From the NCBI RefSeq assembly GCF_002067135.1, contig NZ_CP020105.1, forward strand, positions 2,232,001 through 2,296,000: a stretch of 64,000 nt of DNA, read 5' to 3'. Below, piece after piece: positions 1-64,000 of this stretch. The notes under the pieces are model-generated. The model was not told where the DNA came from and did no database searches. It saw nothing but the letters and a program-made list of their open reading frames with translations. Source of the DNA: Spirosoma rigui (GTDB lineage: Bacteria > Bacteroidota > Bacteroidia > Cytophagales > Spirosomataceae). Made by a program: the position numbers and the translations under genes. Numbering within the stretch: the first letter of the stretch is position 1; each line of letters starts with the position of its first letter.

Positions 1-2757
1 ACCCTGCCGTCGGCCAATGGCCGCTACAAACTCACCGTTGTGGGTAACCCGGATTTAAGCTCGGTACAGTCAATTATGATTGGCGTACGCAACCCAAAAT
101 CGGGCGATGAGCGACCGAAGTCGTTCACGATCTGGGTCGATGAGCTACGCGCCAATGGCTACGACCAGCATGCCGGGGTGGCGGGTATTGCTGCTCTGAA
201 CATGAAGCTGGCCGATCTGGCAACCGTAACGGCGTCGGGCCGGATTACGACCTTCGGCTTTGGTGGGGTGCAAACAAAAATTGGCGAACGCGCCCGCGAA
301 ACGACTTCAGAGTTTGGTATCTCGTCGGCCATTGCCATTGACAAGTTCTTACCCGAGAAGTGGGGATTCCGAATTCCGCTCTACGTCAATTACGACACCC
401 GGAATGTTGATCCGCATTTCAACCCGCTCGACCCAGATACCCCGCTGGAAACCTCGCTGTCGACGCTGTCCGAAGGGCTGGAGCGTGACAGCTACCGCCG
501 ACTGGTGCAGGACAATACCACCCGGCGGGGGTATAACTTCTCGAACGTGCGGAAGGTGAAGACGAATCCGAATGCCAAAACGCACTTCTGGGATTTCGAG
601 AATCTGGCCTTTACCTACGCCTTCAACGACACGAAGCGGACCAACATCCTGACCGAAGAGTACCTGCAGGAACAGTACCGGGGCGGTATTGCCTACACGT
701 ACGGAGCCCAGCCCAAAGCGTTCGAGCCCTTCCGCAACAAGGCCGCGTTCGAGGCCCCGTATCTGCGCTGGCTCAAGGATTTTAACCTGACCCTGCTACC
801 GTCGCTGGTGTCGATCCGGACGGATATGGACCGGAGTTTTATTAAAACCCAGCTGCGTAGCTCTGACCTGACAACGGATGGTATCGTTCCCCAGTACGAG
901 AAATACTTCCTCTTCAATCGGTATTATGACCTGACCTGGAACCTGACGCGCAGCCTCGTGCTGACGTACCGGGCGCAGGCCAATTCGATCATCGACGAAC
1001 CCGCGGGCGACATTAACAGCCAGGCCAAGCGCGACTCCATCATGCAGAGCATCCGGAACCTGGGCCGCATGAAAAACTTCGTGCAGGATATCCGGGCTAC
1101 GTACCGGCTGCCGCTCGACAAAATACCGCTGCTCGACTGGATTGCGGCCGATGCCGTCTATGGTATAGGGTACCAGTTCCAAGCCAACTCATTTGGCATT
1201 GCGGATACGCTGGGCGTTCCCTTTGGTAACATCATCCGCAATAACCGCGAACGGGGTATCACGGGCCGCGTGGACCTGATCCGGCTCTACAACAAGATCC
1301 GGTACCTGCGCTTTGCCAACACGCCCGCGCCGGTACGCAAGAATTTTGCCCGGAACCCCGGCGACGTAGAAGACATTGTCAGGGGAGAGAGCCGGGTACT
1401 GAAAAACTTCACGCGGGCGTTGCTCACAGTGCGGGGCATCAATTTCTCCTATACCGTGCAGGAATCGACGATATTGCCGGGCTTCCTGCCCACACCAAGC
1501 TTCTTCGGGCTGGATCAGAACAATGCACCTGGCCTCGGTTTCGTACTGGGCAGCCAGAACCGGTCGATTCAGTACAAAGCCGCTGAGAAAGGCTGGCTAT
1601 CGCCGAGTACCGTATTGAACACGGCTTTCCAGCAGAATCTGACCAAGAAGTTCAATGCCCGTACGACCCTGGAACCGTTCCGCGATTTCAGGATGCAGGT
1701 CGAATGGCGGCTCGACCGGACGGACGCTTACCAGGAGTACTACCGGCCGGGGGCGCAGGGTGGTCCGTTCGAGACGCAGTCGCCGGTGCGCAACGGGCAG
1801 TTTGCTATGTCGTTCTGGTCGTTCCGGACGGCTTTCATCGGGCTGCGTAAGGATAATACATCGCCCATCTTCGACAAGTTTGAAGAATACCGCGAGTACT
1901 TTATCAATAAGCTGACGCTGGCGAATCCGGAGAAGACGGGGGGCTACAACAAGACATCGCAGGACGTATTGATCCCGGCTTTCTTTGCTGCTTATAGCGG
2001 GCAGCCCATCGCGAAAGCGCAGTTGTCGCCTTTCTACAACTTCCCGCTGCCCAACTGGCGCATCGACTACAACGGTCTATCGGGGCTGGCGTTCATCAAG
2101 AAGCAGTTCAGCGCGTTTACGGTCACCCACAGCTATACCTCGAACTACAGCGTCGGTAACTTTATTTCGAATCTGGAATATGGCGCGGCTTATGTGAACC
2201 TGGCGGTGCAGGGCTACCCGTTAGGAAATGCTGTCAACCAGCAGGGCCAGTTCATACCGGTTTTTGCGATGAGTACCATTACGATGTCGGAGAAGTTTGC
2301 GCCGATGCTTGGCGTTCAGTTCCAGACCAAGAACCGGATCAGCGGGCGGCTGGAGTACAACCAGAGCCGCGACATCGCGCTGAGCCTGTCCAACTCGCAG
2401 GTGGCCGAGCTGACCAATAAAGACCTGACGGCATCGGTGGGTTTCACGCGGCAGAACGTCCGGATTCCGTTCCGGATCAATGGGGCGTACAAGAAGCTGA
2501 AAAATGACCTGACGTTCTCCTGCAACCTGACCCTGCGCGACACGCGGGCCATTCAGCGCAAGCTGGACCTTGAGCAGATCATTACGGCGGGTAACGTGAA
2601 CTTCCAGCTGCGCCCGCAGATCAGCTACATCGTCAGCCGCCGACTCAACTTTAATATGTATTTCGACCGGACGTTCAATGATCCGCTCGTGTCGAACTCC
2701 TTCCGCCGGGCCACTACCTCGGGTGGGGTGCAGGTGAAGTTCAACCTGGCTGAGTAA
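1..2757 (+). CDS. sprA: SprA (Sov) C-terminal part, type IX secretion translocon; 5' end outside window
   Basis: The reading frame is open from base 1, so this is the last 918 or so codons of a longer gene; full SprA proteins are about 2,400 residues. SprA is the giant outer-membrane barrel through which the type IX secretion system of Bacteroidota exports proteins, including gliding adhesins. What is visible is a long run of amphipathic beta-strand sequence rich in aromatic residues and Asn, with short phrases typical of SprA such as TIWVDELR (about residues 44-51 of the visible part), and a C-terminus rich in strand-like repeats ending in VQVKFNLAE. No T9SS C-terminal sorting domain was noticed on any other protein of the window, so cargo is not encoded here. 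A GTG at 40 is internal, not a start. Identification rests on overall resemblance to the SprA family. Confidence 0.9.
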   Translation, partial: TLPSANGRYKLTVVGNPDLSSVQSIMIGVRNPKSGDERPKSFTIWVDELRANGYDQHAGVAGIAALNMKLADLATVTASGRITTFGFGGVQTKIGERARETTSEFGISSAIAIDKFLPEKWGFRIPLYVNYDTRNVDPHFNPLDPDTPLETSLSTLSEGLERDSYRRLVQDNTTRRGYNFSNVRKVKTNPNAKTHFWDFENLAFTYAFNDTKRTNILTEEYLQEQYRGGIAYTYGAQPKAFEPFRNKAAFEAPYLRWLKDFNLTLLPSLVSIRTDMDRSFIKTQLRSSDLTTDGIVPQYEKYFLFNRYYDLTWNLTRSLVLTYRAQANSIIDEPAGDINSQAKRDSIMQSIRNLGRMKNFVQDIRATYRLPLDKIPLLDWIAADAVYGIGYQFQANSFGIADTLGVPFGNIIRNNRERGITGRVDLIRLYNKIRYLRFANTPAPVRKNFARNPGDVEDIVRGESRVLKNFTRALLTVRGINFSYTVQESTILPGFLPTPSFFGLDQNNAPGLGFVLGSQNRSIQYKAAEKGWLSPSTVLNTAFQQNLTKKFNARTTLEPFRDFRMQVEWRLDRTDAYQEYYRPGAQGGPFETQSPVRNGQFAMSFWSFRTAFIGLRKDNTSPIFDKFEEYREYFINKLTLANPEKTGGYNKTSQDVLIPAFFAAYSGQPIAKAQLSPFYNFPLPNWRIDYNGLSGLAFIKKQFSAFTVTHSYTSNYSVGNFISNLEYGAAYVNLAVQGYPLGNAVNQQGQFIPVFAMSTITMSEKFAPMLGVQFQTKNRISGRLEYNQSRDIALSLSNSQVAELTNKDLTASVGFTRQNVRIPFRINGAYKKLKNDLTFSCNLTLRDTRAIQRKLDLEQIITAGNVNFQLRPQISYIVSRRLNFNMYFDRTFNDPLVSNSFRRATTSGGVQVKFNLAE

Positions 2758-2867
2758 GAACCGCTGCTGCGGGGCCGGGGCGGTAACTACGCTAAAACAC
2801 CGTTCTTGTAAACACATCCCGTTTGCCGGTGGTTGCTACTTAACGATACGTGCAGAACTCATTGGCG

Positions 2868-4016
2868 ATGAAGCGAGTACTGGGGTGCCTGATGGGTTTT
2901 TTGTGGATAGCGGGGCCGGTGATGGCGCAGGAACATGTGCCGAAGATTGCCCGGAACGCTATTGGTCGGTTTATCTACCAGACCCTAAACGATACATCTT
3001 CGGCGGCTTCGTCGCGGGTGCTGATCTTTCCAACGGCGGGCTACGCACCTGAAACCAGTCTGGAGTTGGGTGTACGGGCTTTTTCACTCTATTATGCCAA
3101 CGACGATACGCTGGTCAACCGGCTGAGCGAACTAGTCCTGTACGGCTTCGTCACGCTGCGGGGGCAGTTTGGCGCTCAGCTCGAAAACGCCGTTTATTCC
3201 GATCAGAATACTTATTATTTGCTGGGCAGGGCGCGCTATCAGCAGTTTCCGCTGCTGTACTACGGTATTGGTCCCCAAACGAGACCCGGCAACCCGGCGC
3301 TGGTCAGTTCCAGCTACGTCCAGATCCGGCAGCGTGCCCTGCGTAAGGTGACCCAAAACTGGTATGCGGGGCCGGAAATAGACTTTCAGCGCTTACAGAA
3401 CGTAACATTCGAGCGTACTGACCCCGATGCTGTGGTACTGCCGCTGGGCGGGCGCGGCTCCACCACACTGGAACTGGGCGGGACACTCGTTTACGATGAT
3501 CGGAAAAATGTGCTGAACGTACGGAAGGGTGCCTTCTTCGAAGCGGCAGCCCTGCGCAATCTGGTTAACACGAGTACGTACACTTTTCAGCGACTGTTAT
3601 TCGACGGTCGGTTCTACCGGCCGCTGGGCAAGGCGAGCCGGGTGCTGGCCTTACAGGCAACGGGCATGTTCATCAGCGGCAATGTGCCGTTCAACAGTCT
3701 GGCCCTGCTGGGTGGCGAGAACACCATGCGCGGTTATTACATGGGCCGTTACCGCGACAAAAACCTGCTGGCAGCCCAGGCCGAGCTACGCTGGCTACCA
3801 TTCGCATTTAGCCGGCGGTGGGGCGGTACGCTGTTCGGCGGGTTGGGTACCGTAGCGCCGTCGGTTAGCCAGTTTCGGGTCAACCAGATACGGTGGGCCG
3901 TTGGGGGTGGGGCGCGGTTTCTGTTCTTTCAGAAAAAAGACGTGTACCTGCGCGCCGACCTGGGCATAACCCGTGAAGGAACCGGCCTGTATTTCTCCCT
4001 CGGCGAAGCCTTTTGA
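2868..4016 (+). CDS. Omp85/BamA-TamA-like outer membrane barrel protein, no POTRA domains
   Basis: A 382-residue protein with an N-terminal signal peptide (MKRVLGCLMGF... cut near VMAQ). The body looks like a 16-strand Omp85 barrel (surface antigen D15 type): the hallmark GGENTMRGY at about residues 282-290 matches the conserved L6 loop Arg-Gly-Tyr motif that inserts into the barrel lumen. There is no room for POTRA domains, so it is the short barrel-only form common in Bacteroidota rather than BamA itself. ATG at 2868 is preferred to the in-frame GTG at 2850 because it places the signal peptide at the N-terminus. It lies 110 bp downstream of sprA on the same strand and may be cotranscribed. 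Role unknown; could be a lipid or protein insertase or a simple porin-like barrel. Confidence 0.8.
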   Translation: MKRVLGCLMGFLWIAGPVMAQEHVPKIARNAIGRFIYQTLNDTSSAASSRVLIFPTAGYAPETSLELGVRAFSLYYANDDTLVNRLSELVLYGFVTLRGQFGAQLENAVYSDQNTYYLLGRARYQQFPLLYYGIGPQTRPGNPALVSSSYVQIRQRALRKVTQNWYAGPEIDFQRLQNVTFERTDPDAVVLPLGGRGSTTLELGGTLVYDDRKNVLNVRKGAFFEAAALRNLVNTSTYTFQRLLFDGRFYRPLGKASRVLALQATGMFISGNVPFNSLALLGGENTMRGYYMGRYRDKNLLAAQAELRWLPFAFSRRWGGTLFGGLGTVAPSVSQFRVNQIRWAVGGGARFLFFQKKDVYLRADLGITREGTGLYFSLGEAF

Positions 4017-4140
4017 GCGCGCAATATGGTCGGCAACGCACCGGCATTGGGCCGCTACGTTGGTTTAATAGGAGTAGCTACCCAACCAGCGCCAACATTC
4101 CGGAGTATTGCCGGTTGATTGAAGCAAACAAACAAGCATC

Positions 4141-5202
4141 ATGAAATACAACCCACTTGGTAACACCGGCGTTCTGGTGTCGGAAATTTGTCTGGGTACT
4201 ATGACCTTCGGCGGCAGCGGCCACTGGAAAGCCATGGGTGAACTCCAGCAGGATGCCGTCAACGACATTGTTAAAACAGCCTTCGACAACGGGATCAACT
4301 TCATCGATACCGCCAACGTGTACTCGTTCGGCCAGTCTGAAACACTGCTCGGCCAGTCGCTGAAAGCGCTGGGACTGTCGCGTAATGACCTGGTGATTGC
4401 CACCAAAGTGCGGGGCCGCATGGGCGAAGGCAAAAACCAGGTTGGCCTGGGCCGCCTGCAGATCATGCAGCAGATCGACGATAGCCTCTCGCGGCTTCAG
4501 ATGGATCATATCGACCTGTACCAGATCCACGGCTTCGACGCGCTCACGCCCCTGGAAGAAACCATGCGGGGCCTGGAAGATGTGGTCCGGAGTGGTAAAG
4601 TACGGTACATTGGTTGCTCTAACCTGGCGGCCTGGCAGGTGATGAAAGCCAACGGCATTGCCGAAAAGAACGGCTGGACGAAGTTCGTGTCGACCCAGAA
4701 CTACTATTCCATCGCCGGGCGCGACCTCGAAAACGAGATTGTTCCCATGGTACAGGACCAGCAGATGGGTATCCTGCCCTGGAGTCCCCTGGCCGGTGGA
4801 TTTCTGTCGGGAAAGTATACGCGCACCAACAAGCCGGAAGACGGGTCGCGTCGGTTGAGCTTCGACTTTCCGCCCGTCGATCAGGAACATGCCTACGACA
4901 TTATCGACGTGATGGAAACCATCGCCAATGAACACGGCGTATCGGTCGCCCGGATCGCGCTGGCCTGGGTGTTGGCGCAACCGGCGGTGACGAGTGTGAT
5001 CATCGGCGCTAAAAACACCGACCAGTTGATTGACAACATCAAAGCCGCCGATCTGAGCCTGACTACTGAACAACTGACGCAGCTGGATGAGGTGAGCAAA
5101 AAACCGAAGCCATACCCGCAATGGATGATTGAGCGGCAGGGTGGCGACCGGCTGGCACCAGCCAGCTTCACGCCCAAACCACTCACGGCCGCCCGAAAAT
5201 AG
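4141..5202 (+). CDS. Aldo/keto reductase
   Basis: A 353-residue NAD(P)H-dependent oxidoreductase with the (beta/alpha)8 fold. All four catalytic residues are visible: Asp56 and Tyr61 in DTANVYSFG, Lys89 in ATKVRG and His130 in YQIHGFD. The motif GKVRYIGCSN and the C-terminal cofactor segment SVIIGAKN are typical of the AKR family related to YajO/Tas and potassium-channel beta-like enzymes. Substrate cannot be read from sequence. The ATG at 4141 follows an untranslated gap of 124 bp. A 9-bp hairpin lies just beyond the stop codon. Confidence 0.9.
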   Translation: MKYNPLGNTGVLVSEICLGTMTFGGSGHWKAMGELQQDAVNDIVKTAFDNGINFIDTANVYSFGQSETLLGQSLKALGLSRNDLVIATKVRGRMGEGKNQVGLGRLQIMQQIDDSLSRLQMDHIDLYQIHGFDALTPLEETMRGLEDVVRSGKVRYIGCSNLAAWQVMKANGIAEKNGWTKFVSTQNYYSIAGRDLENEIVPMVQDQQMGILPWSPLAGGFLSGKYTRTNKPEDGSRRLSFDFPPVDQEHAYDIIDVMETIANEHGVSVARIALAWVLAQPAVTSVIIGAKNTDQLIDNIKAADLSLTTEQLTQLDEVSKKPKPYPQWMIERQGGDRLAPASFTPKPLTAARK

Positions 5203-5237
5203 GATTAAGGCCGGCTGATTCAGGCAGGGGGCGTACC

Positions 5238-5262
5238 GGGGCATATACCGCCGATATGCCCC
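5238..5262. terminator. Hairpin between convergent genes
   Basis: GGGGCATAT (5238-5246) pairs with ATATGCCCC (5254-5262) over a 7-base loop. It sits between the aldo/keto reductase stop and the end of the convergent small gene, but no T-tract follows on either strand, so terminator function is inferred. Confidence 0.45.
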
Positions 5263-5273
5263 CTGCTATTGGT

Positions 5274-5573
5274 TTAGAGGACAAGGCCCGGTGGCTTGCC
5301 GGGGTAAGGAGTTGGTCGACCGCCGGCCAGGCGCAGGGCTGCCCGAACATAATCGGTGGCGGTTTGTCGAATCAGATCAGGGTCGTACAAGCCCACGTCA
5401 CGGCCCCGGTGTTCGTAGCTGGCTACCTCACCGGTAAGCATGTCGAAGGTGCCGCAGGGCACAAAGTTCTGTTCCTCGTAGCCCCAGAAGAGGAAATCGG
5501 TTGCGTCGGTCAGCGTATCGAAGCCCACCGCGTAACACGTATCAAGCTGAACGAAAACGGCCATGAATCGCAT
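5274..5573 (-). CDS. Small conserved-looking hypothetical protein
   Basis: About 99 residues beginning MRFMAVFVQLD. I do not recognise a family. The sequence is acidic and aromatic, with no signal peptide or membrane segment, and carries one pair of cysteines (DTCYAVGFD and VPCGTFD). The ATG at 5573 is preferred; a start farther upstream (5621) would add 16 residues and would approach the stop of the NmrA-like gene at 5631. It lies 57 bp downstream of that gene on the same strand and is probably cotranscribed with it. Codon usage agrees with neighbours, which supports a real gene. Confidence 0.6.
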   Translation of the reverse strand: MRFMAVFVQLDTCYAVGFDTLTDATDFLFWGYEEQNFVPCGTFDMLTGEVASYEHRGRDVGLYDPDLIRQTATDYVRAALRLAGGRPTPYPGKPPGLVL

Positions 5574-5630
5574 ACTGCCCAATACGTGGCTAATGGTCAA
5601 TGGGTTGCGTCGACCGGGCAAATAAGTTTT

Positions 5631-6539
5631 TCAGGCAAAGGCAGGGGCATAAGCCCGCACAAAGTCGGCAAACGACCGGGATGGTTGCGCCGTCACGTCA
5701 TTGACCACCGACGTAACAGTCGAAGCCTCATATCGGCTGTAGTGGGCATAATCTTCAATCAGGCCATCGGCTTGCCAAACCGGAAAGCCAGCCTGTATAA
5801 CTGCGTTTCGCATGGTGTCGGGAGACACATCGGTAAACGTAACAGGGTGGCCAAGTACAGTCGCAAAAGTGGCTGCAATTTCTGCGTGGGTCAGTGCCTG
5901 CGGACCGGTCAAGGTGTATGTGTTGCCTTCGTGACCCGGTTGGGTCAAGGCCGCTACGGCTACCGCAGCAATGTCACGGATGTCGATAAGGCTAACCGGA
6001 GCATCGCCAATGGGCGCGAAGAGGGTTCCCTGTTTGATCAACTCCCGGAATCCCAGAAAACCCTGCATGAACAGGTTTGGCCGCAGAAAGGTGAAATTCA
6101 TCCCGGATTGTTGAATTGCCTGCTCCACAACAGCGTGATACCGTAGAAATCGAACGGGCGATTGTTCACTAGCGGCCAGCTGGGATAGTTTGACGATGTG
6201 GGTGACGCCCGCCTGACGGGCTTCGCTAACGAAACGGAGTTGCTGCGCCTGAGCGTATTCCGACGAGTTGGTCAGCAGAAACGCACGGTCGACGCCCGTC
6301 AACGCGTTAGCTAAGGTAGTAGGATCGTTAAAATCACCCTGCCAGATGTCGGCGCCAGGCAAGGCTGCCAGCCGGGTAGCTTCGTGGGGGTTACGGACCA
6401 GGGCGCGAAAGGGAACGCCCCGTTCTGAAAGTAATTTTGTCAGCTCGCTGCCAATCGCTCCCGTAGCCCCGGTGATAAGAAGGGTGGGCGATTGTGGGGG
6501 ATGCGTTGTTTTCGGGGTGAAATTTATGGTTGTCTTCAT
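5631..6539 (-). CDS. NmrA-like NAD(P)-binding protein (atypical SDR)
   Basis: A 302-residue protein with a Rossmann glycine motif GATGAIG at residues 24-30, followed by the NmrA/YtfG/HSCARG pattern: LVRNP after beta-2, a GDFNDP segment after beta-3, HIVKLSQLAA where classical SDRs carry the catalytic site, and FLRPNLFMQ. Members either reduce quinones and other small molecules or sense NAD(P) redox state; which applies here cannot be told. It is divergent from an AraC-family regulator whose start is 103 bp away, an arrangement that often means the regulator controls this gene. Confidence 0.85.
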   Translation of the reverse strand: MKTTINFTPKTTHPPQSPTLLITGATGAIGSELTKLLSERGVPFRALVRNPHEATRLAALPGADIWQGDFNDPTTLANALTGVDRAFLLTNSSEYAQAQQLRFVSEARQAGVTHIVKLSQLAASEQSPVRFLRYHAVVEQAIQQSGMNFTFLRPNLFMQGFLGFRELIKQGTLFAPIGDAPVSLIDIRDIAAVAVAALTQPGHEGNTYTLTGPQALTHAEIAATFATVLGHPVTFTDVSPDTMRNAVIQAGFPVWQADGLIEDYAHYSRYEASTVTSVVNDVTAQPSRSFADFVRAYAPAFA

Positions 6540-6642
6540 CGGTATATCAGCTATGTACCGGCCGCCGGGGACCTGATTGGTTTGTTTGACTCAACAAAGG
6601 TCAACCAGCAGTGCCGGTATAAATTGTAAGAAAACGAACGCT

Positions 6643-7485
6643 ATGGACGGATCGCTCAATAGCCAACTGGTCGAAGCGGATGAACGGCTGTCCCGTGTCA
6701 TCAGCCATTTTTATGCTGTTCAGCAATCGGCGAAGGAGCCACCCCTGGCCCAGCAGATGCTGCCTAATTACGAGATGATACTCGTATTTAATTTTGGGCC
6801 CGCTATGCCCTTTCAGCTCGGTAATGACGTATACACCATTCGGCAGACGGCTATTCTGGGACCCCTGCGCAACATGCTGCGGTATACACTCCTACCCGGT
6901 GACGATCTGCTGGTTGTGAATTTTACGCTCGATGGCTTCTATCGGTTAATAGGGAAACCGATGCAACAGATCAGTGCGGTTGACTGGCACAAGGAAGACG
7001 GGCTCTTCGATCTACCTTACTTTCGGGATCTTTGGGAGCAGCTGGCTGCACTAAACAGCCTGACGGATCGGTTACAGCACATCAGCCGGTATGCGTTTGC
7101 CAATCTGATTCCCGTCGATGCTGCCGGGCGTTCGTTACTGGATAGTATTCCGTATTTCAGAACTGCGGCTGTCGATCCGGTGAAAGGGGTAGCGGCAACG
7201 AATCAGGTTTCACCCCGGATTATCCAGCGCCGGTTTCGTACCCATCTGGGCTATTCCGCCAAAGAGATGGTCCGGTTTCTACGCTTTAAACAGGTGGTCA
7301 GTTTCCTGGCTCAGCAACCGTCCGAACCGGTCGACTGGCTGGCGATCGTGCTGCGGTTCGGCTATCATGACCATAGTCATCTCATCAGTGATTTCAATTA
7401 CTTTGTAGGCATCAGCCCGCGCCGGTTTCTTCGCCAGTTAGGCGAGGGGAGTGTCTGTATCAGCCAGCAGGGTAAGTTTTATTAA
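6643..7485 (+). CDS. AraC-family transcriptional regulator
   Basis: A 280-residue protein. The C-terminal third (about residues 180-275) holds the double helix-turn-helix of the AraC/XylS family, ending with the family phrase FGYHDHSHLISDFNYFVGISPRRF. The N-terminal half resembles the sensing domain of the AraC subgroup common in Bacteroidota, with PNYEMILVFNFG. The ATG at 6643 (MDGSLNSQ) is preferred; an open frame extends upstream to 6577 but overlaps the probable promoter region. It faces away from the NmrA-like gene and probably regulates it and itself. Confidence 0.88.
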   Translation: MDGSLNSQLVEADERLSRVISHFYAVQQSAKEPPLAQQMLPNYEMILVFNFGPAMPFQLGNDVYTIRQTAILGPLRNMLRYTLLPGDDLLVVNFTLDGFYRLIGKPMQQISAVDWHKEDGLFDLPYFRDLWEQLAALNSLTDRLQHISRYAFANLIPVDAAGRSLLDSIPYFRTAAVDPVKGVAATNQVSPRIIQRRFRTHLGYSAKEMVRFLRFKQVVSFLAQQPSEPVDWLAIVLRFGYHDHSHLISDFNYFVGISPRRFLRQLGEGSVCISQQGKFY

Positions 7486-7509
7486 GCTGACCGCTGCTGG
7501 TCTGGTGGG

Positions 7510-8241
7510 TTAGACAGCAGGGGCATTCAGACCAAACAGCGCCTGTAGCATGCGGCTGAACTCCGTTTGTAATGGAGCCGTGATTGTGATCTCTTCGTCC
7601 AGTATGGGGTGCCGGAACCGGACTCGCCGGGCGTGGAGTAGCATGGTATTCATCCCGAACTGCTCCAGAAAAAGCTTATTTTGCTTGTTGCAGCCGTGGG
7701 GCCGGTCGCCAATGATGGGATGGAGAATATGGGCCATGTGCTTCCGCAACTGGTGCATCCGGCCCGTCGTGGGTTTTAGCTCGACCAGCGAGTACCGTGA
7801 GGTGGGATGCTTGCCGAAGGGGATGGGCACCTCCGTTCGATACAGTGTTTTTAGCGCGGTAAATGCATCCTGCAATGTTCCGGGGCCACCGTTCCCGTCG
7901 TCGCGCCGGAGGGGGTAGTCGATGGCCTGCTCGTCGGGGGTATAGCCGCGTACAATAGCGAGGTAGGTCTTATCTACCGTGCCGTCCATGAATTGCTGCT
8001 GCATGGTGGCGTTCATAGTCTCGTTCAGCGCAAAGAGCAGTACCCCACCCGTTTTGCGGTCCAGTCGATGGACGGGATAAACACGCTGGCCCAGCTGATC
8101 GCGGAGGAGCTGCACGGCAAACTCGGCCGCGTCGCTGGCGATGGGTGACCGGTGGACTAGTAACCCATGCGGCTTGTTGATGGCAACCAGCTCGGCCGAC
8201 TGGTACAGAATGGGTAAGGGAATAACGGGGGAATCGGTCAC
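7510..8241 (-). CDS. truC: RluA/TruC-family pseudouridine synthase
   Basis: A 243-residue pseudouridine synthase with the catalytic motif HRLDRKTGG; the nucleophilic Asp is residue 61. INKPHGLLVHRS at the N-terminus and LKPTTGRMHQLRKHMAH followed by HPIIGD toward the C-terminus are the RluA family landmarks. Lack of an S4 domain and the short length match TruC, which modifies U65 of tRNAs, more than RluC/D. The start codon is GTG at 8241, and it overlaps the TGA of the upstream DinB gene (GTGA), so the two are translationally coupled. Confidence 0.82.
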   Translation of the reverse strand: MTDSPVIPLPILYQSAELVAINKPHGLLVHRSPIASDAAEFAVQLLRDQLGQRVYPVHRLDRKTGGVLLFALNETMNATMQQQFMDGTVDKTYLAIVRGYTPDEQAIDYPLRRDDGNGGPGTLQDAFTALKTLYRTEVPIPFGKHPTSRYSLVELKPTTGRMHQLRKHMAHILHPIIGDRPHGCNKQNKLFLEQFGMNTMLLHARRVRFRHPILDEEITITAPLQTEFSRMLQALFGLNAPAV

Positions 8242-8828
8242 GGGCGAACGGCTGTCGATGGGTAGTCCGGGCTGGTTTTCACTTCTTCGATTTGCTTGCG
8301 GTGCCGTTCTCCGTGCGATGCCATCAGCAACAGGGCCTGATAATCGTCCAGCCGCCCCATCACCAGGTGCATGAAATAGTGGGTCCGCAGGTCTTCCGTT
8401 ACGGATTGGACGTATTCGATTACGGCTGCTCGTTGCGCATCGAAAGCGGCCAGTGCACCGGCGGCATCGCCAAAACGTCCGGTCGGCACGAAGGGGGTAG
8501 GGGCCTCGATCTTGAACGACCGGCTACGAACGCCTTTGATCACATCCACATCCGACACCCGGATTTCAGCCCGTTTGTCAGGCTCTGCGGGACCGCTCAT
8601 ACCCGACCGTACCGCGCCGAAAATACCTTTCTCCACCAGCACAATGTGTTCGAGACATTCGGTGATGGACCACCGATCGGGGCCGGGCTTGTAGGTGAGC
8701 TGCTCCGCCGACAGGCCCGCTACGGCTGCGTGGAGAGCCTCGCGCGTTGTGTTCAGGGCGTTGAGGGCGTAGTCACGCTCCTGCGTGGTGACGGGGCCTG
8801 TTACGGGGCCGGACTGCAAATTTTCCAT
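8238..8828 (-). CDS. DinB-family protein (four-helix bundle)
   Basis: A 196-residue protein beginning MENLQSG. It fits the DinB/YfiT superfamily of metal-binding four-helix bundles: WSITECLEHIVLVE after helix 1 and ASHGERHRKQI in the last helix supply the usual histidine ligands. Bacillithiol or other thiol transferase activity is known for relatives but is not proven by this sequence. Translation from further upstream (8942) is unlikely because the promoter at 8857-8888 would then lie inside the gene. It overlaps truC by four bases. Confidence 0.78.
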   Translation of the reverse strand: MENLQSGPVTGPVTTQERDYALNALNTTREALHAAVAGLSAEQLTYKPGPDRWSITECLEHIVLVEKGIFGAVRSGMSGPAEPDKRAEIRVSDVDVIKGVRSRSFKIEAPTPFVPTGRFGDAAGALAAFDAQRAAVIEYVQSVTEDLRTHYFMHLVMGRLDDYQALLLMASHGERHRKQIEEVKTSPDYPSTAVRP

Positions 8829-8856
8829 GTGTTGTTTCGGTGTCCAGGATTTCGAA

Positions 8857-8888
8857 CAAAGGTATAACCTCGCCTGCCCCCGGCCAAA
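8857..8888 (-). promoter_or_regulatory. Bacteroidota-type promoter for DinB-truC
   Basis: On the minus strand TTTG (8888-8885), a 20-base spacer and TACCTTTG (8864-8857) match the -33/-7 consensus TTTG-N19-21-TAnnTTTG exactly. The predicted transcript start near 8850 leaves a leader of about 20 bases before the ATG at 8828. Confidence 0.8.
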
Positions 8889-8911
8889 CAGGGTGGGCGT
8901 AACGGCATGAT

Positions 8912-8946
8912 AGTCGGGTATCAAATGCCGGCGATAAGGCAAGCAA
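8912..8946. repeat. Diverged 35-bp direct repeat, copy 1
   Basis: This 35-base stretch matches 9706-9740 at 29 of 35 positions, including the shared core TATCAAATGCCG. The two copies bracket the small lipoprotein gene at 9108-9461. Origin is unknown. Confidence 0.6.
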
Positions 8947-9107
8947 CAAGAGTGATAAAGTTAGGCCTATGCATCAAAAGGTGAGCCTCCATATGTGGCA
9001 AAAAATAGTGGCAGGTAAGCAGTATTATGTAGCGATTGAAACAAGGGCTAATTCTAATTTTATGCTTATGTTTCCACGAAGATTATGGGCCGTCTTACGC
9101 TATTTTT

Positions 9108-9461
9108 ATGAAACTGATTTCGAGAAACCTGGTGATTGTATTTATTAGCATTGGTAGTTGCTTGTTAGCCTGTGTTACGTCGAGGGTCAAGCCAATTGAT
9201 CAGGTGAGCAGTGGCCCGGTAGCTGATTCATCGTCGGTCAAAATTTTCCTTTTGGAAAGAGATATACCGCAGGATATTGAACAGATGGGCGTAGTTGCTA
9301 TATCAATCGAGTCCAGTCCTAGCTTAACGATTGATGAGCAGGTAAAGCGGCAACTTCGGAAAGATTGCCAACGCGCCGGGGCTAACGGAGCTTACCGGAT
9401 CAATGATGGTACGTACTACCCGCAGATTGTGAGTTATCTGATATTCAAATACAAAAAGTGA
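9108..9461 (+). CDS. Small putative lipoprotein, unknown function
   Basis: A 117-residue protein. The N-terminus MKLISRNLVIVF leads into a hydrophobic segment and the lipobox LLAC (Cys about 21), so it is probably a lipid-anchored envelope protein. The rest is a small mixed alpha/beta domain with two cysteines, one of them in RKDCQRAGANGAYRI, an arrangement seen in small heavy-metal-binding-like folds, but I do not recognise the family. An in-frame start at 9036 would bury the lipobox, so 9108 is chosen. Base composition is more AT-rich than the neighbouring housekeeping genes. Confidence 0.6.
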   Translation: MKLISRNLVIVFISIGSCLLACVTSRVKPIDQVSSGPVADSSSVKIFLLERDIPQDIEQMGVVAISIESSPSLTIDEQVKRQLRKDCQRAGANGAYRINDGTYYPQIVSYLIFKYKK

Positions 9462-9705
9462 CAGATTTATAGGGAGCGACTCACATAGCTTTCTATTTGT
9501 AATTACTCACGTTATAACTTTATGTCATCCTGGTGATTTGAAAAACAAATTGTGAAAGCTGCCTATAGTAGTTTATTTTTCTCATTACACAGGATGGTGA
9601 CGTTTTAGTTGAGCTAAATAATGCGCAATCGTCTTCCTTGACGAATTAATCAATGCCAGCTCTTATGGCCGCCCGTTGCCAGCCAGTTGACGGTTTTGTG
9701 ACGGA

Positions 9706-9740
9706 AGTCGGCTATCAAATGCCGTGGATAGGGTAAGTAA
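9706..9740. repeat. Diverged 35-bp direct repeat, copy 2
   Basis: Second copy of the repeat at 8912-8946 (29/35 identical). Its 3' end runs straight into the left arm of the hairpin at 9734-9779. It lies in a 507-bp gap (9462-9968) in which I find no convincing gene. Confidence 0.6.
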
Positions 9741-9779
9741 TAAAGCGCAACCCAGCGCCGGGTTTCACTTTATTACTTA
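9734..9779. repeat. Two-tier hairpin in AT-rich intergenic gap
   Basis: TAAGTAATAAAG (9734-9745) pairs perfectly with CTTTATTACTTA (9768-9779), and inside it AACCC (9749-9753) pairs with GGGTT (9760-9764). It could end transcription from 9461 or be part of a mobile or REP-like remnant. Confidence 0.55.
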
Positions 9780-9968
9780 TATTTCTTCCGGCTCTATACA
9801 GGGCTTTGTTATGCAACAAAAAAAGCGCTACCTAGTCCGACCTTCCTGTACCTGTCCCGGGGGGCTTTAGTTTGATAGCTTACAACGTATATCGTTAGCA
9901 TAACACCGGATATTTTGGGTATTCAGACTCTACATAAGTACTTGCCTGTGTGAACATCAACGAAAAGA

Positions 9969-10478
9969 ATGGCACGTAAACACAAAAAAAATACTATGCG
10001 ATTAGCCCTAGTTAAATGCGTAGTATCGATATGTTGGCTGGGATTTATGTTGACTATCTCTGCCGCAAAAGCCCAATCATCCGTGATTAAACAAGCTTTC
10101 GAGTACCAGGAGCTTAAAGGGTTGCTTGCAAAGCACAAAAGCACGGTGAGCAGTATACTTGGCATGAAGCGATTTAGACTGGCGTCCAGTAAGGAAAGAC
10201 CTGAAAGCACTATTTATGCATACGAAAAGGAAAAGGGTACGACACGTATTTTAGTGCGAATCCGGAAAAGTGACGGGCTGGTTAGTGAAGTAGCCTGGAA
10301 TGAGCATTCCGAAACGCTTGGGAATCTTACTCATGACGCCGTTTATGATGGGTTCGTACCGGTAGCAGGTAACAGTAAATACTATAACCGCTTTCACAAT
10401 ATGGCGCTTTTTGTCAACTACACATTAGCTGATGACGAGGTCATCCCGTGTATATTACGGGTAGTGAATGAGGAGTGA
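9969..10478 (+). CDS. Putative exported protein, unknown function
   Basis: A 169-residue protein with a signal peptide: a basic start (MARKHKKN), hydrophobic core around residues 15-32 and a likely cleavage after AAKAQ. A second ATG at 9996 (MRLALVK) is an equally good start. The mature part is a basic alpha/beta domain of about 130 residues with no cysteine cluster and no motif I recognise. It lies in the AT-rich accessory stretch and ends four bases before a doubtful small membrane frame. Confidence 0.6.
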   Translation: MARKHKKNTMRLALVKCVVSICWLGFMLTISAAKAQSSVIKQAFEYQELKGLLAKHKSTVSSILGMKRFRLASSKERPESTIYAYEKEKGTTRILVRIRKSDGLVSEVAWNEHSETLGNLTHDAVYDGFVPVAGNSKYYNRFHNMALFVNYTLADDEVIPCILRVVNEE

Positions 10479-10481
10479 TGT

Positions 10482-10694
10482 GTGTTCGTCGGAGAGGTTA
10501 ATATGTGTATGTATGTCGAGAGTTTTTTAGATCGGTATCTGCGTTTGGGCTATCCACGCAGGTGTTGCCTCTACACCTGTCTGGCTAACGTGTTATTCTT
10601 CTATGTAATGACTGTTTTGCTACTACGCTTATATAAAGAAAGAAGAACAGACTTGGTACTGTCGAAAGGAGAAAACGTAGCATCGGACTTGTAA
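10482..10694 (+). CDS. Doubtful small membrane protein
   Basis: A 70-codon frame with GTG start, four bases after the preceding stop. It contains one hydrophobic segment (about residues 32-48) followed by a basic stretch, so it could be a small inner-membrane protein translated together with the gene before it. No family is recognised and the internal ATGs at residues 8 and 10 are alternatives. It may be chance. Confidence 0.28.
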   Translation: MFVGEVNMCMYVESFLDRYLRLGYPRRCCLYTCLANVLFFYVMTVLLLRLYKERRTDLVLSKGENVASDL

Positions 10695-10822
10695 ATAGCG
10701 CTGGTTGTTACCCATATTCGCAGCGTTGGTCAGGTTGGTCAAATGTCCGTTTGTTTAACAATCTACATTCTCAAATAAGGTATGCTGGTTTTGAGTCGCT
10801 CTATAAGCAGTTGTACGGCTAT

Positions 10823-11275
10823 TTATTTTCGAGCCAGAAAGGTGTAGGTGGGTCGTGCCGATAGAATTATCGATTGTCCGTTTTTTCGCTGCGCTGCCAA
10901 GGTGAACACAAATGTTACGTGGTCTCCGGGTTGCGCACGTTGAATCAGGTTACTTGCCCGATCCGCATTTGGTATATTCACCTGCGCTAGTTTACGGCCA
11001 TTCCGGATTAGAAGAACCTGCGTGTTTTCAATGCGTAATTCTGATTTAAAATCATCGGAGAAACTAGCTACTTTTCTGTCCAGTGAAGCGTCAAAACGAA
11101 ACTCTTTCGTATCTATTTTTACGCCTGTTTGTTGATCCACTAACGTATTGTCTGAATAAACAGCGACCTTGATTGGCGGTTTTTCGACGGAGACTACGGG
11201 TTGATCGCTAGCTTGAGCGAACAAGCTGTTCACCGACATTACAAAACATATCGAAGCTAAACTGATAAATTTCAT
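10823..11275 (-). CDS. Exported protein resembling a single GldM C-terminal domain
   Basis: A 150-residue protein with a clear signal peptide (MKFISLASICFVMSVNSLFAQ). The mature part has the pattern of the last domain of GldM/PorM, the T9SS motor protein: an FRFDASLDRKVASF strand pair, then QPGDHVTFVF and a final beta strand ending at TYTFLARK. GldM itself is a large membrane protein; here the domain stands alone and is periplasmic. The family call is an inference from strand spacing and short motifs, and no partner gene is beside it. Confidence 0.55.
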   Translation of the reverse strand: MKFISLASICFVMSVNSLFAQASDQPVVSVEKPPIKVAVYSDNTLVDQQTGVKIDTKEFRFDASLDRKVASFSDDFKSELRIENTQVLLIRNGRKLAQVNIPNADRASNLIQRAQPGDHVTFVFTLAAQRKNGQSIILSARPTYTFLARK

Positions 11276-11371
11276 GGCGATTCTTCATGGTGATGTTATA
11301 GCCAAAACGTTTACACCGTGTCGGTAGCGTATGTTGTTGCAGGATTGGCTTCAAAGCAGAAAACGCTCCCC

Positions 11372-11404
11372 AAAAAAAGGCCGGACCCAGTAAGGTCCGG
11401 CCTT
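11372..11404 (-). terminator. Rho-independent terminator of the metallothionein-like gene
   Basis: On the minus strand an 11-bp perfect stem (AAGGCCGGACC and its complement, 11377-11387 with 11394-11404) with a 6-base loop is followed directly by a run of T (positions 11378-11372). It lies 26 bp past the stop codon at 11431. Confidence 0.85.
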
Positions 11405-11430
11405 GCTATATACCAAGCAGATGATAAAGC

Positions 11431-11550
11431 TTACCTGCTATTGCAGCCGTTATCCCGGCAGCAGTCGCAGGTGCACTGGCCGCTGGCGCAGCAGTCGGGC
11501 GTACAGGTGCAGGTTTGAGCACACAGAGCAGGCTTTTCAGTCGTAGTCAT
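11431..11550 (-). CDS. Metallothionein-like cysteine-rich peptide (39 aa)
   Basis: This gene is too short for normal gene calling. Translated from ATG at 11550 it gives 39 residues beginning MTTTEKPALC, with ten cysteines (26%) at 10, 14, 16, 20, 21, 26, 28, 30, 31 and 36. The pattern contains CTC, CC, CTCDCC and no aromatic residue, which is the signature of a metallothionein. It probably binds soft or borderline metals such as Cu(I), Zn or Cd in the cytoplasm; the metal is not readable. It is bounded by a -7 box upstream (11615-11608) and a strong terminator downstream (11404-11372), so it looks like a complete single-gene unit. It lacks the SmtA/GatA zinc-finger-like pattern of cyanobacterial metallothioneins, so it would be a separate type. 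Confidence 0.72.
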   Translation of the reverse strand: MTTTEKPALCAQTCTCTPDCCASGQCTCDCCRDNGCNSR

Positions 11551-11607
11551 AACCGGGTTCGTTTAAAAACATGAGCGAGCAACGCTGATAGATCTCCATC
11601 AGCTGAA

Positions 11608-11615
11608 CAAAGATA
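11608..11615 (-). promoter_or_regulatory. -7 promoter box of the metallothionein-like gene
   Basis: TATCTTTG on the minus strand matches TAnnTTTG. No TTG is found at 19-21 bases upstream, so only the -7 half is supported. The leader would be about 50 bases. Confidence 0.5.
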
Positions 11616-11749
11616 ATTCCTGGCAAACAGCCGTTCGTTACACAATCTGCCAGCTGCTTTGCAGAATTACCGACCGGGTCAGTACTTGCCGGTCGAATTG
11701 TTTACCTAGCTGATAACGATGCACCCGAAAAGAACCAAACGGGGACGTA

Positions 11750-12361
11750 TCAGAAACGCCAGATCAACTGCGTTTGTACGCCAAGGGCATACGAGAGATA
11801 CTTCGTGTAGCTGTAAAAGGCATCGCTGGCGGGCCGGTAAAAGGAGTAGCTGGCGGTTGGTTGAACCAGCAGGGATAAACCAGTATCAATCCGGTAGTGC
11901 ACACCTACGCCCACTACCCCGTCGGTTGTGAGCGGGCGGGCCGTAAACGTCCGGCTTCGGGTGAGCGTGGCCCCGGCCGAAAAATAGGGGGACAAACGAT
12001 GGTCATTTAACCGGTAGTTGACCAGAACTGGAATTTGCCATCCTTTGCTGATAAAGGGGGTGGGCTCACCGTACGGACTCAGCGGACTCTTGGGGTAGTT
12101 GGTGTGTCGGTAGTAAAGGGCTCCGGCTGAGACATCCCACCGGGGGGTGAACTGATAGCGGGCCGTTAAGCCAACGGACGAAATCAGGCTATGGCCGGAT
12201 GCCAGCGTCCGCAGTGTTGACGAGTTAACGGTAGCGTTGATGCGGTACGAGTAGGGGTTGTAATTGAACCAGTACGTAGGTGCTATCGACACGCGGCTTT
12301 GGGCCGCTGCGAGCGACAGCGATACGATGAATAAACCGACTGAAAGTAGAAGAGATTTCAT
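11750..12361 (-). CDS. Outer membrane beta-barrel protein (OmpA/PorT-like small barrel)
   Basis: A 203-residue protein with signal peptide MKSLLLSVGLFIVSLSLAAAQ. The mature part is about eight amphipathic strands with alternating hydrophobic residues, many Tyr/Ser/Thr and a C-terminal aromatic residue (LIWRF), the usual end of an outer-membrane barrel. It resembles the small eight-stranded porin-family proteins (outer membrane protein beta-barrel domain) of Bacteroidota. It is monocistronic on the minus strand. Ligand and function are unknown. Confidence 0.75.
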   Translation of the reverse strand: MKSLLLSVGLFIVSLSLAAAQSRVSIAPTYWFNYNPYSYRINATVNSSTLRTLASGHSLISSVGLTARYQFTPRWDVSAGALYYRHTNYPKSPLSPYGEPTPFISKGWQIPVLVNYRLNDHRLSPYFSAGATLTRSRTFTARPLTTDGVVGVGVHYRIDTGLSLLVQPTASYSFYRPASDAFYSYTKYLSYALGVQTQLIWRF

Positions 12362-12666
12362 ACGTTTACTTGTTTATATGACAGGAGTTCAATTCCCTTC
12401 AAACGGTTGTAATCAGCCGAACCATACACGGTTCATATACTATTATTTGATGAAATCTCACCGTAGTAGGGTGGCAACTGCCCTGTAATAAACCCGGATA
12501 GGTCGGTCTATAGAGGAATTACTGGTGGAGATACCAGTCGATCTATCGTATTGGCGAGTACCTCTTGGCGATACCTGAAAACTAGCCAGGGCAATACATG
12601 CGTGTGGAAAAGACCGCTTATTTCCATCTGTCTCACTATATATAACTATACACTGTATTGAATCAG
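12362..12666. other. 305-bp divergent intergenic region
   Basis: Lies between the barrel gene (minus) and the lipoprotein gene (plus), so both promoters must be here. I see no full -33/-7 pair. A short tandem repeat of about 14 bp (TTGGCGA-GTACCTC then TTGGCGATACCTGA) stands at 12551-12578. No gene is supported. Confidence 0.4.
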
Positions 12667-13125
12667 ATGGAAAGGAAAATCAATGGGGTTTGCTTGTTAG
12701 GCTGCTTTTTAACCGTAATCGCCTGTAGTCAGTCTCCTACCCGGGACCGCCATATGTCTCGTGCGGATACTTTGGCTGTTTTGCAAACTGCTTTTAATGA
12801 GCAGGTTATGGTTCGGGATGCGTCTCTATACTTTCCCGGACAATCGTTAAAATTGATACAGAATAAAGTCGTTAAGCCAGACTACTCACTCACATTCAAT
12901 GGGAGTGATGTAAAAGTAATAAACATAGCCGAGGAAGGACCGGCGGTGGGGCAAGCCAATCCCGGGCAATTCATAATCAGCTTTCCTATGTTCAGGGCCG
13001 TTCATAAAGACACTGTTCTTCTCTCAATGATTATTCATGCCGGGAATGCTACCGATCTCTATACGATGGTGCGCAACGGCAAAGGAGCATGGGAAATACG
13101 AGCTGATCAGCGGGGGAAACTGTAG
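12667..13125 (+). CDS. Putative lipoprotein, unknown function
   Basis: A 152-residue protein starting at ATG 12667. A basic N-terminus and hydrophobic stretch lead to the lipobox VIAC (Cys about 20), so it is probably a lipoprotein. The body is one small beta-rich domain with no recognised family. An upstream TTG at 12658 would only add three residues. An 18-bp inverted repeat follows its stop codon. Confidence 0.6.
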   Translation: MERKINGVCLLGCFLTVIACSQSPTRDRHMSRADTLAVLQTAFNEQVMVRDASLYFPGQSLKLIQNKVVKPDYSLTFNGSDVKVINIAEEGPAVGQANPGQFIISFPMFRAVHKDTVLLSMIIHAGNATDLYTMVRNGKGAWEIRADQRGKL

Positions 13126-13143
13126 AGTGGACTGCTGTAACGG

Positions 13144-13201
13144 AGTGCCTGTCTGGCTTACACGTTTGGGTCTGGCGAGCCGCGTAAGCCAAACAGGCAC
13201 T
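13144..13201. terminator. 18-bp inverted repeat between convergent genes
   Basis: AGTGCCTGTCTGGCTTAC (13144-13161) is repeated in inverted form at 13184-13201 with one mismatch, over a 22-base loop. It lies between the convergent lipoprotein and ABM genes, so a bidirectional terminator is likely, although neither side has a T-tract. Confidence 0.55.
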
Positions 13202-13255
13202 GTCGGTACTAACACTTGGTTGCGTTTTATCCCCTGCCTATGTGCGAAAGGATAA

Positions 13256-13558
13256 TCAGGCATTGGTTACCTGAACGGCGACCTCGTAGTAGTCGACGGT
13301 CGGTGGTCCCGCAAAGTAGGGCTTCATGCGCTGGAGTACATCCTGCAGGAAACCGTTGGTTTCGGCACCCGTGCGGGCGTCGGCCGATTCCCAAAGCGTC
13401 ACCATCAGACACTGGTTCGTTTCGTCATTGACCAAAAAGCGGCTGTTCAAAAAGCCGGCCTGCTGTTTGAGGGCGGGACCTACCGAATCCCGGAAAAAAG
13501 CACTGGCTTCGGTAGCGGTTCCGGGCTGAATCGGAACCTGAACAATACGTGCGTACAT
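13256..13558 (-). CDS. Antibiotic biosynthesis monooxygenase (ABM) family protein
   Basis: A 100-residue ferredoxin-like-fold protein beginning MYARIVQVPIQPG. The arrangement of the N-terminal strand, a first helix ending in QQAGFLNSRFL and the strand CLMVTLWES is the ABM domain pattern. Members include quinol monooxygenases such as YgiN and also haem-degrading or regulatory proteins; the substrate is not evident, and no haem-ligand pattern is seen. It is a single gene on the minus strand, convergent with the lipoprotein gene. Confidence 0.72.
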   Translation of the reverse strand: MYARIVQVPIQPGTATEASAFFRDSVGPALKQQAGFLNSRFLVNDETNQCLMVTLWESADARTGAETNGFLQDVLQRMKPYFAGPPTVDYYEVAVQVTNA

Positions 13559-13684
13559 GGGGTAGAAAAGTTAGAGGGGTGAATGAATCAGCACTGTGCA
13601 AAGCAATTTCTGCTAAAATATCATAACTCCCTCATTCTTAAAGACTTTTCTTTGCAACGCCTGCGTAGGACGTAGCCGTGCCCG

Positions 13685-15007
13685 TTACCGCGCCCGTTCG
13701 ATCTTGTACTTTTTGCCTTTCATCTTCTCGTCCTTGATACGTGCCAGCAACGCATCGACCTTATCCCGCTTTACGGCGGCAAACGACATAAAATCCTGCA
13801 CGTCAATACGGCCCAGATCACCTTTGCCCAACTGGCCTTTCTGGGAGAAGAATCCTACGATATCGACTTTGTTAAGCTTGTTCTTCTTGCCGCCACTTAC
13901 GTAGAGCGTCACAAAATCGGGTGGAGCCGGCAACGGGTGGTTAGCCACCGGCTGAAGTTCTTCCATGTCGTCGGGCAGGAAGTCGGGGCGGGGCTCGTCG
14001 GGTCCCAGGATCACGTAGGCCGTACCCGTAGCAAGCATCCGGGCCGTCCGGCCGTTGCGGTGGATGAATTCCTGTTCTTTCTGGGGCAGGTGATAATGAA
14101 TCACGTGCTTCATTTCGGGGATGTCCAGCCCCCGGGCCGCCAGATCGGTCGTGACGAGGTAGGTTACGCTACCGTTACGAAACTGAATCAGGGCCCGCTC
14201 CCGGTCAACCTGTTCCAGTCCGCCGTGGTAGACCGTCGAGAAAATGCCGCGCTCGTTGAGGAGGTCGCTGGTACGGTCGGCGGCTTCGCGGTGGTTGAGA
14301 AAAATAAGGGCTGCTTCCGAATTCAGGGAGCAGAGCAGGGTAAACAACGTATCGATCTTGTCCTTGTCGTCGGCATGTACCACCTTCATCGTCAGAGCCG
14401 GGGCGCTTTCCCCGCTGGCCGTAAAGGTCAGCGTTGTGGGCGCGTGAAGCCGGACAAAATCGGGAATCTGCACGTCCGACGTGGCCGACACCAGCACCCG
14501 CTTTCGCAAATGGGGCAGGTTTTTGACGATGAACGCCATTTCTTCGTGGAAGCCTAGCTGCAATGATTTATCGAATTCATCGAGCACGATGGTCAGTACG
14601 CTGTCCAGCGCTACCGACCGGCGCTCGATATGGTCGCAGATCCGGCCGGGGGTGCCAATGAGCAGGGCAGGGGGATTGCTGAGGTTGTTGATCTCCGTTT
14701 CGACCGAGTGGCCACCGTAGCAAACGTTCACCTTATAGCCGGTTGCCATCTTTTTCCAGACCTGCTCGATCTGGACCGCCAGTTCGCGCGACGGGGCCAG
14801 CACCAGGCACTGTACTTTCGGGATGGCGGGGTCGAGCCGTTGCAGGATAGGCAGCAGAAACGCCACGGTTTTCCCCGAGCCGGTGGGCGCAATTAAAAAC
14901 GTGTCGTTGGCCTGCCGGATGGCTTTCTGCGCAGCCTCCTGCATGGGATTCAGGACGTCGATGCCCAGATTGGCCAGGATTTGCGCTTGTTCGGGATTGG
15001 ATATCAT
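13685..15007 (-). CDS. DEAD-box RNA helicase with DEFD motif II and DbpA-type RNA-binding domain
   Basis: A 440-residue helicase. Seen in order: Q motif near residues 18-27, motif I APTGSGKT (40-47), Ia APSRELA (71-77), GG, Ib TPGR, motif II DEFD (143-146) instead of DEAD, motif III SAT, then ARGLDIPE (V) and HRNGRTAR (VI, usual form HRIGRTGR). The last 75 residues (from about 360) match the DbpA RRM-like RNA-binding domain that recognises 23S rRNA helix 92 in E. coli DbpA. A role in ribosome assembly is therefore likely but inferred. It is divergent from the next helicase, with only 61 bp between the two start codons. Confidence 0.85.
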   Translation of the reverse strand: MISNPEQAQILANLGIDVLNPMQEAAQKAIRQANDTFLIAPTGSGKTVAFLLPILQRLDPAIPKVQCLVLAPSRELAVQIEQVWKKMATGYKVNVCYGGHSVETEINNLSNPPALLIGTPGRICDHIERRSVALDSVLTIVLDEFDKSLQLGFHEEMAFIVKNLPHLRKRVLVSATSDVQIPDFVRLHAPTTLTFTASGESAPALTMKVVHADDKDKIDTLFTLLCSLNSEAALIFLNHREAADRTSDLLNERGIFSTVYHGGLEQVDRERALIQFRNGSVTYLVTTDLAARGLDIPEMKHVIHYHLPQKEQEFIHRNGRTARMLATGTAYVILGPDEPRPDFLPDDMEELQPVANHPLPAPPDFVTLYVSGGKKNKLNKVDIVGFFSQKGQLGKGDLGRIDVQDFMSFAAVKRDKVDALLARIKDEKMKGKKYKIERAR

Positions 15008-15011
15008 AGCC

Positions 15012-15045
15012 CAAAGGTACGGCTTACAGATTAAACGTACCTTTG
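15012..15045. promoter_or_regulatory. Palindromic divergent promoter boxes between two helicases
   Basis: CAAAGGTAC (15012-15020) and GTACCTTTG (15037-15045) form a perfect 9-bp inverted repeat with a 16-base spacer. Each arm contains TACCTTTG, the Bacteroidota -7 box, read outward toward each helicase. No TTG stands at the -33 distance for either box. The minus-strand box is so close to its ATG (15007) that the transcript would be almost leaderless. Confidence 0.55.
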
Positions 15046-15068
15046 TTGGCTATTTGATGCTTACCGCT

Positions 15069-16397
15069 ATGACGTTCGACGAACTCAACCTGAACAAACC
15101 CCTGCTCAACGCCCTCAATGACCTCGGCTATACCACACCGACGACCATTCAGGCGAATGTGTTTTCCGTAGCCATGTCGGGGCGGGATGTGTGCGGCATT
15201 GCGCAGACGGGCACCGGCAAAACCATTGCTTACCTGCTGCCCTGTTTGCGGCTCTACCAGTTTTCGCCCAACCGGCTGCCACAGGTACTTATCATCGTGC
15301 CCACGCGGGAACTCGTCGTGCAAGTGGTGGAAACGGTACGTGCGCTGACAAAATACATGAACGTACTGACGGTGGGCGTGTATGGCGGGGTGAACCTGAA
15401 ACCGCAGGCCGCCGAAGTTCAGCAGGGGGCCGATGTGCTGGTCGCTACGCCGGGTCGGCTGGTCGATTTACTGATGAGCGGGGCCGTGAAATCAAAAGCC
15501 ATTAAGCGCCTGATCATCGATGAGGTCGATGAGATGCTGAACCTTGGCTTTCGGACCCAGCTGAAAACGGTGCTGGACCTGCTGCCCGTCAAACGACAGA
15601 ACCTGCTATTCTCGGCCACACTTACCCCAGAGGTATCCGAGCTGATGGACACGTTCTTTTCCAACCCCGTCCGGGTCGAGGCCGCGCCTATGGGCAGCCC
15701 GCTGGAAACCATCGACCAGCGTGCCTATCAGGTGCCCAACTTCTACACGAAAGTCAACCTGCTCAACCTGCTGCTGCGCCGGGACCCGGACATGACCAAA
15801 GTGCTCGTTTTTGTGGCGACAAAAAATCTGGCGAACCAGTTGTTCGACGAGCTTTCGCCCGATTTCAACGAGCAACTGGGTGTTATCCATTCTAACAAAG
15901 CGCAGAACCAGCGTTTCGATACGGTCGATCAGTTCAAAGCCGGTACGTATCGGATTCTGATCGCGACGGATATTGTGGCGCGTGGTATCGACGTCGTCGA
16001 AGTGTCGCACGTCATCAACTTCGACATGCCGGAGGTTCCCGAAAACTACATTCACCGAATTGGACGTACCGGCCGGGCCGACAAGAAAGGAATTGCTATC
16101 TCGTTCATCACCGAACGCGAAACAGACCAGCAGGCGGCCGTCGAACAGCTGATGAAGTACCAGATTCCGATCGTGCCGCTACCGGATAGCCTGGTTATTT
16201 CGGACGAGCTGACGGAGGATGAACAGCCAAAAATACACATGAAGATCATCGAGCCGAAAGCCCCCAAACGCGAGGATGTCGGCCCGGCGTTTCACGAGAA
16301 AGCGCTCAAAAATCAAAAAGTAAACGTCCGGCGTGACCATGCCGCCGAGAAGATGCTGAAGTACGGCAGACCTATTCGGCGGAGTGGCAAGAAATAA
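15069..16397 (+). CDS. DEAD-box RNA helicase with DEVD motif II
   Basis: A 442-residue ATP-dependent RNA helicase starting MTFDELNLNKPLL. Motifs: AQTGTGKT (from residue 45), PTRELV, TPGRL, DEVD (151-154) in place of DEAD, SATLTPEV, ARGIDVVEV and HRIGRTGR, then a basic C-terminal tail of about 60 residues rich in Lys, Arg and Pro. The ATG at 15057 would add four residues; 15069 places the Q-motif phenylalanine at the usual distance. The longer upstream frame overlaps the opposite gene and is not used. It is followed 66 bp later by another helicase. Confidence 0.85.
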   Translation: MTFDELNLNKPLLNALNDLGYTTPTTIQANVFSVAMSGRDVCGIAQTGTGKTIAYLLPCLRLYQFSPNRLPQVLIIVPTRELVVQVVETVRALTKYMNVLTVGVYGGVNLKPQAAEVQQGADVLVATPGRLVDLLMSGAVKSKAIKRLIIDEVDEMLNLGFRTQLKTVLDLLPVKRQNLLFSATLTPEVSELMDTFFSNPVRVEAAPMGSPLETIDQRAYQVPNFYTKVNLLNLLLRRDPDMTKVLVFVATKNLANQLFDELSPDFNEQLGVIHSNKAQNQRFDTVDQFKAGTYRILIATDIVARGIDVVEVSHVINFDMPEVPENYIHRIGRTGRADKKGIAISFITERETDQQAAVEQLMKYQIPIVPLPDSLVISDELTEDEQPKIHMKIIEPKAPKREDVGPAFHEKALKNQKVNVRRDHAAEKMLKYGRPIRRSGKK

Positions 16398-16463
16398 CCG
16401 GGTGTCTGTCGCCTGGGTCGTCCGGGATACGACAGCTTCATCACCAATCGTAAAAACAGAGTT

Positions 16464-17606
16464 ATGTCTTTTTCAACCCTTGGCCTGTCCAAGCCGCTCG
16501 TTGAGGCCGTTGCCGAGCAGCACTACACAAAACCGTACCCCATTCAAGAAGATGCCATCCCGGCCATTTTGCGGGGGAAAGACGTATTGGGTATTGCCAG
16601 AACCGGTTCCGGCAAAACAGCCAGTTTTGCCCTTCCCATCCTGGAGCTGTTTCACCGGGCCAAACCGGTTCACGTAAAGCGCGTCAGCGTCCTGGTGCTG
16701 GTGCCCACGCGGGAACTGGCCATTCAGGTAGCCGAGGTATTTCAGACATTTGCCGAAGCACTCACGCACCCGGTCAAAACGGTGGCCATCTATGGAGGGG
16801 TGTCTATTAATCCGCAAATGATTGCCGTTCACGGGGCCGAGATCATTGTCGCCACGCCGGGCCGGTTGCTGGATCTGGTATCGTCCAACGCCCTGCGCCT
16901 GTCGGACGTCGAAATTCTGGTGCTCGACGAAGCCGACAAGATGCTCGACCTGGGCTTTGCCGACGAGATGAACCGCGTATTCGACCTGCTGCCTACCCGG
17001 CGCCAGACGGTGCTGTTCTCGGCCACACTGGGCGACGCTATTGCCGACATCAACAAAAACCTGCTGCACGATCCGGTTACGATTCAGATCGACGACGAGG
17101 AACAGGATATTGATTTGATCAAACAGTTGGCCTACCGGGTCGATGCCGAGCGCAAAGGGCCGCTGCTGCGTTACCTGATCAAGACCGGGAACATGAAACA
17201 GGTGCTGGTGTTCGTATCGTCGGTGCGGACGGCTGATAACGTTGTCACCAAACTCAACAAAAACGGTATCCAGGCAGCCGCCATCCACAGCAAAAAAACG
17301 CAGGGGGCGCGTTCCGAAGCGCTGAGCAAATTCAAAGCCGGGAAACTGACCGTACTCGTCGCCACCGACCTGATGTCGCGGGGCATCGATATTCAGTTCC
17401 TGCCCTACGTCATCAATTTCGAGCTGCCGCGCTCGCCCAAGGATTACATTCACCGCATTGGCCGGACGGGACGGGCCGAAGCCTCCGGCGAAGCCATTTC
17501 CCTCATCATCCCCGACGACGAACACCACTTCAAAATCATCCAGAAGAAGATGGGAAAACGTGTCGAAATGCTCCCATCGGAGGCTATTGATCTGAGCGGG
17601 TATTGA
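16464..17606 (+). CDS. DEAD-box RNA helicase, RhlE-like
   Basis: A 380-residue helicase with canonical motifs: FSTLGLSKPLVEAV and the Q motif at the N-terminus, ARTGSGKT, PTRELA, TPGRLL, DEAD (155-158), SATLGD, ATDLMSRGIDI and HRIGRTGR. It ends soon after motif VI, so it is a bare two-RecA-domain core without the basic tail of the preceding gene. This minimal architecture with MSFSTLGL matches RhlE-type helicases. The ATG at 16464 follows the previous stop by 66 bp; the two may be cotranscribed. Confidence 0.88.
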   Translation: MSFSTLGLSKPLVEAVAEQHYTKPYPIQEDAIPAILRGKDVLGIARTGSGKTASFALPILELFHRAKPVHVKRVSVLVLVPTRELAIQVAEVFQTFAEALTHPVKTVAIYGGVSINPQMIAVHGAEIIVATPGRLLDLVSSNALRLSDVEILVLDEADKMLDLGFADEMNRVFDLLPTRRQTVLFSATLGDAIADINKNLLHDPVTIQIDDEEQDIDLIKQLAYRVDAERKGPLLRYLIKTGNMKQVLVFVSSVRTADNVVTKLNKNGIQAAAIHSKKTQGARSEALSKFKAGKLTVLVATDLMSRGIDIQFLPYVINFELPRSPKDYIHRIGRTGRAEASGEAISLIIPDDEHHFKIIQKKMGKRVEMLPSEAIDLSGY

Positions 17607-17744
17607 GTGCGTGGGCTGTAAGCAACCCACCGTTGTAAATCTCGGATTAAGGTGTGTTATTCGGGTCGGCGTATCGGTGCCTGTTGTCGAGACCGGTCGC
17701 CGTACCTGAACCAATCCGTCATTCCCTGCAATCAAGCTCCTTTA

Positions 17745-19052
17745 ATGAACGTACTTACTTTTGTCGCTGCACTGCTTTGTTCAGCCGTATTCCTGCCCAC
17801 CCATTCCGTCGTAGCCCAGGAGAAACGTGCTCCGGGTCCGTTTATTTACGGTGATTTATTGCCCGACGCTCCCGAACTGGCCGCACGTGGTTCTGCCGGG
17901 GTAGGCGTTCGGACGCTCAAACTGGTTCATTCCGGCCAGCCTGACGTATTGCACGCCAAAGACGGGAAGGCCCCGCTCTACGACCGCACATTAACGGTTG
18001 AGGTCTGGTACCCCGCCCGCATTCCGGCGGGAAAGCCGGAATTGGTGACGTATGACGAAGTGATGGGGTCATCCAACGATCCCAAGCGGCCCCTGATACC
18101 CTTCACTTTTCAGGGGCGGGCTCTGCGTGATGCCGAACCAAATGCGGGTAATGAAAAATACCCGCTGGTTATCGTATCGCATGGCTACCTGGGGTCTCGG
18201 CTGATGTTCTCGTACCTGACCGAAAATCTGGCGTCCAAAGGCTACGTGGTCGTGTCCATCGATCATGCCGAATCGACGTACCGCGATGCCGCCGGATTTC
18301 CCAGCACCCTGCTGAACCGGGCGACCGATGATCTGTTCGTGCTGAACGAAATCGCCAAACGGAGCGAGAAAGGCACAAACTCGTTCCTGTCGGGGCTGCT
18401 CGATGCCAACAATACGGCGCTGGTTGGATATTCGATGGGTGGATACGGTGTACTCAATGCTGCCGGGGCGGGCTACAGTCCGCAGGCCGTGAAACTGTTC
18501 GGCCAGATGTCGGGCGGCAGTACTGCCCTGCAAACGCGGGCCACCGGCGCATCGGAACTGAAAGCCTCGCAGGACCCGCGGGTAAAAGCCGTGATCGCCT
18601 TTGCGCCCTGGGGTATGGAACGGGGCGTCTGGGATGCCGAGGGGCTGGCCAGTCTGAAGCTGCCCACACTGTTCATTGCCGGGAGTAAAGACGATATTTC
18701 GGGTTACGAGAAGGGCATCAAAGCCATCTACGACGGGGCCGTGAACGCCGACCGGTATATGCTTACCTACCTCAACGCCCGCCACAACGTAGCGCCGAAT
18801 CCACCCCCGGCCGAGTCGCTGCAGCCGGGCCTGCACTTCGACGAGTACATGCGCTACGCCGAACCCGCCTGGAACGAACGCCGGATCAATAACATCAACC
18901 AGCACTTTGTCACGGCATTCCTCGGGATGCAGCTGAAGAAAATGGACTACGGCAAGTATTTCGACTTGAAAGAAAACGACGCAGCCGGTCCCTGGACGGG
19001 CTTCAAACCGCGAACATCGGTTGGTCTGGAGATGAGGCACGCCAAACCATAA
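17745..19052 (+). CDS. Secreted alpha/beta hydrolase (dienelactone/PAF acetylhydrolase-like)
   Basis: A 435-residue exported protein with a signal peptide cut after SVVAQ. The alpha/beta-hydrolase core has the nucleophile elbow GYSMGGYG with Ser230, VVSHGYLGS supplying the oxyanion region, and a late [13 protein letters not shown] segment where the acid residue belongs. ARHNVAPN follows. It belongs to the group of large predicted dienelactone hydrolase-like esterases; its substrate is unknown. Translation from 17745 is preferred over an open extension to 17652 because the signal peptide then starts correctly. It is followed 29 bp later by another hydrolase on the same strand. Confidence 0.82.
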
Positions 19053-19081
19053 GCAACAATTACCACCGTATCACTCCTTAT

Positions 19082-19990
19082 ATGACCGTTTCCCGTTTAT
19101 TCTGGCAGGTTCCTGCAGCGCTGGTGACCTGCGTTCTCCTGCTGGTGCTGGTTTTGCTCGTCAACGAGTGCGCCGTAGCGCGCCCCAGCAAACGCACGAA
19201 AGATATTGCTTACCGGGAAGCGGGTTCGGCCGGCTTCAGCGCCGAACGGCATATTCTCGATGTGTATGCCCCGACGAAAAAACGGGCGGGCGGTTATCCC
19301 GTTGTGCTGTTCATTCATGGCGGAAGCTGGAACAGTGGCAATAAAAACATTTACTGGTTCATTGGCCGGCGGCTGGCAAAGCAGGGTGTCGTTGCTGTCA
19401 TTATTAACTACCGGCTCGCGCCCAATGTCCTCGTACCCGCCATGGCCGACGATTGCGCCGATGCCGTTTTGTGGACCGCGCGGCACATTGCGGAGTATGG
19501 GGGCGACCCCAACCGGATCTTCACGATGGGCCATTCGGCGGGTGGGGGCCTGGCTGCGCTGATGGCTGCCAAGCATGAGCTGTTTGTGGCTCGGGGGCTG
19601 CCCCAAAGTCCGGTCAAAGGGGCTATTCTTGATGATCCGGCGGGGCTGGATATGTATGACTATCTCCAGAAGATGGCCTACCCCAACGACGAGCAGTACC
19701 TGGTGTCGTTTGGGAAAGAGCCCGCCGTCTGGCGTTCGGTCTCGCCCATGTATTTTATTGACAAACATACTCCGCCCATGCTGCTCTACACGGGGACCAA
19801 AACCTACCCGAGCATCATCAGCAGTACGGGCATCTTCGACCGGAAACTGACGGAACTGGGCGTGAAACATACGTATACCGTGATGCCGGGCAAGAAGCAC
19901 GTGCCGATGGTAGCGCAACTGTTCTGGGCCAATAACCTGATCTACCGCGACCTGCTCACGCTCGTCAACGCAAACGCACAAGCCCGGTAA
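19082..19990 (+). CDS. Alpha/beta hydrolase, HSL/BD-FAE-like esterase
   Basis: A 302-residue protein. A hydrophobic N-terminal segment (residues 9-28) suggests a signal anchor or signal peptide. The motif FIHGGSWNSG carries the HGG oxyanion signature of the hormone-sensitive-lipase/kynurenine-formamidase-like esterases, and GHSAGGG places the nucleophile at Ser152. The acid and His are probably in the D and H of the C-terminal PGKKHVPMV region. It is a likely carboxylesterase on acyl or feruloyl groups. It sits 29 bp after the previous hydrolase gene, so the two probably form an operon. Confidence 0.85.
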   Translation: MTVSRLFWQVPAALVTCVLLLVLVLLVNECAVARPSKRTKDIAYREAGSAGFSAERHILDVYAPTKKRAGGYPVVLFIHGGSWNSGNKNIYWFIGRRLAKQGVVAVIINYRLAPNVLVPAMADDCADAVLWTARHIAEYGGDPNRIFTMGHSAGGGLAALMAAKHELFVARGLPQSPVKGAILDDPAGLDMYDYLQKMAYPNDEQYLVSFGKEPAVWRSVSPMYFIDKHTPPMLLYTGTKTYPSIISSTGIFDRKLTELGVKHTYTVMPGKKHVPMVAQLFWANNLIYRDLLTLVNANAQAR

Positions 19991-20097
19991 GATTTGATGC
20001 GTTAACCCTTCATGTACCTGTTTTACCGGTTCATCGGGTTGGGTATGGGCTGTCAGGCGGGTCATGTCTATCCTTGTACTGCCAAATAGGGATAGAC

Positions 20098-20754
20098 ATG
20101 AAATACCTCTTTTTAATCACGCTGCTGGTCGTTTGTACATCCGTACTGGCGCAGTACGCCCCGCTGGGGGCCATTACCCAGTGGACCGATGGCTACGTCG
20201 TCACGGTGGAAAATGATACCATCCACGGCCGGGTGCGGGTGGGAGCGATGGTCAATGATTCGCCGGCTGCCGTTGTCGTGCAGACCGGTGACGATAAAAA
20301 AGTGAAGGTCAAAGGCGATAACCTGCGGCTTCTTGTCCAATACATTCCCAGCTCCGCCTACGTAACAGGCAGCATTCCCCGCAGCCGGGAAGCCGTCGTG
20401 TTTGAACGCGTACCCAATCCCCGGCGAAACGGGAAACCCATGCTGCTGGAGCGGCTGACCCCGGCCGGTGGCCGGATCGCCCTGTATTTCGATGCGGCTG
20501 GCTGGAAGAAATCGACCGACTACACCTTTGGTAACTTCACGTTCGAGCTGAGTCGGCAGGAGATGAGCTACGTTGTGCTGAAGGACAATAACGCGTCGTT
20601 TCTGGTCAAACGGCGCGACCTGGAAGCCATTCACGAGACGCTGCTGGGCGACTGTCCGGTATTTATTCGTCAGTATTCAACCGCCACCCGGCGCGACTGG
20701 AACTACTTCGGCGAGATGGTCAGGGCCTATAACCAACTTTGCCAGCAGCAGTAG
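20098..20754 (+). CDS. Exported protein of unknown function with DTI-G-V motif
   Basis: A 219-residue protein beginning MKYLFLITLLVVCTSVLAQ, a good signal peptide. The first mature strands read DGYVVTVENDTIHGRVRVG, a phrase repeatedly found at the start of uncharacterised exported Bacteroidota proteins. No catalytic motif is visible. The ATG at 20098 is preferred to an upstream start (20074). It lies 50 bp before the GH105 gene and may be cotranscribed with it, but the function is unknown. Confidence 0.65.
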   Translation: MKYLFLITLLVVCTSVLAQYAPLGAITQWTDGYVVTVENDTIHGRVRVGAMVNDSPAAVVVQTGDDKKVKVKGDNLRLLVQYIPSSAYVTGSIPRSREAVVFERVPNPRRNGKPMLLERLTPAGGRIALYFDAAGWKKSTDYTFGNFTFELSRQEMSYVVLKDNNASFLVKRRDLEAIHETLLGDCPVFIRQYSTATRRDWNYFGEMVRAYNQLCQQQ

Positions 20755-20806
20755 TAAAACAGGTTGCCTATCGTCTTACGTTCAGCGTACCCCGATCTGT
20801 GCCTTG

Positions 20807-22180
20807 ATGAATTATACAACTACCGCCTTCTCGTTGCTGCTGTTCTGCACCGTTGCCGCCCATGAATCGGCCATGGGTCAGGCTGTACCGCCCAAAGCCA
20901 ACGATACCACCACTCCGCTGCACCTGCTCAAACCCGATTATCCGGTGCCGTATGGTCAGCCCGGCATTCCCGACGTGACAAACGTAATCAGCCGGGTGCA
21001 TCAGTACCTGAACGAGGTCACACCAACCCAGGTCGTTGACCGGACTACGGGCGAGGTCATCACCGATTTCAAAACCTTCAGACCGGATGCTATTATCAAG
21101 CCCGGCGATTTTCGGCTGACGAGCTACGAGTGGGGCGTTACGTACACCGGTATGCTCCGGGCCAGCGAAGCCACCGGCGACCCGCGCTATGCCGATTACA
21201 CCAACCAGCGACTGACGTTTCTGGCGAACCTGATTCCGTATTTTCAGCCGCAGGTCACCGCCGACCCTAAAGCCAACACACCCCTGCGGCAGATGCTTGC
21301 TCCCCACGCCCTCGACGACGCCGGGGCCATGTGTGCGGCCATGATCCAGGCCAGTCTGGCGGGGGGCGTCAAAACGAACCTGCGTCCGCAGATCGACCGA
21401 TACATCAACTACATCACGAAAAAAGAACACCGTCTGGCCGATGGTACCCTGGCCCGCAACCGGCCCCAACCCAATACGCTCTGGCTCGACGACCTGTTTA
21501 TGGCGGTGCCGGCACTGGCGCAGATGGGCAAGCTGACCGGCGACCGGGCCTACTACGACGAAGCCGTAAAGCAGGTGCTGCAATTCTCCGGACGGATGTT
21601 CAACCGACAAAAGGGTTTGTACATGCACGGCTGGGTCGAGGGCATGAAGGACCACCCCGAGTTCCACTGGGCGCGGGCCAATGGCTGGGCCATCATGACC
21701 AATGTCGAACTGCTGGACGCGCTGCCCGCCAACCATCCGGGTCGGGCGGCTGTGCTCGATCTGCTCCAGGCTCACGTGCGCGGGCTGGCAGCCTGTCAGT
21801 CGGGCGCGGGCTTCTGGCACCAGCTCCTCGACCGGAACGACTCCTACCTGGAAACATCGGCTACGGCTATCTACGTCTATTCCATTGCACGAGCCATCAA
21901 CCGGGGCTGGATCGATGGGATGGCTTACGCACCCATGACGCTGCTCGGCTGGAATGCCGTATCGACCAAAGTAACTCCCGCCGGGCAGGTAGAAGGGACC
22001 TGCGTGGGGACGGGCATGGGATTCGATCCGGCCTTTTATTACCACCGGCCCATCAATACCTACGCTGCCCACGGCTACGGCCCCGTTTTGCTGGCCGGTG
22101 CCGAGGTGATCAACCTATTGGCAAAGCAAGCCTTTGAGATCAACGACAGTTCGCTGCAGCAGTTGACACAGAAGCGGTAA
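20807..22180 (+). CDS. Glycoside hydrolase family 105/88, unsaturated rhamnogalacturonyl hydrolase-like
   Basis: A 457-residue exported enzyme with an N-terminal signal (MNYTTTAFSLLLF...). It has the alpha/alpha six-barrel pattern of YteR-type enzymes: LDDAGAMCAAMIQ, WLDDLFMAVPALAQMG, YMHGWVEGMKDHPEFHWARANGW and ETSATAIYVYSIARAINRGW. These enzymes hydrate the terminal unsaturated galacturonate left by pectin lyases. The Asp of WLDD is in the position expected for catalysis, and FHWARANGW is the family landmark. ATG at 20807 follows a TTG at 20804. It ends two bases before the convergent kinase gene. Confidence 0.88.
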   Translation: MNYTTTAFSLLLFCTVAAHESAMGQAVPPKANDTTTPLHLLKPDYPVPYGQPGIPDVTNVISRVHQYLNEVTPTQVVDRTTGEVITDFKTFRPDAIIKPGDFRLTSYEWGVTYTGMLRASEATGDPRYADYTNQRLTFLANLIPYFQPQVTADPKANTPLRQMLAPHALDDAGAMCAAMIQASLAGGVKTNLRPQIDRYINYITKKEHRLADGTLARNRPQPNTLWLDDLFMAVPALAQMGKLTGDRAYYDEAVKQVLQFSGRMFNRQKGLYMHGWVEGMKDHPEFHWARANGWAIMTNVELLDALPANHPGRAAVLDLLQAHVRGLAACQSGAGFWHQLLDRNDSYLETSATAIYVYSIARAINRGWIDGMAYAPMTLLGWNAVSTKVTPAGQVEGTCVGTGMGFDPAFYYHRPINTYAAHGYGPVLLAGAEVINLLAKQAFEINDSSLQQLTQKR

Positions 22181-22181
22181 A

Positions 22182-23294
22182 TCAGTTTGCCAGCGCAATG
22201 GTAAAGGTGAACGTACTGCCTTTGCCTTCTACGGAGGAAATGCTGAACTCACCCCCGCAGCTTTCGATGATGTCGAGGCAGAAAGGCAATCCCAGCCCAG
22301 TTCCTTTTTCGTTATTGGTGCCTAGCTGGGTATGCAGCAATTCCCGGGTCCTGAGTTTATCGACAGTTTGCGGACTCATGCCAACGCCCGTATCCTGAAC
22401 GGTAACAACAGCTACGCCATCAACGGCTACCGTATAGATGGTAATCCGGCCCTGCGCGGGGGTGAACTTAATGGCATTGCTGAGGAGGTTACGAACAACC
22501 AGGCTGATCAGCGTTGGGTCGGCCAGCACCTTACCCGGCACCGTATCATCGATCTCCAGGGTAATTTCCTTGTGGCGGGCCTGATGGGCGAACAGGTCGA
22601 CGTTAAGCTGAATGATATCGCTGATGGAAAAGGCTACCGCCCGGGGCCGCTGGTTATCGAGCTGAACGGATGCCCACATAAGTAGATTTTCGAGCAGGTT
22701 ATGAACGTTGTTGAGCTGCTGATTAACGGAGGGCAGCAGGCCCGTCAGCGATTCGGTTGACAAGGAACCGTCTTCCATGAGCATGATCAGGCTTCTAAGC
22801 GAAGCGAGTGGGCTGCGAAAATCGTGGGAGATGATCGAGATAAGCTTACTCTTGACCTGATTGAGTTGTTCGAGGTGCTGTTTCTGACGAGTCAGGTCAT
22901 TAATGTCGACAAAGGTGATGATGTCGAAGGTATCGATCCAGGTCCCGGCCTCTACATCGAACCAGCGATCTTTGCCGTCTTTGCAGCGAACCGAAACCCG
23001 CATGGGATCGATGAAGTGAGCCCCTATCTGCTGGCTGTCATTCGCCTGAGCCATCCATTGTTCGTAAACGGCTTTTCGGTAGGTAGAGTCCGGGTACGCT
23101 TTTTCCAACCACTCCACACTGGTTGGAATTTCCGACAACGAATAGCCAATGACCTGAGTGAATTTACGGTTGGTAAAAATGTGCTTCATCTGGTTTCCGT
23201 CCTTCGTAGCAACAACAACGGGGACGGGGATGAAGTCGAAGAGTTCCTGCAGATACGGGAGATCATCCCGAATCGTCTTTTGGGTGAGAATCAT
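22182..23294 (-). CDS. PAS-domain sensor histidine kinase
   Basis: A 370-residue cytoplasmic kinase without transmembrane segments. Residues about 12-140 form a PAS domain. The dimerisation/phosphoacceptor box reads IISHDFRSPLASL with His157 as phosphorylation site, followed by N box NLLSNAIKFTP, G1 DTGVGMS and G2 GTGLGLPF, so the ATPase domain is complete. The ligand is unknown. No response regulator is adjacent, so its partner lies elsewhere. ATG at 23294 is used; the upstream frame to 23414 crosses the divergent promoter region. It is convergent with the GH105 gene. Confidence 0.9.
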   Translation of the reverse strand: MILTQKTIRDDLPYLQELFDFIPVPVVVATKDGNQMKHIFTNRKFTQVIGYSLSEIPTSVEWLEKAYPDSTYRKAVYEQWMAQANDSQQIGAHFIDPMRVSVRCKDGKDRWFDVEAGTWIDTFDIITFVDINDLTRQKQHLEQLNQVKSKLISIISHDFRSPLASLRSLIMLMEDGSLSTESLTGLLPSVNQQLNNVHNLLENLLMWASVQLDNQRPRAVAFSISDIIQLNVDLFAHQARHKEITLEIDDTVPGKVLADPTLISLVVRNLLSNAIKFTPAQGRITIYTVAVDGVAVVTVQDTGVGMSPQTVDKLRTRELLHTQLGTNNEKGTGLGLPFCLDIIESCGGEFSISSVEGKGSTFTFTIALAN

Positions 23295-23483
23295 GCGGTA
23301 CGAATGGTATAGTGTAAGGTGGCAGTCGCTGGTCCCGGGTTGGAAAACAGCCCCGTAAAGGTAATAAAAGTTACATCTGGACGGGCGGGTTGTAACTGCT
23401 ATATGTATGTACACAAAAACCTTCCTTTTCGATTGCCGGTTATAACGCAGGACCTAAAGTCCGGTAGATTATTACATTCAATT

Positions 23484-24200
23484 ATGGCAGATCATATCAA
23501 AACGGCGCTCATCACGGGCGGATCGAAAGGAATTGGCTACGGCGTTGCCGAAGTACTCATAAAAGAAGGCGTTAAAGTGGCCATCACCAGCCGCTCGTCG
23601 GTAGCGGCCGAACTGGCCGCGGCCAAACTCAACGAGATCAGACCTGGCTACGCGCTGGGTATGGCCGCCGACGTGCGCGACCTGGCGTCGCAGCAACGCG
23701 TGGTCGACGCGATCACAAAGGAGTGGGAGCGGCTTGACTACGTTATTGCCAACGCGGGCGTGGGTCACTTTGCGCCCATTCAGACATTGACGCCAGAGCA
23801 GTGGCAGGAAACGATCGACATCAACCTGACGGGTGTATTCAATACCGCCAAAGCAACGATCGAATCACTGAAAGCTACCCAGGGTTATTTCATTACCATT
23901 GCCAGTCTGGCAGGGACTAATTTCTTCGAGAAGGGAGCCGCTTACAATGCCAGTAAGTTTGGGCTGGTTGGCTTTACCCAGGCTGTTATGCTTGACCTGC
24001 GCAGCGAAGGGATCAAAGTGAGCACGATCATGCCGGGTTCGGTAGCGACTTACTTCGACAATCACGAGCCGAGCGATGCCGATGCCTGGAAAATCCAGCC
24101 CGAAGACATTGGTCAGATCGTCTATGATTTGCTGAAGATGAACCCCCGTACCCTGCCCAGCAAGATCGAGGTACGGCCAACTCGTCCCGGCGGCAAATAA
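23484..24200 (+). CDS. Short-chain dehydrogenase/reductase (classical SDR)
   Basis: A 238-residue enzyme with TGGSKGIG cofactor motif (residues 11-18), NAGVG after strand 4, IASLAG for the catalytic Ser and YNASK with catalytic Tyr154 and Lys158. These cover the full SDR catalytic set. The substrate cannot be inferred. ATG at 23484 is preferred to an open frame starting at 23319, which crosses the divergent promoter region. A strong intrinsic terminator follows 29 bp after the stop. Confidence 0.9.
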   Translation: MADHIKTALITGGSKGIGYGVAEVLIKEGVKVAITSRSSVAAELAAAKLNEIRPGYALGMAADVRDLASQQRVVDAITKEWERLDYVIANAGVGHFAPIQTLTPEQWQETIDINLTGVFNTAKATIESLKATQGYFITIASLAGTNFFEKGAAYNASKFGLVGFTQAVMLDLRSEGIKVSTIMPGSVATYFDNHEPSDADAWKIQPEDIGQIVYDLLKMNPRTLPSKIEVRPTRPGGK

Positions 24201-24227
24201 ACCGCGACGGAAGTTAGCTTCGGATAA

Positions 24228-24273
24228 GGCCGGTTGGCCCGTACTACGTCTGGTACGGGCCAACCGGTTTTTT
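24228..24273 (+). terminator. Rho-independent terminator of the SDR gene
   Basis: CCGGTTGGCCCGTAC (24230-24244) pairs perfectly with its complement at 24253-24267 (15 bp) and is followed by six T. It also separates the SDR from the convergent EamA gene. Confidence 0.92.
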
Positions 24274-24293
24274 ATGCTCCTACCCGGTCGTTG

Positions 24294-25187
24294 TTAGCCC
24301 AGCAGAACAATCAGGACGGCACCCGTAACCATGACGGCCGCGCCGATGAGTTTACGGCTAATATCCTGCTCCCGGAAGAACCGGTAGCCGAACAGCACGC
24401 TGAGTAGCGCCGAAGTCTGGAACAGGGCCAGGGCGTAGCCAACGGGAAGCCGTTCGAGGGCTACATTACTGGCCATCTGCGTGATTCCCACCGTCACAAA
24501 CAGCCCCATGAAGGTGAACTTCTCGGAAATGAGCAGCTTCGTCTGCACGACCCACGCCCGGCGCATAGCCACCAGGATCCAGATCAGGGTGAATACGAAG
24601 CCAAACGCGCACCAGAAAAAGAACGCCACGGTCGGCGTCGACAACAGGATGGCTTTCTTCAGCAACACGCCGTCGACGGCCGAACATACCAGGGCGGCCA
24701 GCCGCAGTCTGATTTCAGGGCGTGCGATCATCGACCAGGAAAAACGGCTACTGGACCGGCCATTGCTCAGCACGAGGTAACTGCCACCAACGATGAGGCC
24801 AACCCCCGCCAGACCCCACCCGCCCGGTACTTCGTGCAACAGCAGCAGTCCGACAAGCATGCCTACGACAGACTTATAAGCGTTGATGGGGCCGAGAACG
24901 GATAAGTCGCCGATGTGCAGCGCTTTTACCAGAAACACATTACCCAGCATGGCCAGCAGACCCGCCAGTCCGATACTCTGCCAGAATACGACCGGTAAAC
25001 CCACGAACCGGAGCTGCGGCCAGGCAACCAGGCAGGCGAGGCCCAGAAAACCGTAGGTGGCCGAAATTACGAACAGCGGCTCAGCCGCACGCTGCGTCAG
25101 TTGCTTCTGAAAAACGTTCGAGAGCGGGTTCGCCACGATACGGAGCAGGACGGCGCTGGCCGTCAGGGAGAGAATGAAGGCTACCAT
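24294..25187 (-). CDS. EamA/DMT-family membrane transporter
   Basis: A 297-residue protein with about ten hydrophobic segments and two repeated halves, the drug/metabolite transporter layout. The loop GPINAYKSVVGMLVGLLLLHE is the first-half EamA motif, and the second half closes with GAAVMVTGAVLIVLLG. The C-terminal phrase ALFQTSALLSVLFGYRFFREQD is the equivalent region of the second repeat. The exported solute is unknown. It is monocistronic and convergent with the SDR. Confidence 0.85.
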   Translation of the reverse strand: MVAFILSLTASAVLLRIVANPLSNVFQKQLTQRAAEPLFVISATYGFLGLACLVAWPQLRFVGLPVVFWQSIGLAGLLAMLGNVFLVKALHIGDLSVLGPINAYKSVVGMLVGLLLLHEVPGGWGLAGVGLIVGGSYLVLSNGRSSSRFSWSMIARPEIRLRLAALVCSAVDGVLLKKAILLSTPTVAFFFWCAFGFVFTLIWILVAMRRAWVVQTKLLISEKFTFMGLFVTVGITQMASNVALERLPVGYALALFQTSALLSVLFGYRFFREQDISRKLIGAAVMVTGAVLIVLLG

Positions 25188-25410
25188 GCAAGGAGTCTCA
25201 CAACAAACAACGGGTGGGCACGCAAACGCAGGATAAGTACAACTACGGACTGACTGCTACCGGCACCGGCCGCACCACCCGTAACGGGCCTGAAAGCGGG
25301 GGTGCTGCGTCCTGAAAAATGGCAATAGAAACGGCACTGAATTTAGCCAGGTAGTTCAGGCTGTGTTGCTTATCTGCGTATCTTGTGCCCTTACTTTGTT
25401 AAGTGCCCAC

Positions 25411-28344
25411 ATGAAAAAATATACCCTTCATCTGGCAGTGCTGCTAACCTGTCTTACAGTTGGTATTGCCCGCTCACAAACGAAACTGGTTGAGAAAGTC
25501 ACTCGCCAGGGAAAGGAGCTCAACATTCCCTATGAGAAATACGTGCTGCCCAACGGCCTGACGCTGGTCGTGCACGAAGACCACTCGGACCCCATTGTGC
25601 ACGTCGACGTAACCTACCACGTGGGGTCGGCCCGCGAGGAGATCGGGAAGTCGGGATTTGCCCACTTTTTCGAACATATGATGTTCCAGGGTTCCGACCA
25701 CGTTGCCGACGATGAGCACTTCAAAATCGTGACCGAATCGGGCGGTACGCTCAACGGTTCTACCAACCGCGACCGGACCAACTACTACGAGACGCTGCCC
25801 AGCAACCAACTCGAACGGGCACTCTGGCTCGAAGCCGACCGGATGGGCTTCCTGCTCGACGCCGTTACCCAGAAGAAATTCGAGATTCAGCGCGCAACCG
25901 TCAAGAACGAACGCGGGCAGAACTACGACAACCGTCCTTACGGGCTGGTCGGGGAGACGGTTGCAAAGAACCTGTTCCCCTACGGTCATCCGTACTCGTG
26001 GCTGACCATCGGCTACATCGAAGATCTGAACCGGGTCAACGTCAACGACCTCAAAAACTTCTTCCTGCGCTGGTACGGACCCAACAATGCCGTACTCACC
26101 ATTGGTGGCGACGTGAAACCGAGTCAGGTAGTGACGCTGGTGGAGAAATACTTCGGGTCGATTCCACGGGGTCCCGAGGTAACTAAAACGCAGGTACCCG
26201 CGGCCGTGCTGGATAAGGACCGCTACGTGTCGTACGAGGACAACGTGCGCTTTCCGATGCTCCAGATGGTGTTCCCGACGGTGCCCAACTACCACCCCGA
26301 CGAAGCGCCCCTCGATGCGCTGGCCGAAATTCTGGGTGGCGGCAAGAACTCACTGTTCTATAAAAACCTGGTTAAAAATCAGCAGGCTGTGCAGGCTAAC
26401 GCGTCGCACCCGGCCACCGAGCTGGCGGGTCAGATTGCCTTTACCATACTGCCCTTTCCCGACAAACGGCTGGATAGTACCGAAGCCATCGTGCGCCAAA
26501 CGCTGGCGGAGTTCGAACGGCGGGGTGTCACCGACGATGATATTGCCCAGTTCACGGCCAAGCGCGAAGCGGATCTGATCAACGATCTGGCCAGTGTATC
26601 GGGCAAGGTGTCCCAGCTGGCGGCCTACCAGACCTACCTCGGCAACCCAAACTACCTCCCGCAGGAGTTCAAGCGGTACCGGAGTGTGACCAAAGCCGAT
26701 GTGATGCGCGTATACAACCAGTATGTGAAAGGGAAGAACGCCGTAGTGCTGACCGTTTACCCGAAAGGTAAAGCCGAGATCGTAGCCAAACCCGACAACT
26801 ACACGGTGTCGACGGCGGGTTATCAGGCACCAAACTACGGGTATGACGGATTGGCGTATACAAAAGCAAAAGACAGTTTCGACCGGACCAAAAAGCCCGG
26901 ACCCGGTGCTAACCCGGCGCTGAAAGTGCCGCCCTTCTGGACCGACAAGCTTCCCAATGGTTTGAATATTATTGGCACCCGCAACGACGAGATTCCCGCC
27001 GTTACCATGCTGTTCGCCATCAAGGGCGGTCACCTGCTGTCGGCCAGCGATCCCGCCAAAGCGGGAATTGCCCAGCTGACGGCCGCGCTTATGAACGAAG
27101 CCACGCAGCGCTATTCGAACGAAGAGCTGAACACCAAGCTGGAGAAGCTCGGAGCCAGCATCGACATTCGGGCCAGTACGGAAGAAATTAACGTATCGGT
27201 TGAGACGCTGACGAAGAACCTGGATTCGACACTGGCGCTGGTCGAAGAGAAGCTCCTGCATCCCAAGTTCTCGCAGGAGGATTTCGAGCGGCTCAAAAAG
27301 CAACAACTGGAGCTGATTGCCAACCAGAGCACCCAGCCGGTTGTCATTGCCAACAAAGCGTATAACAAACTGCTCTACGGTGCCGAAAATATTCGGTCGG
27401 TGCCGGTGAGTGGTACGGCCAAGACGGTCGAGTCCATCACGCTCGACGATGTCAAGGCGTTCTACGCGAAATATTTCTCGCCGTCGGTAACGAATCTGGT
27501 CATCGTAGGTGATGTAGAACAGGCCGCTGTGAAACCCAAACTGGCGTTTCTGAGCAAGTGGGCAGCCAAGCCCGTTGCGCTGCCCAAAAACGCACCGACC
27601 CGCAAGGTGGACAAAACCCGCATTTACCTGATCGACAAAGAAAAAGCCGCTCAGTCCGAAATTCGGGTGGGTTACCTCACCGACCTGCCCTACGACGCGA
27701 CCGGCGACTATTACAAAACGTACCTGGCCAACTACATGCTGGGCGGTGCGTTCAATAGCCGGATCAACATGAACCTGCGCGAAGACAAGGGCTGGACCTA
27801 CGGGGCGCGGTCGGGTTTCTCGAGTACCAAAACGCCCGGTCCGTTTACGGCGCAGGCGGGGGTGAAGGCGGCCGCTACCGACAGCTCGGTGGTTGAGTTT
27901 GTCAAGGAAATTACGAACTACGGCAAGTCGGGGATTACCGAGGAGGAACTGGCTTTTGTGAAGAGTTCGCTGGGTCAGGTCGACGCGCTGCGCTACGAAA
28001 CATCGCTCCAGAAAGCGTATTTCCTCAGCCGCATTATCGACTATAACCTGCCCGCCAACTACGTTGAGCAGCAGAGCGCCATCCTGCGTGGTATTACCAA
28101 AGCGCAGATCGATGCCATTGCCAAAAAACGGTTGCCGGTCAACAACATGATCATTACCGTCGTGGGGAACAAAGAACTGGTGAAGCCGGGTCTGTCGCGG
28201 TTGGGCTACGAAGTGGTCGAGCTGGACAAGGAAGGGGAGCCGATCACTACGGTTGCCGGTCCGGATATGTCGCCCGCGCCCGCCAAAGCCGGGTCGTCGT
28301 CGGGAATGACCCCTGCCGTGAAGAAAGACAAGAAAAGCAAGTAA
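25411..28344 (+). CDS. M16 family zinc metallopeptidase (two-domain, pitrilysin-like)
   Basis: A 977-residue exported protease with a signal peptide (MKKYTLHLAVLLTCLTVGIARSQ). The N-terminal M16 domain has the inverted zinc motif HFFEH at residues 85-89 and GGTLNGSTNRDRTNYYETLP close behind, the normal active-site context. The second half starts near GLNIIGTRNDEIPAVTMLFAIKGG and repeats the M16 fold but lacks HxxEH, so it is the inactive partner domain. It probably degrades peptides in the periplasm. ATG 25411 is chosen because the upstream frame start at 25363 would not give a signal peptide. A 12-bp hairpin follows. Confidence 0.92.
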   Translation: MKKYTLHLAVLLTCLTVGIARSQTKLVEKVTRQGKELNIPYEKYVLPNGLTLVVHEDHSDPIVHVDVTYHVGSAREEIGKSGFAHFFEHMMFQGSDHVADDEHFKIVTESGGTLNGSTNRDRTNYYETLPSNQLERALWLEADRMGFLLDAVTQKKFEIQRATVKNERGQNYDNRPYGLVGETVAKNLFPYGHPYSWLTIGYIEDLNRVNVNDLKNFFLRWYGPNNAVLTIGGDVKPSQVVTLVEKYFGSIPRGPEVTKTQVPAAVLDKDRYVSYEDNVRFPMLQMVFPTVPNYHPDEAPLDALAEILGGGKNSLFYKNLVKNQQAVQANASHPATELAGQIAFTILPFPDKRLDSTEAIVRQTLAEFERRGVTDDDIAQFTAKREADLINDLASVSGKVSQLAAYQTYLGNPNYLPQEFKRYRSVTKADVMRVYNQYVKGKNAVVLTVYPKGKAEIVAKPDNYTVSTAGYQAPNYGYDGLAYTKAKDSFDRTKKPGPGANPALKVPPFWTDKLPNGLNIIGTRNDEIPAVTMLFAIKGGHLLSASDPAKAGIAQLTAALMNEATQRYSNEELNTKLEKLGASIDIRASTEEINVSVETLTKNLDSTLALVEEKLLHPKFSQEDFERLKKQQLELIANQSTQPVVIANKAYNKLLYGAENIRSVPVSGTAKTVESITLDDVKAFYAKYFSPSVTNLVIVGDVEQAAVKPKLAFLSKWAAKPVALPKNAPTRKVDKTRIYLIDKEKAAQSEIRVGYLTDLPYDATGDYYKTYLANYMLGGAFNSRINMNLREDKGWTYGARSGFSSTKTPGPFTAQAGVKAAATDSSVVEFVKEITNYGKSGITEEELAFVKSSLGQVDALRYETSLQKAYFLSRIIDYNLPANYVEQQSAILRGITKAQIDAIAKKRLPVNNMIITVVGNKELVKPGLSRLGYEVVELDKEGEPITTVAGPDMSPAPAKAGSSSGMTPAVKKDKKSK

Positions 28345-28353
28345 TACCGGCTG

Positions 28354-28393
28354 TAGCCCATTGGTCCGTCACCCCTGGCGTACCAATGGGCTA
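28354..28393 (+). terminator. 12-bp hairpin after the M16 peptidase gene
   Basis: TAGCCCATTGGT (28354-28365) pairs with ACCAATGGGCTA (28382-28393) over a 16-base loop. No T-tract follows. Confidence 0.55.
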
Positions 28394-28405
28394 TACCATG
28401 AATAG

Positions 28406-28436
28406 TTGCTTGGTAACGAAGGGTTGGTCATTTTTG
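28406..28436 (+). promoter_or_regulatory. Promoter for the Dabb-GNAT pair
   Basis: TTG (28406-28408), 20 bases, then CATTTTTG (28429-28436), which matches the -7 consensus TAnnTTTG at seven of eight positions. The Dabb start is 47 bases downstream. Confidence 0.55.
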
Positions 28437-28482
28437 CGGTCGGGCGGACAACAGGTATGACCGCATTGACAACCGAACTCCC

Positions 28483-28896
28483 ATGAACGACCAATCACGC
28501 AGACATTTCGTTAAAACGAGCATTGCCGCCGGGCTGAGTACCGCGCTGCCCGCGAGCCAGCTGTCGGCACCTGCCGCCGGCGATATGTTTGTCCACCACG
28601 TTTATTTCTACCTCAAGAACAAGGGCAGCGAAGCCGACAAAGCCAAACTGCTCGAAGGGCTGAACAAACTGGCGAAAGTGCCAACCATCAAGTTTGTGCA
28701 TATCGGCTCGCCAGCTACTACCGACCGGAGCGTTATCGAAAAAGGTTATGCCGTTTCCTGGCTGTGCTTTTTCAATAATCTGGAGGATGAGGAAATCTAT
28801 CAGAAACACCCTATCCACCTGAAATTTGTGGAAGATTATTCCGCTCTCTGGGAAAAGGTAATTGTGTATGATTCCGTAGGACCCCGTCGGTCATGA
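28483..28896 (+). CDS. Dabb (stress-responsive alpha/beta barrel) domain protein with Tat signal
   Basis: A 137-residue protein. The N-terminus MNDQSRRHFVKTS carries a twin-arginine motif followed by a short hydrophobic region, so Tat export is likely. The remaining 100 residues (from FVHHVYFYLKN to the C-terminus) have the Dabb ferredoxin-like pattern: HHVYFYLKN, KFVHIGSPA, VSWLCFFNN and HPIHLKFVED. Dabb proteins act as dimers in stress responses, and no catalytic residue is evident. It overlaps the following GNAT gene by four bases (ATGA), so translation is coupled. Confidence 0.8.
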   Translation: MNDQSRRHFVKTSIAAGLSTALPASQLSAPAAGDMFVHHVYFYLKNKGSEADKAKLLEGLNKLAKVPTIKFVHIGSPATTDRSVIEKGYAVSWLCFFNNLEDEEIYQKHPIHLKFVEDYSALWEKVIVYDSVGPRRS

Positions 28897-29420
28897 CCTC
28901 ACCCCAGATTACGCCGGCCAGTCAGGCCGATGTTCCGGCTTTGAACGACCTGGTGAACAGTGCCTACCGGGGCGATAGCTCGCGCCGGGGCTGGACGACC
29001 GAAGCCGACCTGCTCGACGGTATCCGAACGGACGAAGCCGGGCTGGCTGCGATGCTGGCCAACGCGCAGGCTACGATCCTGAAATACGAACAGAACGGTC
29101 AACTGATCGGTTGCGTTTATCTCGAAAAGAAAAGCGATCGCCTGTACCTGGGTATGCTGACCGTATCGCCCGACGCGCAGGCCGGGGGCATTGGTAAACA
29201 GCTGATGGCAGCCGCCGAGCAACTCGCCCGCGACTGGCACTGCCGCGCTATGATCATGACCGTAATTTCGCAGCGTCACGAACTGATCGCTTTTTACGAA
29301 CGGCGCGGCTACCACCCCACGGGCGAAACCGAACCCTTTCCCATGGATGATTCGCGCTTTGGCTTACCCAGACAGCACCTGTCATTTATCGTGATGGAAA
29401 AAGTGCTGGAAGCTAGTTAG
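28893..29420 (+). CDS. GNAT-family N-acetyltransferase
   Basis: A 175-residue acetyltransferase. LYLGMLTVSPDAQAGGIGKQLM supplies motif A with the acetyl-CoA pyrophosphate-binding signature QAGGIG, and ELIAFYERRGY is motif B. The acceptor is unknown. Its ATG overlaps the stop of the Dabb gene, so both are one transcription unit. Two hairpins follow at 29423-29458 and 29492-29544. Confidence 0.87.
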   Translation: MTSPQITPASQADVPALNDLVNSAYRGDSSRRGWTTEADLLDGIRTDEAGLAAMLANAQATILKYEQNGQLIGCVYLEKKSDRLYLGMLTVSPDAQAGGIGKQLMAAAEQLARDWHCRAMIMTVISQRHELIAFYERRGYHPTGETEPFPMDDSRFGLPRQHLSFIVMEKVLEAS

Positions 29421-29422
29421 GT

Positions 29423-29458
29423 TACCCCTGCCAGGGGCTTTGCCCATTGGCAGGGGTA
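29423..29458 (+). terminator. Hairpin 1 after the GNAT gene
   Basis: TACCCCTGCCA (29423-29433) pairs with TGGCAGGGGTA (29448-29458); inside it GGGC (29435-29438) can pair with GCCC (29442-29445). No T-tract follows. Confidence 0.5.
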
Positions 29459-29491
29459 GCCTAATAACCAGACGTAATCTCGTACAAACAG

Positions 29492-29544
29492 CAAACACGG
29501 TCGGTATCACGGTAGCCCGCTACACTGATACCGACCGTGTTTTG
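29492..29544 (+). terminator. Hairpin 2 after the GNAT gene
   Basis: AACACGGTCGGTATCA (from 29494) pairs with TGATACCGACCGTGTT (29526-29541), a 16-bp perfect stem over 16 bases, with a short T run at its end. Likely terminator before the M3 gene. Confidence 0.6.
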
Positions 29545-29644
29545 CTATCTGATCAAACACCGAAAAGGTCCGACAGGCCCTAAACCGCGTAGCATTGGTA
29601 ATATGCCGATGGTCCGTCTGTACCAGGGATAGAGCATGTGGTGG

Positions 29645-29652
29645 TATATTTG
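29645..29652 (+). promoter_or_regulatory. -7 promoter box before the M3 peptidase gene
   Basis: TATATTTG matches TAnnTTTG in full, 27 bases before the ATG at 29679. No TTG stands at the right distance upstream, so only the -7 half is supported. Confidence 0.4.
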
Positions 29653-29678
29653 TGTTGGTCAGCCCTAAATTTTATTTC

Positions 29679-31814
29679 ATGAAAACGATAGCAGCTGTTT
29701 TAATATCGACCGTGCTTATGAGCATATCGGCCCCGGTGCCCCAACCGCCCACCGACCCCAATCCTTTTTTAATACCCTACAACACACCCTTCGGTGTGCC
29801 CGATTTTGGTAAAATAAAGCCCGAACATTTCGAGCCGGCCATTGAGGAAGGCATGAAGCAACAAGCCGCCGAGATTGCGGCCATTACGAAGCAACCCCAG
29901 GCTCCTACGTTTGCCAACACCATCGAAGCGCTGGAAGCCAGCGGGGATCTGCTACGGCGGGTGATGACTGTTTTCAGCAACCTCAATAGCGCCAACACCA
30001 GCGATGAACTGCAGAAGATCGCCCAGACGATGGCGCCCAGGCTGTCAAAAAACAGCGACGATATTTCGCTCAATCCAGTCCTGTTCGGGCGCGTAAAAGC
30101 GGTGTATGACCAGCGTAGTAAACTAAAACTGACCGGCGATCAGCAGCGGCTGCTGGAAAAGACCTACAAGAACTTCGTTCGGAACGGGGCCGCGCTGCCA
30201 GCCGACAAACAAGAACGGCTGCGGAAGATCAATGGCGAACTCTCGGTGCTGACCCTGAAATTCGGTCAGAATCTGCTGGCTGAGAACAACGGGTATGCGC
30301 TCGTTATCGACAATGAAAAAGACCTGAGCGGCCTGCCCGCTTCGGTGGTAGCCGCAGCTGCTGAGGCAGCCAAGAAACGTAACCCGCAGGACGGTCCGAC
30401 GGCGCGCAAGTGGGTGTTTACGCTTCAAAACCCGAGCATCATGCCATTCTTGTCGTATGCCGACAACCGGGCGCTGCGGGAGCAGATTTTCCGGGCCTAC
30501 CTGGAACGGGGCAACCACAACGATGCGCACGACAACAAGCAGATCATGGCGACGATGGTAGGGCTCCGTGCCGAAAAAGCGCAGCTGCTGGGCTACGACA
30601 ATCACGCGGCCTATATTCTGGAGGAGAGCATGGCGCAAACCCCCGCCAAAGTGGGTGAGCTGATTAACCAGCTCTGGACGGCTACCGTACCCGTTGCGCA
30701 GCAGGAAGCCGCCGACTTGCAGGCATTGATGGACAAAGAAGGCCGGAACGAAAAACTGGCGGGCTGGGACTGGCGCTACTACGCCGAGAAGCTGCGCAAG
30801 GAGAAGTTTGCGCTGGATGAGCAGGAACTGCGGCCCTATTTTGCGCTCGATAACGTCCGGGAGGGGATCTTCATGCTTTGCAACCGCCTGTATGGCTTGC
30901 GTTTCGAACGCCGTACCGACCTGCCCGTATACCACGAAGAGGCTATCACCTATGAAGTGAAAGAGGGCGATGGACGTCATATTGGCATTATGTACATGGA
31001 CTTTTTTCCCCGCGCCAGTAAACGGGGTGGGGCCTGGATGACGAGCTATCGGCGGCAGGAAATTGACAACGGCAAGAAAATAACACCCGTCGTATCCATC
31101 GTCTGTAACTTTTCCAAACCCACCGGGAACACGCCCGCGCTGTTGAGCGTGGACGAGACGACGACCTTCTTTCACGAGTTTGGCCATGCCCTGCACGGCC
31201 TGCTGTCCAACGTAACGTACGGCAGCCAGTCGGGAACGTCGGTGCCGCGCGATTTTGTGGAACTGCCCTCGCAGATTATGGAGAACTGGGCGATGGAGCC
31301 CGAGATGCTCCGGCTGTTTGCCAAGCATTATCAAACCGGGGCCGTCATTCCCGACGCGCTCGTTGACAAGATCAAAAAGAGCAGTCTGTTCAATCAGGGG
31401 TTTGAAACGACGGAGTACCTGGCGGCTTCCATGCTCGACATGGCTTACCATACGCTCAAGCCGGGCGAGGTACCAACCGATGTGATTGCGTTTGAGAAGC
31501 AGGCGATGGACAAAATCGGGTTGATCGATCAGATTCCACCGCGCTACCGGAGTACCTATTTTCAGCACGTGTTCGCGGGGGGCTATTCTGCGGGCTACTA
31601 CAGCTACATCTGGTCGGCAGTACTCGATGCCGATGCGTTTGAGGTATTCAAGCAGAAAGGACTTTTCGATCCTAAATCGGCGCAGTCGTTCCGGAAAAAC
31701 GTGCTCGAACGGGGTGGCACAGAGGAGCCGATGAAACTGTACCGCAACTTCCGCGGTGCCGAACCCGATATCAAACCGCTGCTCCGTCGGCGCGGGTTGA
31801 TGAAGAGTGTGTAG
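29679..31814 (+). CDS. M3 family metallopeptidase (peptidyl-dipeptidase Dcp/oligopeptidase-like)
   Basis: A 711-residue exported protein with a hydrophobic N-terminal signal (MKTIAAVLISTVLMSISAPV). The zinc motif HEFGH is at residues 499-503, in the context FFHEFGHALHGLLS. ELPSQIMENWAMEPEML supplies the third zinc ligand region, and GGYSAGYYSYIWS near the C-terminus is the conserved substrate-binding stretch. The family cleaves dipeptides from short peptides. It probably finishes peptide breakdown in the periplasm. ATG 29679 is chosen because earlier starts fall outside the signal. Confidence 0.92.
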   Translation: MKTIAAVLISTVLMSISAPVPQPPTDPNPFLIPYNTPFGVPDFGKIKPEHFEPAIEEGMKQQAAEIAAITKQPQAPTFANTIEALEASGDLLRRVMTVFSNLNSANTSDELQKIAQTMAPRLSKNSDDISLNPVLFGRVKAVYDQRSKLKLTGDQQRLLEKTYKNFVRNGAALPADKQERLRKINGELSVLTLKFGQNLLAENNGYALVIDNEKDLSGLPASVVAAAAEAAKKRNPQDGPTARKWVFTLQNPSIMPFLSYADNRALREQIFRAYLERGNHNDAHDNKQIMATMVGLRAEKAQLLGYDNHAAYILEESMAQTPAKVGELINQLWTATVPVAQQEAADLQALMDKEGRNEKLAGWDWRYYAEKLRKEKFALDEQELRPYFALDNVREGIFMLCNRLYGLRFERRTDLPVYHEEAITYEVKEGDGRHIGIMYMDFFPRASKRGGAWMTSYRRQEIDNGKKITPVVSIVCNFSKPTGNTPALLSVDETTTFFHEFGHALHGLLSNVTYGSQSGTSVPRDFVELPSQIMENWAMEPEMLRLFAKHYQTGAVIPDALVDKIKKSSLFNQGFETTEYLAASMLDMAYHTLKPGEVPTDVIAFEKQAMDKIGLIDQIPPRYRSTYFQHVFAGGYSAGYYSYIWSAVLDADAFEVFKQKGLFDPKSAQSFRKNVLERGGTEEPMKLYRNFRGAEPDIKPLLRRRGLMKSV

Positions 31815-31830
31815 CCATTTTGACCTCTCG

Positions 31831-31856
31831 CAGAGCCGCCCCCCGGGGCGGCTCTG
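31831..31856 (+). terminator. GC-rich hairpin after the M3 gene
   Basis: CAGAGCCGCCC (31831-31841) pairs with GGGCGGCTCTG (31846-31856) over 4 bases. The run after it is only weakly T-rich. Confidence 0.6.
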
Positions 31857-32060
31857 TGTATTTAAGGCTATCCGGCTCCATGCACCAGTGGATGAGTACA
31901 TGGGTTTTATCCTGTTTAATCTGGCCATTCTATCAGAATGAGTCGCGTAAAATGGGTCCACTTCTCCCGTCGTGGTTTCATTGATTCGGAATAGCCTGAT
32001 TGCGTGCTCTTATTTGCTAAGTTAGCGTGTCAATCCCCGAATCAGACCGCTCTTTAGCTC

Positions 32061-33632
32061 ATGAAGCACCTCTTCGCGTTGCCGTTCCTCATCGCCGGTA
32101 CCATCTACGCGCAATCACCCAAACGCCCGGCTTCCGTTCAGGCAATCACCACGTACCAGCCGCCCGTCTTCACCGATCCCGACCGGCTGGCGCGGCTACA
32201 GGCGGCTTTCCCGATCGTGGAAAAATTATACCGTGAACGGGCCGAGAAGTACCATTACCCCGGTATGGCTTTCGGTATCGTGCTCGATGGGAAGCTGGTG
32301 TACTCGGGTGGGTATGGTTACACCGACGTAGCGAAGAAGATACCGGCTACGCCCAAATCGCTGTTCAAGATCGCGTCGATGACCAAAAGCCTGACGGCAA
32401 TGGCCATTCTGAAACTACGCGACGAAGGCAAACTCCGACTCGATGACCCCGCCGAGCAGTACATTCCGGAGTTTAAAAACCATCGGTACATCACCGCCGA
32501 TGCCCCCCGCATCACGGTGCGCAACCTGATGACCCACTCGGCGGGATTCCCCGAAGACAACCCCTGGGGCGACCGCCAGCTGGCCGATACCGACGCTGAC
32601 CTGTTAAACCTCCTGAAAGGGGGCGTTTCGACGGCTAACGCGCCGGGTATCGTCTATGAATACAGCAACCTCGGCTTTGCCATGCTGGGCCGGATCATCG
32701 CTGTCGTATCGGGCAAATCCTACGAACAGTACATCACCGAGTCGATTCTGAAACCGCTGGGTATGCTCGATACGCAGTGGGAATACGACCGCGTTCCCGC
32801 CGACCGGCTGGCCCACGGCTACCGGTGGAAAGACGGTACCTGGGTGGAAGAGGAACTGCTGCACGACGGTTCGTGGGGAGCGATGGGCGGTCTGATTACG
32901 TCGATCGACGATTTCAGTAAGTACGTCGACTTTCATCAGGCAGCCTGGCCACCGCGCAGTGATGCCGATGCTACCCCGGCGATGCCCGTTAAGCGGAGTT
33001 CGGTTCGGGAGATGCAGCAACCGTGGACATTTGCCGGGCTGAACGCACAGGCGCGCAATTCGGCGGGGCAACTGTGTCCCACGACGGGTGGCTACGGCTA
33101 CGGGCTGCGGTGGAATAAGAATTGCGCCGGTATCGTCGACGTAGGGCATAGCGGTGGTTTGCCCGGTTTTGGCAGCCAGTGGCGTATCCTGCCCGAATAT
33201 GGTCTCGGCGTGATAGCCTTTGCCAACCTGACGTATGCCGGTATGGGTGCGGCTAACAGCGTCGTCGTCGATACGCTGCTGTCGATTGGTAAACTGCCCC
33301 CCCGGCAACTGCCCGTTTCGCCCATCCTGGCGCAACGAAAAGCCGAACTGGTTAAGCTGCTGCCCGATTTTGCGAATGCTGAACGTAGCGGCATCTTCGC
33401 CGAGAACTTCTTTCCCGACAATTCGGTGGAGACGCGCCGGAAGGTAGTGCAGGACCTCTACGCCAAAGCCGGTACCATCAAACGGGTTGGCGAGATGATT
33501 CCCGAAAACCAGCTCCGCGGTCATTTCGTGCTGGAAGGCGAACGCGCAAACATCGACGTATTCTTTACGCTGACACCCGAGAATCCGGCCCTGATTCAGC
33601 AACTAGACTTCCGCGAGATTGGCCGGAACTAA
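32061..33632 (+). CDS. Secreted serine hydrolase, class C beta-lactamase/D-aminopeptidase fold
   Basis: A 523-residue protein with a signal peptide (MKHLFALPFLIAGTIYAQ). The catalytic SxxK is SMTK at residues 106-109 (ASMTKSLTAMAIL), the YxN motif is in YEYSNLGFAMLG, and GHSGGLPGFG is the third element in the HxG form. These define the serine beta-lactamase-like superfamily. It has a 120-residue C-terminal extension with no recognised domain. Beta-lactam resistance is not implied, since most such Bacteroidota proteins are esterases or peptidases. It lies 25 bp before an exported RidA protein. Confidence 0.86.
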   Translation: MKHLFALPFLIAGTIYAQSPKRPASVQAITTYQPPVFTDPDRLARLQAAFPIVEKLYRERAEKYHYPGMAFGIVLDGKLVYSGGYGYTDVAKKIPATPKSLFKIASMTKSLTAMAILKLRDEGKLRLDDPAEQYIPEFKNHRYITADAPRITVRNLMTHSAGFPEDNPWGDRQLADTDADLLNLLKGGVSTANAPGIVYEYSNLGFAMLGRIIAVVSGKSYEQYITESILKPLGMLDTQWEYDRVPADRLAHGYRWKDGTWVEEELLHDGSWGAMGGLITSIDDFSKYVDFHQAAWPPRSDADATPAMPVKRSSVREMQQPWTFAGLNAQARNSAGQLCPTTGGYGYGLRWNKNCAGIVDVGHSGGLPGFGSQWRILPEYGLGVIAFANLTYAGMGAANSVVVDTLLSIGKLPPRQLPVSPILAQRKAELVKLLPDFANAERSGIFAENFFPDNSVETRRKVVQDLYAKAGTIKRVGEMIPENQLRGHFVLEGERANIDVFFTLTPENPALIQQLDFREIGRN

Positions 33633-33657
33633 TATTACCTACACCAACAACCTGCTT

Positions 33658-34179
33658 ATGAAAACCCTGTTTACCGCCTGCTGTCTGGCGCTGCTAACCG
33701 TTTGTGAGTTTGCAAACGCCCAATCTGTCGAGCAAAAACTAACCGGCATGGGCCTCGCGCTGGTACCCCCCACCAAATCGGCGGGGAACTACGTCAAAGC
33801 CGTTCGGACGGGCAACCTGCTTTTCCTGGCTGGACACATCTCCACCCGCGCCGACGGGTCGACTATGACGGGTAAGCTCGGTAAGGACCAGACGATTGAG
33901 CAAGGCTACGACGCGGCCAAAGCCGCAACTGTTTCTGTGTTGTCGACGCTGAAAGCTGAACTGGGCGATCTGAACCGCATTCGCCGGATTGTGAAAGTGA
34001 CGGGTTTTGTCAATTCCACGCCCGACTTCACTGACCAGCCCAAAGTGGTGAACGGCTGCTCCGACCTGCTCGTCGCGCTCTTTGGCGACAAGGGAAAACA
34101 CGCCCGGTCGGCGGTGGGTATGGTGGCTTTACCGCTGAACGCAGCCGTTGAAATAGAAATGATCGTCGAGATCGAGTAG
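33658..34179 (+). CDS. RidA/YjgF-family protein with signal peptide
   Basis: A 173-residue protein. The first 22 residues (MKTLFTACCLALLTVCEFANAQ) are a clean signal peptide, while the rest is the RidA fold: GNLLFLAGHIS, IRRIVKVTGFVN and ARSAVGMVALPLNAAVEIE. The Arg of ARSAVG and the final Glu are the residues used for enamine/imine hydrolysis in active RidA. RidA proteins are normally cytosolic, so export is unusual. It immediately follows the secreted serine hydrolase and may be cotranscribed. ATG 33658 is preferred over 33619, which would overlap the previous gene. Confidence 0.84.
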   Translation: MKTLFTACCLALLTVCEFANAQSVEQKLTGMGLALVPPTKSAGNYVKAVRTGNLLFLAGHISTRADGSTMTGKLGKDQTIEQGYDAAKAATVSVLSTLKAELGDLNRIRRIVKVTGFVNSTPDFTDQPKVVNGCSDLLVALFGDKGKHARSAVGMVALPLNAAVEIEMIVEIE

Positions 34180-34183
34180 GGCA

Positions 34184-34504
34184 TTATTGTTCCTCGCCCC
34201 GGATGCGGAAAATGCCGCCTTCGAGTGATTCGTCAAGTCGGAGCTGGCACGCCAGCCGGCTGTCGAAGTCGGCGTCGGGGAGGGTGTCGAGCATGTCGAG
34301 TTCGGCATCCTGGGCGGGGGGCAGCTTGTCGAGTCCTTCCAGCACCTGTACGTGGCAGGTGGCGCACAGGGCCATGCCGCCACAGGTTGCCAGAATGGTA
34401 TAATCCGACGCTTTCATCACTTCCATCAGGCTTAGATTGATGCCTTCCGGTAATTCGAGAGACTGCCGGGTGCCGTCGCGGTCTTCTATGGTAAATTGGA
34501 TCAT
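34184..34504 (-). CDS. [2Fe-2S] ferredoxin
   Basis: A 106-residue plant/adrenodoxin-type ferredoxin. Cluster cysteines are Cys41, Cys47, Cys50 and Cys86 (CX5CX2C...C), in CGGMALCATCHVQ and SRLACQ. This is the vertebrate-type/ISC spacing. The reductase gene lies just upstream on the same strand, so the two probably form an electron-transfer pair. A 19-bp hairpin lies in the 96-bp gap between them. The final electron acceptor is not encoded nearby. Confidence 0.92.
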   Translation of the reverse strand: MIQFTIEDRDGTRQSLELPEGINLSLMEVMKASDYTILATCGGMALCATCHVQVLEGLDKLPPAQDAELDMLDTLPDADFDSRLACQLRLDESLEGGIFRIRGEEQ

Positions 34505-34530
34505 AACGTAGTCGATTAGCGGGTCAGTTA

Positions 34531-34592
34531 CTCCGTTGGTTAGTCGGGGAGGTGTCGAGCAGACAAGGGCTCGCCCCGACTAACCAATGGAG
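34531..34592 (-). terminator. 19-bp hairpin between reductase and ferredoxin genes
   Basis: CTCCGTTGGTTAGTCGGGG (34531-34549) pairs with CCCCGACTAACCAATGGAG (34574-34592) with one G-T mismatch; CGAGC/GCTCG can extend the stem inward. It has no T-tract and lies between two genes on the same strand, so it may lower readthrough or stabilise the reductase mRNA rather than stop all transcription. Confidence 0.5.
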
Positions 34593-34600
34593 CGAACGCC

Positions 34601-35605
34601 CTAGAAAGTTGGTACCCCGTTGACGGTGGTGTATTTAAAACTCAGTTTCTGGCTTGGGTAGACGTATTTGAACGCGCTCTGGCACATCAGGGCAGCTTCA
34701 TGGAAACCGCACAGGATCAGCTTCAGCTTGCCGGGATACGTATTGATATCGCCGATGGCGTAGATACGTTCTACGTTGGTTGAATAGTCGGTGGTATCGA
34801 CGCTGATCGCCGATTTGTCGATTGTGAGTCCCCAGTCGGCAATGGGTCCGAGTTTGGGCGTCAGGCCGAAGAGCGGGATCAGGTTGTCGGCGGCAATCGT
34901 CGTTACAGTCTTGTCTTTGGCCGTGATGCTCACTTCCTGCAGGTGGCCGTTTCCGTTGATACTCGTGATATTCGATTGCAGCACGAGGTTGATTTTGCCC
35001 TGTTTAGCCAGCTCAAATACCTTCTCGGCCGAATCGGGCGCGCCCCGGAACGTATCGCTGCGGTGAACGAGCGTTACCTCCTGCGCTATGTTGGCCAGGA
35101 AAACCGTCCAGTCGAGGGCCGAGTCGCCCCCGCCCGCCAGCACCACCCGCCGGTCGCGCAGTTGTTCGGGGTTCTTCACCATGTAGGCAACGCCTTTCCC
35201 TTCGAACCGCTCCAGATTTTCGATCTCCGGCTTGCGGGGTTCGAAGCAGCCCAACCCGCCGGCAATGACCACCACCTGGCAGTGGACCGCCGTGTTGTCG
35301 CTGGTGGTAATGATATAAGAGCCGTCGTCCTGTTTTTCCAGCCCTTCGACACGCTCGCCCAGCGAAAATGTGGGGTTGAAGGGCGCAATCTGTTCCATCA
35401 GGTTATCGACCAGCGTCTGGGCGTTGACCGATGGGAAGCCCGGAATGTCGTAGATGGGTTTCTGGGGATAGATTTCGGACAGCTGACCACCCACCTGCGG
35501 CAGGGCGTCGATGAGGTGGCAGCGCATTTTCAATAAACCGGCTTCAAAAACGGCGAACAGGCCTACCGGACCCGCGCCTATAATGCATATATCTGTGGTA
35601 ATCAT
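34601..35605 (-). CDS. NAD(P)/FAD-dependent oxidoreductase, ferredoxin-NADP reductase (TrxR-like type)
   Basis: A 334-residue flavoprotein. FAD site GAGPVG at residues 10-15, VGGQLSEIYP and IYDIPGFP follow it, and AGGGDSALDW is the second (NAD(P)H) Rossmann site. IYAIGDINTYPGK is the C-terminal FAD motif. It lacks the CxxC redox pair of thioredoxin reductase, which fits the Bacillus YumC-like ferredoxin-NADP reductases. It is followed on the same strand by a ferredoxin gene, its probable redox partner. A promoter with a TACCTTTG box stands about 100 bp upstream. Confidence 0.9.
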   Translation of the reverse strand: MITTDICIIGAGPVGLFAVFEAGLLKMRCHLIDALPQVGGQLSEIYPQKPIYDIPGFPSVNAQTLVDNLMEQIAPFNPTFSLGERVEGLEKQDDGSYIITTSDNTAVHCQVVVIAGGLGCFEPRKPEIENLERFEGKGVAYMVKNPEQLRDRRVVLAGGGDSALDWTVFLANIAQEVTLVHRSDTFRGAPDSAEKVFELAKQGKINLVLQSNITSINGNGHLQEVSITAKDKTVTTIAADNLIPLFGLTPKLGPIADWGLTIDKSAISVDTTDYSTNVERIYAIGDINTYPGKLKLILCGFHEAALMCQSAFKYVYPSQKLSFKYTTVNGVPTF

Positions 35606-35701
35606 TACGTTTTTACGTTAGTCAGGCGGCAGCCGTTGCTACTAAAATGAGCGGCCTTGTTCTACTGTCAGAACAACCCCTGCAGGTGAATAATTCGGGA
35701 G

Positions 35702-35733
35702 CAAAGGTAGCAGCAGGCCCGCCGGGGCGGCAA
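35702..35733 (-). promoter_or_regulatory. Promoter for ferredoxin reductase
   Basis: On the minus strand TTG (35733-35731), a 21-base spacer and TACCTTTG (35709-35702). The start codon at 35605 is about 90 bases downstream of the predicted start site. Confidence 0.65.
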
Positions 35734-35845
35734 TCACAAATGGTGATGAGGGATAACGGGAGGGAATGTAACGGGCGGGCCGACTGGCGGTAGCGGATGG
35801 TAAAAAAACGGCCCCACGCGCTTTGCTGAGGAACCTCTTTCTGCT

Positions 35846-37732
35846 ATGAACCGACGACAATTTTTCCTGTCAGCATTGAGCCTCCTGCTGTGTTGCAGCC
35901 TGTCGGCACAGGACAAACCCCTGACGGCTGCGACGAAGCTGCCGGGCCACCCGCGCATTCTTTTGCTGAGCTGGGAAGAAATGCCCCTTAAACGGGCTAT
36001 TGCCGCCGACAAAACCTGGAGCGGGGTTCATCAGGTAATCCTGGCCGAATGCGACAGGATCGTGGCAACAGCCCCCGTCGAGCGAATCCAGATTGGTCGT
36101 CGCCTGCTCGACAAGTCGCGGGAGGCCCTGCGCCGTATCTTTTTCCTGTCCTACGCCTGGCGCATGACCCGGCAGGAAACCTACCGCGACCGGGCCGAGA
36201 AAGAGCTGTTGGCTGTATCGGCGTTCAGCGACTGGAATCCGTCGCATTTTCTGGACGTGGCCGAAATGACGCTGGGCGTGGCCATTGGCTACGACTGGCT
36301 CTACGCCGATCTGCCGGAAACGTCGCGGGCCAAGATCCGGGAAGCCATTCTGAAAAAAGGAATTGAGCCCTCGCTGGACCCGGTGAACAACAGCTGGCTC
36401 AAGGCATCTCACAACTGGAATCAGGTTTGCAACGCAGGCATGGCCTACGGGGCGCTGGCTATTTACGAAGACCAGCCCGAACTGGCCCGTACCGTCCTGA
36501 ACCGGGCTATCGAAACCATCGTGCGGCCCATGGACGATTACGCGCCGGATGGAGCCTACCCCGAAGGGTACAGCTACTGGGGATACGGAACGAGTTTCAA
36601 TGTTCTGTTCATCAGCGCCCTCGATAAAGCGTTCGGTCAGGATTTCGGGCTGGCGCAACGGCCCGGTTTCCTGAAAACCGCCGGGTACATGACCAACATG
36701 ACGGGCCCGACGGGAGCGTCGTTCAACTACGCCGATGCCGGTACGAATCCCGAACTACAGCCCGCCCTGTTCTGGTTTGCCAGCAAAACTCATGACCCGT
36801 CGCTGGTGTGGGTGGAGCGGGGGCGGTTGCTGCGGGGCGCAACGGCGGTCAACACCAAAGACCGGCTGCTGCCCGCCCTGATGCTCTGGGGTGCGGGTGT
36901 GCGGATGAATACCATTCCCGCCCCCGCGTCGACGATATGGACGGGGAGAGGACGCAACCCCGTGGCGCTGATGCGTACGTCCTGGACCGACCCGAACGCG
37001 ATCTTCGTCGGCATCAAAGGCGGGAGTCCGTCGAGTAACCACGCGCACATGGACGCAGGCTCGTTTGTGATGGAAGCCGACGGTGTACGCTGGGCCATGG
37101 ATTTCGGGATGCAGGATTACAACTCGCTGGAGTCGAAAGGCGTGGATTTGTGGAACCGTAAACAAAACTCGCAGCGCTGGGAGGTTTACCGCTATTCGAA
37201 CCGCGTGCACAATACGCTTACCGTCAACGACAGTCTGCAGCGGGTCGATGGGTTTGCCAGCATTACCGGTTCATCCCGAAAACCGTCGTTTCTGAGCGCG
37301 ACCGTGAACCTGAATGAACTCTACAAAGGCTCTCTGACGAGCGCTACCCGGGGTGTGGCCATTGTTGATCAGCGTTACGTGGTGGTGCGGGATGAAATTA
37401 CTACGGCGGCCGCCCCCGCCCGCGTGCGCTGGACCATGCTGACAGGAACCGATGTGAAGCTCCTTGGGAAAAACCGGGCTGAGTTGACCAAAGCCGGTAA
37501 AAAGCTCATTGTGGAGGTGCCGGAACCCGCGGGTATCACGTTGCAAACCTGGCCCACCAGCCCGCCCCACGACTATGACGCGCCCAATCCCGGTACTACG
37601 TTGCTGGGCTTTGAGTTAACCATGCCCGCCAGTTCGGCGAGTGCACTGACGGTCCTGCTCGTTCCGGAAAACGCGGCTGACCAACCCAAAACGCCCGTTT
37701 CGGCCTTGCGTGCGTGGCCCAGCCAGCCATAG
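35846..37732 (+). CDS. Heparinase II/III-like polysaccharide lyase, Tat signal
   Basis: A 628-residue protein beginning MNRRQFFLSALSLL, with a twin-arginine motif RRQFFLS and a cut after LSAQ, so it is probably Tat-exported. The N-terminal half is an alpha/alpha toroid (SHNWNQVCNAGMAYGAL, YPEGYSYWGYGTSFN), the second half a beta-sandwich with NHAHMDAGSFVMEADGVRW, the heparinase II/III hallmark His-x-Asp-x-Gly-Ser. These lyases cleave uronate-containing polysaccharides, substrate unknown. It is a single gene between the ferredoxin reductase and an AraC regulator. Confidence 0.85.
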   Translation: MNRRQFFLSALSLLLCCSLSAQDKPLTAATKLPGHPRILLLSWEEMPLKRAIAADKTWSGVHQVILAECDRIVATAPVERIQIGRRLLDKSREALRRIFFLSYAWRMTRQETYRDRAEKELLAVSAFSDWNPSHFLDVAEMTLGVAIGYDWLYADLPETSRAKIREAILKKGIEPSLDPVNNSWLKASHNWNQVCNAGMAYGALAIYEDQPELARTVLNRAIETIVRPMDDYAPDGAYPEGYSYWGYGTSFNVLFISALDKAFGQDFGLAQRPGFLKTAGYMTNMTGPTGASFNYADAGTNPELQPALFWFASKTHDPSLVWVERGRLLRGATAVNTKDRLLPALMLWGAGVRMNTIPAPASTIWTGRGRNPVALMRTSWTDPNAIFVGIKGGSPSSNHAHMDAGSFVMEADGVRWAMDFGMQDYNSLESKGVDLWNRKQNSQRWEVYRYSNRVHNTLTVNDSLQRVDGFASITGSSRKPSFLSATVNLNELYKGSLTSATRGVAIVDQRYVVVRDEITTAAAPARVRWTMLTGTDVKLLGKNRAELTKAGKKLIVEVPEPAGITLQTWPTSPPHDYDAPNPGTTLLGFELTMPASSASALTVLLVPENAADQPKTPVSALRAWPSQP

Positions 37733-37788
37733 GCCCCTGCTACCGGCCGCTGGCTTCCGGCACAGGGGGGGTGACCTGTTGTGCCGGG

Positions 37789-38661
37789 TCAGGTTTCCCG
37801 TACCCCAAACACGCGTTCGGGCGACTGGCCTTCCAGTTGCAGAAAAGCATTGGGTGTCATGTGGGTAAACTGGTTGAAATCCCGCACCAGGTGCTGGTAA
37901 TCGTAGTAGCCCAGTTCAAGCGCCACGCGCAGCCAGTCAAGCGTGGGCTGGGCGTTTTTAAGTTTCATCGCATGCTCGAAACGGGCAATGCGGCTGTAGA
38001 GCTTGGGGCTTATACCACCACGATCCATAAACTGCCGGTAAAATTGCCGCTGTGACAAACAGGCCTGACTGGCCAGCCAGTCCAGTCCCGGCCAACCCGT
38101 TCCGGACTGATCTGTTAATACCAGCGTCGGGTGTTGCCCCATAAACTGGCACACCCTGTCAATCGGACGAAGCTGTTTGTGCTTCGCCCGATTGATCAGG
38201 TACAACAAAAAGTTTTCGACAATCGGAATCATGTCTGTGTAATGCTTCGTATAGCTGAGCCGCTCGTTCACCAGCCGGAGCTCATTCGAAAAAACAGACT
38301 CGGCATCCACGAACGTATTGGTCAGCTCAGCCGCGGGGATACCCGTAAGCCGAAACAGCGCTCCCGGCTGAAACTGTACCTGGAATACCATGAAGTCGCG
38401 TCCAACGTGCCGGTTTGTGGCGATAGAATGCTGGCCGTACAGGCGTGAGCGAGGACTGTCGACGGGTTTACCGTCGAAGCCATATTCTATTTTTTCGGGA
38501 TCTTTCGGGAAAAACGAAAGGCAGTTTTCGGCCCGTGGCCAGTACGCTTTTATGGGTAATGTCTGGAAGGAAGCAGGAAACTCACAGCCTATGATCTGCA
38601 GCAGCCTTACATAGTCGCGCAGGGCCGGGCTGGGCAGTCGGTAATCATAGATGGCTACCAT
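37789..38661 (-). CDS. AraC-family transcriptional regulator
   Basis: A 290-residue protein whose C-terminal 100 residues (LDWLASQACLSQRQFYRQF and LELGYYDYQHLVRDFNQFTHMTPNAF) are the AraC DNA-binding domain. The N-terminal portion resembles the usual sensing domain of this group, with FMVFQVQFQPGALFRLTGIP. It lies 15 bp downstream of the cupin gene on the same strand, so the two are probably one operon. Confidence 0.88.
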   Translation of the reverse strand: MVAIYDYRLPSPALRDYVRLLQIIGCEFPASFQTLPIKAYWPRAENCLSFFPKDPEKIEYGFDGKPVDSPRSRLYGQHSIATNRHVGRDFMVFQVQFQPGALFRLTGIPAAELTNTFVDAESVFSNELRLVNERLSYTKHYTDMIPIVENFLLYLINRAKHKQLRPIDRVCQFMGQHPTLVLTDQSGTGWPGLDWLASQACLSQRQFYRQFMDRGGISPKLYSRIARFEHAMKLKNAQPTLDWLRVALELGYYDYQHLVRDFNQFTHMTPNAFLQLEGQSPERVFGVRET

Positions 38662-38676
38662 AGGGTGCAGCTGTTA

Positions 38677-39225
38677 TTATTTCAGGGCTAAAGGCGGTCC
38701 CAGGACCGTCATCCCGTGGGCTTTGTGTAGTTGCCGGATCTGTTCCTCCGAGGGAGGGCCCTGCAACTCGGTAAATTTCAGGAAAAAATCTTCCAGCTGG
38801 CCCGCCGGTTGTACCATGTACACCTGCCGGCCATGCTCCGACACCTGCAACCAGGTATGCGGAACCCCCCGTGGCGCAAAGACGGTATCGCCCGCTTTGG
38901 CCGTAAATTGCTCGGTGCCGATCTGAAACAGATACTCGCCTTCGATAATTGAAAAAATCTCGTCCTGATCGTGATGCATGTGCAGAACGGGACCAATCTT
39001 TTCTTTGCCAATGTACTCAAAAACAGCCAGTTGGTTGTTGGTGTCCTTGCCGGAAATTTTCACATCGTTTGTGTTTACGCCCCGGAAAGGGGTGTGTACG
39101 CCAAATCGGGCATCGCCGGCTTTGACGCGGAAGGGTGCGGGTGCGAAAGCCGGATTTTCCGCGTTGGTCTGACCAGCTATGGCCGATGTGGCCAGGGTAG
39201 ACGTAATGAACAGTCTGCGTGTCAT
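38677..39225 (-). CDS. Cupin-domain protein with Tat-like signal
   Basis: A 182-residue protein. MTRRLFITSTLATSAIAG has a twin-arginine motif and a hydrophobic stretch, so export is likely. The cupin barrel shows metal-site residues HMHHDQDEIFSIIEGEY (cupin motif 1, two His and a Glu) and GVPHTWLQVSE (motif 2 His). The function could be an enzyme or a sugar-binding protein. It precedes the AraC regulator in an operon of two. Confidence 0.8.
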   Translation of the reverse strand: MTRRLFITSTLATSAIAGQTNAENPAFAPAPFRVKAGDARFGVHTPFRGVNTNDVKISGKDTNNQLAVFEYIGKEKIGPVLHMHHDQDEIFSIIEGEYLFQIGTEQFTAKAGDTVFAPRGVPHTWLQVSEHGRQVYMVQPAGQLEDFFLKFTELQGPPSEEQIRQLHKAHGMTVLGPPLALK

Positions 39226-39440
39226 GGGTAAATAGTGTTTAGTGTGTTACGCAAAACTGCGGTGTCGGAAAGGGTATCTGGTGGTAAGAATCGGACGTTT
39301 TCAGGATCTGAACCGAATACACAAAAAATCGTGCTGTACGTCCTGATAATCGAGTAGGTTTGGTATACACCAGGTTTGCCTTATTGTATTGTAAATCAGT
39401 AGGTAAGCTAGGTTTCTATTCTCCCCGAACGTATATTGTC

Positions 39441-39890
39441 ATGAAGTTGAAGGATACAGGCTGGCTGCTGTTTACGGGCTTCTTCGCCCTTATCGGTACG
39501 GGTTTGCTGCTGGGAGCGTATGTCAGCTGGCACTCAACGCAGCGGATCATCCGGACCGGTATTGAAACGACGGGGGTGGTAATCGACACCCGCTACGCCC
39601 GGGACAAAAAAGGAGTCACCACGACGGCGCTGGCCCCCGTTATCCAGTTCAGGACGGCAACGGGCCGGCCTGTCACGTACTACTCATCGACTTATACTAC
39701 ACCGGCCCGTTTCGAGGTGGGAGACACCGTACCCCTCTGGTACCTGCCCGAAAATCCGCAGGTAGACGTTATTCTGGAAGGGACCGACAGCTGGCTGGTG
39801 TCTGCCGTACTTGGTGGTATGGGCATTATTTTCGCCCTTATTGGCTACCCGTCCCTGCTCAGTGCCCTGCTGGGCGCTTTGCGCCGGTGA
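39441..39890 (+). CDS. DUF3592-like membrane protein
   Basis: A 149-residue protein with two hydrophobic segments (about residues 8-30 and 122-145) flanking a beta domain of about 85 residues. The sequence ETTGVVIDTRYARD and VPLWYLPENPQVDVIL match the pattern of DUF3592 proteins, whose function is unknown. ATG at 39441 (MKLKDTGW) is preferred over 39360. A TAGGTTTG box at 39355-39362 fits a -7 element. Confidence 0.65.
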   Translation: MKLKDTGWLLFTGFFALIGTGLLLGAYVSWHSTQRIIRTGIETTGVVIDTRYARDKKGVTTTALAPVIQFRTATGRPVTYYSSTYTTPARFEVGDTVPLWYLPENPQVDVILEGTDSWLVSAVLGGMGIIFALIGYPSLLSALLGALRR

Positions 39891-39990
39891 CGGATCATCC
39901 CGGTGCCAGCCGTGACCGGTTCGCCGATAGTGCGTTTATCCCCAAGCCTGCGTATACTTGTTGACTGACGTATCCTTTCCCGCTTTCCCG

Positions 39991-41034
39991 ATGAATTACT
40001 TCTGCTGCCTGTTGCTTGCGCTGGCCTGCCTGCTGGGTTCCTGCCGCTCGTCTGATACCGACACGACGTCGCTGAAAACGTACTTCACCGCCGATACGAG
40101 TGACGTTGCCGATGGTGGGGTGCGCATCATCCCCATCAACACACTTAACCGTACGTTCAAGGTATGGACCAAGCGTTTCGGCAACAACCCCAAGATCAAA
40201 CTGCTGCTGCTCAACGGAGGACCTGGTGCTACCCATGAGTATTTTGAAGTGATGGAGAGCTTCCTGCCCGCCGAAGGTATCGAGTTCATCTACTACGACC
40301 AGCTGGGTACCGGCAACTCCGACAATCCCAATGACACAACGTTCTGGGACCTGCCGCGCTACGTAGAAGAGGTGGAGCAGGTACGCAGCGCGCTCAATCT
40401 GTCGGCCGATAATTTCTATCTGCTGGGTCACTCATGGGGTGGTATTCTGGCAACGGAGTACGCGCTCAAATACGGCAAGAACCTGAAAGGGCTGGTGATC
40501 TCGAACATGATGTCGAGCTGCCCCGACTACGGTAGATACGCCGATGAGGTGCTGGCTAAGCAGATGGACCCGGCGGTGGTGAAGGAAGTAAATGAGCTGG
40601 AAGCGAAAGGGCAGTACACGAACCCGCGTTATATGGAGCTGCTGCTGCCTAATTTCTACGCCAAGCACATCTGCCGCCTTCCCATCGACCAGTGGCCCGA
40701 ACCTATGACCCGCGCTCTGAACAAGACCAACCAGTCGCTTTACGTAACGATGCAGGGGCCCAGCGAATTTGGCATTGCCGGTAAACTCACCAACTGGGAC
40801 CGCAAAGCCGATCTGCCCAACATTACCGTACCTACGCTGACCATCGGTGGTCAATACGATACGATGGACCCGGCCCACATGAAGTGGATGGCAACCCAAC
40901 TGCCCAATGGCAGTTATCTGTATTGCCCCAACGGCAGCCATATGTCGATGTACGATGATCAGAAAACATACATGCAGGGCCTTATCAAATTCATCAACGG
41001 CGTCAACGCCGGGGAGAAGAAAGTAGCGTTGTAA
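39991..41034 (+). CDS. Prolyl iminopeptidase-like S33 hydrolase, lipoprotein
   Basis: A 347-residue protein. MNYFCCLLLALACLLGSC gives a lipobox LGSC (Cys18), so it is probably a lipid-anchored periplasmic enzyme. NGGPGATHEYF is the S33 oxyanion motif, GHSWGGIL carries nucleophile Ser148, and GQYDTMDP and NGSHMSMYD supply the Asp and His regions. The enzymes remove N-terminal proline or other residues from peptides. It continues the peptide-degrading theme of the window. Confidence 0.9.
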   Translation: MNYFCCLLLALACLLGSCRSSDTDTTSLKTYFTADTSDVADGGVRIIPINTLNRTFKVWTKRFGNNPKIKLLLLNGGPGATHEYFEVMESFLPAEGIEFIYYDQLGTGNSDNPNDTTFWDLPRYVEEVEQVRSALNLSADNFYLLGHSWGGILATEYALKYGKNLKGLVISNMMSSCPDYGRYADEVLAKQMDPAVVKEVNELEAKGQYTNPRYMELLLPNFYAKHICRLPIDQWPEPMTRALNKTNQSLYVTMQGPSEFGIAGKLTNWDRKADLPNITVPTLTIGGQYDTMDPAHMKWMATQLPNGSYLYCPNGSHMSMYDDQKTYMQGLIKFINGVNAGEKKVAL

Positions 41035-41136
41035 GTAAACCTGCTTTGATACCCTGGAGGCCATGTCCGGCCGGACCCCATACGTTACTCACCCGGACGT
41101 GGCCGACCAGGATACGTACCACTGAACTTCTTTCCA

Positions 41137-42219
41137 ATGATGACACGTCGCGGTTTCGCTCCGTCAGTACTCGTTTTTTTTCTGTTAGCCGTAGCCACGA
41201 ATGGGTACAGTCAAAGAAACTCCTCCCAAACCGGCCGGGTAGAGCGCGTAAAGGTGCATGGGAAGGGGCTGGAAGGTAATCTGGCCGGTGACTCGCCCGA
41301 CCGGGACGTATCCATTTACCTGCCGCCCAGCTATCAAACCGATAAGAAACGCCGGTATCCGGTCATCTATTTCCTGCACGGTTTCACCGATAGTGACGAC
41401 AAATGGTACGGTCTGACCAAACACTGGATCAACCTGCCCGCCGTTGTCGACAAGGCGCTGGCTGAGGGGAAAACGAAGGAATTTATCATCGTAACGCCCA
41501 ATGCCTATAACCGTTATTTCGGGAGCATGTACTCGAACTCGGTAACGATTGGCAACTGGGAGGATTTTGTGGCCGACGAACTGGTGAGTTACATCGACAG
41601 GCAGTACCGTACCATTCCGCAGGCCAGCAGCCGCGGGCTGGCGGGGCACTCGATGGGTGGCTACGGTACGATCCGGATCGGGCAGAAGCACCCCGAAACG
41701 TTCTCCAGTCTCTATCTGCTCAGCCCCTGCTGCATGGTACCCAACATGGGTGGGCTGGGGAACGCCGAGATGGCCGCCCGCATGGAAGGTATCAAGACGG
41801 TTGCCGAACTGGACAAAGCTGATTTTATGACCAAAGCTATGTTTGCGTCGGCGGCTTCCTGGTCGCCCAACCCCACCAATGCCCCTTTCTACCTGGACCT
41901 ACCGGTGAAAGACGGCCAGCCCCAGCCGATGGTGACGGCGAAATGGGCAGCTAATGCCCCGCTTGCTACGCTCGACCAGTACATTGGCAACATCAAACAG
42001 CTCAAAGCGCTGGCGTTCGATGCCGGCTCGAAGGACGTAAGCATTGCGGCCACGAACAAGGTGCTGGATGCCATGCTGACCAACTACCAGATTCCGCACA
42101 CCTACGACGAGTACGACGGCGATCACATCAACCGCATCGGTGAACGTATCGAGCAAAAAATGCTGCCGTTCTTCACAACGAATCTGTCGTTTGAGCCGGT
42201 GAGAGGAGGGAAGAAGTAA
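41137..42219 (+). CDS. Putative esterase (alpha/beta hydrolase, Fes/S-formylglutathione hydrolase-like)
   Basis: A 360-residue protein beginning [15 protein letters not shown], with a twin-arginine-like start and a cut near NGYSQ. The esterase pattern is [19 protein letters not shown], then GHSMGGYG with nucleophile Ser172, with the Asp and His regions in SKDVSI and DGDHINRI. It fits the esterase family that includes feruloyl esterases and enterobactin esterase. ATG 41137 and 41140 are adjacent; either could start. The gene lies 102 bp downstream of the S33 lipoprotein. Confidence 0.82.
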
Positions 42220-42288
42220 CAGGAATTATGATTTGGCGAGAGAGTAGCGGTTGTCAGTGACAATTTCCTAACACCATGCCGCACAGAC

Positions 42289-42717
42289 TTACCCCTTCCG
42301 CACCATCATTTTTCCATCAAAGATCTGCTGCCATTGCCAGGTTGTTTTTCCTTTTTCGCGCGTCAGAATGAATAGCGGATCGTTGATCCTGACGCGTTTG
42401 TCGGCATAGAAAGCGCCGTCGGTGGTGGAGCGGTAATATACCTTCAGCGTAGTGGGCGTTCCGGTGGCCCAGCATTCGAGGGTGTAGAAGGTTTGAATGC
42501 CTTCGGCATGGACCTGGCAGAGGTTCATGCCCTTGTATTTATCTTTGACGGTGATCGTATAGGTGATACCGTCCGGATGCTCGCCGGTCCATTTGCCCAT
42601 CCAGTTGTCGGTTTGCCGGAAACTGAAAAGAGGGAATAGGAGTAAAGCGGTGATGATAGCGAGTTTAGCCATACCCAATCGGGAGTTTATTATAGTGAAG
42701 GAAGTCCAGCGCTTCAT
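42289..42717 (-). CDS. Small exported protein, unknown function
   Basis: A 142-residue protein with a hydrophobic segment near residues 17-30 that would serve as a signal peptide or anchor; MAKLAII at 42672 is an alternative start. The ATG at 42717 overlaps the stop of the preceding minus-strand gene (ATGA), which supports the longer start. The mature domain is a beta-rich lipocalin-like sheet (GKWTGEHPDGITYTITV, CWATGTPTTLKVYYRS). I do not recognise the family. Confidence 0.6.
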   Translation of the reverse strand: MKRWTSFTIINSRLGMAKLAIITALLLFPLFSFRQTDNWMGKWTGEHPDGITYTITVKDKYKGMNLCQVHAEGIQTFYTLECWATGTPTTLKVYYRSTTDGAFYADKRVRINDPLFILTREKGKTTWQWQQIFDGKMMVRKG

Positions 42718-43034
42718 GACTTGTTAAACCCGTACCACATCAGCGATACGAGCACCAGTTCCGCAATCCATACAGTCAGTACATCCCGTCGGCAAGCCTT
42801 CCGTACCAGTACATGAAGCCCGAACGAGCCGGCCGCCAGAGGAATACCGAAGAAAAACTGCAGTACGTTGTTTTCCTGACCCATATTGATAAATCCGTAG
42901 CCAATCATAATGACGCCCGCCAGTGCTAGTAGCATAAGGGGCGTAACGACACTGAACAGTTTTTGAAAATACGTAGGCATGACCAGTAAGGAGGATGGAT
43001 AACAAGCCTGTGAATCAAATGCATGAGGATTCAT
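42714..43034 (-). CDS. Small membrane protein, unknown function
   Basis: A 106-residue protein with three hydrophobic segments (about residues 28-48, 58-75 and 86-102), so it is probably an inner-membrane protein. A second start, MPTYFQKLF at 42980, is possible. It is coupled to the next gene by a four-base overlap. No family is recognised. Confidence 0.55.
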   Translation of the reverse strand: MNPHAFDSQACYPSSLLVMPTYFQKLFSVVTPLMLLALAGVIMIGYGFINMGQENNVLQFFFGIPLAAGSFGLHVLVRKACRRDVLTVWIAELVLVSLMWYGFNKS

Positions 43035-43261
43035 TTTAACATCAATAACGGGCCGATGGTTTGATTCGGCTGTTGAGTCAGGGGGTGGTTAGTGACTGGT
43101 ACGTGCCTGGCCCAGGCGTAGCAGAGGCAGGAAAACACGGAGGTAAACCCCGTACAGATCGCTGATTTACCGGTAAAACGAACGGGTCTTAGCCAGATAA
43201 GTAATCGGATTCCTGCGAAAAAGCAGAACTCTATCCACCCGATGACAACCCCTAGTTTCAC
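43031..43261 (-). CDS. Doubtful small open frame
   Basis: A 76-codon frame whose stop overlaps the start of the next minus-strand gene by four bases (ATGA), which argues for a coupled gene. It has one hydrophobic N-terminal segment and no recognisable domain; codon use is poor. It may be chance. The 307 bp to its right (43262-43568) hold no supportable gene apart from a 55-codon frame without a start at 43256-43423. Confidence 0.25.
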   Translation of the reverse strand: MKLGVVIGWIEFCFFAGIRLLIWLRPVRFTGKSAICTGFTSVFSCLCYAWARHVPVTNHPLTQQPNQTIGPLLMLK

Positions 43262-43536
43262 CGGTATCGAGAGCGCCGTTACGACACTCAGTATTCAGCG
43301 GCCTCTTTCCTGGCCTTCCCACTGGTCAAACCGTTGCTGACCAGTACGCGTATCGTCGGGTTGATGTCTTTTGTAATCATGTCCCGCTACGCCCGGTCCG
43401 CTACCAAACCGCTTTATCGTTAAGCGGCTTGTGAATAGGTAAGGCAGACGCAATGCGGTCGTGTCATACGGAAAATCCGTATAAACCCTTGGTTATAAGG
43501 GGTATTTATGCGCTACGTATACAGGATTGGTAGGAT

Positions 43537-43544
43537 TAGTTTTG
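43537..43544 (+). promoter_or_regulatory. -7 promoter box before the PAP2/haloperoxidase gene
   Basis: TAGTTTTG matches TAnnTTTG, 25 bases before the ATG at 43569. No TTG at the expected distance. Confidence 0.4.
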
Positions 43545-43568
43545 ATGTAACGCTAATTCGTACCGCTC

Positions 43569-44912
43569 ATGAAGACTACGCTGTTATTCATTGCCTTGGG
43601 TATACTCGTCGCCGGGCATACCCGCGTTCAGCCGGAGCCACGGGCGGGTACCTGGAAAACGTGGGTCATCCCGTCGGGGGAGGCTTACCGGCTGCCGCCC
43701 CCACCCGACGCAGCTGCTACCCTGGCCGAAGAGAAAACTCTGCTGCGTATGCAGCACCAGCGGGACTCGTCAGTTACCCAGCGTATCGAGTTCTGGAATG
43801 CCGGCGCACCGGGTTACCGCTGGCAAGCCGCCATCGAGAAGCTGTACGACGGATTCCCGCCCGCCTGGATACGGGGCAAGGCGCTCATGAACGTGGCTAT
43901 CTACGACGCAACGGTAGCGGCCTGGCACACCAAAACAACGTACAAACGTCTCCGTCCGTCGATCCACAACAAAACCCTGACCGCTTACCTGGCGAATCCC
44001 GATAGCCCGTCCTATCCCTGCGAACACGCTGTCGCGGCCGGGGCAGCGGCCACCGTACTGTCGTATCTGTTCCCCGCCAAAGCCGACTCCATCCGGCAGG
44101 TCGCCGAGGCAGCCTGCCAGTCGAGGGTGCTGGCGGGCATGGTCTATCCGAGCGATAGCAAAGCGGGTTTCGAACTAGGGCAGCGGGTGGGCAGGGTTAT
44201 TGTTGAACGGGCTAGAACCGACGGTGCCGATGCCGTGTGGGATGGAAAGCGCCCAACCGGAGCGGGCCTGTGGAACGACAAACGGCCGCCCATTCAACCC
44301 CTGGCGGGCGCCTGTAAACCATGGGTACTCAAGGCCGGAAATCAGTTCCGGCCGGGTCCGCCCCCTGAGCCGGCCGGCGACATGAAAGAGTTAAAACAGT
44401 TTAAGAAGACACCGGCCGCCGTGGGACGTGCGTTCTACTGGGCCAGTAACGACTTCTGGGGTACTGCGCTGGACCAGAAACTATTTGAGCATAACCTCCA
44501 CCTGAACCCACCCCTGGCCGCCCGCGCCTATGCGCTGGTCAGCGTGGCCGCGCAGGATGCTTACATTGCCTGCTGGGATGCCAAGTATGCGTACTGGTCT
44601 ATCCGCCCCAATCAGTATGACACGACGTATGTACCGCCGTTGATGGATACACCTCCGCACCCCAGCTACCCGTCGGGTCACGCAACGATCTCCATGGCTC
44701 GTGCTACGGTACTAGGCTATCTGTTTCCGGAGGCAGCTGCCTACTTCGTGGAAAAGGCAAAAGAAGCGGCTGAATCCCGTTTCGAAGGGGGCGTTCACTT
44801 TCGCGTCGATAACGTTGTGGGCATGAGCATGGGCCACCACGTCGGGGAGGAGGTGGTCAAATGGGCCCGGCACGACGGGGCCGAAACCCGACCCGTACTG
44901 GTTCACAAATGA
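43569..44912 (+). CDS. PAP2-superfamily/vanadium haloperoxidase-like protein with an internal duplication
   Basis: A 447-residue exported protein (signal MKTTLLFIALGILVAG). The C-terminal half has the full PAP2/haloperoxidase active site: Lys339-x6-Arg346-Pro347, SYPSGH (366-371) and SRx5HxxxD (403-414; His410). Residues 105-220 repeat this layout at an almost constant offset of 217-218, with K122-x6-R129-P130, SYPCEH (148-153) and S185-R186...D196. This first copy has CE for SG and Val192 for the catalytic His, so it is likely inactive. The enzyme may be a phosphatase or a vanadate-dependent haloperoxidase; sequence alone cannot decide. It is a single gene with an upstream -7 box. Confidence 0.82.
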   Translation: MKTTLLFIALGILVAGHTRVQPEPRAGTWKTWVIPSGEAYRLPPPPDAAATLAEEKTLLRMQHQRDSSVTQRIEFWNAGAPGYRWQAAIEKLYDGFPPAWIRGKALMNVAIYDATVAAWHTKTTYKRLRPSIHNKTLTAYLANPDSPSYPCEHAVAAGAAATVLSYLFPAKADSIRQVAEAACQSRVLAGMVYPSDSKAGFELGQRVGRVIVERARTDGADAVWDGKRPTGAGLWNDKRPPIQPLAGACKPWVLKAGNQFRPGPPPEPAGDMKELKQFKKTPAAVGRAFYWASNDFWGTALDQKLFEHNLHLNPPLAARAYALVSVAAQDAYIACWDAKYAYWSIRPNQYDTTYVPPLMDTPPHPSYPSGHATISMARATVLGYLFPEAAAYFVEKAKEAAESRFEGGVHFRVDNVVGMSMGHHVGEEVVKWARHDGAETRPVLVHK

Positions 44913-44918
44913 ACCAGT
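44897..44918 (+). terminator. Hairpin over the stop codon of the PAP2 gene
   Basis: ACTGGTTCA (44897-44905) pairs with TGAACCAGT (44910-44918) over 4 bases, and the TGA stop is part of the stem. No T-tract, so function is uncertain. Confidence 0.35.
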
Positions 44919-45026
44919 GACACCGCCGTGCCGGCCAGTTCGAAAACCCGAACCTGGTTGGAAAATCCCTGTTGCTGCGAAAAAAAGAAAACCGGTACCG
45001 TTTCCCGGCTGCAACCCGGCATCCTG

Positions 45027-45767
45027 TTAGAAACGGCTGTTCATCTGGCGGAAGATCTCATCGATCTGTTCGCGCGAGGCCATCCGGTTGGTTTCGGAGG
45101 TACCGTAGCCAATTTCCACCGAACCCGCTTCAATTCCGTTCATCATCGCGTCGGCAAAATCGCCCACGGGTACGCCAAACGTGTGCAGCCCCGTGCCACC
45201 CAGATCGGTGTTCACGGCGGGTGGGACAAGTTCGATCACCTCAATCGACGTGCCGGATAACTGGTGGCGCAGCGACATCGTGAACGAGTGGAGGGCTGCC
45301 TTAGTGGCGCTGTAAATGGGTGCGAACGCTCCCGGTACGAACGCCAACCCGGAGGTTACGTTCATGATAGCGGCTTTCGGATGTTGGCGTAGGTGCGGGA
45401 TGAATAGCATGGACAGGTGCAGGGGCGCTTCCAGATTGATGGCAATCTCGGACTGGCTCTCGCTCCAGTTTTCCTGACTGTTAGCCAACTGCATCCGGCG
45501 CTGGATACCGGCATTGTTGATCAGTACGTTGGCCTGCGGAAACTCGCTCTGTACCCAGTCGAACAGGGCTACCCGATCGGCAGCCTGCCCTACATCGCAC
45601 TGGCGGATGTGGAGTTGCGGGTACTGCTGCTGCGCTTCTGCCAGCTTGTCGGCCCGGCGTCCGCAGATAATGACCTGGCTGCCTGCTTTCAGAAATCGCT
45701 CGGCCAGCGCCCAGCCAATGCCGGAGGCTCCGCCCGTAATTAAAACGGTGTTTGTCGTAATGTTCAT
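45027..45767 (-). CDS. Short-chain dehydrogenase/reductase, DltE-like
   Basis: A 246-residue enzyme with TGGASGIG at the cofactor site, NNAGIQ after strand 4, NVTSG and YSATKAALHS with the catalytic Tyr and Lys. The YxxxK and the long C-terminal tail fit the group that includes DltE-type reductases. The substrate is unknown. ATG at 45767 (MNITTNTVLI). It runs convergent to the PAP2 gene and is separated from the upstream GH18 gene by 56 bp. Confidence 0.88.
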   Translation of the reverse strand: MNITTNTVLITGGASGIGWALAERFLKAGSQVIICGRRADKLAEAQQQYPQLHIRQCDVGQAADRVALFDWVQSEFPQANVLINNAGIQRRMQLANSQENWSESQSEIAINLEAPLHLSMLFIPHLRQHPKAAIMNVTSGLAFVPGAFAPIYSATKAALHSFTMSLRHQLSGTSIEVIELVPPAVNTDLGGTGLHTFGVPVGDFADAMMNGIEAGSVEIGYGTSETNRMASREQIDEIFRQMNSRF

Positions 45768-45823
45768 GAGTGGTACGGCCGCTGGTCAATCCTTCGGGAT
45801 GCGGAAACGTTTGACCGGCTGCG

Positions 45824-46933
45824 TTAAAGTTCTTTATTTATTTCGTTCAGCAAGTACGTTTTAGGATCGTTGAAATACTCCCAGAACATGACGCCTGCCA
45901 AACCTTTCTTCCGCACGTACTGACATTTGGCCCGTACCGATTCTTCGTCGTCGTAGGAGACGAAGCGCTTAAGAGCGGCATTGTACAGGTAGGGCGCCTT
46001 GGCTTTACGGTCCCAGTAGCGTTTGTAGGCGGGATTGGTCAGCAGGGTATCGTTGATAAAGGTATAACCACCACCACGCTCTACTTTCGTGATCGTTCGC
46101 GGATGGGCTTTGGGGTTGTCCTTTTCCAGTTGCCAGGCGCGACCGTAAAAGGCGATTCCCAGCACGAGCTTCTCGGCGGGAACGCCCGCGTCGCGGTAGA
46201 GTTTCACGGCTTTGTCGCCCGATGTTTCATTCTTTACCTTGCCCGTTGCGTACAGATTCGTGTGATGACCGGCCAGCGGCCCACCCGTAAAAAAGTCGTA
46301 CGACATTACGTTGATATAGTCGAGGTACTGTTGCGCCTGCCCCATATCGGTATGCGTAAAAATGGCGTCAAATCCGGGAAGGGCCGTAGTAACAAGGTAG
46401 TCCTGGCCGGTCTGTTTTTTCAGACTATTCAACTGTTCACGCAGGTTTTTGAACAGCAGGGTAAAATTCTCCCGGTCTTCGGGCCGGAACACGTTGTCTT
46501 CGCCCTTCATGCCGGGATACTCCCAGTCGATGTCAATACCATCCAGCTGGTACTGCCGGACGATATCCACCGCCGAAGCCGCAAAAGCCAGTCGGGCGGT
46601 ATCGCTCAGGACCGCATCGGAGAAGTTTTCGCTCCACGCCCAGCCGCCAATGGAAATCAGAATCTTCAGGTCGGGGTTGCGGAGCTTGAGTTGATTCAGA
46701 CTTCTGAGGTTGAGGGAGTCGGTGGCGAGGTTATGCAGCCAGGCCCGGTTCTGCCGCACATCAACGAAGGCGTAATTGATATGGGTAATTTTCTCGGCGG
46801 CAATCTGTCCGGCATCGATCTGTCCCCGGAAGCCGCCAACGTAGGCGAGTACAATGGGCTTGGGTACGGGTTTGAAGCCGGCCAGCAGCAGGGTAATCGA
46901 CAAAAAGGTTAGCAGAGAAACGGTGCGGAACAT
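45824..46933 (-). CDS. Glycoside hydrolase family 18 chitinase-like enzyme
   Basis: A 369-residue exported protein with signal peptide or lipid anchor region (MFRTVSLLTFLSITLLLAGF). The catalytic motif is DGIDIDWEYP, with catalytic acid Glu138, and ILISIGGWAWSENF is the second conserved GH18 block, with MSYDFF and YDDEESV further on. It can hydrolyse chitin or other N-acetylglucosamine-containing glycans (endo-acting GH18 also includes ENGases, but the length and insert pattern fit chitinase). ATG 46933 is used; an upstream extension to 46963 is not needed. Confidence 0.9.
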   Translation of the reverse strand: MFRTVSLLTFLSITLLLAGFKPVPKPIVLAYVGGFRGQIDAGQIAAEKITHINYAFVDVRQNRAWLHNLATDSLNLRSLNQLKLRNPDLKILISIGGWAWSENFSDAVLSDTARLAFAASAVDIVRQYQLDGIDIDWEYPGMKGEDNVFRPEDRENFTLLFKNLREQLNSLKKQTGQDYLVTTALPGFDAIFTHTDMGQAQQYLDYINVMSYDFFTGGPLAGHHTNLYATGKVKNETSGDKAVKLYRDAGVPAEKLVLGIAFYGRAWQLEKDNPKAHPRTITKVERGGGYTFINDTLLTNPAYKRYWDRKAKAPYLYNAALKRFVSYDDEESVRAKCQYVRKKGLAGVMFWEYFNDPKTYLLNEINKEL

Positions 46934-46956
46934 AACGTAAACGGGTTGGGAAGGGG

Positions 46957-46964
46957 CAAACATA
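46957..46964 (-). promoter_or_regulatory. -7 promoter box of the GH18 gene
   Basis: TATGTTTG on the minus strand matches TAnnTTTG. The ATG at 46933 is 24 bases downstream. No clear -33 TTG. Confidence 0.45.
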
Positions 46965-47127
46965 CGACGCTACTCAGTGGATGGATGAAGAAAATAACAT
47001 GCTGCTGGTAGGTTAACCGTTACCGGGGCCTGATTGTGCTGAAAAATTGGGCTGAGTGCCCGTTAAATGACGCAATGTGCCCCTTACGTTGTCACTTTCA
47101 CCCACCCTGCCCGGTTCGGATAGCTGG

Positions 47128-47135
47128 TATTTTTG
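47128..47135 (+). promoter_or_regulatory. -7 promoter box of the VOC gene
   Basis: TATTTTTG matches TAnnTTTG, 29 bases before the ATG at 47164. No TTG at the -33 distance. Confidence 0.4.
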
Positions 47136-47163
47136 TTCCGTAAACAACTAAATACTCCTGCAC

Positions 47164-47598
47164 ATGGCAACCCAGATTTTCATTAACCTACCCGTCAAAG
47201 ACCTGAACCGATCGGTCAATTTTTTCACCCGGCTTGGTTATACCTTCAACCCTCAGTTTACGAACGAGGACGCGACGATGATGATCATCGACGAGAACCT
47301 GTATGTTATGCTGCTGGTGGAGAAATTCTTCCGCACGTTTACCCGAAAGGCAATTGCCGATACGGCCACTACGACCGAAGTTATCCTGTGCCTGTCGGCC
47401 GAGAGCCGCGCGAAAGTCGATGAGCTGGTCGATAAAGCGCTGGCCGCGGGTGCCGCTCCCTCGAATGAGACGCAGGATCAGGGATTCATGTACGGACGTA
47501 GTTTCCAGGATCTGGACGGGCATCTGTGGGAAGTGGCCTATATGGACACCAGTGCCATTGGTCAGGACCCGAAACGGGCAGAAATGGCCAGCCACTGA
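47164..47598 (+). CDS. VOC-superfamily protein (glyoxalase/bleomycin-resistance-like)
   Basis: A 144-residue protein with the paired beta-alpha-beta3 fold of the vicinal-oxygen-chelate family. FINLPVKDLNRSVNFFTRLGY opens the first module and FQDLDGHLWEVAYMD closes the second with a Glu as probable metal ligand. Its exact reaction is unknown; glyoxalase I would need more metal ligands than I can assign. It is a single gene. Confidence 0.82.
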   Translation: MATQIFINLPVKDLNRSVNFFTRLGYTFNPQFTNEDATMMIIDENLYVMLLVEKFFRTFTRKAIADTATTTEVILCLSAESRAKVDELVDKALAAGAAPSNETQDQGFMYGRSFQDLDGHLWEVAYMDTSAIGQDPKRAEMASH

Positions 47599-47648
47599 TT
47601 CCGCGCAGCGTTGACCGCAACGGGCGTACCGTAGCTACGCATTAGCCA

Positions 47649-47686
47649 CAAACAGCCGTAATGGAAACATCCATTGCGGCTGTTTG
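47649..47686 (+). terminator. 17-bp hairpin after the VOC gene
   Basis: CAAACAGCCGTAATGGA (47649-47665) pairs with TCCATTGCGGCTGTTTG (47670-47686) with one G-T pair over 4 bases. It is a likely terminator but lacks a T-run. Confidence 0.6.
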
Positions 47687-47755
47687 CGTTTGCCGGACGC
47701 CAGGGGTCTGCCCATGTCGGGCCGGTTTGGTTTTCCCATCGGGTGCGGTAGTCTG

Positions 47756-47786
47756 CTTGACATACTGCTGACTTCTCCTACCTTTG
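47756..47786 (+). promoter_or_regulatory. Promoter of the thiM-thiE-thiD-tenA operon
   Basis: TTG (47756-47758), 20 bases, then TACCTTTG (47779-47786), a full match to the Bacteroidota consensus. The predicted start at about 47791-47793 coincides with the first base of the TPP riboswitch. Confidence 0.85.
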
Positions 47787-47791
47787 CCGGA

Positions 47792-47940
47792 CAACTTTAG
47801 GGGTGTCGGTACCTGATTGGGGCCGACTGAGAGGATACCCTTATTACCTGATGCAGTTCATACTGCCGGAGGGAAAAGTTACCGAGATGCGCCCTGCTCT
47901 CCCCTGAAGTTGCTGTCTGGTCAATTTATTCGCAGCAACA
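47792..47940 (+). promoter_or_regulatory. Expression platform of the TPP riboswitch (anti-P1 helix and start-codon hairpin)
   Basis: A 12-bp helix joins CAACTTTAGGGG (47792-47803, which contains the 5' strand of P1) to CCCCTGAAGTTG (47901-47912), with one G-U pair. A second helix, GTTGCTG (47909-47915) with CAGCAAC (47933-47939), ends at the base before the ATG at 47940. The two share GTTG at 47909-47912 and exclude each other. With TPP bound, P1 forms, freeing the 3' arm to hide the start; without TPP the anti-P1 helix forms and the start is open. There is no T-tract, so control of translation is inferred. Confidence 0.7.
47793..47880 (+). ncRNA. TPP (thiamin pyrophosphate) riboswitch aptamer
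   Basis: The THI-box landmarks are complete: CTGAGA (47827-47832), ACCC (47837-47840), ACCTGATGCAG (from 47846), and GGAGGGAAAAG near the 3' end. Helices seen: P1 AACTTT/AAAGTT (47793-47798 with 47875-47880), P2 GGGT/ACCC, P3 GTCGG/CCGAC and P5 GCAG/CTGC. It binds TPP and should shut down the thiamin salvage operon when TPP is abundant. The expression platform downstream is described in a separate entry. Confidence 0.95.
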
Positions 47941-48746
47941 TGGATCAATCCCCTCAAGCCATCTGGACCGACCTTGCGCAGATTCGCGCGCTGGCTCCGC
48001 TTGTGCACAGCATTACCAATTTTGTGGTGATGAATAATACCGCCAACGCCCTGCTGGCCCTGGGCGCGTCGCCCGCTATGGTGCATGCACCCGACGAAGT
48101 GGAGGAGTTTGTCTCTATTTCGAGCGCACTGGTCGTTAACATCGGTACGCTGGATGCCACCTTTGTCGAAGGGATGCGACTGGCCATGCGACAGGCCAAG
48201 GCACTCGGTAAGCCCATTGTATTCGATCCCGTGGGTGTTGGGGCTACTACCTACCGGAATCGGGTCAGCGAAGAACTGCTGGCACTGGCCGCTCCCGATG
48301 TCATTCGCGGCAACGCTTCCGAGATTATGGCCCTGGCTGGCTTGAACGCACAAACCAAAGGGGTTGATAGTTTACACGGCTCCGAAGCCGCTATCGAAGC
48401 CGCCCGGCGACTCAGCAGCGCACTGGATAACGTAGTGGTGATCAGTGGCGAAAAAGACTACATCGTTCGGGGCGATCAGATGGCTACCGTTGCCAACGGC
48501 CATCCGCTTATGACCAAAGTAACGGGCATGGGCTGCACCGCAACGGCCCTGACCGGCGCGTTTGCCGCCGTCAATACCGACTATTTCTGGGCTTCTACTC
48601 ATGCTATGGCGGTAATGGGTATTGCCGGTGAACTGGCGGTTGCCCAAAAGGCGGCTCCCGGCAGTTTACAGCTCAACTTTCTCGATGCCCTCTATGCACT
48701 GACTGAAGAGACCATTGCCAACCGGCTTCAACTGACCGTAGCGTGA
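47940..48746 (+). CDS. thiM: Hydroxyethylthiazole kinase ThiM
   Basis: A 268-residue kinase that phosphorylates 4-methyl-5-(2-hydroxyethyl)thiazole for thiamin salvage. VHSITNFVVMNNTANALLALGASPAM is the family opening, then FDPVGVGATTYR, GNASEI and the anion-hole motif GMGCTATAL. The ATG at 47940 starts MDQSPQAIW and lies 59 bases after the riboswitch aptamer, just behind the start-codon hairpin. The next gene overlaps by four bases (GTGA). Confidence 0.95.
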   Translation: MDQSPQAIWTDLAQIRALAPLVHSITNFVVMNNTANALLALGASPAMVHAPDEVEEFVSISSALVVNIGTLDATFVEGMRLAMRQAKALGKPIVFDPVGVGATTYRNRVSEELLALAAPDVIRGNASEIMALAGLNAQTKGVDSLHGSEAAIEAARRLSSALDNVVVISGEKDYIVRGDQMATVANGHPLMTKVTGMGCTATALTGAFAAVNTDYFWASTHAMAVMGIAGELAVAQKAAPGSLQLNFLDALYALTEETIANRLQLTVA

Positions 48747-49366
48747 ACAGACTCTATCTGGTGACCGATGGTGGCATTGCCCGGCGGGCTGGTCATACGC
48801 TGCCCTTTGTGGTTGAAGAGGCTTGCCGGGCGGGTGTGCGGTGGGTTCAGTTGCGGGAGAAAGACCTGTCGACGCGGGACTTTCTGGATATGGGCCTTGC
48901 GTTGAAACGCATCACCCGGACCTACGGGGCCCGCCTGATCATTAACGACCGCGTCGATATTGCGCTGGCCGTTGACGCCGATGGGGTACACGTGGGGCAG
49001 GACGACATGCCATACGACCGGGTTCGTTCGCTCATCGGGCCTGATAAGATCATCGGTTTGTCGATCAATACGCTGGCCGAACTGGAAGCCGCCCGCAACG
49101 CGGATCTGGACTACCTGGGAGTGGCTACGATTTTTCCAACGGGTACCAAACAGGACACGTCGAGCCTGCTGGGGATCGATGGACTGCGTGCCATTTGCGG
49201 GCGAACGCAGTTGCCTGCGTTTGCCATTGGCGGCATCAACGCAACGAACATCCGGGAAACCATACGGGCCGGTGCAACCGGAGCCGCCGTTGTGTCAGCC
49301 ATTTGCGGGCATCCATCACCCTACGATGCCACCCGCGAACTGATTGGTTTGCTGGATGAGGTATAG
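48743..49366 (+). CDS. thiE: Thiamin-phosphate synthase ThiE
   Basis: A 207-residue TIM-barrel enzyme that joins HMP-pyrophosphate and thiazole phosphate to give thiamin phosphate. Motifs: QLREKDLSTRDFL, INDRVDIALAVDADGVHVGQ, GVATIFPTGTKQDTSSLLG and FAIGGINATN. GTG at 48743 overlaps the TGA of thiM, so translation is coupled. The GTKQD loop carries the threonine that helps bind the pyrophosphate. Confidence 0.95.
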   Translation: MNRLYLVTDGGIARRAGHTLPFVVEEACRAGVRWVQLREKDLSTRDFLDMGLALKRITRTYGARLIINDRVDIALAVDADGVHVGQDDMPYDRVRSLIGPDKIIGLSINTLAELEAARNADLDYLGVATIFPTGTKQDTSSLLGIDGLRAICGRTQLPAFAIGGINATNIRETIRAGATGAAVVSAICGHPSPYDATRELIGLLDEV

Positions 49367-49450
49367 CGCGTGTTGCGCGTCGTGCCGGGCCCCGAACCTG
49401 ACCTGACACGCAACGCACCCACTACGGTTAAGTACTCAATCACTCTTTCT

Positions 49451-50257
49451 ATGAAAACGTATAAACGCGCGCTAACCATTGCCGGCTCCGATAGTGGGGG
49501 CGGGGCGGGTATTCAGGCCGATTTAAAAACGTTTGCGGCCCTGGGCTGCTACGGTATGTCGGTCATTACGGCGCTTACGGCGCAAAACACGCAGGCCGTA
49601 ACCGGTATCATGCCCGTACCGCCCAGCTTCATTGCGGAGCAGATCAAGACGGTGCTGAGCGATATTGGCACCGATGCCGTCAAGATCGGGATGCTGCACT
49701 CGGCGGAGGTCATCGTGACGGTGGCGAAAACGCTGGCCGAACTGGGCGTCACGAACATTGTGCTGGACCCGGTGATGGTAGCCAAGAGTGGCGACAAACT
49801 CCTGCTGGATGAAGCCGTCGATGCGCTCAAAATCTGGCTGCTGCCCCTGGCGACCGTTATTACGCCCAACCTGCCTGAAACCAGCGTACTGCTCGGGCGA
49901 CCCGTAGAAACCCTGGCCGATATGCAGCCAGCGGCCGAAGAACTGGCTCTGCTAACGCCGGGCGCGATTCTGGTAAAGGGAGGGCACCTGTCAACCGCCG
50001 AAAGCACCGATCTGCTTTACCTGTCGGATAGCGACCGGTATCTTTACCCGACAACCCGGATCGCCACGGCTAATTCGCACGGAACGGGTTGCACGCTTTC
50101 ATCGGCCATTGCGGCCGGTCTGGCCCGGGGGTTGTCGGTTGTCGATGCCGTTTCGGCCGCCAAAGACTACCTCACGCAGGCATTACAGGCTGGAGCTGTT
50201 TATCGGTTGGGTCATGGCCACGGACCCGTCCACCACTTTTTCAACGTCTGGCAATAG
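49451..50257 (+). CDS. thiD: Bifunctional HMP/HMP-phosphate kinase ThiD
   Basis: A 268-residue ribokinase-family enzyme that phosphorylates HMP and then HMP-P. IAGSDSGGGAGIQADLKTFAALG is the family start, followed by DPVMVAKSGDKLL and the anion-hole motif GTGCTLSSAIA. ATG 49451 (MKTYKRAL) is used; the 84-bp gap from thiE holds an open frame that is not needed. It supplies HMP-PP to ThiE. Confidence 0.95.
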   Translation: MKTYKRALTIAGSDSGGGAGIQADLKTFAALGCYGMSVITALTAQNTQAVTGIMPVPPSFIAEQIKTVLSDIGTDAVKIGMLHSAEVIVTVAKTLAELGVTNIVLDPVMVAKSGDKLLLDEAVDALKIWLLPLATVITPNLPETSVLLGRPVETLADMQPAAEELALLTPGAILVKGGHLSTAESTDLLYLSDSDRYLYPTTRIATANSHGTGCTLSSAIAAGLARGLSVVDAVSAAKDYLTQALQAGAVYRLGHGHGPVHHFFNVWQ

Positions 50258-50263
50258 CCGCCT

Positions 50264-50914
50264 ATGGATTTCACCCAACAGCTCTGGCAGGACATCAGTC
50301 CCGTTTATGAGGCCATCCTCGATCATGGGTTTGTGACTGAACTACTGTCCGGGACGCTCCCGGCTGCTACGTTCCAGTACTACATCCAGCAGGATGCGCT
50401 GTACCTCACCGATTTCAGCCGGGTGCTGAGTCAGCTGGCTGCACGGGCTGCTACGCCCGACGATATGCTGCAGTTCGCCCAGTTTGCGCAGAACGCGATC
50501 CTGGTGGAGCGGGTGCTGCACGAAACCTATTTTTCCCTGTACGCTATCGAACCCGAAACGGCGAAAATGCCCGCCTGTTTTGCCTACACCAATTACCTGC
50601 TGGCTACTACGTCGCTCCAGCCGGTAGCGGTGGGTGCGGCTGCCGTATTGCCCTGCTTCTGGATTTACCGGGAGGTGGGTAAGTTCATCTACCAGCAGGC
50701 TATTCGAGAGAACCCATACCGGTCCTGGATCGACACCTACGCCGGTGAAGCCTTCGACCAGTCGGTGAGTCAGATGCTGACCCTGACCAATCGCTTTGCC
50801 GAACAGGCCAGCGTATCGGAGCTGGAAGCCATGCGCGACGCCTTCCGGATGTCGAGCCGGCTGGAGTGGTACTTCTGGCAGGATGCCTACACCCGGCACC
50901 GGTGGCAGGTTTGA
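50264..50914 (+). CDS. tenA: Thiaminase II/aminopyrimidine aminohydrolase TenA
   Basis: A 216-residue all-helical enzyme that hydrolyses thiamin breakdown pyrimidines to recover HMP. Cys131 in VLPCFWIY is the catalytic nucleophile and EWYFWQDAY contains the second catalytic Glu; LVERVLHETYF is a further family segment. It follows thiD after six bases, last in the operon. With ThiM and ThiD it makes this a salvage set rather than a de novo pathway: thiC, thiG, thiH and thiO are not present. Confidence 0.94.
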   Translation: MDFTQQLWQDISPVYEAILDHGFVTELLSGTLPAATFQYYIQQDALYLTDFSRVLSQLAARAATPDDMLQFAQFAQNAILVERVLHETYFSLYAIEPETAKMPACFAYTNYLLATTSLQPVAVGAAAVLPCFWIYREVGKFIYQQAIRENPYRSWIDTYAGEAFDQSVSQMLTLTNRFAEQASVSELEAMRDAFRMSSRLEWYFWQDAYTRHRWQV

Positions 50915-51022
50915 AGACAGCGAGCCGACCCACACAGGCGAATGGGACCTAAAGGGGCGGGTAGCGGTGGCGTAGTTTTACGGAATTTTGGGGGCGTTTC
51001 TCCCTGAATGATGGTTAATTGA

Positions 51023-51053
51023 TTGACAGACAGGACGTAAAGATGTAGCTTTC
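51023..51053 (+). promoter_or_regulatory. Promoter for the membrane protein gene
   Basis: TTG (51023-51025), 20 bases, then TAGCTTTC (51046-51053), which is seven of eight bases of the -7 consensus. The ATG at 51076 is 23 bases downstream. Confidence 0.5.
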
Positions 51054-51075
51054 CTGCCCTTAAACCTCAATCGCC

Positions 51076-51822
51076 ATGAATGTCACCGATACCCTATCCA
51101 CCACCACCGATACGTCGGAAGAGCCCGCTTTCCGGGAGTTGAGCACCGCCAGTCAGATTACAAGGACCGTACTGGGTTTGGGTTTGTTTGCGAGCTGGCT
51201 CATGCTGTTTGTGTGCGGCATGAGCCTGAACTCCGGCGACTACCGGGATCTGATTTTCCGGAACGAAGTGTTCGATACCAAATACCTGTTTCTGTACGCC
51301 CTTACGTTCACGCCCATCAACGTAGCCCTGCTGTCGGCGCTGGCGGGGGTACTGGGGGGCTTTGCGAGTAACCTGACCGCCAGCAACCAGTTTCATTACA
51401 TGCGCAACAAGATGATCCATCCGGAATCGGATGAGTTCAAGAGCTACGTGTACATGACCGAGAACCCGCTGGTGTCGATGTTACGGGGCTTTATTACGTA
51501 CATGATCTTCATTGCCGGATCATACCTGACAAATTTCACCACCTCGGTCGACCCTAACGACAATGCCAGTTTCATTGGGTTGTCGGCATCGTCTTATTTC
51601 AAGTTTGCCGTATCGGTATCGCTCCTGGCGTACCTGGCGGGCTATGACCCCTCCCGGATGAAGACGCTGGTAAATTCCATTGGCATCACCAAAAAAGATG
51701 CGGCAGCGCCCACGCGGGCCACGGTCGTCACCCACCAGACGACGGAGAGTCTGCAGGTGGCAACAACGGGTGCGGGTACGCAGCCTGTGCTCAACGGCCA
51801 GCCCGTAAAAGCGGTCGACTGA
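51076..51822 (+). CDS. Membrane protein, unknown function
   Basis: A 248-residue protein with hydrophobic segments at about residues 30-52, 73-98, 136-155 and 170-192. The loop between the second and third segments (FHYMRNKMIHPESDEFKSYVYMTEN) is charged and probably cytoplasmic. A soluble tail of about 50 residues rich in Thr, Ala and Gln follows the last segment. No family is recognised. It stands alone between the thi operon and the M61 peptidase. Confidence 0.6.
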   Translation: MNVTDTLSTTTDTSEEPAFRELSTASQITRTVLGLGLFASWLMLFVCGMSLNSGDYRDLIFRNEVFDTKYLFLYALTFTPINVALLSALAGVLGGFASNLTASNQFHYMRNKMIHPESDEFKSYVYMTENPLVSMLRGFITYMIFIAGSYLTNFTTSVDPNDNASFIGLSASSYFKFAVSVSLLAYLAGYDPSRMKTLVNSIGITKKDAAAPTRATVVTHQTTESLQVATTGAGTQPVLNGQPVKAVD

Positions 51823-51965
51823 TGAATCGCCGGCAGGGACTACCCGTCGTTGGCGGAGCCCTGCCGGCACCGCTCATCCCTGAAAAATTCCGAACGAACC
51901 ATGTGCCGTCAGGGCTGTCGTGGAATCGATTAATTTGCCCTTTATTCGTTCCATCGACAATTGTT

Positions 51966-53762
51966 ATGAAGATCATACGCCTTCTGTTACTGGCTTCGGC
52001 CACGTTCGTTGCCCAGGTCACGTTTGCGAAACCAACCGTTCCGCTGGTCTATGAAGTCAACCTCAACGACCGCGCCGACGATCAGTTTAAGGTGACATTG
52101 CACGTAGCTGGCCTGACCGCCGACAATGCTATTTACCAGTTTGCGTCTACCGCGCCCGGCACGTACCAGGTTATGGATATTGGCCGGTATGTGAAGGGAT
52201 TCAAAGCCCTCGATGCCAAAGGACGCGAACTGAAAACGGAACAGGTATCGACCAACCAGTGGAAGCTGGACCAGCCCGGTAAGGTGCGCACGATCCAGTA
52301 CAGCATTGCCGAAACCTGGGATACGCCCGTGACGGAGCACAAGCCGTATAACATGTGCGGCACGTCGATCGAGAAAGACCACGTGCTGATCAACGGGCAG
52401 GGTGTATTTGGCTTCCCGAGTGGGATGCAGTCGGCTCCTATCGAGCTGAAACTCGACTATCCTGCCGAGTGGACGGTGGGTACGGCGCTGGAAACGAACG
52501 ACAAAGGGTACTACAAGGCGGCCAACTACGACCGGATCGTGGATTCGCCCATCCTGCTCGGCCGCCTGACCAAAGCGACAACCGCCGTAGCTGGGGCGCA
52601 GATCGATGTGTATACCTACTCGAAAACCGATAAGATCAAGTCCGATCAACTGCTGAACAACATGCAGTCGATGCTTACGGCAGCCGGTACGTTCCTGAAA
52701 CAGCTGCCGGTGAAGAGATACACCTTCCTGTACCATTTCGAAGATCAAGACTGGGGGGCCTGGGAACATTCGTACAGTTCGGAGTACGTAATCAAAGAGG
52801 AAGAGTTTTCGAAAAAACTGGCCGACAATATGACTTCGATTGCGGCCCACGAGTTTTTCCACGTTGTTACGCCCCTCAACATCCACAGCGAAATCATTCA
52901 GCAGTTTAACTTCGTTACGCCAACCCCGTCGGAGCACCTCTGGCTGTATGAAGGGGTGACGGAATGGGCCAGCGACGCCATGCAGCTGCGGGGCCAGATT
53001 ATGGATCTGCCGACCTACCTCGATGAACTGACGCAGAAGATTGCCTATGATAAAAGTGTCGATACGACCTACAGCCTGAGCAAGTTGGGCCTCACCTGCT
53101 ACACCGACGAAGGTCAGCGGCAGTACGGCAACATTTACGCACGGGGGGCGCTGGTAGCTGGTTTGCTCGACATTCGGTTGCTGGAATTGTCGAATGGCAA
53201 GCGCGGTCTGCGCGAAGTCATTAATGAACTGGCCACGACCTACGGCCCCGACCGGGCATTTCCGGAGAAAGAGTTCTTCACCATTTTTGCGCAGAAGACC
53301 TACCCCGAAATCACCGACTTCATCAACCGGTACATAAAAGCGGCTGAGCCCTTGCCCTTCACCGAGTACTACGGTAAGCTGGGTATTACTTACCTGCCGG
53401 CTGTAAACACCGGGCAGAAGGTGCCCTCTATGGGCATGGGAGCCGGATTTGTCGATAACAAGTTTGTGCTGACAAGCCTGAGCGATTCGCTGCGACAGGC
53501 GGGTTTGCAGGAAAAAGACGAGTGGGTTGCCTATAACGGACAGCCCGTAACGCTGGAAACGTTCAGCGCTATCCAGAACGAACTGAAGAAGCAGAAAGTA
53601 GGGGATGTGTATGAGCTAACGGTCAGACGCAACGGGCAGGAGATCAAGGCAAAGGGTACGGTTCGGGAAAAAGAACTCGTTCAGAAATACACGTTCCAGG
53701 TCGATCCGCAGGCAACGCCCCAGCAGCTTCAACTCCGGGAAATCTGGCAACGTAACCTGTAA
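51966..53762 (+). CDS. M61-family glycyl aminopeptidase-like metalloprotease with PDZ domain
   Basis: A 598-residue exported protease with signal peptide (MKIIRLLLLASATFVAQVTFA). The zinc motif HEFFH is at residues 295-299 in ASIAAHEFFHVVTPLN; the third ligand is probably the Glu of LYEGVTEWA about 30 residues on. The C-terminal part (from about residue 480) forms a PDZ domain with VGDVYELTVRRNGQ. M61 peptidases release N-terminal Gly or Ala. ATG 51966 gives a correct signal peptide, so the upstream open frame is not used. Confidence 0.88.
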   Translation: MKIIRLLLLASATFVAQVTFAKPTVPLVYEVNLNDRADDQFKVTLHVAGLTADNAIYQFASTAPGTYQVMDIGRYVKGFKALDAKGRELKTEQVSTNQWKLDQPGKVRTIQYSIAETWDTPVTEHKPYNMCGTSIEKDHVLINGQGVFGFPSGMQSAPIELKLDYPAEWTVGTALETNDKGYYKAANYDRIVDSPILLGRLTKATTAVAGAQIDVYTYSKTDKIKSDQLLNNMQSMLTAAGTFLKQLPVKRYTFLYHFEDQDWGAWEHSYSSEYVIKEEEFSKKLADNMTSIAAHEFFHVVTPLNIHSEIIQQFNFVTPTPSEHLWLYEGVTEWASDAMQLRGQIMDLPTYLDELTQKIAYDKSVDTTYSLSKLGLTCYTDEGQRQYGNIYARGALVAGLLDIRLLELSNGKRGLREVINELATTYGPDRAFPEKEFFTIFAQKTYPEITDFINRYIKAAEPLPFTEYYGKLGITYLPAVNTGQKVPSMGMGAGFVDNKFVLTSLSDSLRQAGLQEKDEWVAYNGQPVTLETFSAIQNELKKQKVGDVYELTVRRNGQEIKAKGTVREKELVQKYTFQVDPQATPQQLQLREIWQRNL

Positions 53763-53797
53763 GCACGTACATCATCAACCTTCTCTATCCTTCGCCC

Positions 53798-54412
53798 ATG
53801 AGCCTGTTGCGCAACATGTTTGGCCCGTATAAAGACGAGATCTGGCAACAACTGGCCCAGGAAATAAACGCCAACTACATCGAGGGCGGTTTCTGGAATC
53901 AGAGTAAAGTAGAAGCCAATATCGACGAGTGGACCGTGACGCTGGATACGTATAACGTGTCGACCGGGAAAGCACATATCGTATATACCCGCCTGAGAGC
54001 CCCTTACGTGAACAGGGACGGTTTCCGGTTCAAGATTTACCGGAAAGGGTTCTTCAGCGAACTGGGCAAGAAACTGGGTATGCAGGACGTTGAGGTGGGC
54101 TTTCCGGATTTCGATGATCAGTTCATCATCCAGGGAAACGATGACTACAAGCTCCAGCGTCTGTTTCAACAGCCGACGATCCGGCAACTGATCGAGCTTC
54201 AGCCCGAGATCAGCCTCGAAGTGAACGACAATGACGGCTGGTTATCAACAACGTTTCCGAAAGATGTAGACCAGCTGTCGTTCATGGTTGTAGGCGTAAT
54301 TAAAGATATTGATCGCCTGAAGCAGCTGTATCAGCTTTTTGCCGAAATTCTGCACCGACTTTGCCAGATCGGCTCCGCTTATGACGATGACCCACTCGTT
54401 GAGCTACCATGA
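53798..54412 (+). CDS. Hypothetical protein
   Basis: A 204-residue soluble-looking protein with no signal peptide. It has an alpha/beta character with acidic residues near DGFRFKIYRKGFFSELGKKLGM and VGFPDFDDQFII. Relatives (DUF3137-like) have the same run of FKIYRKGFF and FDDQFII-type strands, but I cannot confirm the family. It lies 35 bp downstream of the M61 gene and could be cotranscribed. Confidence 0.65.
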   Translation: MSLLRNMFGPYKDEIWQQLAQEINANYIEGGFWNQSKVEANIDEWTVTLDTYNVSTGKAHIVYTRLRAPYVNRDGFRFKIYRKGFFSELGKKLGMQDVEVGFPDFDDQFIIQGNDDYKLQRLFQQPTIRQLIELQPEISLEVNDNDGWLSTTFPKDVDQLSFMVVGVIKDIDRLKQLYQLFAEILHRLCQIGSAYDDDPLVELP

Positions 54413-54488
54413 TAGACAGCCTGTAGTGTCGGGCATCCGCTGATGCCGCAGGCTACCATACCGGCGGATTGGTACAAAAAGCACCGTC

Positions 54489-54521
54489 TTTGCCTTTCGC
54501 TAAATCAGAGGTATAGATTTG
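54489..54521 (+). promoter_or_regulatory. Promoter for the S9 peptidase gene
   Basis: TTTG (54489-54492), 21 bases, then TAGATTTG (54514-54521), a full match to the -7 consensus. The ATG at 54623 is about 100 bases downstream. Confidence 0.55.
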
Positions 54522-54622
54522 TTTATCAGTCACTTTGCTGCTCTTTTTTGTGCTAGCTTCGTCGGGCCAGCGTACTCATACGGGGTATGCCGGCTCATCA
54601 TCTACTAAACTCATTTGACAGG

Positions 54623-56536
54623 ATGACACGTCAACGCATTTCAAGTATTCTGCTGGCAGCCAGCTTCACACTGGCCGTGCTGATGGCTGTGGCCGGTCCG
54701 GCTCCCAGGCGGGCTGCTCCCAAAAAATACACCATCGAGCAGTTCATGAAAACCATTCGTTTTGCAGGAGCCGATATTTCGCCCGACGAGCAGACGGTTC
54801 TCTTCAGCAGCAATCAGGATGGGGTGTTTAACCTCTATGAAGTGCCATTTTCGGGTGGTCAGCCCAGGCAGCTGACCATGTCGAAAACCAACGCCATCTT
54901 TGCCATTGGCTATCTCCCCGACGGACGTATTCTGTACAGCAGCGACCAGGGCGGCAACGAATTGAACCACATCTACCTGCGCGAGAAAGACGGGGCCATT
55001 TCTGATCTTACTCCCGCCGGTAAAGCCAAATACCAGTTCAGCGGATTGAGCCACGACCGGAAGAGTTTCTTCTACCAGTCGAACCAGCGCAGCCCGTCGG
55101 CCTATGACGTGTACGAGATGGACCTCGCCACGCTGAAACCAACGATGATCTTTGAAAATCCCGGCGGCTTTTTCCCCGGCGACGTATCGCCCGACAGACG
55201 GTACATCGCTTTGTCGAAACCGTCGACCACGGCCAACAGCGATGTTTATCTGTACGATGCCCGGACCAAAGAGACGAAACTTTTGACCAACCACGAGGGC
55301 GATGTAAACAACGGGCCGGAGGGGTTCACGCCCGATGGGAAAAAGCTGCTCATCTCAACCGACGATGGCAATGAGTTTGCTTATGTAAAAGCCTACGACC
55401 TAGCAACGGGCAAGAGTGACGTGCTTGACAAAGCCTCCTGGGACATCTCAGCGGACTACCTGTCGCACAAGGGCCGCTACCGCGTTGTGTCTATCAACAA
55501 TGACGCCCGTACCGAACTGAAGATTATGGATACCCGTACCGGCAAGCCTGTTACGCTACCTGCCCTGCCCGGTGGCGACGTTACGGGCGTGACCATTGGC
55601 GACAGCGAAAACCGGATGATCTTCTTCGTCAACAGCTCCAACTCACCGGCAACACTGTATTCCTACGATTTCAAATCCAGTAAGGCTACACCCCTGGTAC
55701 GCGGGCTCAATCCCGAGATCGGCCCGGAAGATCTGGTGTCGGGGGAGGTGATTCGGTACAAGTCATTCGACGGAATGGAAATACCGGCCCTGCTCTACAA
55801 GCCAAAGGATATGCCCGCGGGTCAGAAATTACCCGCTATCCTGTCGATTCACGGCGGTCCCGGCGGCCAGACCCGATTAACCTATTCACCCCTGATCCAG
55901 TACCTGGTTAACAGCGGTTATGTAGTGTTAGCCGTTAACAACCGGGGTAGCTCGGGCTATGGCAAAACCTTCTACGCGGCAGATGACCGGAAACACGGCG
56001 ACGCTGATTTGCGCGACTGTGTTGAGTCGAAGAAAGCACTGGTAGCAACGGGCTACGTTGACCCGGCTAAAATTGGTATCATGGGCGGTTCCTACGGCGG
56101 CTACATGACGCTGGCCGGACTCGCGTTTACCCCCGACGAGTTTGCGGTTGGTGTCGACATCTTCGGCGTCGCGAACTGGCTCCGTACGCTGAATAGTATG
56201 CCCGAATGGTGGGGCCCCCAGCGGGAGTCGATGTTCAAAGAAATCGGTCATCCCAAAACCGATTCCGTAGCACTCTATAACAAATCACCCCTGTTTCATA
56301 CCCAACGTATCAAAAAGCCACTGCTGGTGATCCAGGGGGCCAATGACCCGCGCGTACTCAAGATTGAGTCGGATGAGATTGTGGCGAACGTGAAGAAAAA
56401 CGGCGTTCCTGTCGAGTATGTTACCTTTCCCGATGAAGGCCACGGCTTCGTGAAAAAGGAAAACGAAATTACCGCTTACAAAGCGATCAGGGAGTTTCTA
56501 GACAAATACCTGCGCGGTTCCGACCTGGTCCGGTGA
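54623..56536 (+). CDS. S9-family prolyl oligopeptidase/acyl-peptidase-like serine peptidase
   Basis: A 637-residue exported protease with signal (MTRQRISSILLAASFTLAVLMAVA). The beta-propeller runs from about residue 30 to 370 with repeated DISPDEQTVLF- and SPDRRYIALS-like WD-type blades; the catalytic domain follows with GGSYGGYM (Ser490), NDPRV (Asp575) and EGHGF (His607), the full Ser-Asp-His triad. It degrades oligopeptides. ATG 54623 is preferred over 54587. A strong terminator follows. Confidence 0.92.
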   Translation: MTRQRISSILLAASFTLAVLMAVAGPAPRRAAPKKYTIEQFMKTIRFAGADISPDEQTVLFSSNQDGVFNLYEVPFSGGQPRQLTMSKTNAIFAIGYLPDGRILYSSDQGGNELNHIYLREKDGAISDLTPAGKAKYQFSGLSHDRKSFFYQSNQRSPSAYDVYEMDLATLKPTMIFENPGGFFPGDVSPDRRYIALSKPSTTANSDVYLYDARTKETKLLTNHEGDVNNGPEGFTPDGKKLLISTDDGNEFAYVKAYDLATGKSDVLDKASWDISADYLSHKGRYRVVSINNDARTELKIMDTRTGKPVTLPALPGGDVTGVTIGDSENRMIFFVNSSNSPATLYSYDFKSSKATPLVRGLNPEIGPEDLVSGEVIRYKSFDGMEIPALLYKPKDMPAGQKLPAILSIHGGPGGQTRLTYSPLIQYLVNSGYVVLAVNNRGSSGYGKTFYAADDRKHGDADLRDCVESKKALVATGYVDPAKIGIMGGSYGGYMTLAGLAFTPDEFAVGVDIFGVANWLRTLNSMPEWWGPQRESMFKEIGHPKTDSVALYNKSPLFHTQRIKKPLLVIQGANDPRVLKIESDEIVANVKKNGVPVEYVTFPDEGHGFVKKENEITAYKAIREFLDKYLRGSDLVR

Positions 56537-56546
56537 CGGGTGAGAG

Positions 56547-56598
56547 TAGCGTGCCCGGTACCCGGTGTTTCATAGCTGGGTGCCGGGCACGCTATTTT
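56547..56598 (+). terminator. Rho-independent terminator of the S9 gene
   Basis: TAGCGTGCCCGGTACCC (56547-56563) pairs with GGGTGCCGGGCACGCTA (56578-56594), 17 bp with one G-T, and is followed by four T. Confidence 0.8.
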
Positions 56599-56600
56599 CT

Positions 56601-59600
56601 CTACCGCAACAGCCGGAGTAAATCCGCTTTTGAGAGCGACTTCACTATGGCCGTATCGGTTTTGACGAGGTTGTCGGCCAGTTCGCGTTTCGACGCCTGT
56701 AGGTCCAGGATCTTTTCTTCAATCGTATCGGGGCAGATGAGCCGGACGGCGATGACGTTCTTCTTCTGGCCAATGCGGTAGCTACGGTCGATGGCCTGGT
56801 TCTCGACGGCGGGATTCCACCACGGATCGACCAGGTACACGTAGTCGGCCTGGGTCAGGTTGAGGCCCGTACCGCCCGCTTTCAGGCTGATCAGAAACAC
56901 CCGCACCGTATCGTCGTTCTGGAACCGGTTCACGTGGTCGGCGCGGTTGGTGGTCTGTCCGGTCAGGTATTCGAAGCTGATCTGACGCGCTTCGAGTTCG
57001 GTGCGGATCAGGTCGAGCATGGACACGAACTGCGAGAAAACAAGAATTTTGTGGTTGGGGGATTTATTCTCGATCTGCTCCATCAGCCGGTCGATCTTTG
57101 CCGATGCATTGCCGTAGTACGCTTCGTCGTTGAGCAGTACAGGTGCGTTGCAGATCTGGCGCAGCTTGGTTAGCCCCTGCAATACGTGTAACCGCTCGCG
57201 GGGGATGTCACCTTCTTTAGTCGTCAGCAGAAAATTGCGGAATTCCTGCTCGTAGGCATCGTACACGCTGCGTTGCTCCGGCTCCATTTCGCAGTGCAGA
57301 ATGATTTCCGTTTTGTCGGGCAGCTCAGTAGCGACCTGGGCTTTGGTCCGGCGGAGGATAAACGGGTTTATTTTAGCCTGTAGCGCGCGGGCCCGCTGCC
57401 GGTCGTCGAACTTGTCGATAGGCGTGGAGTAGTGGGCCCTGAAATGGTTGTAGCTGCCCAGCAGCCCCGGACAGGCAAATGAAAGCTGACCGTATAGATC
57501 AAACGTGTGGTTTTCGATGGGCGTACCCGTCAGCACGATCCGGTTGCGCGCCTGTAGCAAGCGGGCCGCCTGATAGCGCTGCGACTCGGGGTTTTTGATG
57601 GCCTGCGATTCATCCAGAAAGACGTAGTGAAATAGGTAGTCCTTCAGAAATCGGATCTCCGACAGCAGTGTACCGTACGACGTAAGGATGATGTCGAACT
57701 GGTCGAACTCTTTTTTGCGCAGGCCGCGGTTGGCGCCGTAAAAGGTATGAACCGAGAGGCTGGGCGCAAACTTTGCTAGTTCGGCCTGCCAGTTGAAGAG
57801 TAGGGAAGTGGGCACCACGATCAGATGGCTTCCCGGCCGGTTTTTGCCACGCAGCAGCAGGATAAACGCAATGATCTGGAGCGTTTTTCCCAACCCCATA
57901 TCGTCGGCCAGGCAGCCGCCAAATCCCATCTCGTCGAGGAAATTCAGCCAGTTCAGTCCCTCTTTCTGGTAATCCCGGAGCGTAGCCCGTAGTTCGCTGG
58001 GTACAGCGACGGACTGGATCGACTTAAAATCGCTAAACCCTTTCGCGAACAGAGCGAGCTGGTCTTTCACATCGTTCAGCAGCTGGTCTTCAGCGTACAG
58101 TTCGTGGATGCTGGAGAAGTTCACCTTCGGCGTTCGGATTTTCTCATCCATGACTTCGCCCGCCTGGAAGTAAGCCGCAAACCGATCGAGCCACTCGGCG
58201 GGTAGAATACCCTGCGTACCGTCGTCGAGGGCTACAAACCGGCTCCTGTTCTTAATGGCTTTATGGAGGTGCTTCAGCGATACCGTTTGTTGTCCATAGG
58301 ACAGTCCAAGGGCTGTTTCAAACCAGTTGAGACCGCTGCTCACCTTGACCGATACTTTTGCCCGGTGGGGGTTGAGCCGGTTGTTCGTAATTGTGTTGAA
58401 GCCCAGAACCTGAATGTTCTGGCTCGTCCAGGCCTCGAACGCGGGCAGAAACCAGGCTTCGTCCAGCACGTGCTTTTTGTGCAGGTAGAACTGGGGCTGG
58501 TTCTGCTGATCGTAGAAATCGGGATGCTGGCTCATCACCGCCATCGCAAACTCGATTTCAGCCTGCTCGTCGCGCGCTACCGTAAATGGCTTTCCCCGGC
58601 TATCGACCGACTGAATCTGCCGCTTCGACAGGATCGGCACTTCTACATTCCCGTACTTGATAACGGGTGTAAACAGGACGTAATTCTCGGAGTTAGCCAG
58701 GTAGAGGATGCGTTCCCGTTCCTGCGTAAATCCGTTCTCGGCCAACTGGTCGGGGGTGGCCGGTTTCAGATGGGCGTAGTTGATCTCGATCCGGTCTTCC
58801 AGCCTGGTCAGTACTGCCTGCCTGAACGCGTCGTACTTAGAGGCATGAATGGCGATCTTATTGTTTTTCCGGCCGAAAAACTGAATGACGTGCAGATAGT
58901 CAGGGCTGTCGATCAGGTACAACGCATCGTTCAGCAGGATAAAATACTCGTAGCGGATGACCAGCTTGTGAAGTTCATAGGTCGTGCTGTTGTGGGTGAG
59001 CGACCCCCAAACCTCATAGAAGCCATCGACCAACTGAACCGTCAGCCGAAGGCTTGCCTTCAGGATTGCCAGCTTTACCGGCACCAGCGAACCCGCCGAT
59101 ATGTTCTCCGATACGCTGCTGGTGTGGTAGTAAACGCCCAGCGCCAGCGGGTTTCGGGCAACCAGCCGCAAGCCGTCGAGGTCGGTCGTTTCGTTCTTGG
59201 GTCGGTGGTGGTTCTGGAATTTTGCCACCGACGAGTAGAACTTGACCGCCTGCAGATTGTCAACGCGGGTTAACAGATCGAGGGGCTGCAACGGGGTAAA
59301 GGGATTCTTGACCTTACCGTTTTTGGCGAGGGCGGCTTCGAAAAGCTCCAGGCAGAAATGGTCGTAGTACCGGTGTTTCGTAAAGACCAGAATCTGTTTC
59401 TGGTTCGGTGCGGGCGCATCGACCGGCGGACCAAATGACGTAGCAGCCACCAGATTGGCGGTAAGCTGTAGGGCATCGTCCGCACTGAGCCGTAACAAAT
59501 CGGCTCGTTTAGGGTGAATGCTGATCGTTCGGTTGTCGATCTCGACCTGAAAAAAGGCATCCAGCAACGGTTCCTGCTCCAGTCCATAGTCTCTGGCTAC

Positions 59601-59978
59601 CTGTTTGATCATGTCGTGCCGCAGGACCGGATCGAAGAAAATCCGCAACTCCTTACGCCGGTTCAGCGCCGAGAGCACCTGCACCTGATGGGTACACAGC
59701 CGGTCTTTTGGATCGGTGCAGGCGCAGGATACCAGCACCGCCTGCGCCGTTTGCCGGACTACGACGAGCGGAAAAAACGACGCATGAGCCGTACTCGTGA
59801 ACGAGCCATGATTGATATCAATAACCTGCGGGATAATGTCGGCATACTCATCGGCCGACGAAATAAAGCCGCCACTGTGCTTCGCCAGCAGCCTGTCGGT
59901 CAGGTCAGGAATCGTGATGGCATCCAGACTGTAATCAAATCCGGCCGTTGGCGAATGGCTATGAAGCGGGTCTGGCAT
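56601..59978 (-). CDS. SWIM zinc-finger SNF2-family ATPase/helicase
   Basis: An 1,125-residue SNF2/Rad54-type DNA translocase. A SWIM zinc finger lies near the N-terminus (Cys85, Cys87, Cys95, His97; CxCx7CxH). About 500 uncharacterised residues follow. The ATPase core starts near residue 665: Walker A DDMGLGKT (Lys698), motif II DESQ (789-792) in place of DEAH, VLTGTPIEN and, in the second RecA domain, AGGTGLNLTQADYV and DRSYRIGQ. It probably remodels DNA-protein or replication complexes. Bacterial relatives with SWIM domains are widespread, but their target is not known. Confidence 0.9.
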   Translation of the reverse strand: MPDPLHSHSPTAGFDYSLDAITIPDLTDRLLAKHSGGFISSADEYADIIPQVIDINHGSFTSTAHASFFPLVVVRQTAQAVLVSCACTDPKDRLCTHQVQVLSALNRRKELRIFFDPVLRHDMIKQVARDYGLEQEPLLDAFFQVEIDNRTISIHPKRADLLRLSADDALQLTANLVAATSFGPPVDAPAPNQKQILVFTKHRYYDHFCLELFEAALAKNGKVKNPFTPLQPLDLLTRVDNLQAVKFYSSVAKFQNHHRPKNETTDLDGLRLVARNPLALGVYYHTSSVSENISAGSLVPVKLAILKASLRLTVQLVDGFYEVWGSLTHNSTTYELHKLVIRYEYFILLNDALYLIDSPDYLHVIQFFGRKNNKIAIHASKYDAFRQAVLTRLEDRIEINYAHLKPATPDQLAENGFTQERERILYLANSENYVLFTPVIKYGNVEVPILSKRQIQSVDSRGKPFTVARDEQAEIEFAMAVMSQHPDFYDQQNQPQFYLHKKHVLDEAWFLPAFEAWTSQNIQVLGFNTITNNRLNPHRAKVSVKVSSGLNWFETALGLSYGQQTVSLKHLHKAIKNRSRFVALDDGTQGILPAEWLDRFAAYFQAGEVMDEKIRTPKVNFSSIHELYAEDQLLNDVKDQLALFAKGFSDFKSIQSVAVPSELRATLRDYQKEGLNWLNFLDEMGFGGCLADDMGLGKTLQIIAFILLLRGKNRPGSHLIVVPTSLLFNWQAELAKFAPSLSVHTFYGANRGLRKKEFDQFDIILTSYGTLLSEIRFLKDYLFHYVFLDESQAIKNPESQRYQAARLLQARNRIVLTGTPIENHTFDLYGQLSFACPGLLGSYNHFRAHYSTPIDKFDDRQRARALQAKINPFILRRTKAQVATELPDKTEIILHCEMEPEQRSVYDAYEQEFRNFLLTTKEGDIPRERLHVLQGLTKLRQICNAPVLLNDEAYYGNASAKIDRLMEQIENKSPNHKILVFSQFVSMLDLIRTELEARQISFEYLTGQTTNRADHVNRFQNDDTVRVFLISLKAGGTGLNLTQADYVYLVDPWWNPAVENQAIDRSYRIGQKKNVIAVRLICPDTIEEKILDLQASKRELADNLVKTDTAIVKSLSKADLLRLLR

Positions 59979-60144
59979 TGGGTAAACAAGTCGTGTTAGG
60001 GAGATGGGCGCTACGTTGGTCGTCAGGAGGCAAAAGCGCCGTCGGATAGATTAACGGAGTAGCGGCCCCGTCTGGTTGATAAGCTGAATGAATAAAAGTA
60101 GGTTGCTACCCGGAAAACCCAACAACCCCTCCTTTAATTTCAGC

Positions 60145-61164
60145 ATGAACGTAATGAACGTAGTTTTGGTCGTGCTCCTCCTGACAAGCCTTATCAGTAC
60201 GGGAGTGGCACAAACAACCACCGGCCCCGGCCCGATTCGGGTGCGGGGGAACGCCTTCGTCACCGCCGACGGGAAGCCCATTGTGTTCCGGGGGCTGAAT
60301 GCCAGTGACCCCGACCGGCTGGAGAAAAGCGGCCACTGGGATAAGGCGTATTTCGAAGAGATGAAACGCTGGGGTGCTACGCTCGTTCGGTTGCCGGTTC
60401 ACCCGACGGCCTGGCGCAGCCGGGGCAAAGATCAGTACCTGCAACTGCTCGATAAGGGCGTTGGCTGGGCGCAGGAACTCGGATTGTACGTAGTCATCGA
60501 CTGGCACAGCATCGGTAATCTCAAAAATGAGCTGTACCAGAGCCCCATGTACGAAACCACCCACAAGGAGTCGTTCGAGTTCTGGCGCACTATGTCTGAG
60601 CATTACAAAGACAACACGACCGTAGCGTTCTTTGAACTGTTCAACGAACCAACGGTCATGGGCGGTAAGCTGGGCACCTGCAGCTGGACGGAGTGGAAGG
60701 CACTCATGGAGGAAATGATCACGATTATCCGGGCCAACGGAGCCAAAGCCATTCCGCTGGTGGCGGGGTTCAACTGGGCCTACGACCTGAAAGAGGTAGC
60801 GCAGAACCCGATCAAGGCCGAAGGTATTGGCTACGTGAGTCATCCCTACCCCATGAAGCGCGAGAAACCCTGGGTCGATAAATGGACCGCCGACTGGGGC
60901 TACGTAGCTAAAAAATACCCGGTTATGCTGACCGAAGTCGGCTTCTGCGGTCCCGACGACAAAGGGGCTCACGTGCCGGTTATCAGCGACGAATCCTACG
61001 GTGACGCTATCACCAGCTACTGCGACACGAACGGGATTTCGTATGTCGTCTGGGTATTCGACCCGCAGTGGGCACCCATGCTGTTCTCCGACTGGAACTA
61101 CACCCCAACCCGGCAGGGACGCTATTTCAAAAAAGCATTGCAGGGGTATAAGGGTGGAAAATGA
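60145..61164 (+). CDS. Glycoside hydrolase family 5 (cellulase-like)
   Basis: A 339-residue exported enzyme with signal (MNVMNVVLVVLLLTSLISTGVAQ). RLPVHPTAW and VVIDWHSIG fit the early strands, the acid/base is Glu168 in FNEPT, and the nucleophile is Glu264 in LTEVGFCG. These features define clan GH-A. The substrate may be beta-glucan or mannan. No carbohydrate-binding domain or T9SS tail is seen. ATG 60145 starts the signal peptide, so the upstream frame to 60088 is not used. Confidence 0.88.
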   Translation: MNVMNVVLVVLLLTSLISTGVAQTTTGPGPIRVRGNAFVTADGKPIVFRGLNASDPDRLEKSGHWDKAYFEEMKRWGATLVRLPVHPTAWRSRGKDQYLQLLDKGVGWAQELGLYVVIDWHSIGNLKNELYQSPMYETTHKESFEFWRTMSEHYKDNTTVAFFELFNEPTVMGGKLGTCSWTEWKALMEEMITIIRANGAKAIPLVAGFNWAYDLKEVAQNPIKAEGIGYVSHPYPMKREKPWVDKWTADWGYVAKKYPVMLTEVGFCGPDDKGAHVPVISDESYGDAITSYCDTNGISYVVWVFDPQWAPMLFSDWNYTPTRQGRYFKKALQGYKGGK

Positions 61165-61237
61165 TAGGCCCTTCCGGAGCGCACATGGCTGGCCCGTTAG
61201 AGTCTCGACGGTACCACCTGTATTTTTTCACAACGTA

Positions 61238-62902
61238 CTACCGCGCTTGCCGGCGGTAAAATACGAATCCGTTTTCCTCGCCGGTACGGCGCACATCGGG
61301 TAGAGAGTCGAGGTGGGTAGGGGCGGTGGTACTTTTCCGGATGAACAGCACGTCTTTATCGATTCGGCCGTGCATGAGCCAGTCGTCGTTGTAGTAGTTC
61401 GGATTCGTGACCGGCGGTTTCATGGTGTAAAAGAAAGGGCCGTAACTACGGTAGCCATACGTGCGGACGTAGACGTTCTGTCCCTGCGTCCGTTCGAAAA
61501 AGCGCATGGCTGCGTCCTGCGAAATACCTTCGATACGTCCGATGAAGAACCACAACGTCAGCGTAATAAACACAGCCATGCCCCCAAACAACGCAACCGA
61601 CGCCTGACCGGGCTGGCGGGTACTGTACCAGCGGATTGCCACTGCCAGCACAATCAGCAGCCATACGCCCGGCAGTGCTTCCCAGCCCGTCCAGTTGATG
61701 GCTGCGTTGAGGTTACCCTGCGTAAAGGGGTCCTGGTCGGCCCAGGCCCTGACTAAATCCATGCGTTGGGCCAGAAATGGAGCGGCTACCGTTGCCAGAA
61801 TGAAAATGCCGCCAATCCCAATCAAGCCCGCTCTGAGCCAGAGGCTGAACTGAATCTTGCGCTCTTCGAGCTGTACCAGCGTCAGCGCGGCCAGGTAGGT
61901 GAGGGGAAAATAGCAGAGCGACGAATAATGCACGATTTTGGACTGCACAACACTGAACAGAATCAGCACCACCCAGAACAGAATGAGCATCCACCGCCGG
62001 AATTCACGCTGGTAGTTACGCTCGATGAACATAGGCGCAAACGCCCGGATGGCGAAGATCGAGGCCGGAAAGCAGCCCACCAGCAAGATGATGAAGTGAT
62101 AGCCCGGAAAGCCGCCGTGCCCCGCGTCGGGCGTGCTGAACAGGCGAACGTTATAGGTCAGAAATTCGCGCACGAACACGGGGCCATGCAGGTACGTCTC
62201 CAGACCGCCCCAGGCCAGTGCGGCCAGGCCAGCCGCCAGCGAAAAGCCGATGAACTGAATGGGCGAAATAAAGAACCGGAATCGGCTGAGCACCCAGTAC
62301 ACGAATAGTACCAGCCCCACGATCAAATAGGCAACGGGTCCCTTGGTGAGGATGCCCAGTCCCAGCACCAGGCCGCCCAGCAGCAGGTAGAGCCACTGCG
62401 GCTTGGGCGTATGGATGGGCGTAGTCAGGCGCTCGCGTTTCCACGAGGCAAAGATTACGTTGACCAGGCTGGCGAAGATAAACAGGTTGAAAAACGGGTC
62501 GATGATACCCGACCGGAAATACAGGTGGGGCGTTACAGAACCCAGATAAGCCAGCGCCCAGAGCAGTCCGAAGCGGTGGCCGTTTAATTTCTGACCCAGC
62601 TGGTAAAGATAAACGAGCGTGATAATCCCGCAGATGGCGTTGGGAAGCCGGGCCGAAAACTCACTCACCCCAAAGAGGTTCATCATGGCCGACTGGCACC
62701 AGAAGAAGAACGGCGGTTTTTCGAAAAACGGCTTATAGTCGATATGCACCCGCAGGTAGTCGCCCAGGGCGATCATTTCGCGGGCGCATTCGGCAAAGTT
62801 GATTTCATCCCAGTCGAATAGCCGGACGCCCCCAAGGAAGGGAATAAAGAACAGGGCGCCTAAACCGGCAAGCAGCAGGGAATAAAAAAGTTTTTGATTC
62901 AT
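61238..62902 (-). CDS. GT39-type membrane glycosyltransferase (ArnT/PMT-like)
   Basis: A 554-residue integral membrane protein with about 11-13 hydrophobic segments. The acidic motif DWDE at residues 30-33 ([19 protein letters not shown]) sits in the first periplasmic loop, as in the dolichyl/undecaprenyl-phosphate sugar:protein or lipid A transferases, and [10 protein letters not shown] is the next conserved block. It moves a sugar from a polyprenyl phosphate to a lipid or protein; the acceptor is unknown. The soluble C-terminal periplasmic domain is about 90 residues long. ATG 62902 follows a -7 box at 62964-62957. It is divergent from pgi. Confidence 0.85.
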
Positions 62903-62956
62903 CAACCAGTGTTTTAGCGCGGTACGGGGACTTGAGTCCGCCAGAATTGAGTGATG

Positions 62957-62964
62957 CAAAATTA
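62957..62964 (-). promoter_or_regulatory. -7 promoter box of the GT39 gene
   Basis: TAATTTTG on the minus strand matches TAnnTTTG, 55 bases before the ATG at 62902. No -33 TTG at the right distance. Confidence 0.4.
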
Positions 62965-63024
62965 GCCGAAAAAAAGAATGCGGGGGATTGCCGATATTCG
63001 CCCCCACATTACAACCCGACTTTT

Positions 63025-64000
63025 ATGCTCCCTACTCATCGATTTACCGACCTCCCGGCCTATGCCCAACTGAAAGCGCATTATGACGCGGTAAGTGGTC
63101 AGCACCTGCGCGACCTGTTTGCCGCCGATCCTGACCGCTTCCCCAAATTCACGCGTAAGTTCGAAGATATTCTGCTCGACTTTTCCAAAAACCGCATAAC
63201 CGACGAAACCTTCGGCCTGCTGTTGCAACTCGCCGAGCAGGCCGGGTTGACCGAGGCCATTGGGAAGATGTTTTCGGGCGATGCCATCAACCAGACCGAG
63301 AACCGGGCCGTTTTGCACATTGCCCTGCGCAACCGCGCCAACACGCCCATTCTGGTCGACGGTGCCGACGTGATGCCGGAAGTCAATGCCGTACTGGACC
63401 ATATGAAGTCATTTACGGAGCGGGTGCGGTCGGGCGCCTGGACGGGTTATACCGGCAAGGCCATCACCGATGTCGTTAATATTGGTATTGGTGGATCGGA
63501 CCTCGGCCCCGTTATGGTGACCGAAGCGTTAAAGCCCTATGCCGACGATCAGAAACTGCGGGTTCACTTCGTCTCGAACGTCGATGGCGTACACATCTAC
63601 GAAACGCTGCAAACGGTTTCGCCGGAAACAACGCTGTTTCTGATTGCATCCAAGACCTTTACCACGCAGGAAACCATGACCAACGCCCAGAGCGCCCGGC
63701 AGTGGTTCCTGGACAACGGCGGGTCGGAAGGAGATATCGCCAAACACTTCGCAGCTTTGTCGACAAACAAGGCAGCCGTTGAGAAATTCGGAATCGATCC
63801 CGAAAATATGTTCGGTTTCTGGGACTGGGTTGGCGGTCGTTACTCGCTCTGGTCGGCCATTGGCTTGTCGATTGCGCTTTATATTGGTTTCGACAATTTC
63901 GAAGAGTTGCTGGCGGGTGGTCACGCCATGGACGAGCACTTCCGCGATACGCCTGCCGATCAGAACCTGCCGGTGGTGCTGGCGCTGATGGGTATCTGGT
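63025..64000 (+). CDS. pgi: Glucose-6-phosphate isomerase, N-terminal part; 3' end outside window
   Basis: The frame is open from ATG 63025 ([10 protein letters not shown]) to the window end, giving 325 residues of about 550. Pgi interconverts glucose-6-phosphate and fructose-6-phosphate. Family motifs include [13 protein letters not shown] at about residues 152-164, and near the end [16 protein letters not shown], the first glucose-6-phosphate isomerase signature region. [20 protein letters not shown] segment follows. It is divergent from the GT39 gene, and I saw no clear promoter for it. Confidence 0.92.

Follow-up and report, generated by a model that had tools for sequence, protein, structure and literature searches.

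Copper metallothioneins of fungi and insects are peptides of 25–40 residues, rich in CxC motifs, that bind Cu(I) and are under eukaryotic regulation. For bacteria, PMC7387436, a paper of 2020, notes that just two metallothioneins had by then been studied for what they do biologically; it describes SmtA as serving zinc detoxification under the control of the SmtB repressor, and the Pseudomonas metallothioneins as histidine-rich proteins that bind zinc and cadmium. MymT, the mycobacterial copper metallothionein, is needed for copper resistance and has a predicted capacity of as many as six Cu(I) ions, and the Csp copper storage protein is a four-helix bundle (both as outlined in parts of PMC7558416). 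Within the titles and abstract openings of the open-licence papers listed, no metallothionein of the kind presented below has been described in Bacteroidota.

The locus considered here is a small cysteine-rich gene on the minus strand of the window, by which we mean the whole 64-kb stretch of DNA that was analysed. Its translation, MTTTEKPALCAQTCTCTPDCCASGQCTCDCCRDNGCNSR*, has 39 residues and 10 cysteines in the layout C-x3-CTC-x3-CC-x4-CTC-x-CC-x4-C, contains no F, W or Y and no histidine, and shows no signal peptide by eye. The sequence traits of a metallothionein, namely small size, a high cysteine content in CxC and CC clusters and few or no aromatic residues, are therefore all found in this protein and, with 11–12 cysteines, in its relatives. 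The window protein gave zero matches to Pfam and NCBIfam at E≤10, and the five known members together gave zero matches to Pfam and PHROG at the same threshold.

Relatives were sought by translated search of 36 genomes of the same genus and 222 genomes of the family. Four convincing ones were found, with E-values from 6e-8 to 8e-12, two in the same genus (G030 and G031) and two in another genus of the family (G145 and G146), giving five carriers among the 222 family genomes when the genome of the window is included. All five copies are 39 codons long and share the core CTCTPDCCASGQCTCxCC. Position 35 is glycine in the window copy and cysteine in the other four, and the four relatives hold a single histidine between them, in G030 and outside the core. 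Within codons 14–31, 64 of the 72 nucleotide differences, summed over ten non-independent pairs of the five copies, fall at third positions, a bias that points to a selected, protein-coding frame. On the sequence evidence, the 39-codon gene is thus a real and conserved one.

The distribution of the gene appears to be narrow. At E≤0.01 the family search lists eight of the 222 genomes, of which three (G025, G113 and G144; E 0.002–0.01) were dropped as chance, two having internal stops and one being a 22-residue match. The genus search at E≤1 returned some match in 20 of 36 genomes, and only those in the genome of the window (G000), G030 and G031 were kept. Three other matches (G337, G487 and G882; E 0.00098–0.0086) were also set aside as chance, two with an internal stop and one covering 14 residues. 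No convincing member outside the family came from partly overlapping samples drawn at the level of order (390 genomes), phylum (395) and class (395). As far as the evidence goes, then, the gene is rare and limited to two genera, and its rarity (5/222) marks it as accessory. Neither a tblastn search of plasmid and phage sequences nor a strict cysteine pattern run on viral contigs found a match. A relaxed eight-cysteine DNA pattern applied to the genome contig collection hit at least 119 stretches, and no relative was seen by eye among the 106 short frames listed, which by eye are mostly poly-cysteine readings of repetitive DNA; such patterns mostly catch readings of this sort, and cysteine counts alone are hence a poor criterion for short genes.

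The original prediction had been of a complete minus-strand gene of 39 codons with ten cysteines and no aromatic residue. The translation confirms the frame, and that it is more than a chance arrangement is borne out by the third-position bias of the core and by the four homologues, which have the same 39-codon frame, promoter box and downstream hairpin; a loss of the cysteine frame or the appearance of stop codons, for which close relatives were to be checked, is seen in none of the four. The further proposals, that the product is a cytoplasmic metal buffer and a new short type in Bacteroidota distinct from the SmtA pattern, gain support as well, the metal buffer as a putative function: the cysteines are conserved, no signal peptide is seen by eye, and Pfam, NCBIfam and PHROG matches are lacking.

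Table 1. The 39-codon gene, its control elements and its neighbours in the window
Feature	Position	Strand	Evidence or recurrence
Metallothionein-like coding sequence, 39 codons	11550-11431 (11431..11550, stop included)	minus	translation, four homologues, third-position bias
Direct repeat 1, ATTCTGCAA	11659..11667	minus	conserved in G030 and G146 (21-bp spacing) and in G145 (22 bp); degenerate in G031
Direct repeat 2, ATTGTGTAA	11638..11646	minus	21 bp from repeat 1, 22 bp ahead of -7 box; shared with copper genes
Bacteroidota-type -7 box, TATCTTTG, fits TAnnTTTG	11615-11608	minus	TAnnTTTG in all five homologues
Inverted repeat AGCTGAT..ATCAGCG at predicted transcript start	11604-11583	minus	shared with G030 and G146; weak in the G145 and G031 copies
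Intrinsic terminator, perfect 11-bp stem AAGGCCGGACC / GGTCCGGCCTT and T-run	11404-11394 / 11387-11377, T-run to 11372	minus	sequence and folding
Downstream neighbour, exported-looking, GldM_4th-like, not part of the unit	10823-11275	minus	GldM_4th 20.5 bits, cut-off 24.6 (sub-threshold)
Outer-membrane beta-barrel gene upstream, outside the unit	11750-12361	minus	PF13505 37.9 bits, cut-off 28.7

The likely identity of the metal, which the original prediction did not name, comes from the promoter. When the five upstream regions are aligned, the TAnnTTTG box lies 55–70 bp ahead of the ATG in every copy, and upstream of it stand two repeats resembling ATTnTGTAA, set 21 bp from each other (22 bp in G145, and with the first repeat degenerate in G031), the second of which ends 22 bp ahead of the box (21 in G031). 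A composite pattern of repeats and box, allowed up to three mismatches, has 82 matches spread over 32 of the 36 same-genus genomes, against five for the reversed pattern. The frame downstream of all 82 places was picked by script and assigned to a class by BLAST comparison with a single representative of each. Genes for CopA (9), HMA-type chaperones (18) or Csp-type proteins (7) follow 34 of the matches; five more precede a gene for an AraC-type regulator, nine HYC_CC_PP-like genes, one a DUF3347 gene and two the 39-codon gene itself, in the genome of the window and in G030. The remaining 31 fall to six ice-binding-like, five PSCyt/PSD1 and two SDR genes and 18 unclassified places, three of them with no 60-codon frame downstream; since these genes have no evident copper role, signals other than copper may act on the element or on paralogous regulators. 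G145 and G146 together yield seven matches and none to the reversed control, lying before two HYC_CC_PP-like genes, one AraC-type regulator gene, one SDR gene, two unclassified genes whose proteins begin with an MHCGSC stretch, and the 39-codon gene of G146. With its fixed spacing the pattern recovers the 39-codon gene in the genome of the window, G030 and G146, and misses it in G031, owing to the degenerate first repeat, and in G145, owing to the 22-bp spacing.

The classes differ in how firmly they are assigned. CopA of the genome of the window passes the copper-translocating ATPase model TIGR01511 with 592.6 bits (cut-off 397), the model being passed by both CopA proteins scanned, this one included. 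The 116-residue Csp representative passes DUF326, with a Csp1 match below cut-off; the HYC_CC_PP representative, at 24.7 bits, is just below its cut-off of 28; and the three chaperones scanned have weak HMA matches that are sub-threshold only (E 0.005–0.06). A copper role for the uncharacterised HYC_CC_PP-like and DUF3347 families is presumed from the company that they keep under the promoter element. Nine HYC_CC_PP-like loci are among the best element matches, seven of them with one mismatch. Six ice-binding-like (PF11999) genes carry the element, and on contig 212 of G030 an AraC-type regulator homologue adjoins the element site of such a gene. PSCyt/PSD1-type genes in five genomes have a conserved variant of the element, with three mismatches each, which may answer to another regulator. 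An SDR gene with a three-mismatch copy is found in the genome of the window, in G019 and in G145 (loci L222:8510-9446, L179 and L250).

The association with copper was also approached from the copA side, with genes chosen by protein homology to CopA of the genome of the window and not by motif. A match was present in all 36 genomes, and 900 bp ahead of the best copA were retrieved for 30 of them. The full pattern occurs in 22 of the 30 upstream regions at up to four mismatches and in 28 at up to six; the reversed pattern never falls below eight mismatches, and 60 letter-permuted patterns give 0/30 at up to four. The two repeats without the box are present in 23/30 at up to three mismatches, compared with 0/30 for the reversed control. 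The copA site of the genome of the window has three mismatches; one of the sites with at most four mismatches lies 781 bp ahead of its copA, so far off that it may serve a different gene. A promoter matrix built from 27 copA sites, with that of the genome of the window left out, places the promoter of the 39-codon gene first in the 64-kb window on both strands, at 33.4 bits against 4.6 for the runner-up and a mean of -48, although the matrix is partly circular because the copA sites were located inside their upstream regions with a pattern derived from the 39-codon gene. Twenty base-by-base shuffled windows reach at most 13.2 bits with a similar matrix (25 sites, the G030 and G031 copA also left out), and the four homologous promoters score 20–29 bits, each as the top site of the 18–20 kb locus fetched. 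Sharing its promoter element with copA and other copper genes points to copper as the metal, and we put the probability that the product is a cytoplasmic Cu(I) metallothionein belonging to a copper regulon at roughly 80%; it would most likely represent a short family that is absent from the libraries searched.

A zinc or cadmium metallothionein akin to SmtA/BmtA, or a general scavenger of d10 metals, is an unlikely reading, though the likeliest of the alternatives. Cysteine content alone cannot tell metals apart, and this CopA clears the cut-off of the cadmium-type model TIGR01512 too (386.3 bits against 313.5), the copper model scoring far higher. Against such a protein stand the absence of any Pfam match for the five members even at E 10, the lack of histidine and aromatic residues in the window protein, and the element common to copA, Csp-type and HMA-type genes.

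The surroundings of the gene bear on the other alternatives. Both the -7 box and the perfect 11-bp stem with T-run (11404-11372) of the original prediction were recovered as described, the box recurring in all five copies. The stretch from the stop codon onward, terminator included, folds at -29.7 kcal/mol, and a hairpin stands just 3' of the gene in all five genomes, differing in sequence each time, with folded stretches of -18 to -30 kcal/mol; the T-run behind it is clear in the genome of the window and in G145 and G146, whereas that of G030 is interrupted and G031 has next to none. The inverted repeat at the predicted transcript start may form a 5' hairpin or serve as a second operator. As for the flanking genes, the outer-membrane barrel first proposed holds, its PF13505 match being above cut-off, and the gene called GldM-like has to be reduced to a sub-threshold GldM_4th similarity; neither neighbour accompanies the gene in any of the other four genomes. 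There the gene stands next to a DDE_3 transposase-like protein (G030), DUF1572 and rhodanese-thioredoxin proteins (G031), a phosphatase and an aminotransferase (G145), and a histidine kinase and a weakly TonB_C-like protein (G146). Comparison of the flanking frames of at least 80 codons, over 18–24 kb in all per genome (BLASTP, 1e-5), finds them unrelated among the five genomes save for histidine-kinase-type matches of 26–37% identity, of which only the G146 partner adjoins the gene, and one protein pair in G030 and G146 about 6 kb from it (34 and 42%). As the box and hairpin recur while the neighbours differ, the gene looks like a free-standing promoter-gene-terminator cassette.

A short cysteine-rich frame could also encode the precursor of a modified or secreted peptide, such as a RiPP, a disulfide-rich bacteriocin or an extracellular chelator. 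We consider this improbable. A PDB profile search of the 39-mer gives one match, the peptide palicourein, at chance level (E 2.6), and the third of the frames examined around the G030 copy encodes a generic methyltransferase; set against these, no signal peptide is apparent by eye, the two or three nearby frames per genome include no recurring, recognisable maturase or exporter, and the neighbours are not conserved. Somewhat less probable still is a poly-cysteine leader peptide, on which ribosomes would stall to control a downstream gene, with the hairpin as attenuator terminator. Cysteine-rich attenuator frames are known in mycobacteria, and an intrinsic terminator does lie immediately 3' of this short frame, but the orientation of the genes largely refutes the idea: the gene and the nearest following frame of 80 codons or more are convergent in two genomes, G031 and G145, so that the hairpin there cannot attenuate a following gene. 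In addition, the downstream genes differ in all five genomes, and the TPD and ASGQ stretches are conserved as well as the cysteine codons. A regulatory sRNA with an incidental frame, for which the short discrete unit and its hairpins (5' in three of five copies, downstream in all five) might be taken, is barely credible given the third-position bias of the core and the equal length of the frame in five genomes, which indicate selection on the protein.

Returning to the Cu(I) metallothionein, its regulator is probably of the AraC type. The half-sites of AraC are 21 bp apart, and direct repeats with this spacing near a -7 box suit an activator of that kind; a LytTR reading of the repeats was dropped in view of the AraC-type regulator genes that follow the motif. 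The regulator genes under the element, five of the 82 and one of the seven in G145 and G146, encode an N-terminal VCxRC motif, and homologues are present in all nine genomes searched (the five carriers and four without a pattern match). In the genome of the window the regulator (N-terminal MVCDRC; gene at about 3,885,646-3,886,215 on contig C1) belongs to a locus at about 3,885,646-3,886,669 (L258:1519-2542), in which it lies directly 5' of a Csp-type gene and behind a TonB-dependent receptor gene. Two points weigh against the AraC-type regulator: its N-terminus resembles HMA weakly (E 0.22), and this locus has no site above 8 bits, so that autoregulation and membership of Csp in the regulon find no support in this genome. 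By coordinates, regulator and Csp are adjacent in G002, G007, G031 and G035 too. On plasmids pSLIN01 and pSLIN02 of Spirosoma linguale DSM 74, annotated AraC-type regulators adjoin copper-translocating ATPases, with genes for DUF305 proteins and multicopper oxidases coming next; the element lies ahead of the regulator on pSLIN01 and between regulator and ATPase on pSLIN02, the G010 contigs having been equated with these plasmids by inference. Titles and abstract openings of the open-licence papers listed describe no AraC-type copper regulator in Bacteroidota, and in a paper on the copper genes of Bizionia argentinensis, a member of this phylum, 'AraC' is absent from the main text as available (PMC11213822).

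A tentative mechanism can be drawn from these observations. Rising cytoplasmic copper would be sensed by an activator, most likely the AraC-type regulator with its HMA-like CxxC N-terminus, which would bind the two 21-bp-spaced repeats just 5' of the -7 box and turn on the monocistronic 39-codon gene together with copA, the HMA-type chaperones and other copper genes. The 10–12 cysteines, arranged as CxC and CC pairs, would then enclose a number of Cu(I) ions as a thiolate cluster, and the peptide would hold the metal until the chaperone and CopA route exports it. Csp is encoded in 113 of the 222 family genomes and in all five carriers, which rules out the 39-codon gene as a replacement for Csp; it would add to Csp storage. 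Taken at its widest, the proposal is that the gene founds a new family of bacterial copper metallothioneins of minimal size, that it is carried as a cassette at unrelated places in few genomes, and that it has joined a Bacteroidota copper regulon. The driver of this regulon would be a new cytoplasmic copper sensor that combines an HMA-like CxxC module with a DNA-binding domain of the AraC type and acts on the 21-bp-spaced repeats; this whole we regard as only slightly favoured.

If so, a further type of metallothionein, with its likely metal readable from the promoter, would widen the class, and 39-codon genes would be shown to join metal regulons. The shared element also ties HYC_CC_PP-like, DUF3347 and AraC-type regulator genes to copper genes, as a candidate copper-sensing circuit of Bacteroidota. 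Set beside the known systems, the 39-mer resembles the fungal and insect copper metallothioneins by general description, not by alignment. With SmtA/BmtA and the Pseudomonas proteins it shares membership of a class of small bacterial metal-thiolate proteins, and differs from SmtA/BmtA in matching no family profile (0 Pfam matches for 5/5 members at E≤10, which covers PF02069, the family of the SmtA/BmtA and Pseudomonas metallothioneins), in lacking histidine in the window copy and in its copper-gene promoter element. The Csp-type proteins (DUF326) are a Cu(I) sink, which is also the role proposed for the 39-mer, and share the motif, as seen above in seven of 82 matches; they are distinct in size, the representative having 116 residues against 39, and the 39-mer has no PF03860 match. 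MymT is likened to it by description and not by sequence: both are tiny, cysteine-rich and initially unannotated, as the relevant part of PMC7558416 relates for MymT, which is a 4.9 kDa protein from a different phylum. By analogy, the 39-mer would work like MymT, on copper, rather than like SmtA or the histidine-containing Pseudomonas metallothioneins, on zinc and cadmium.
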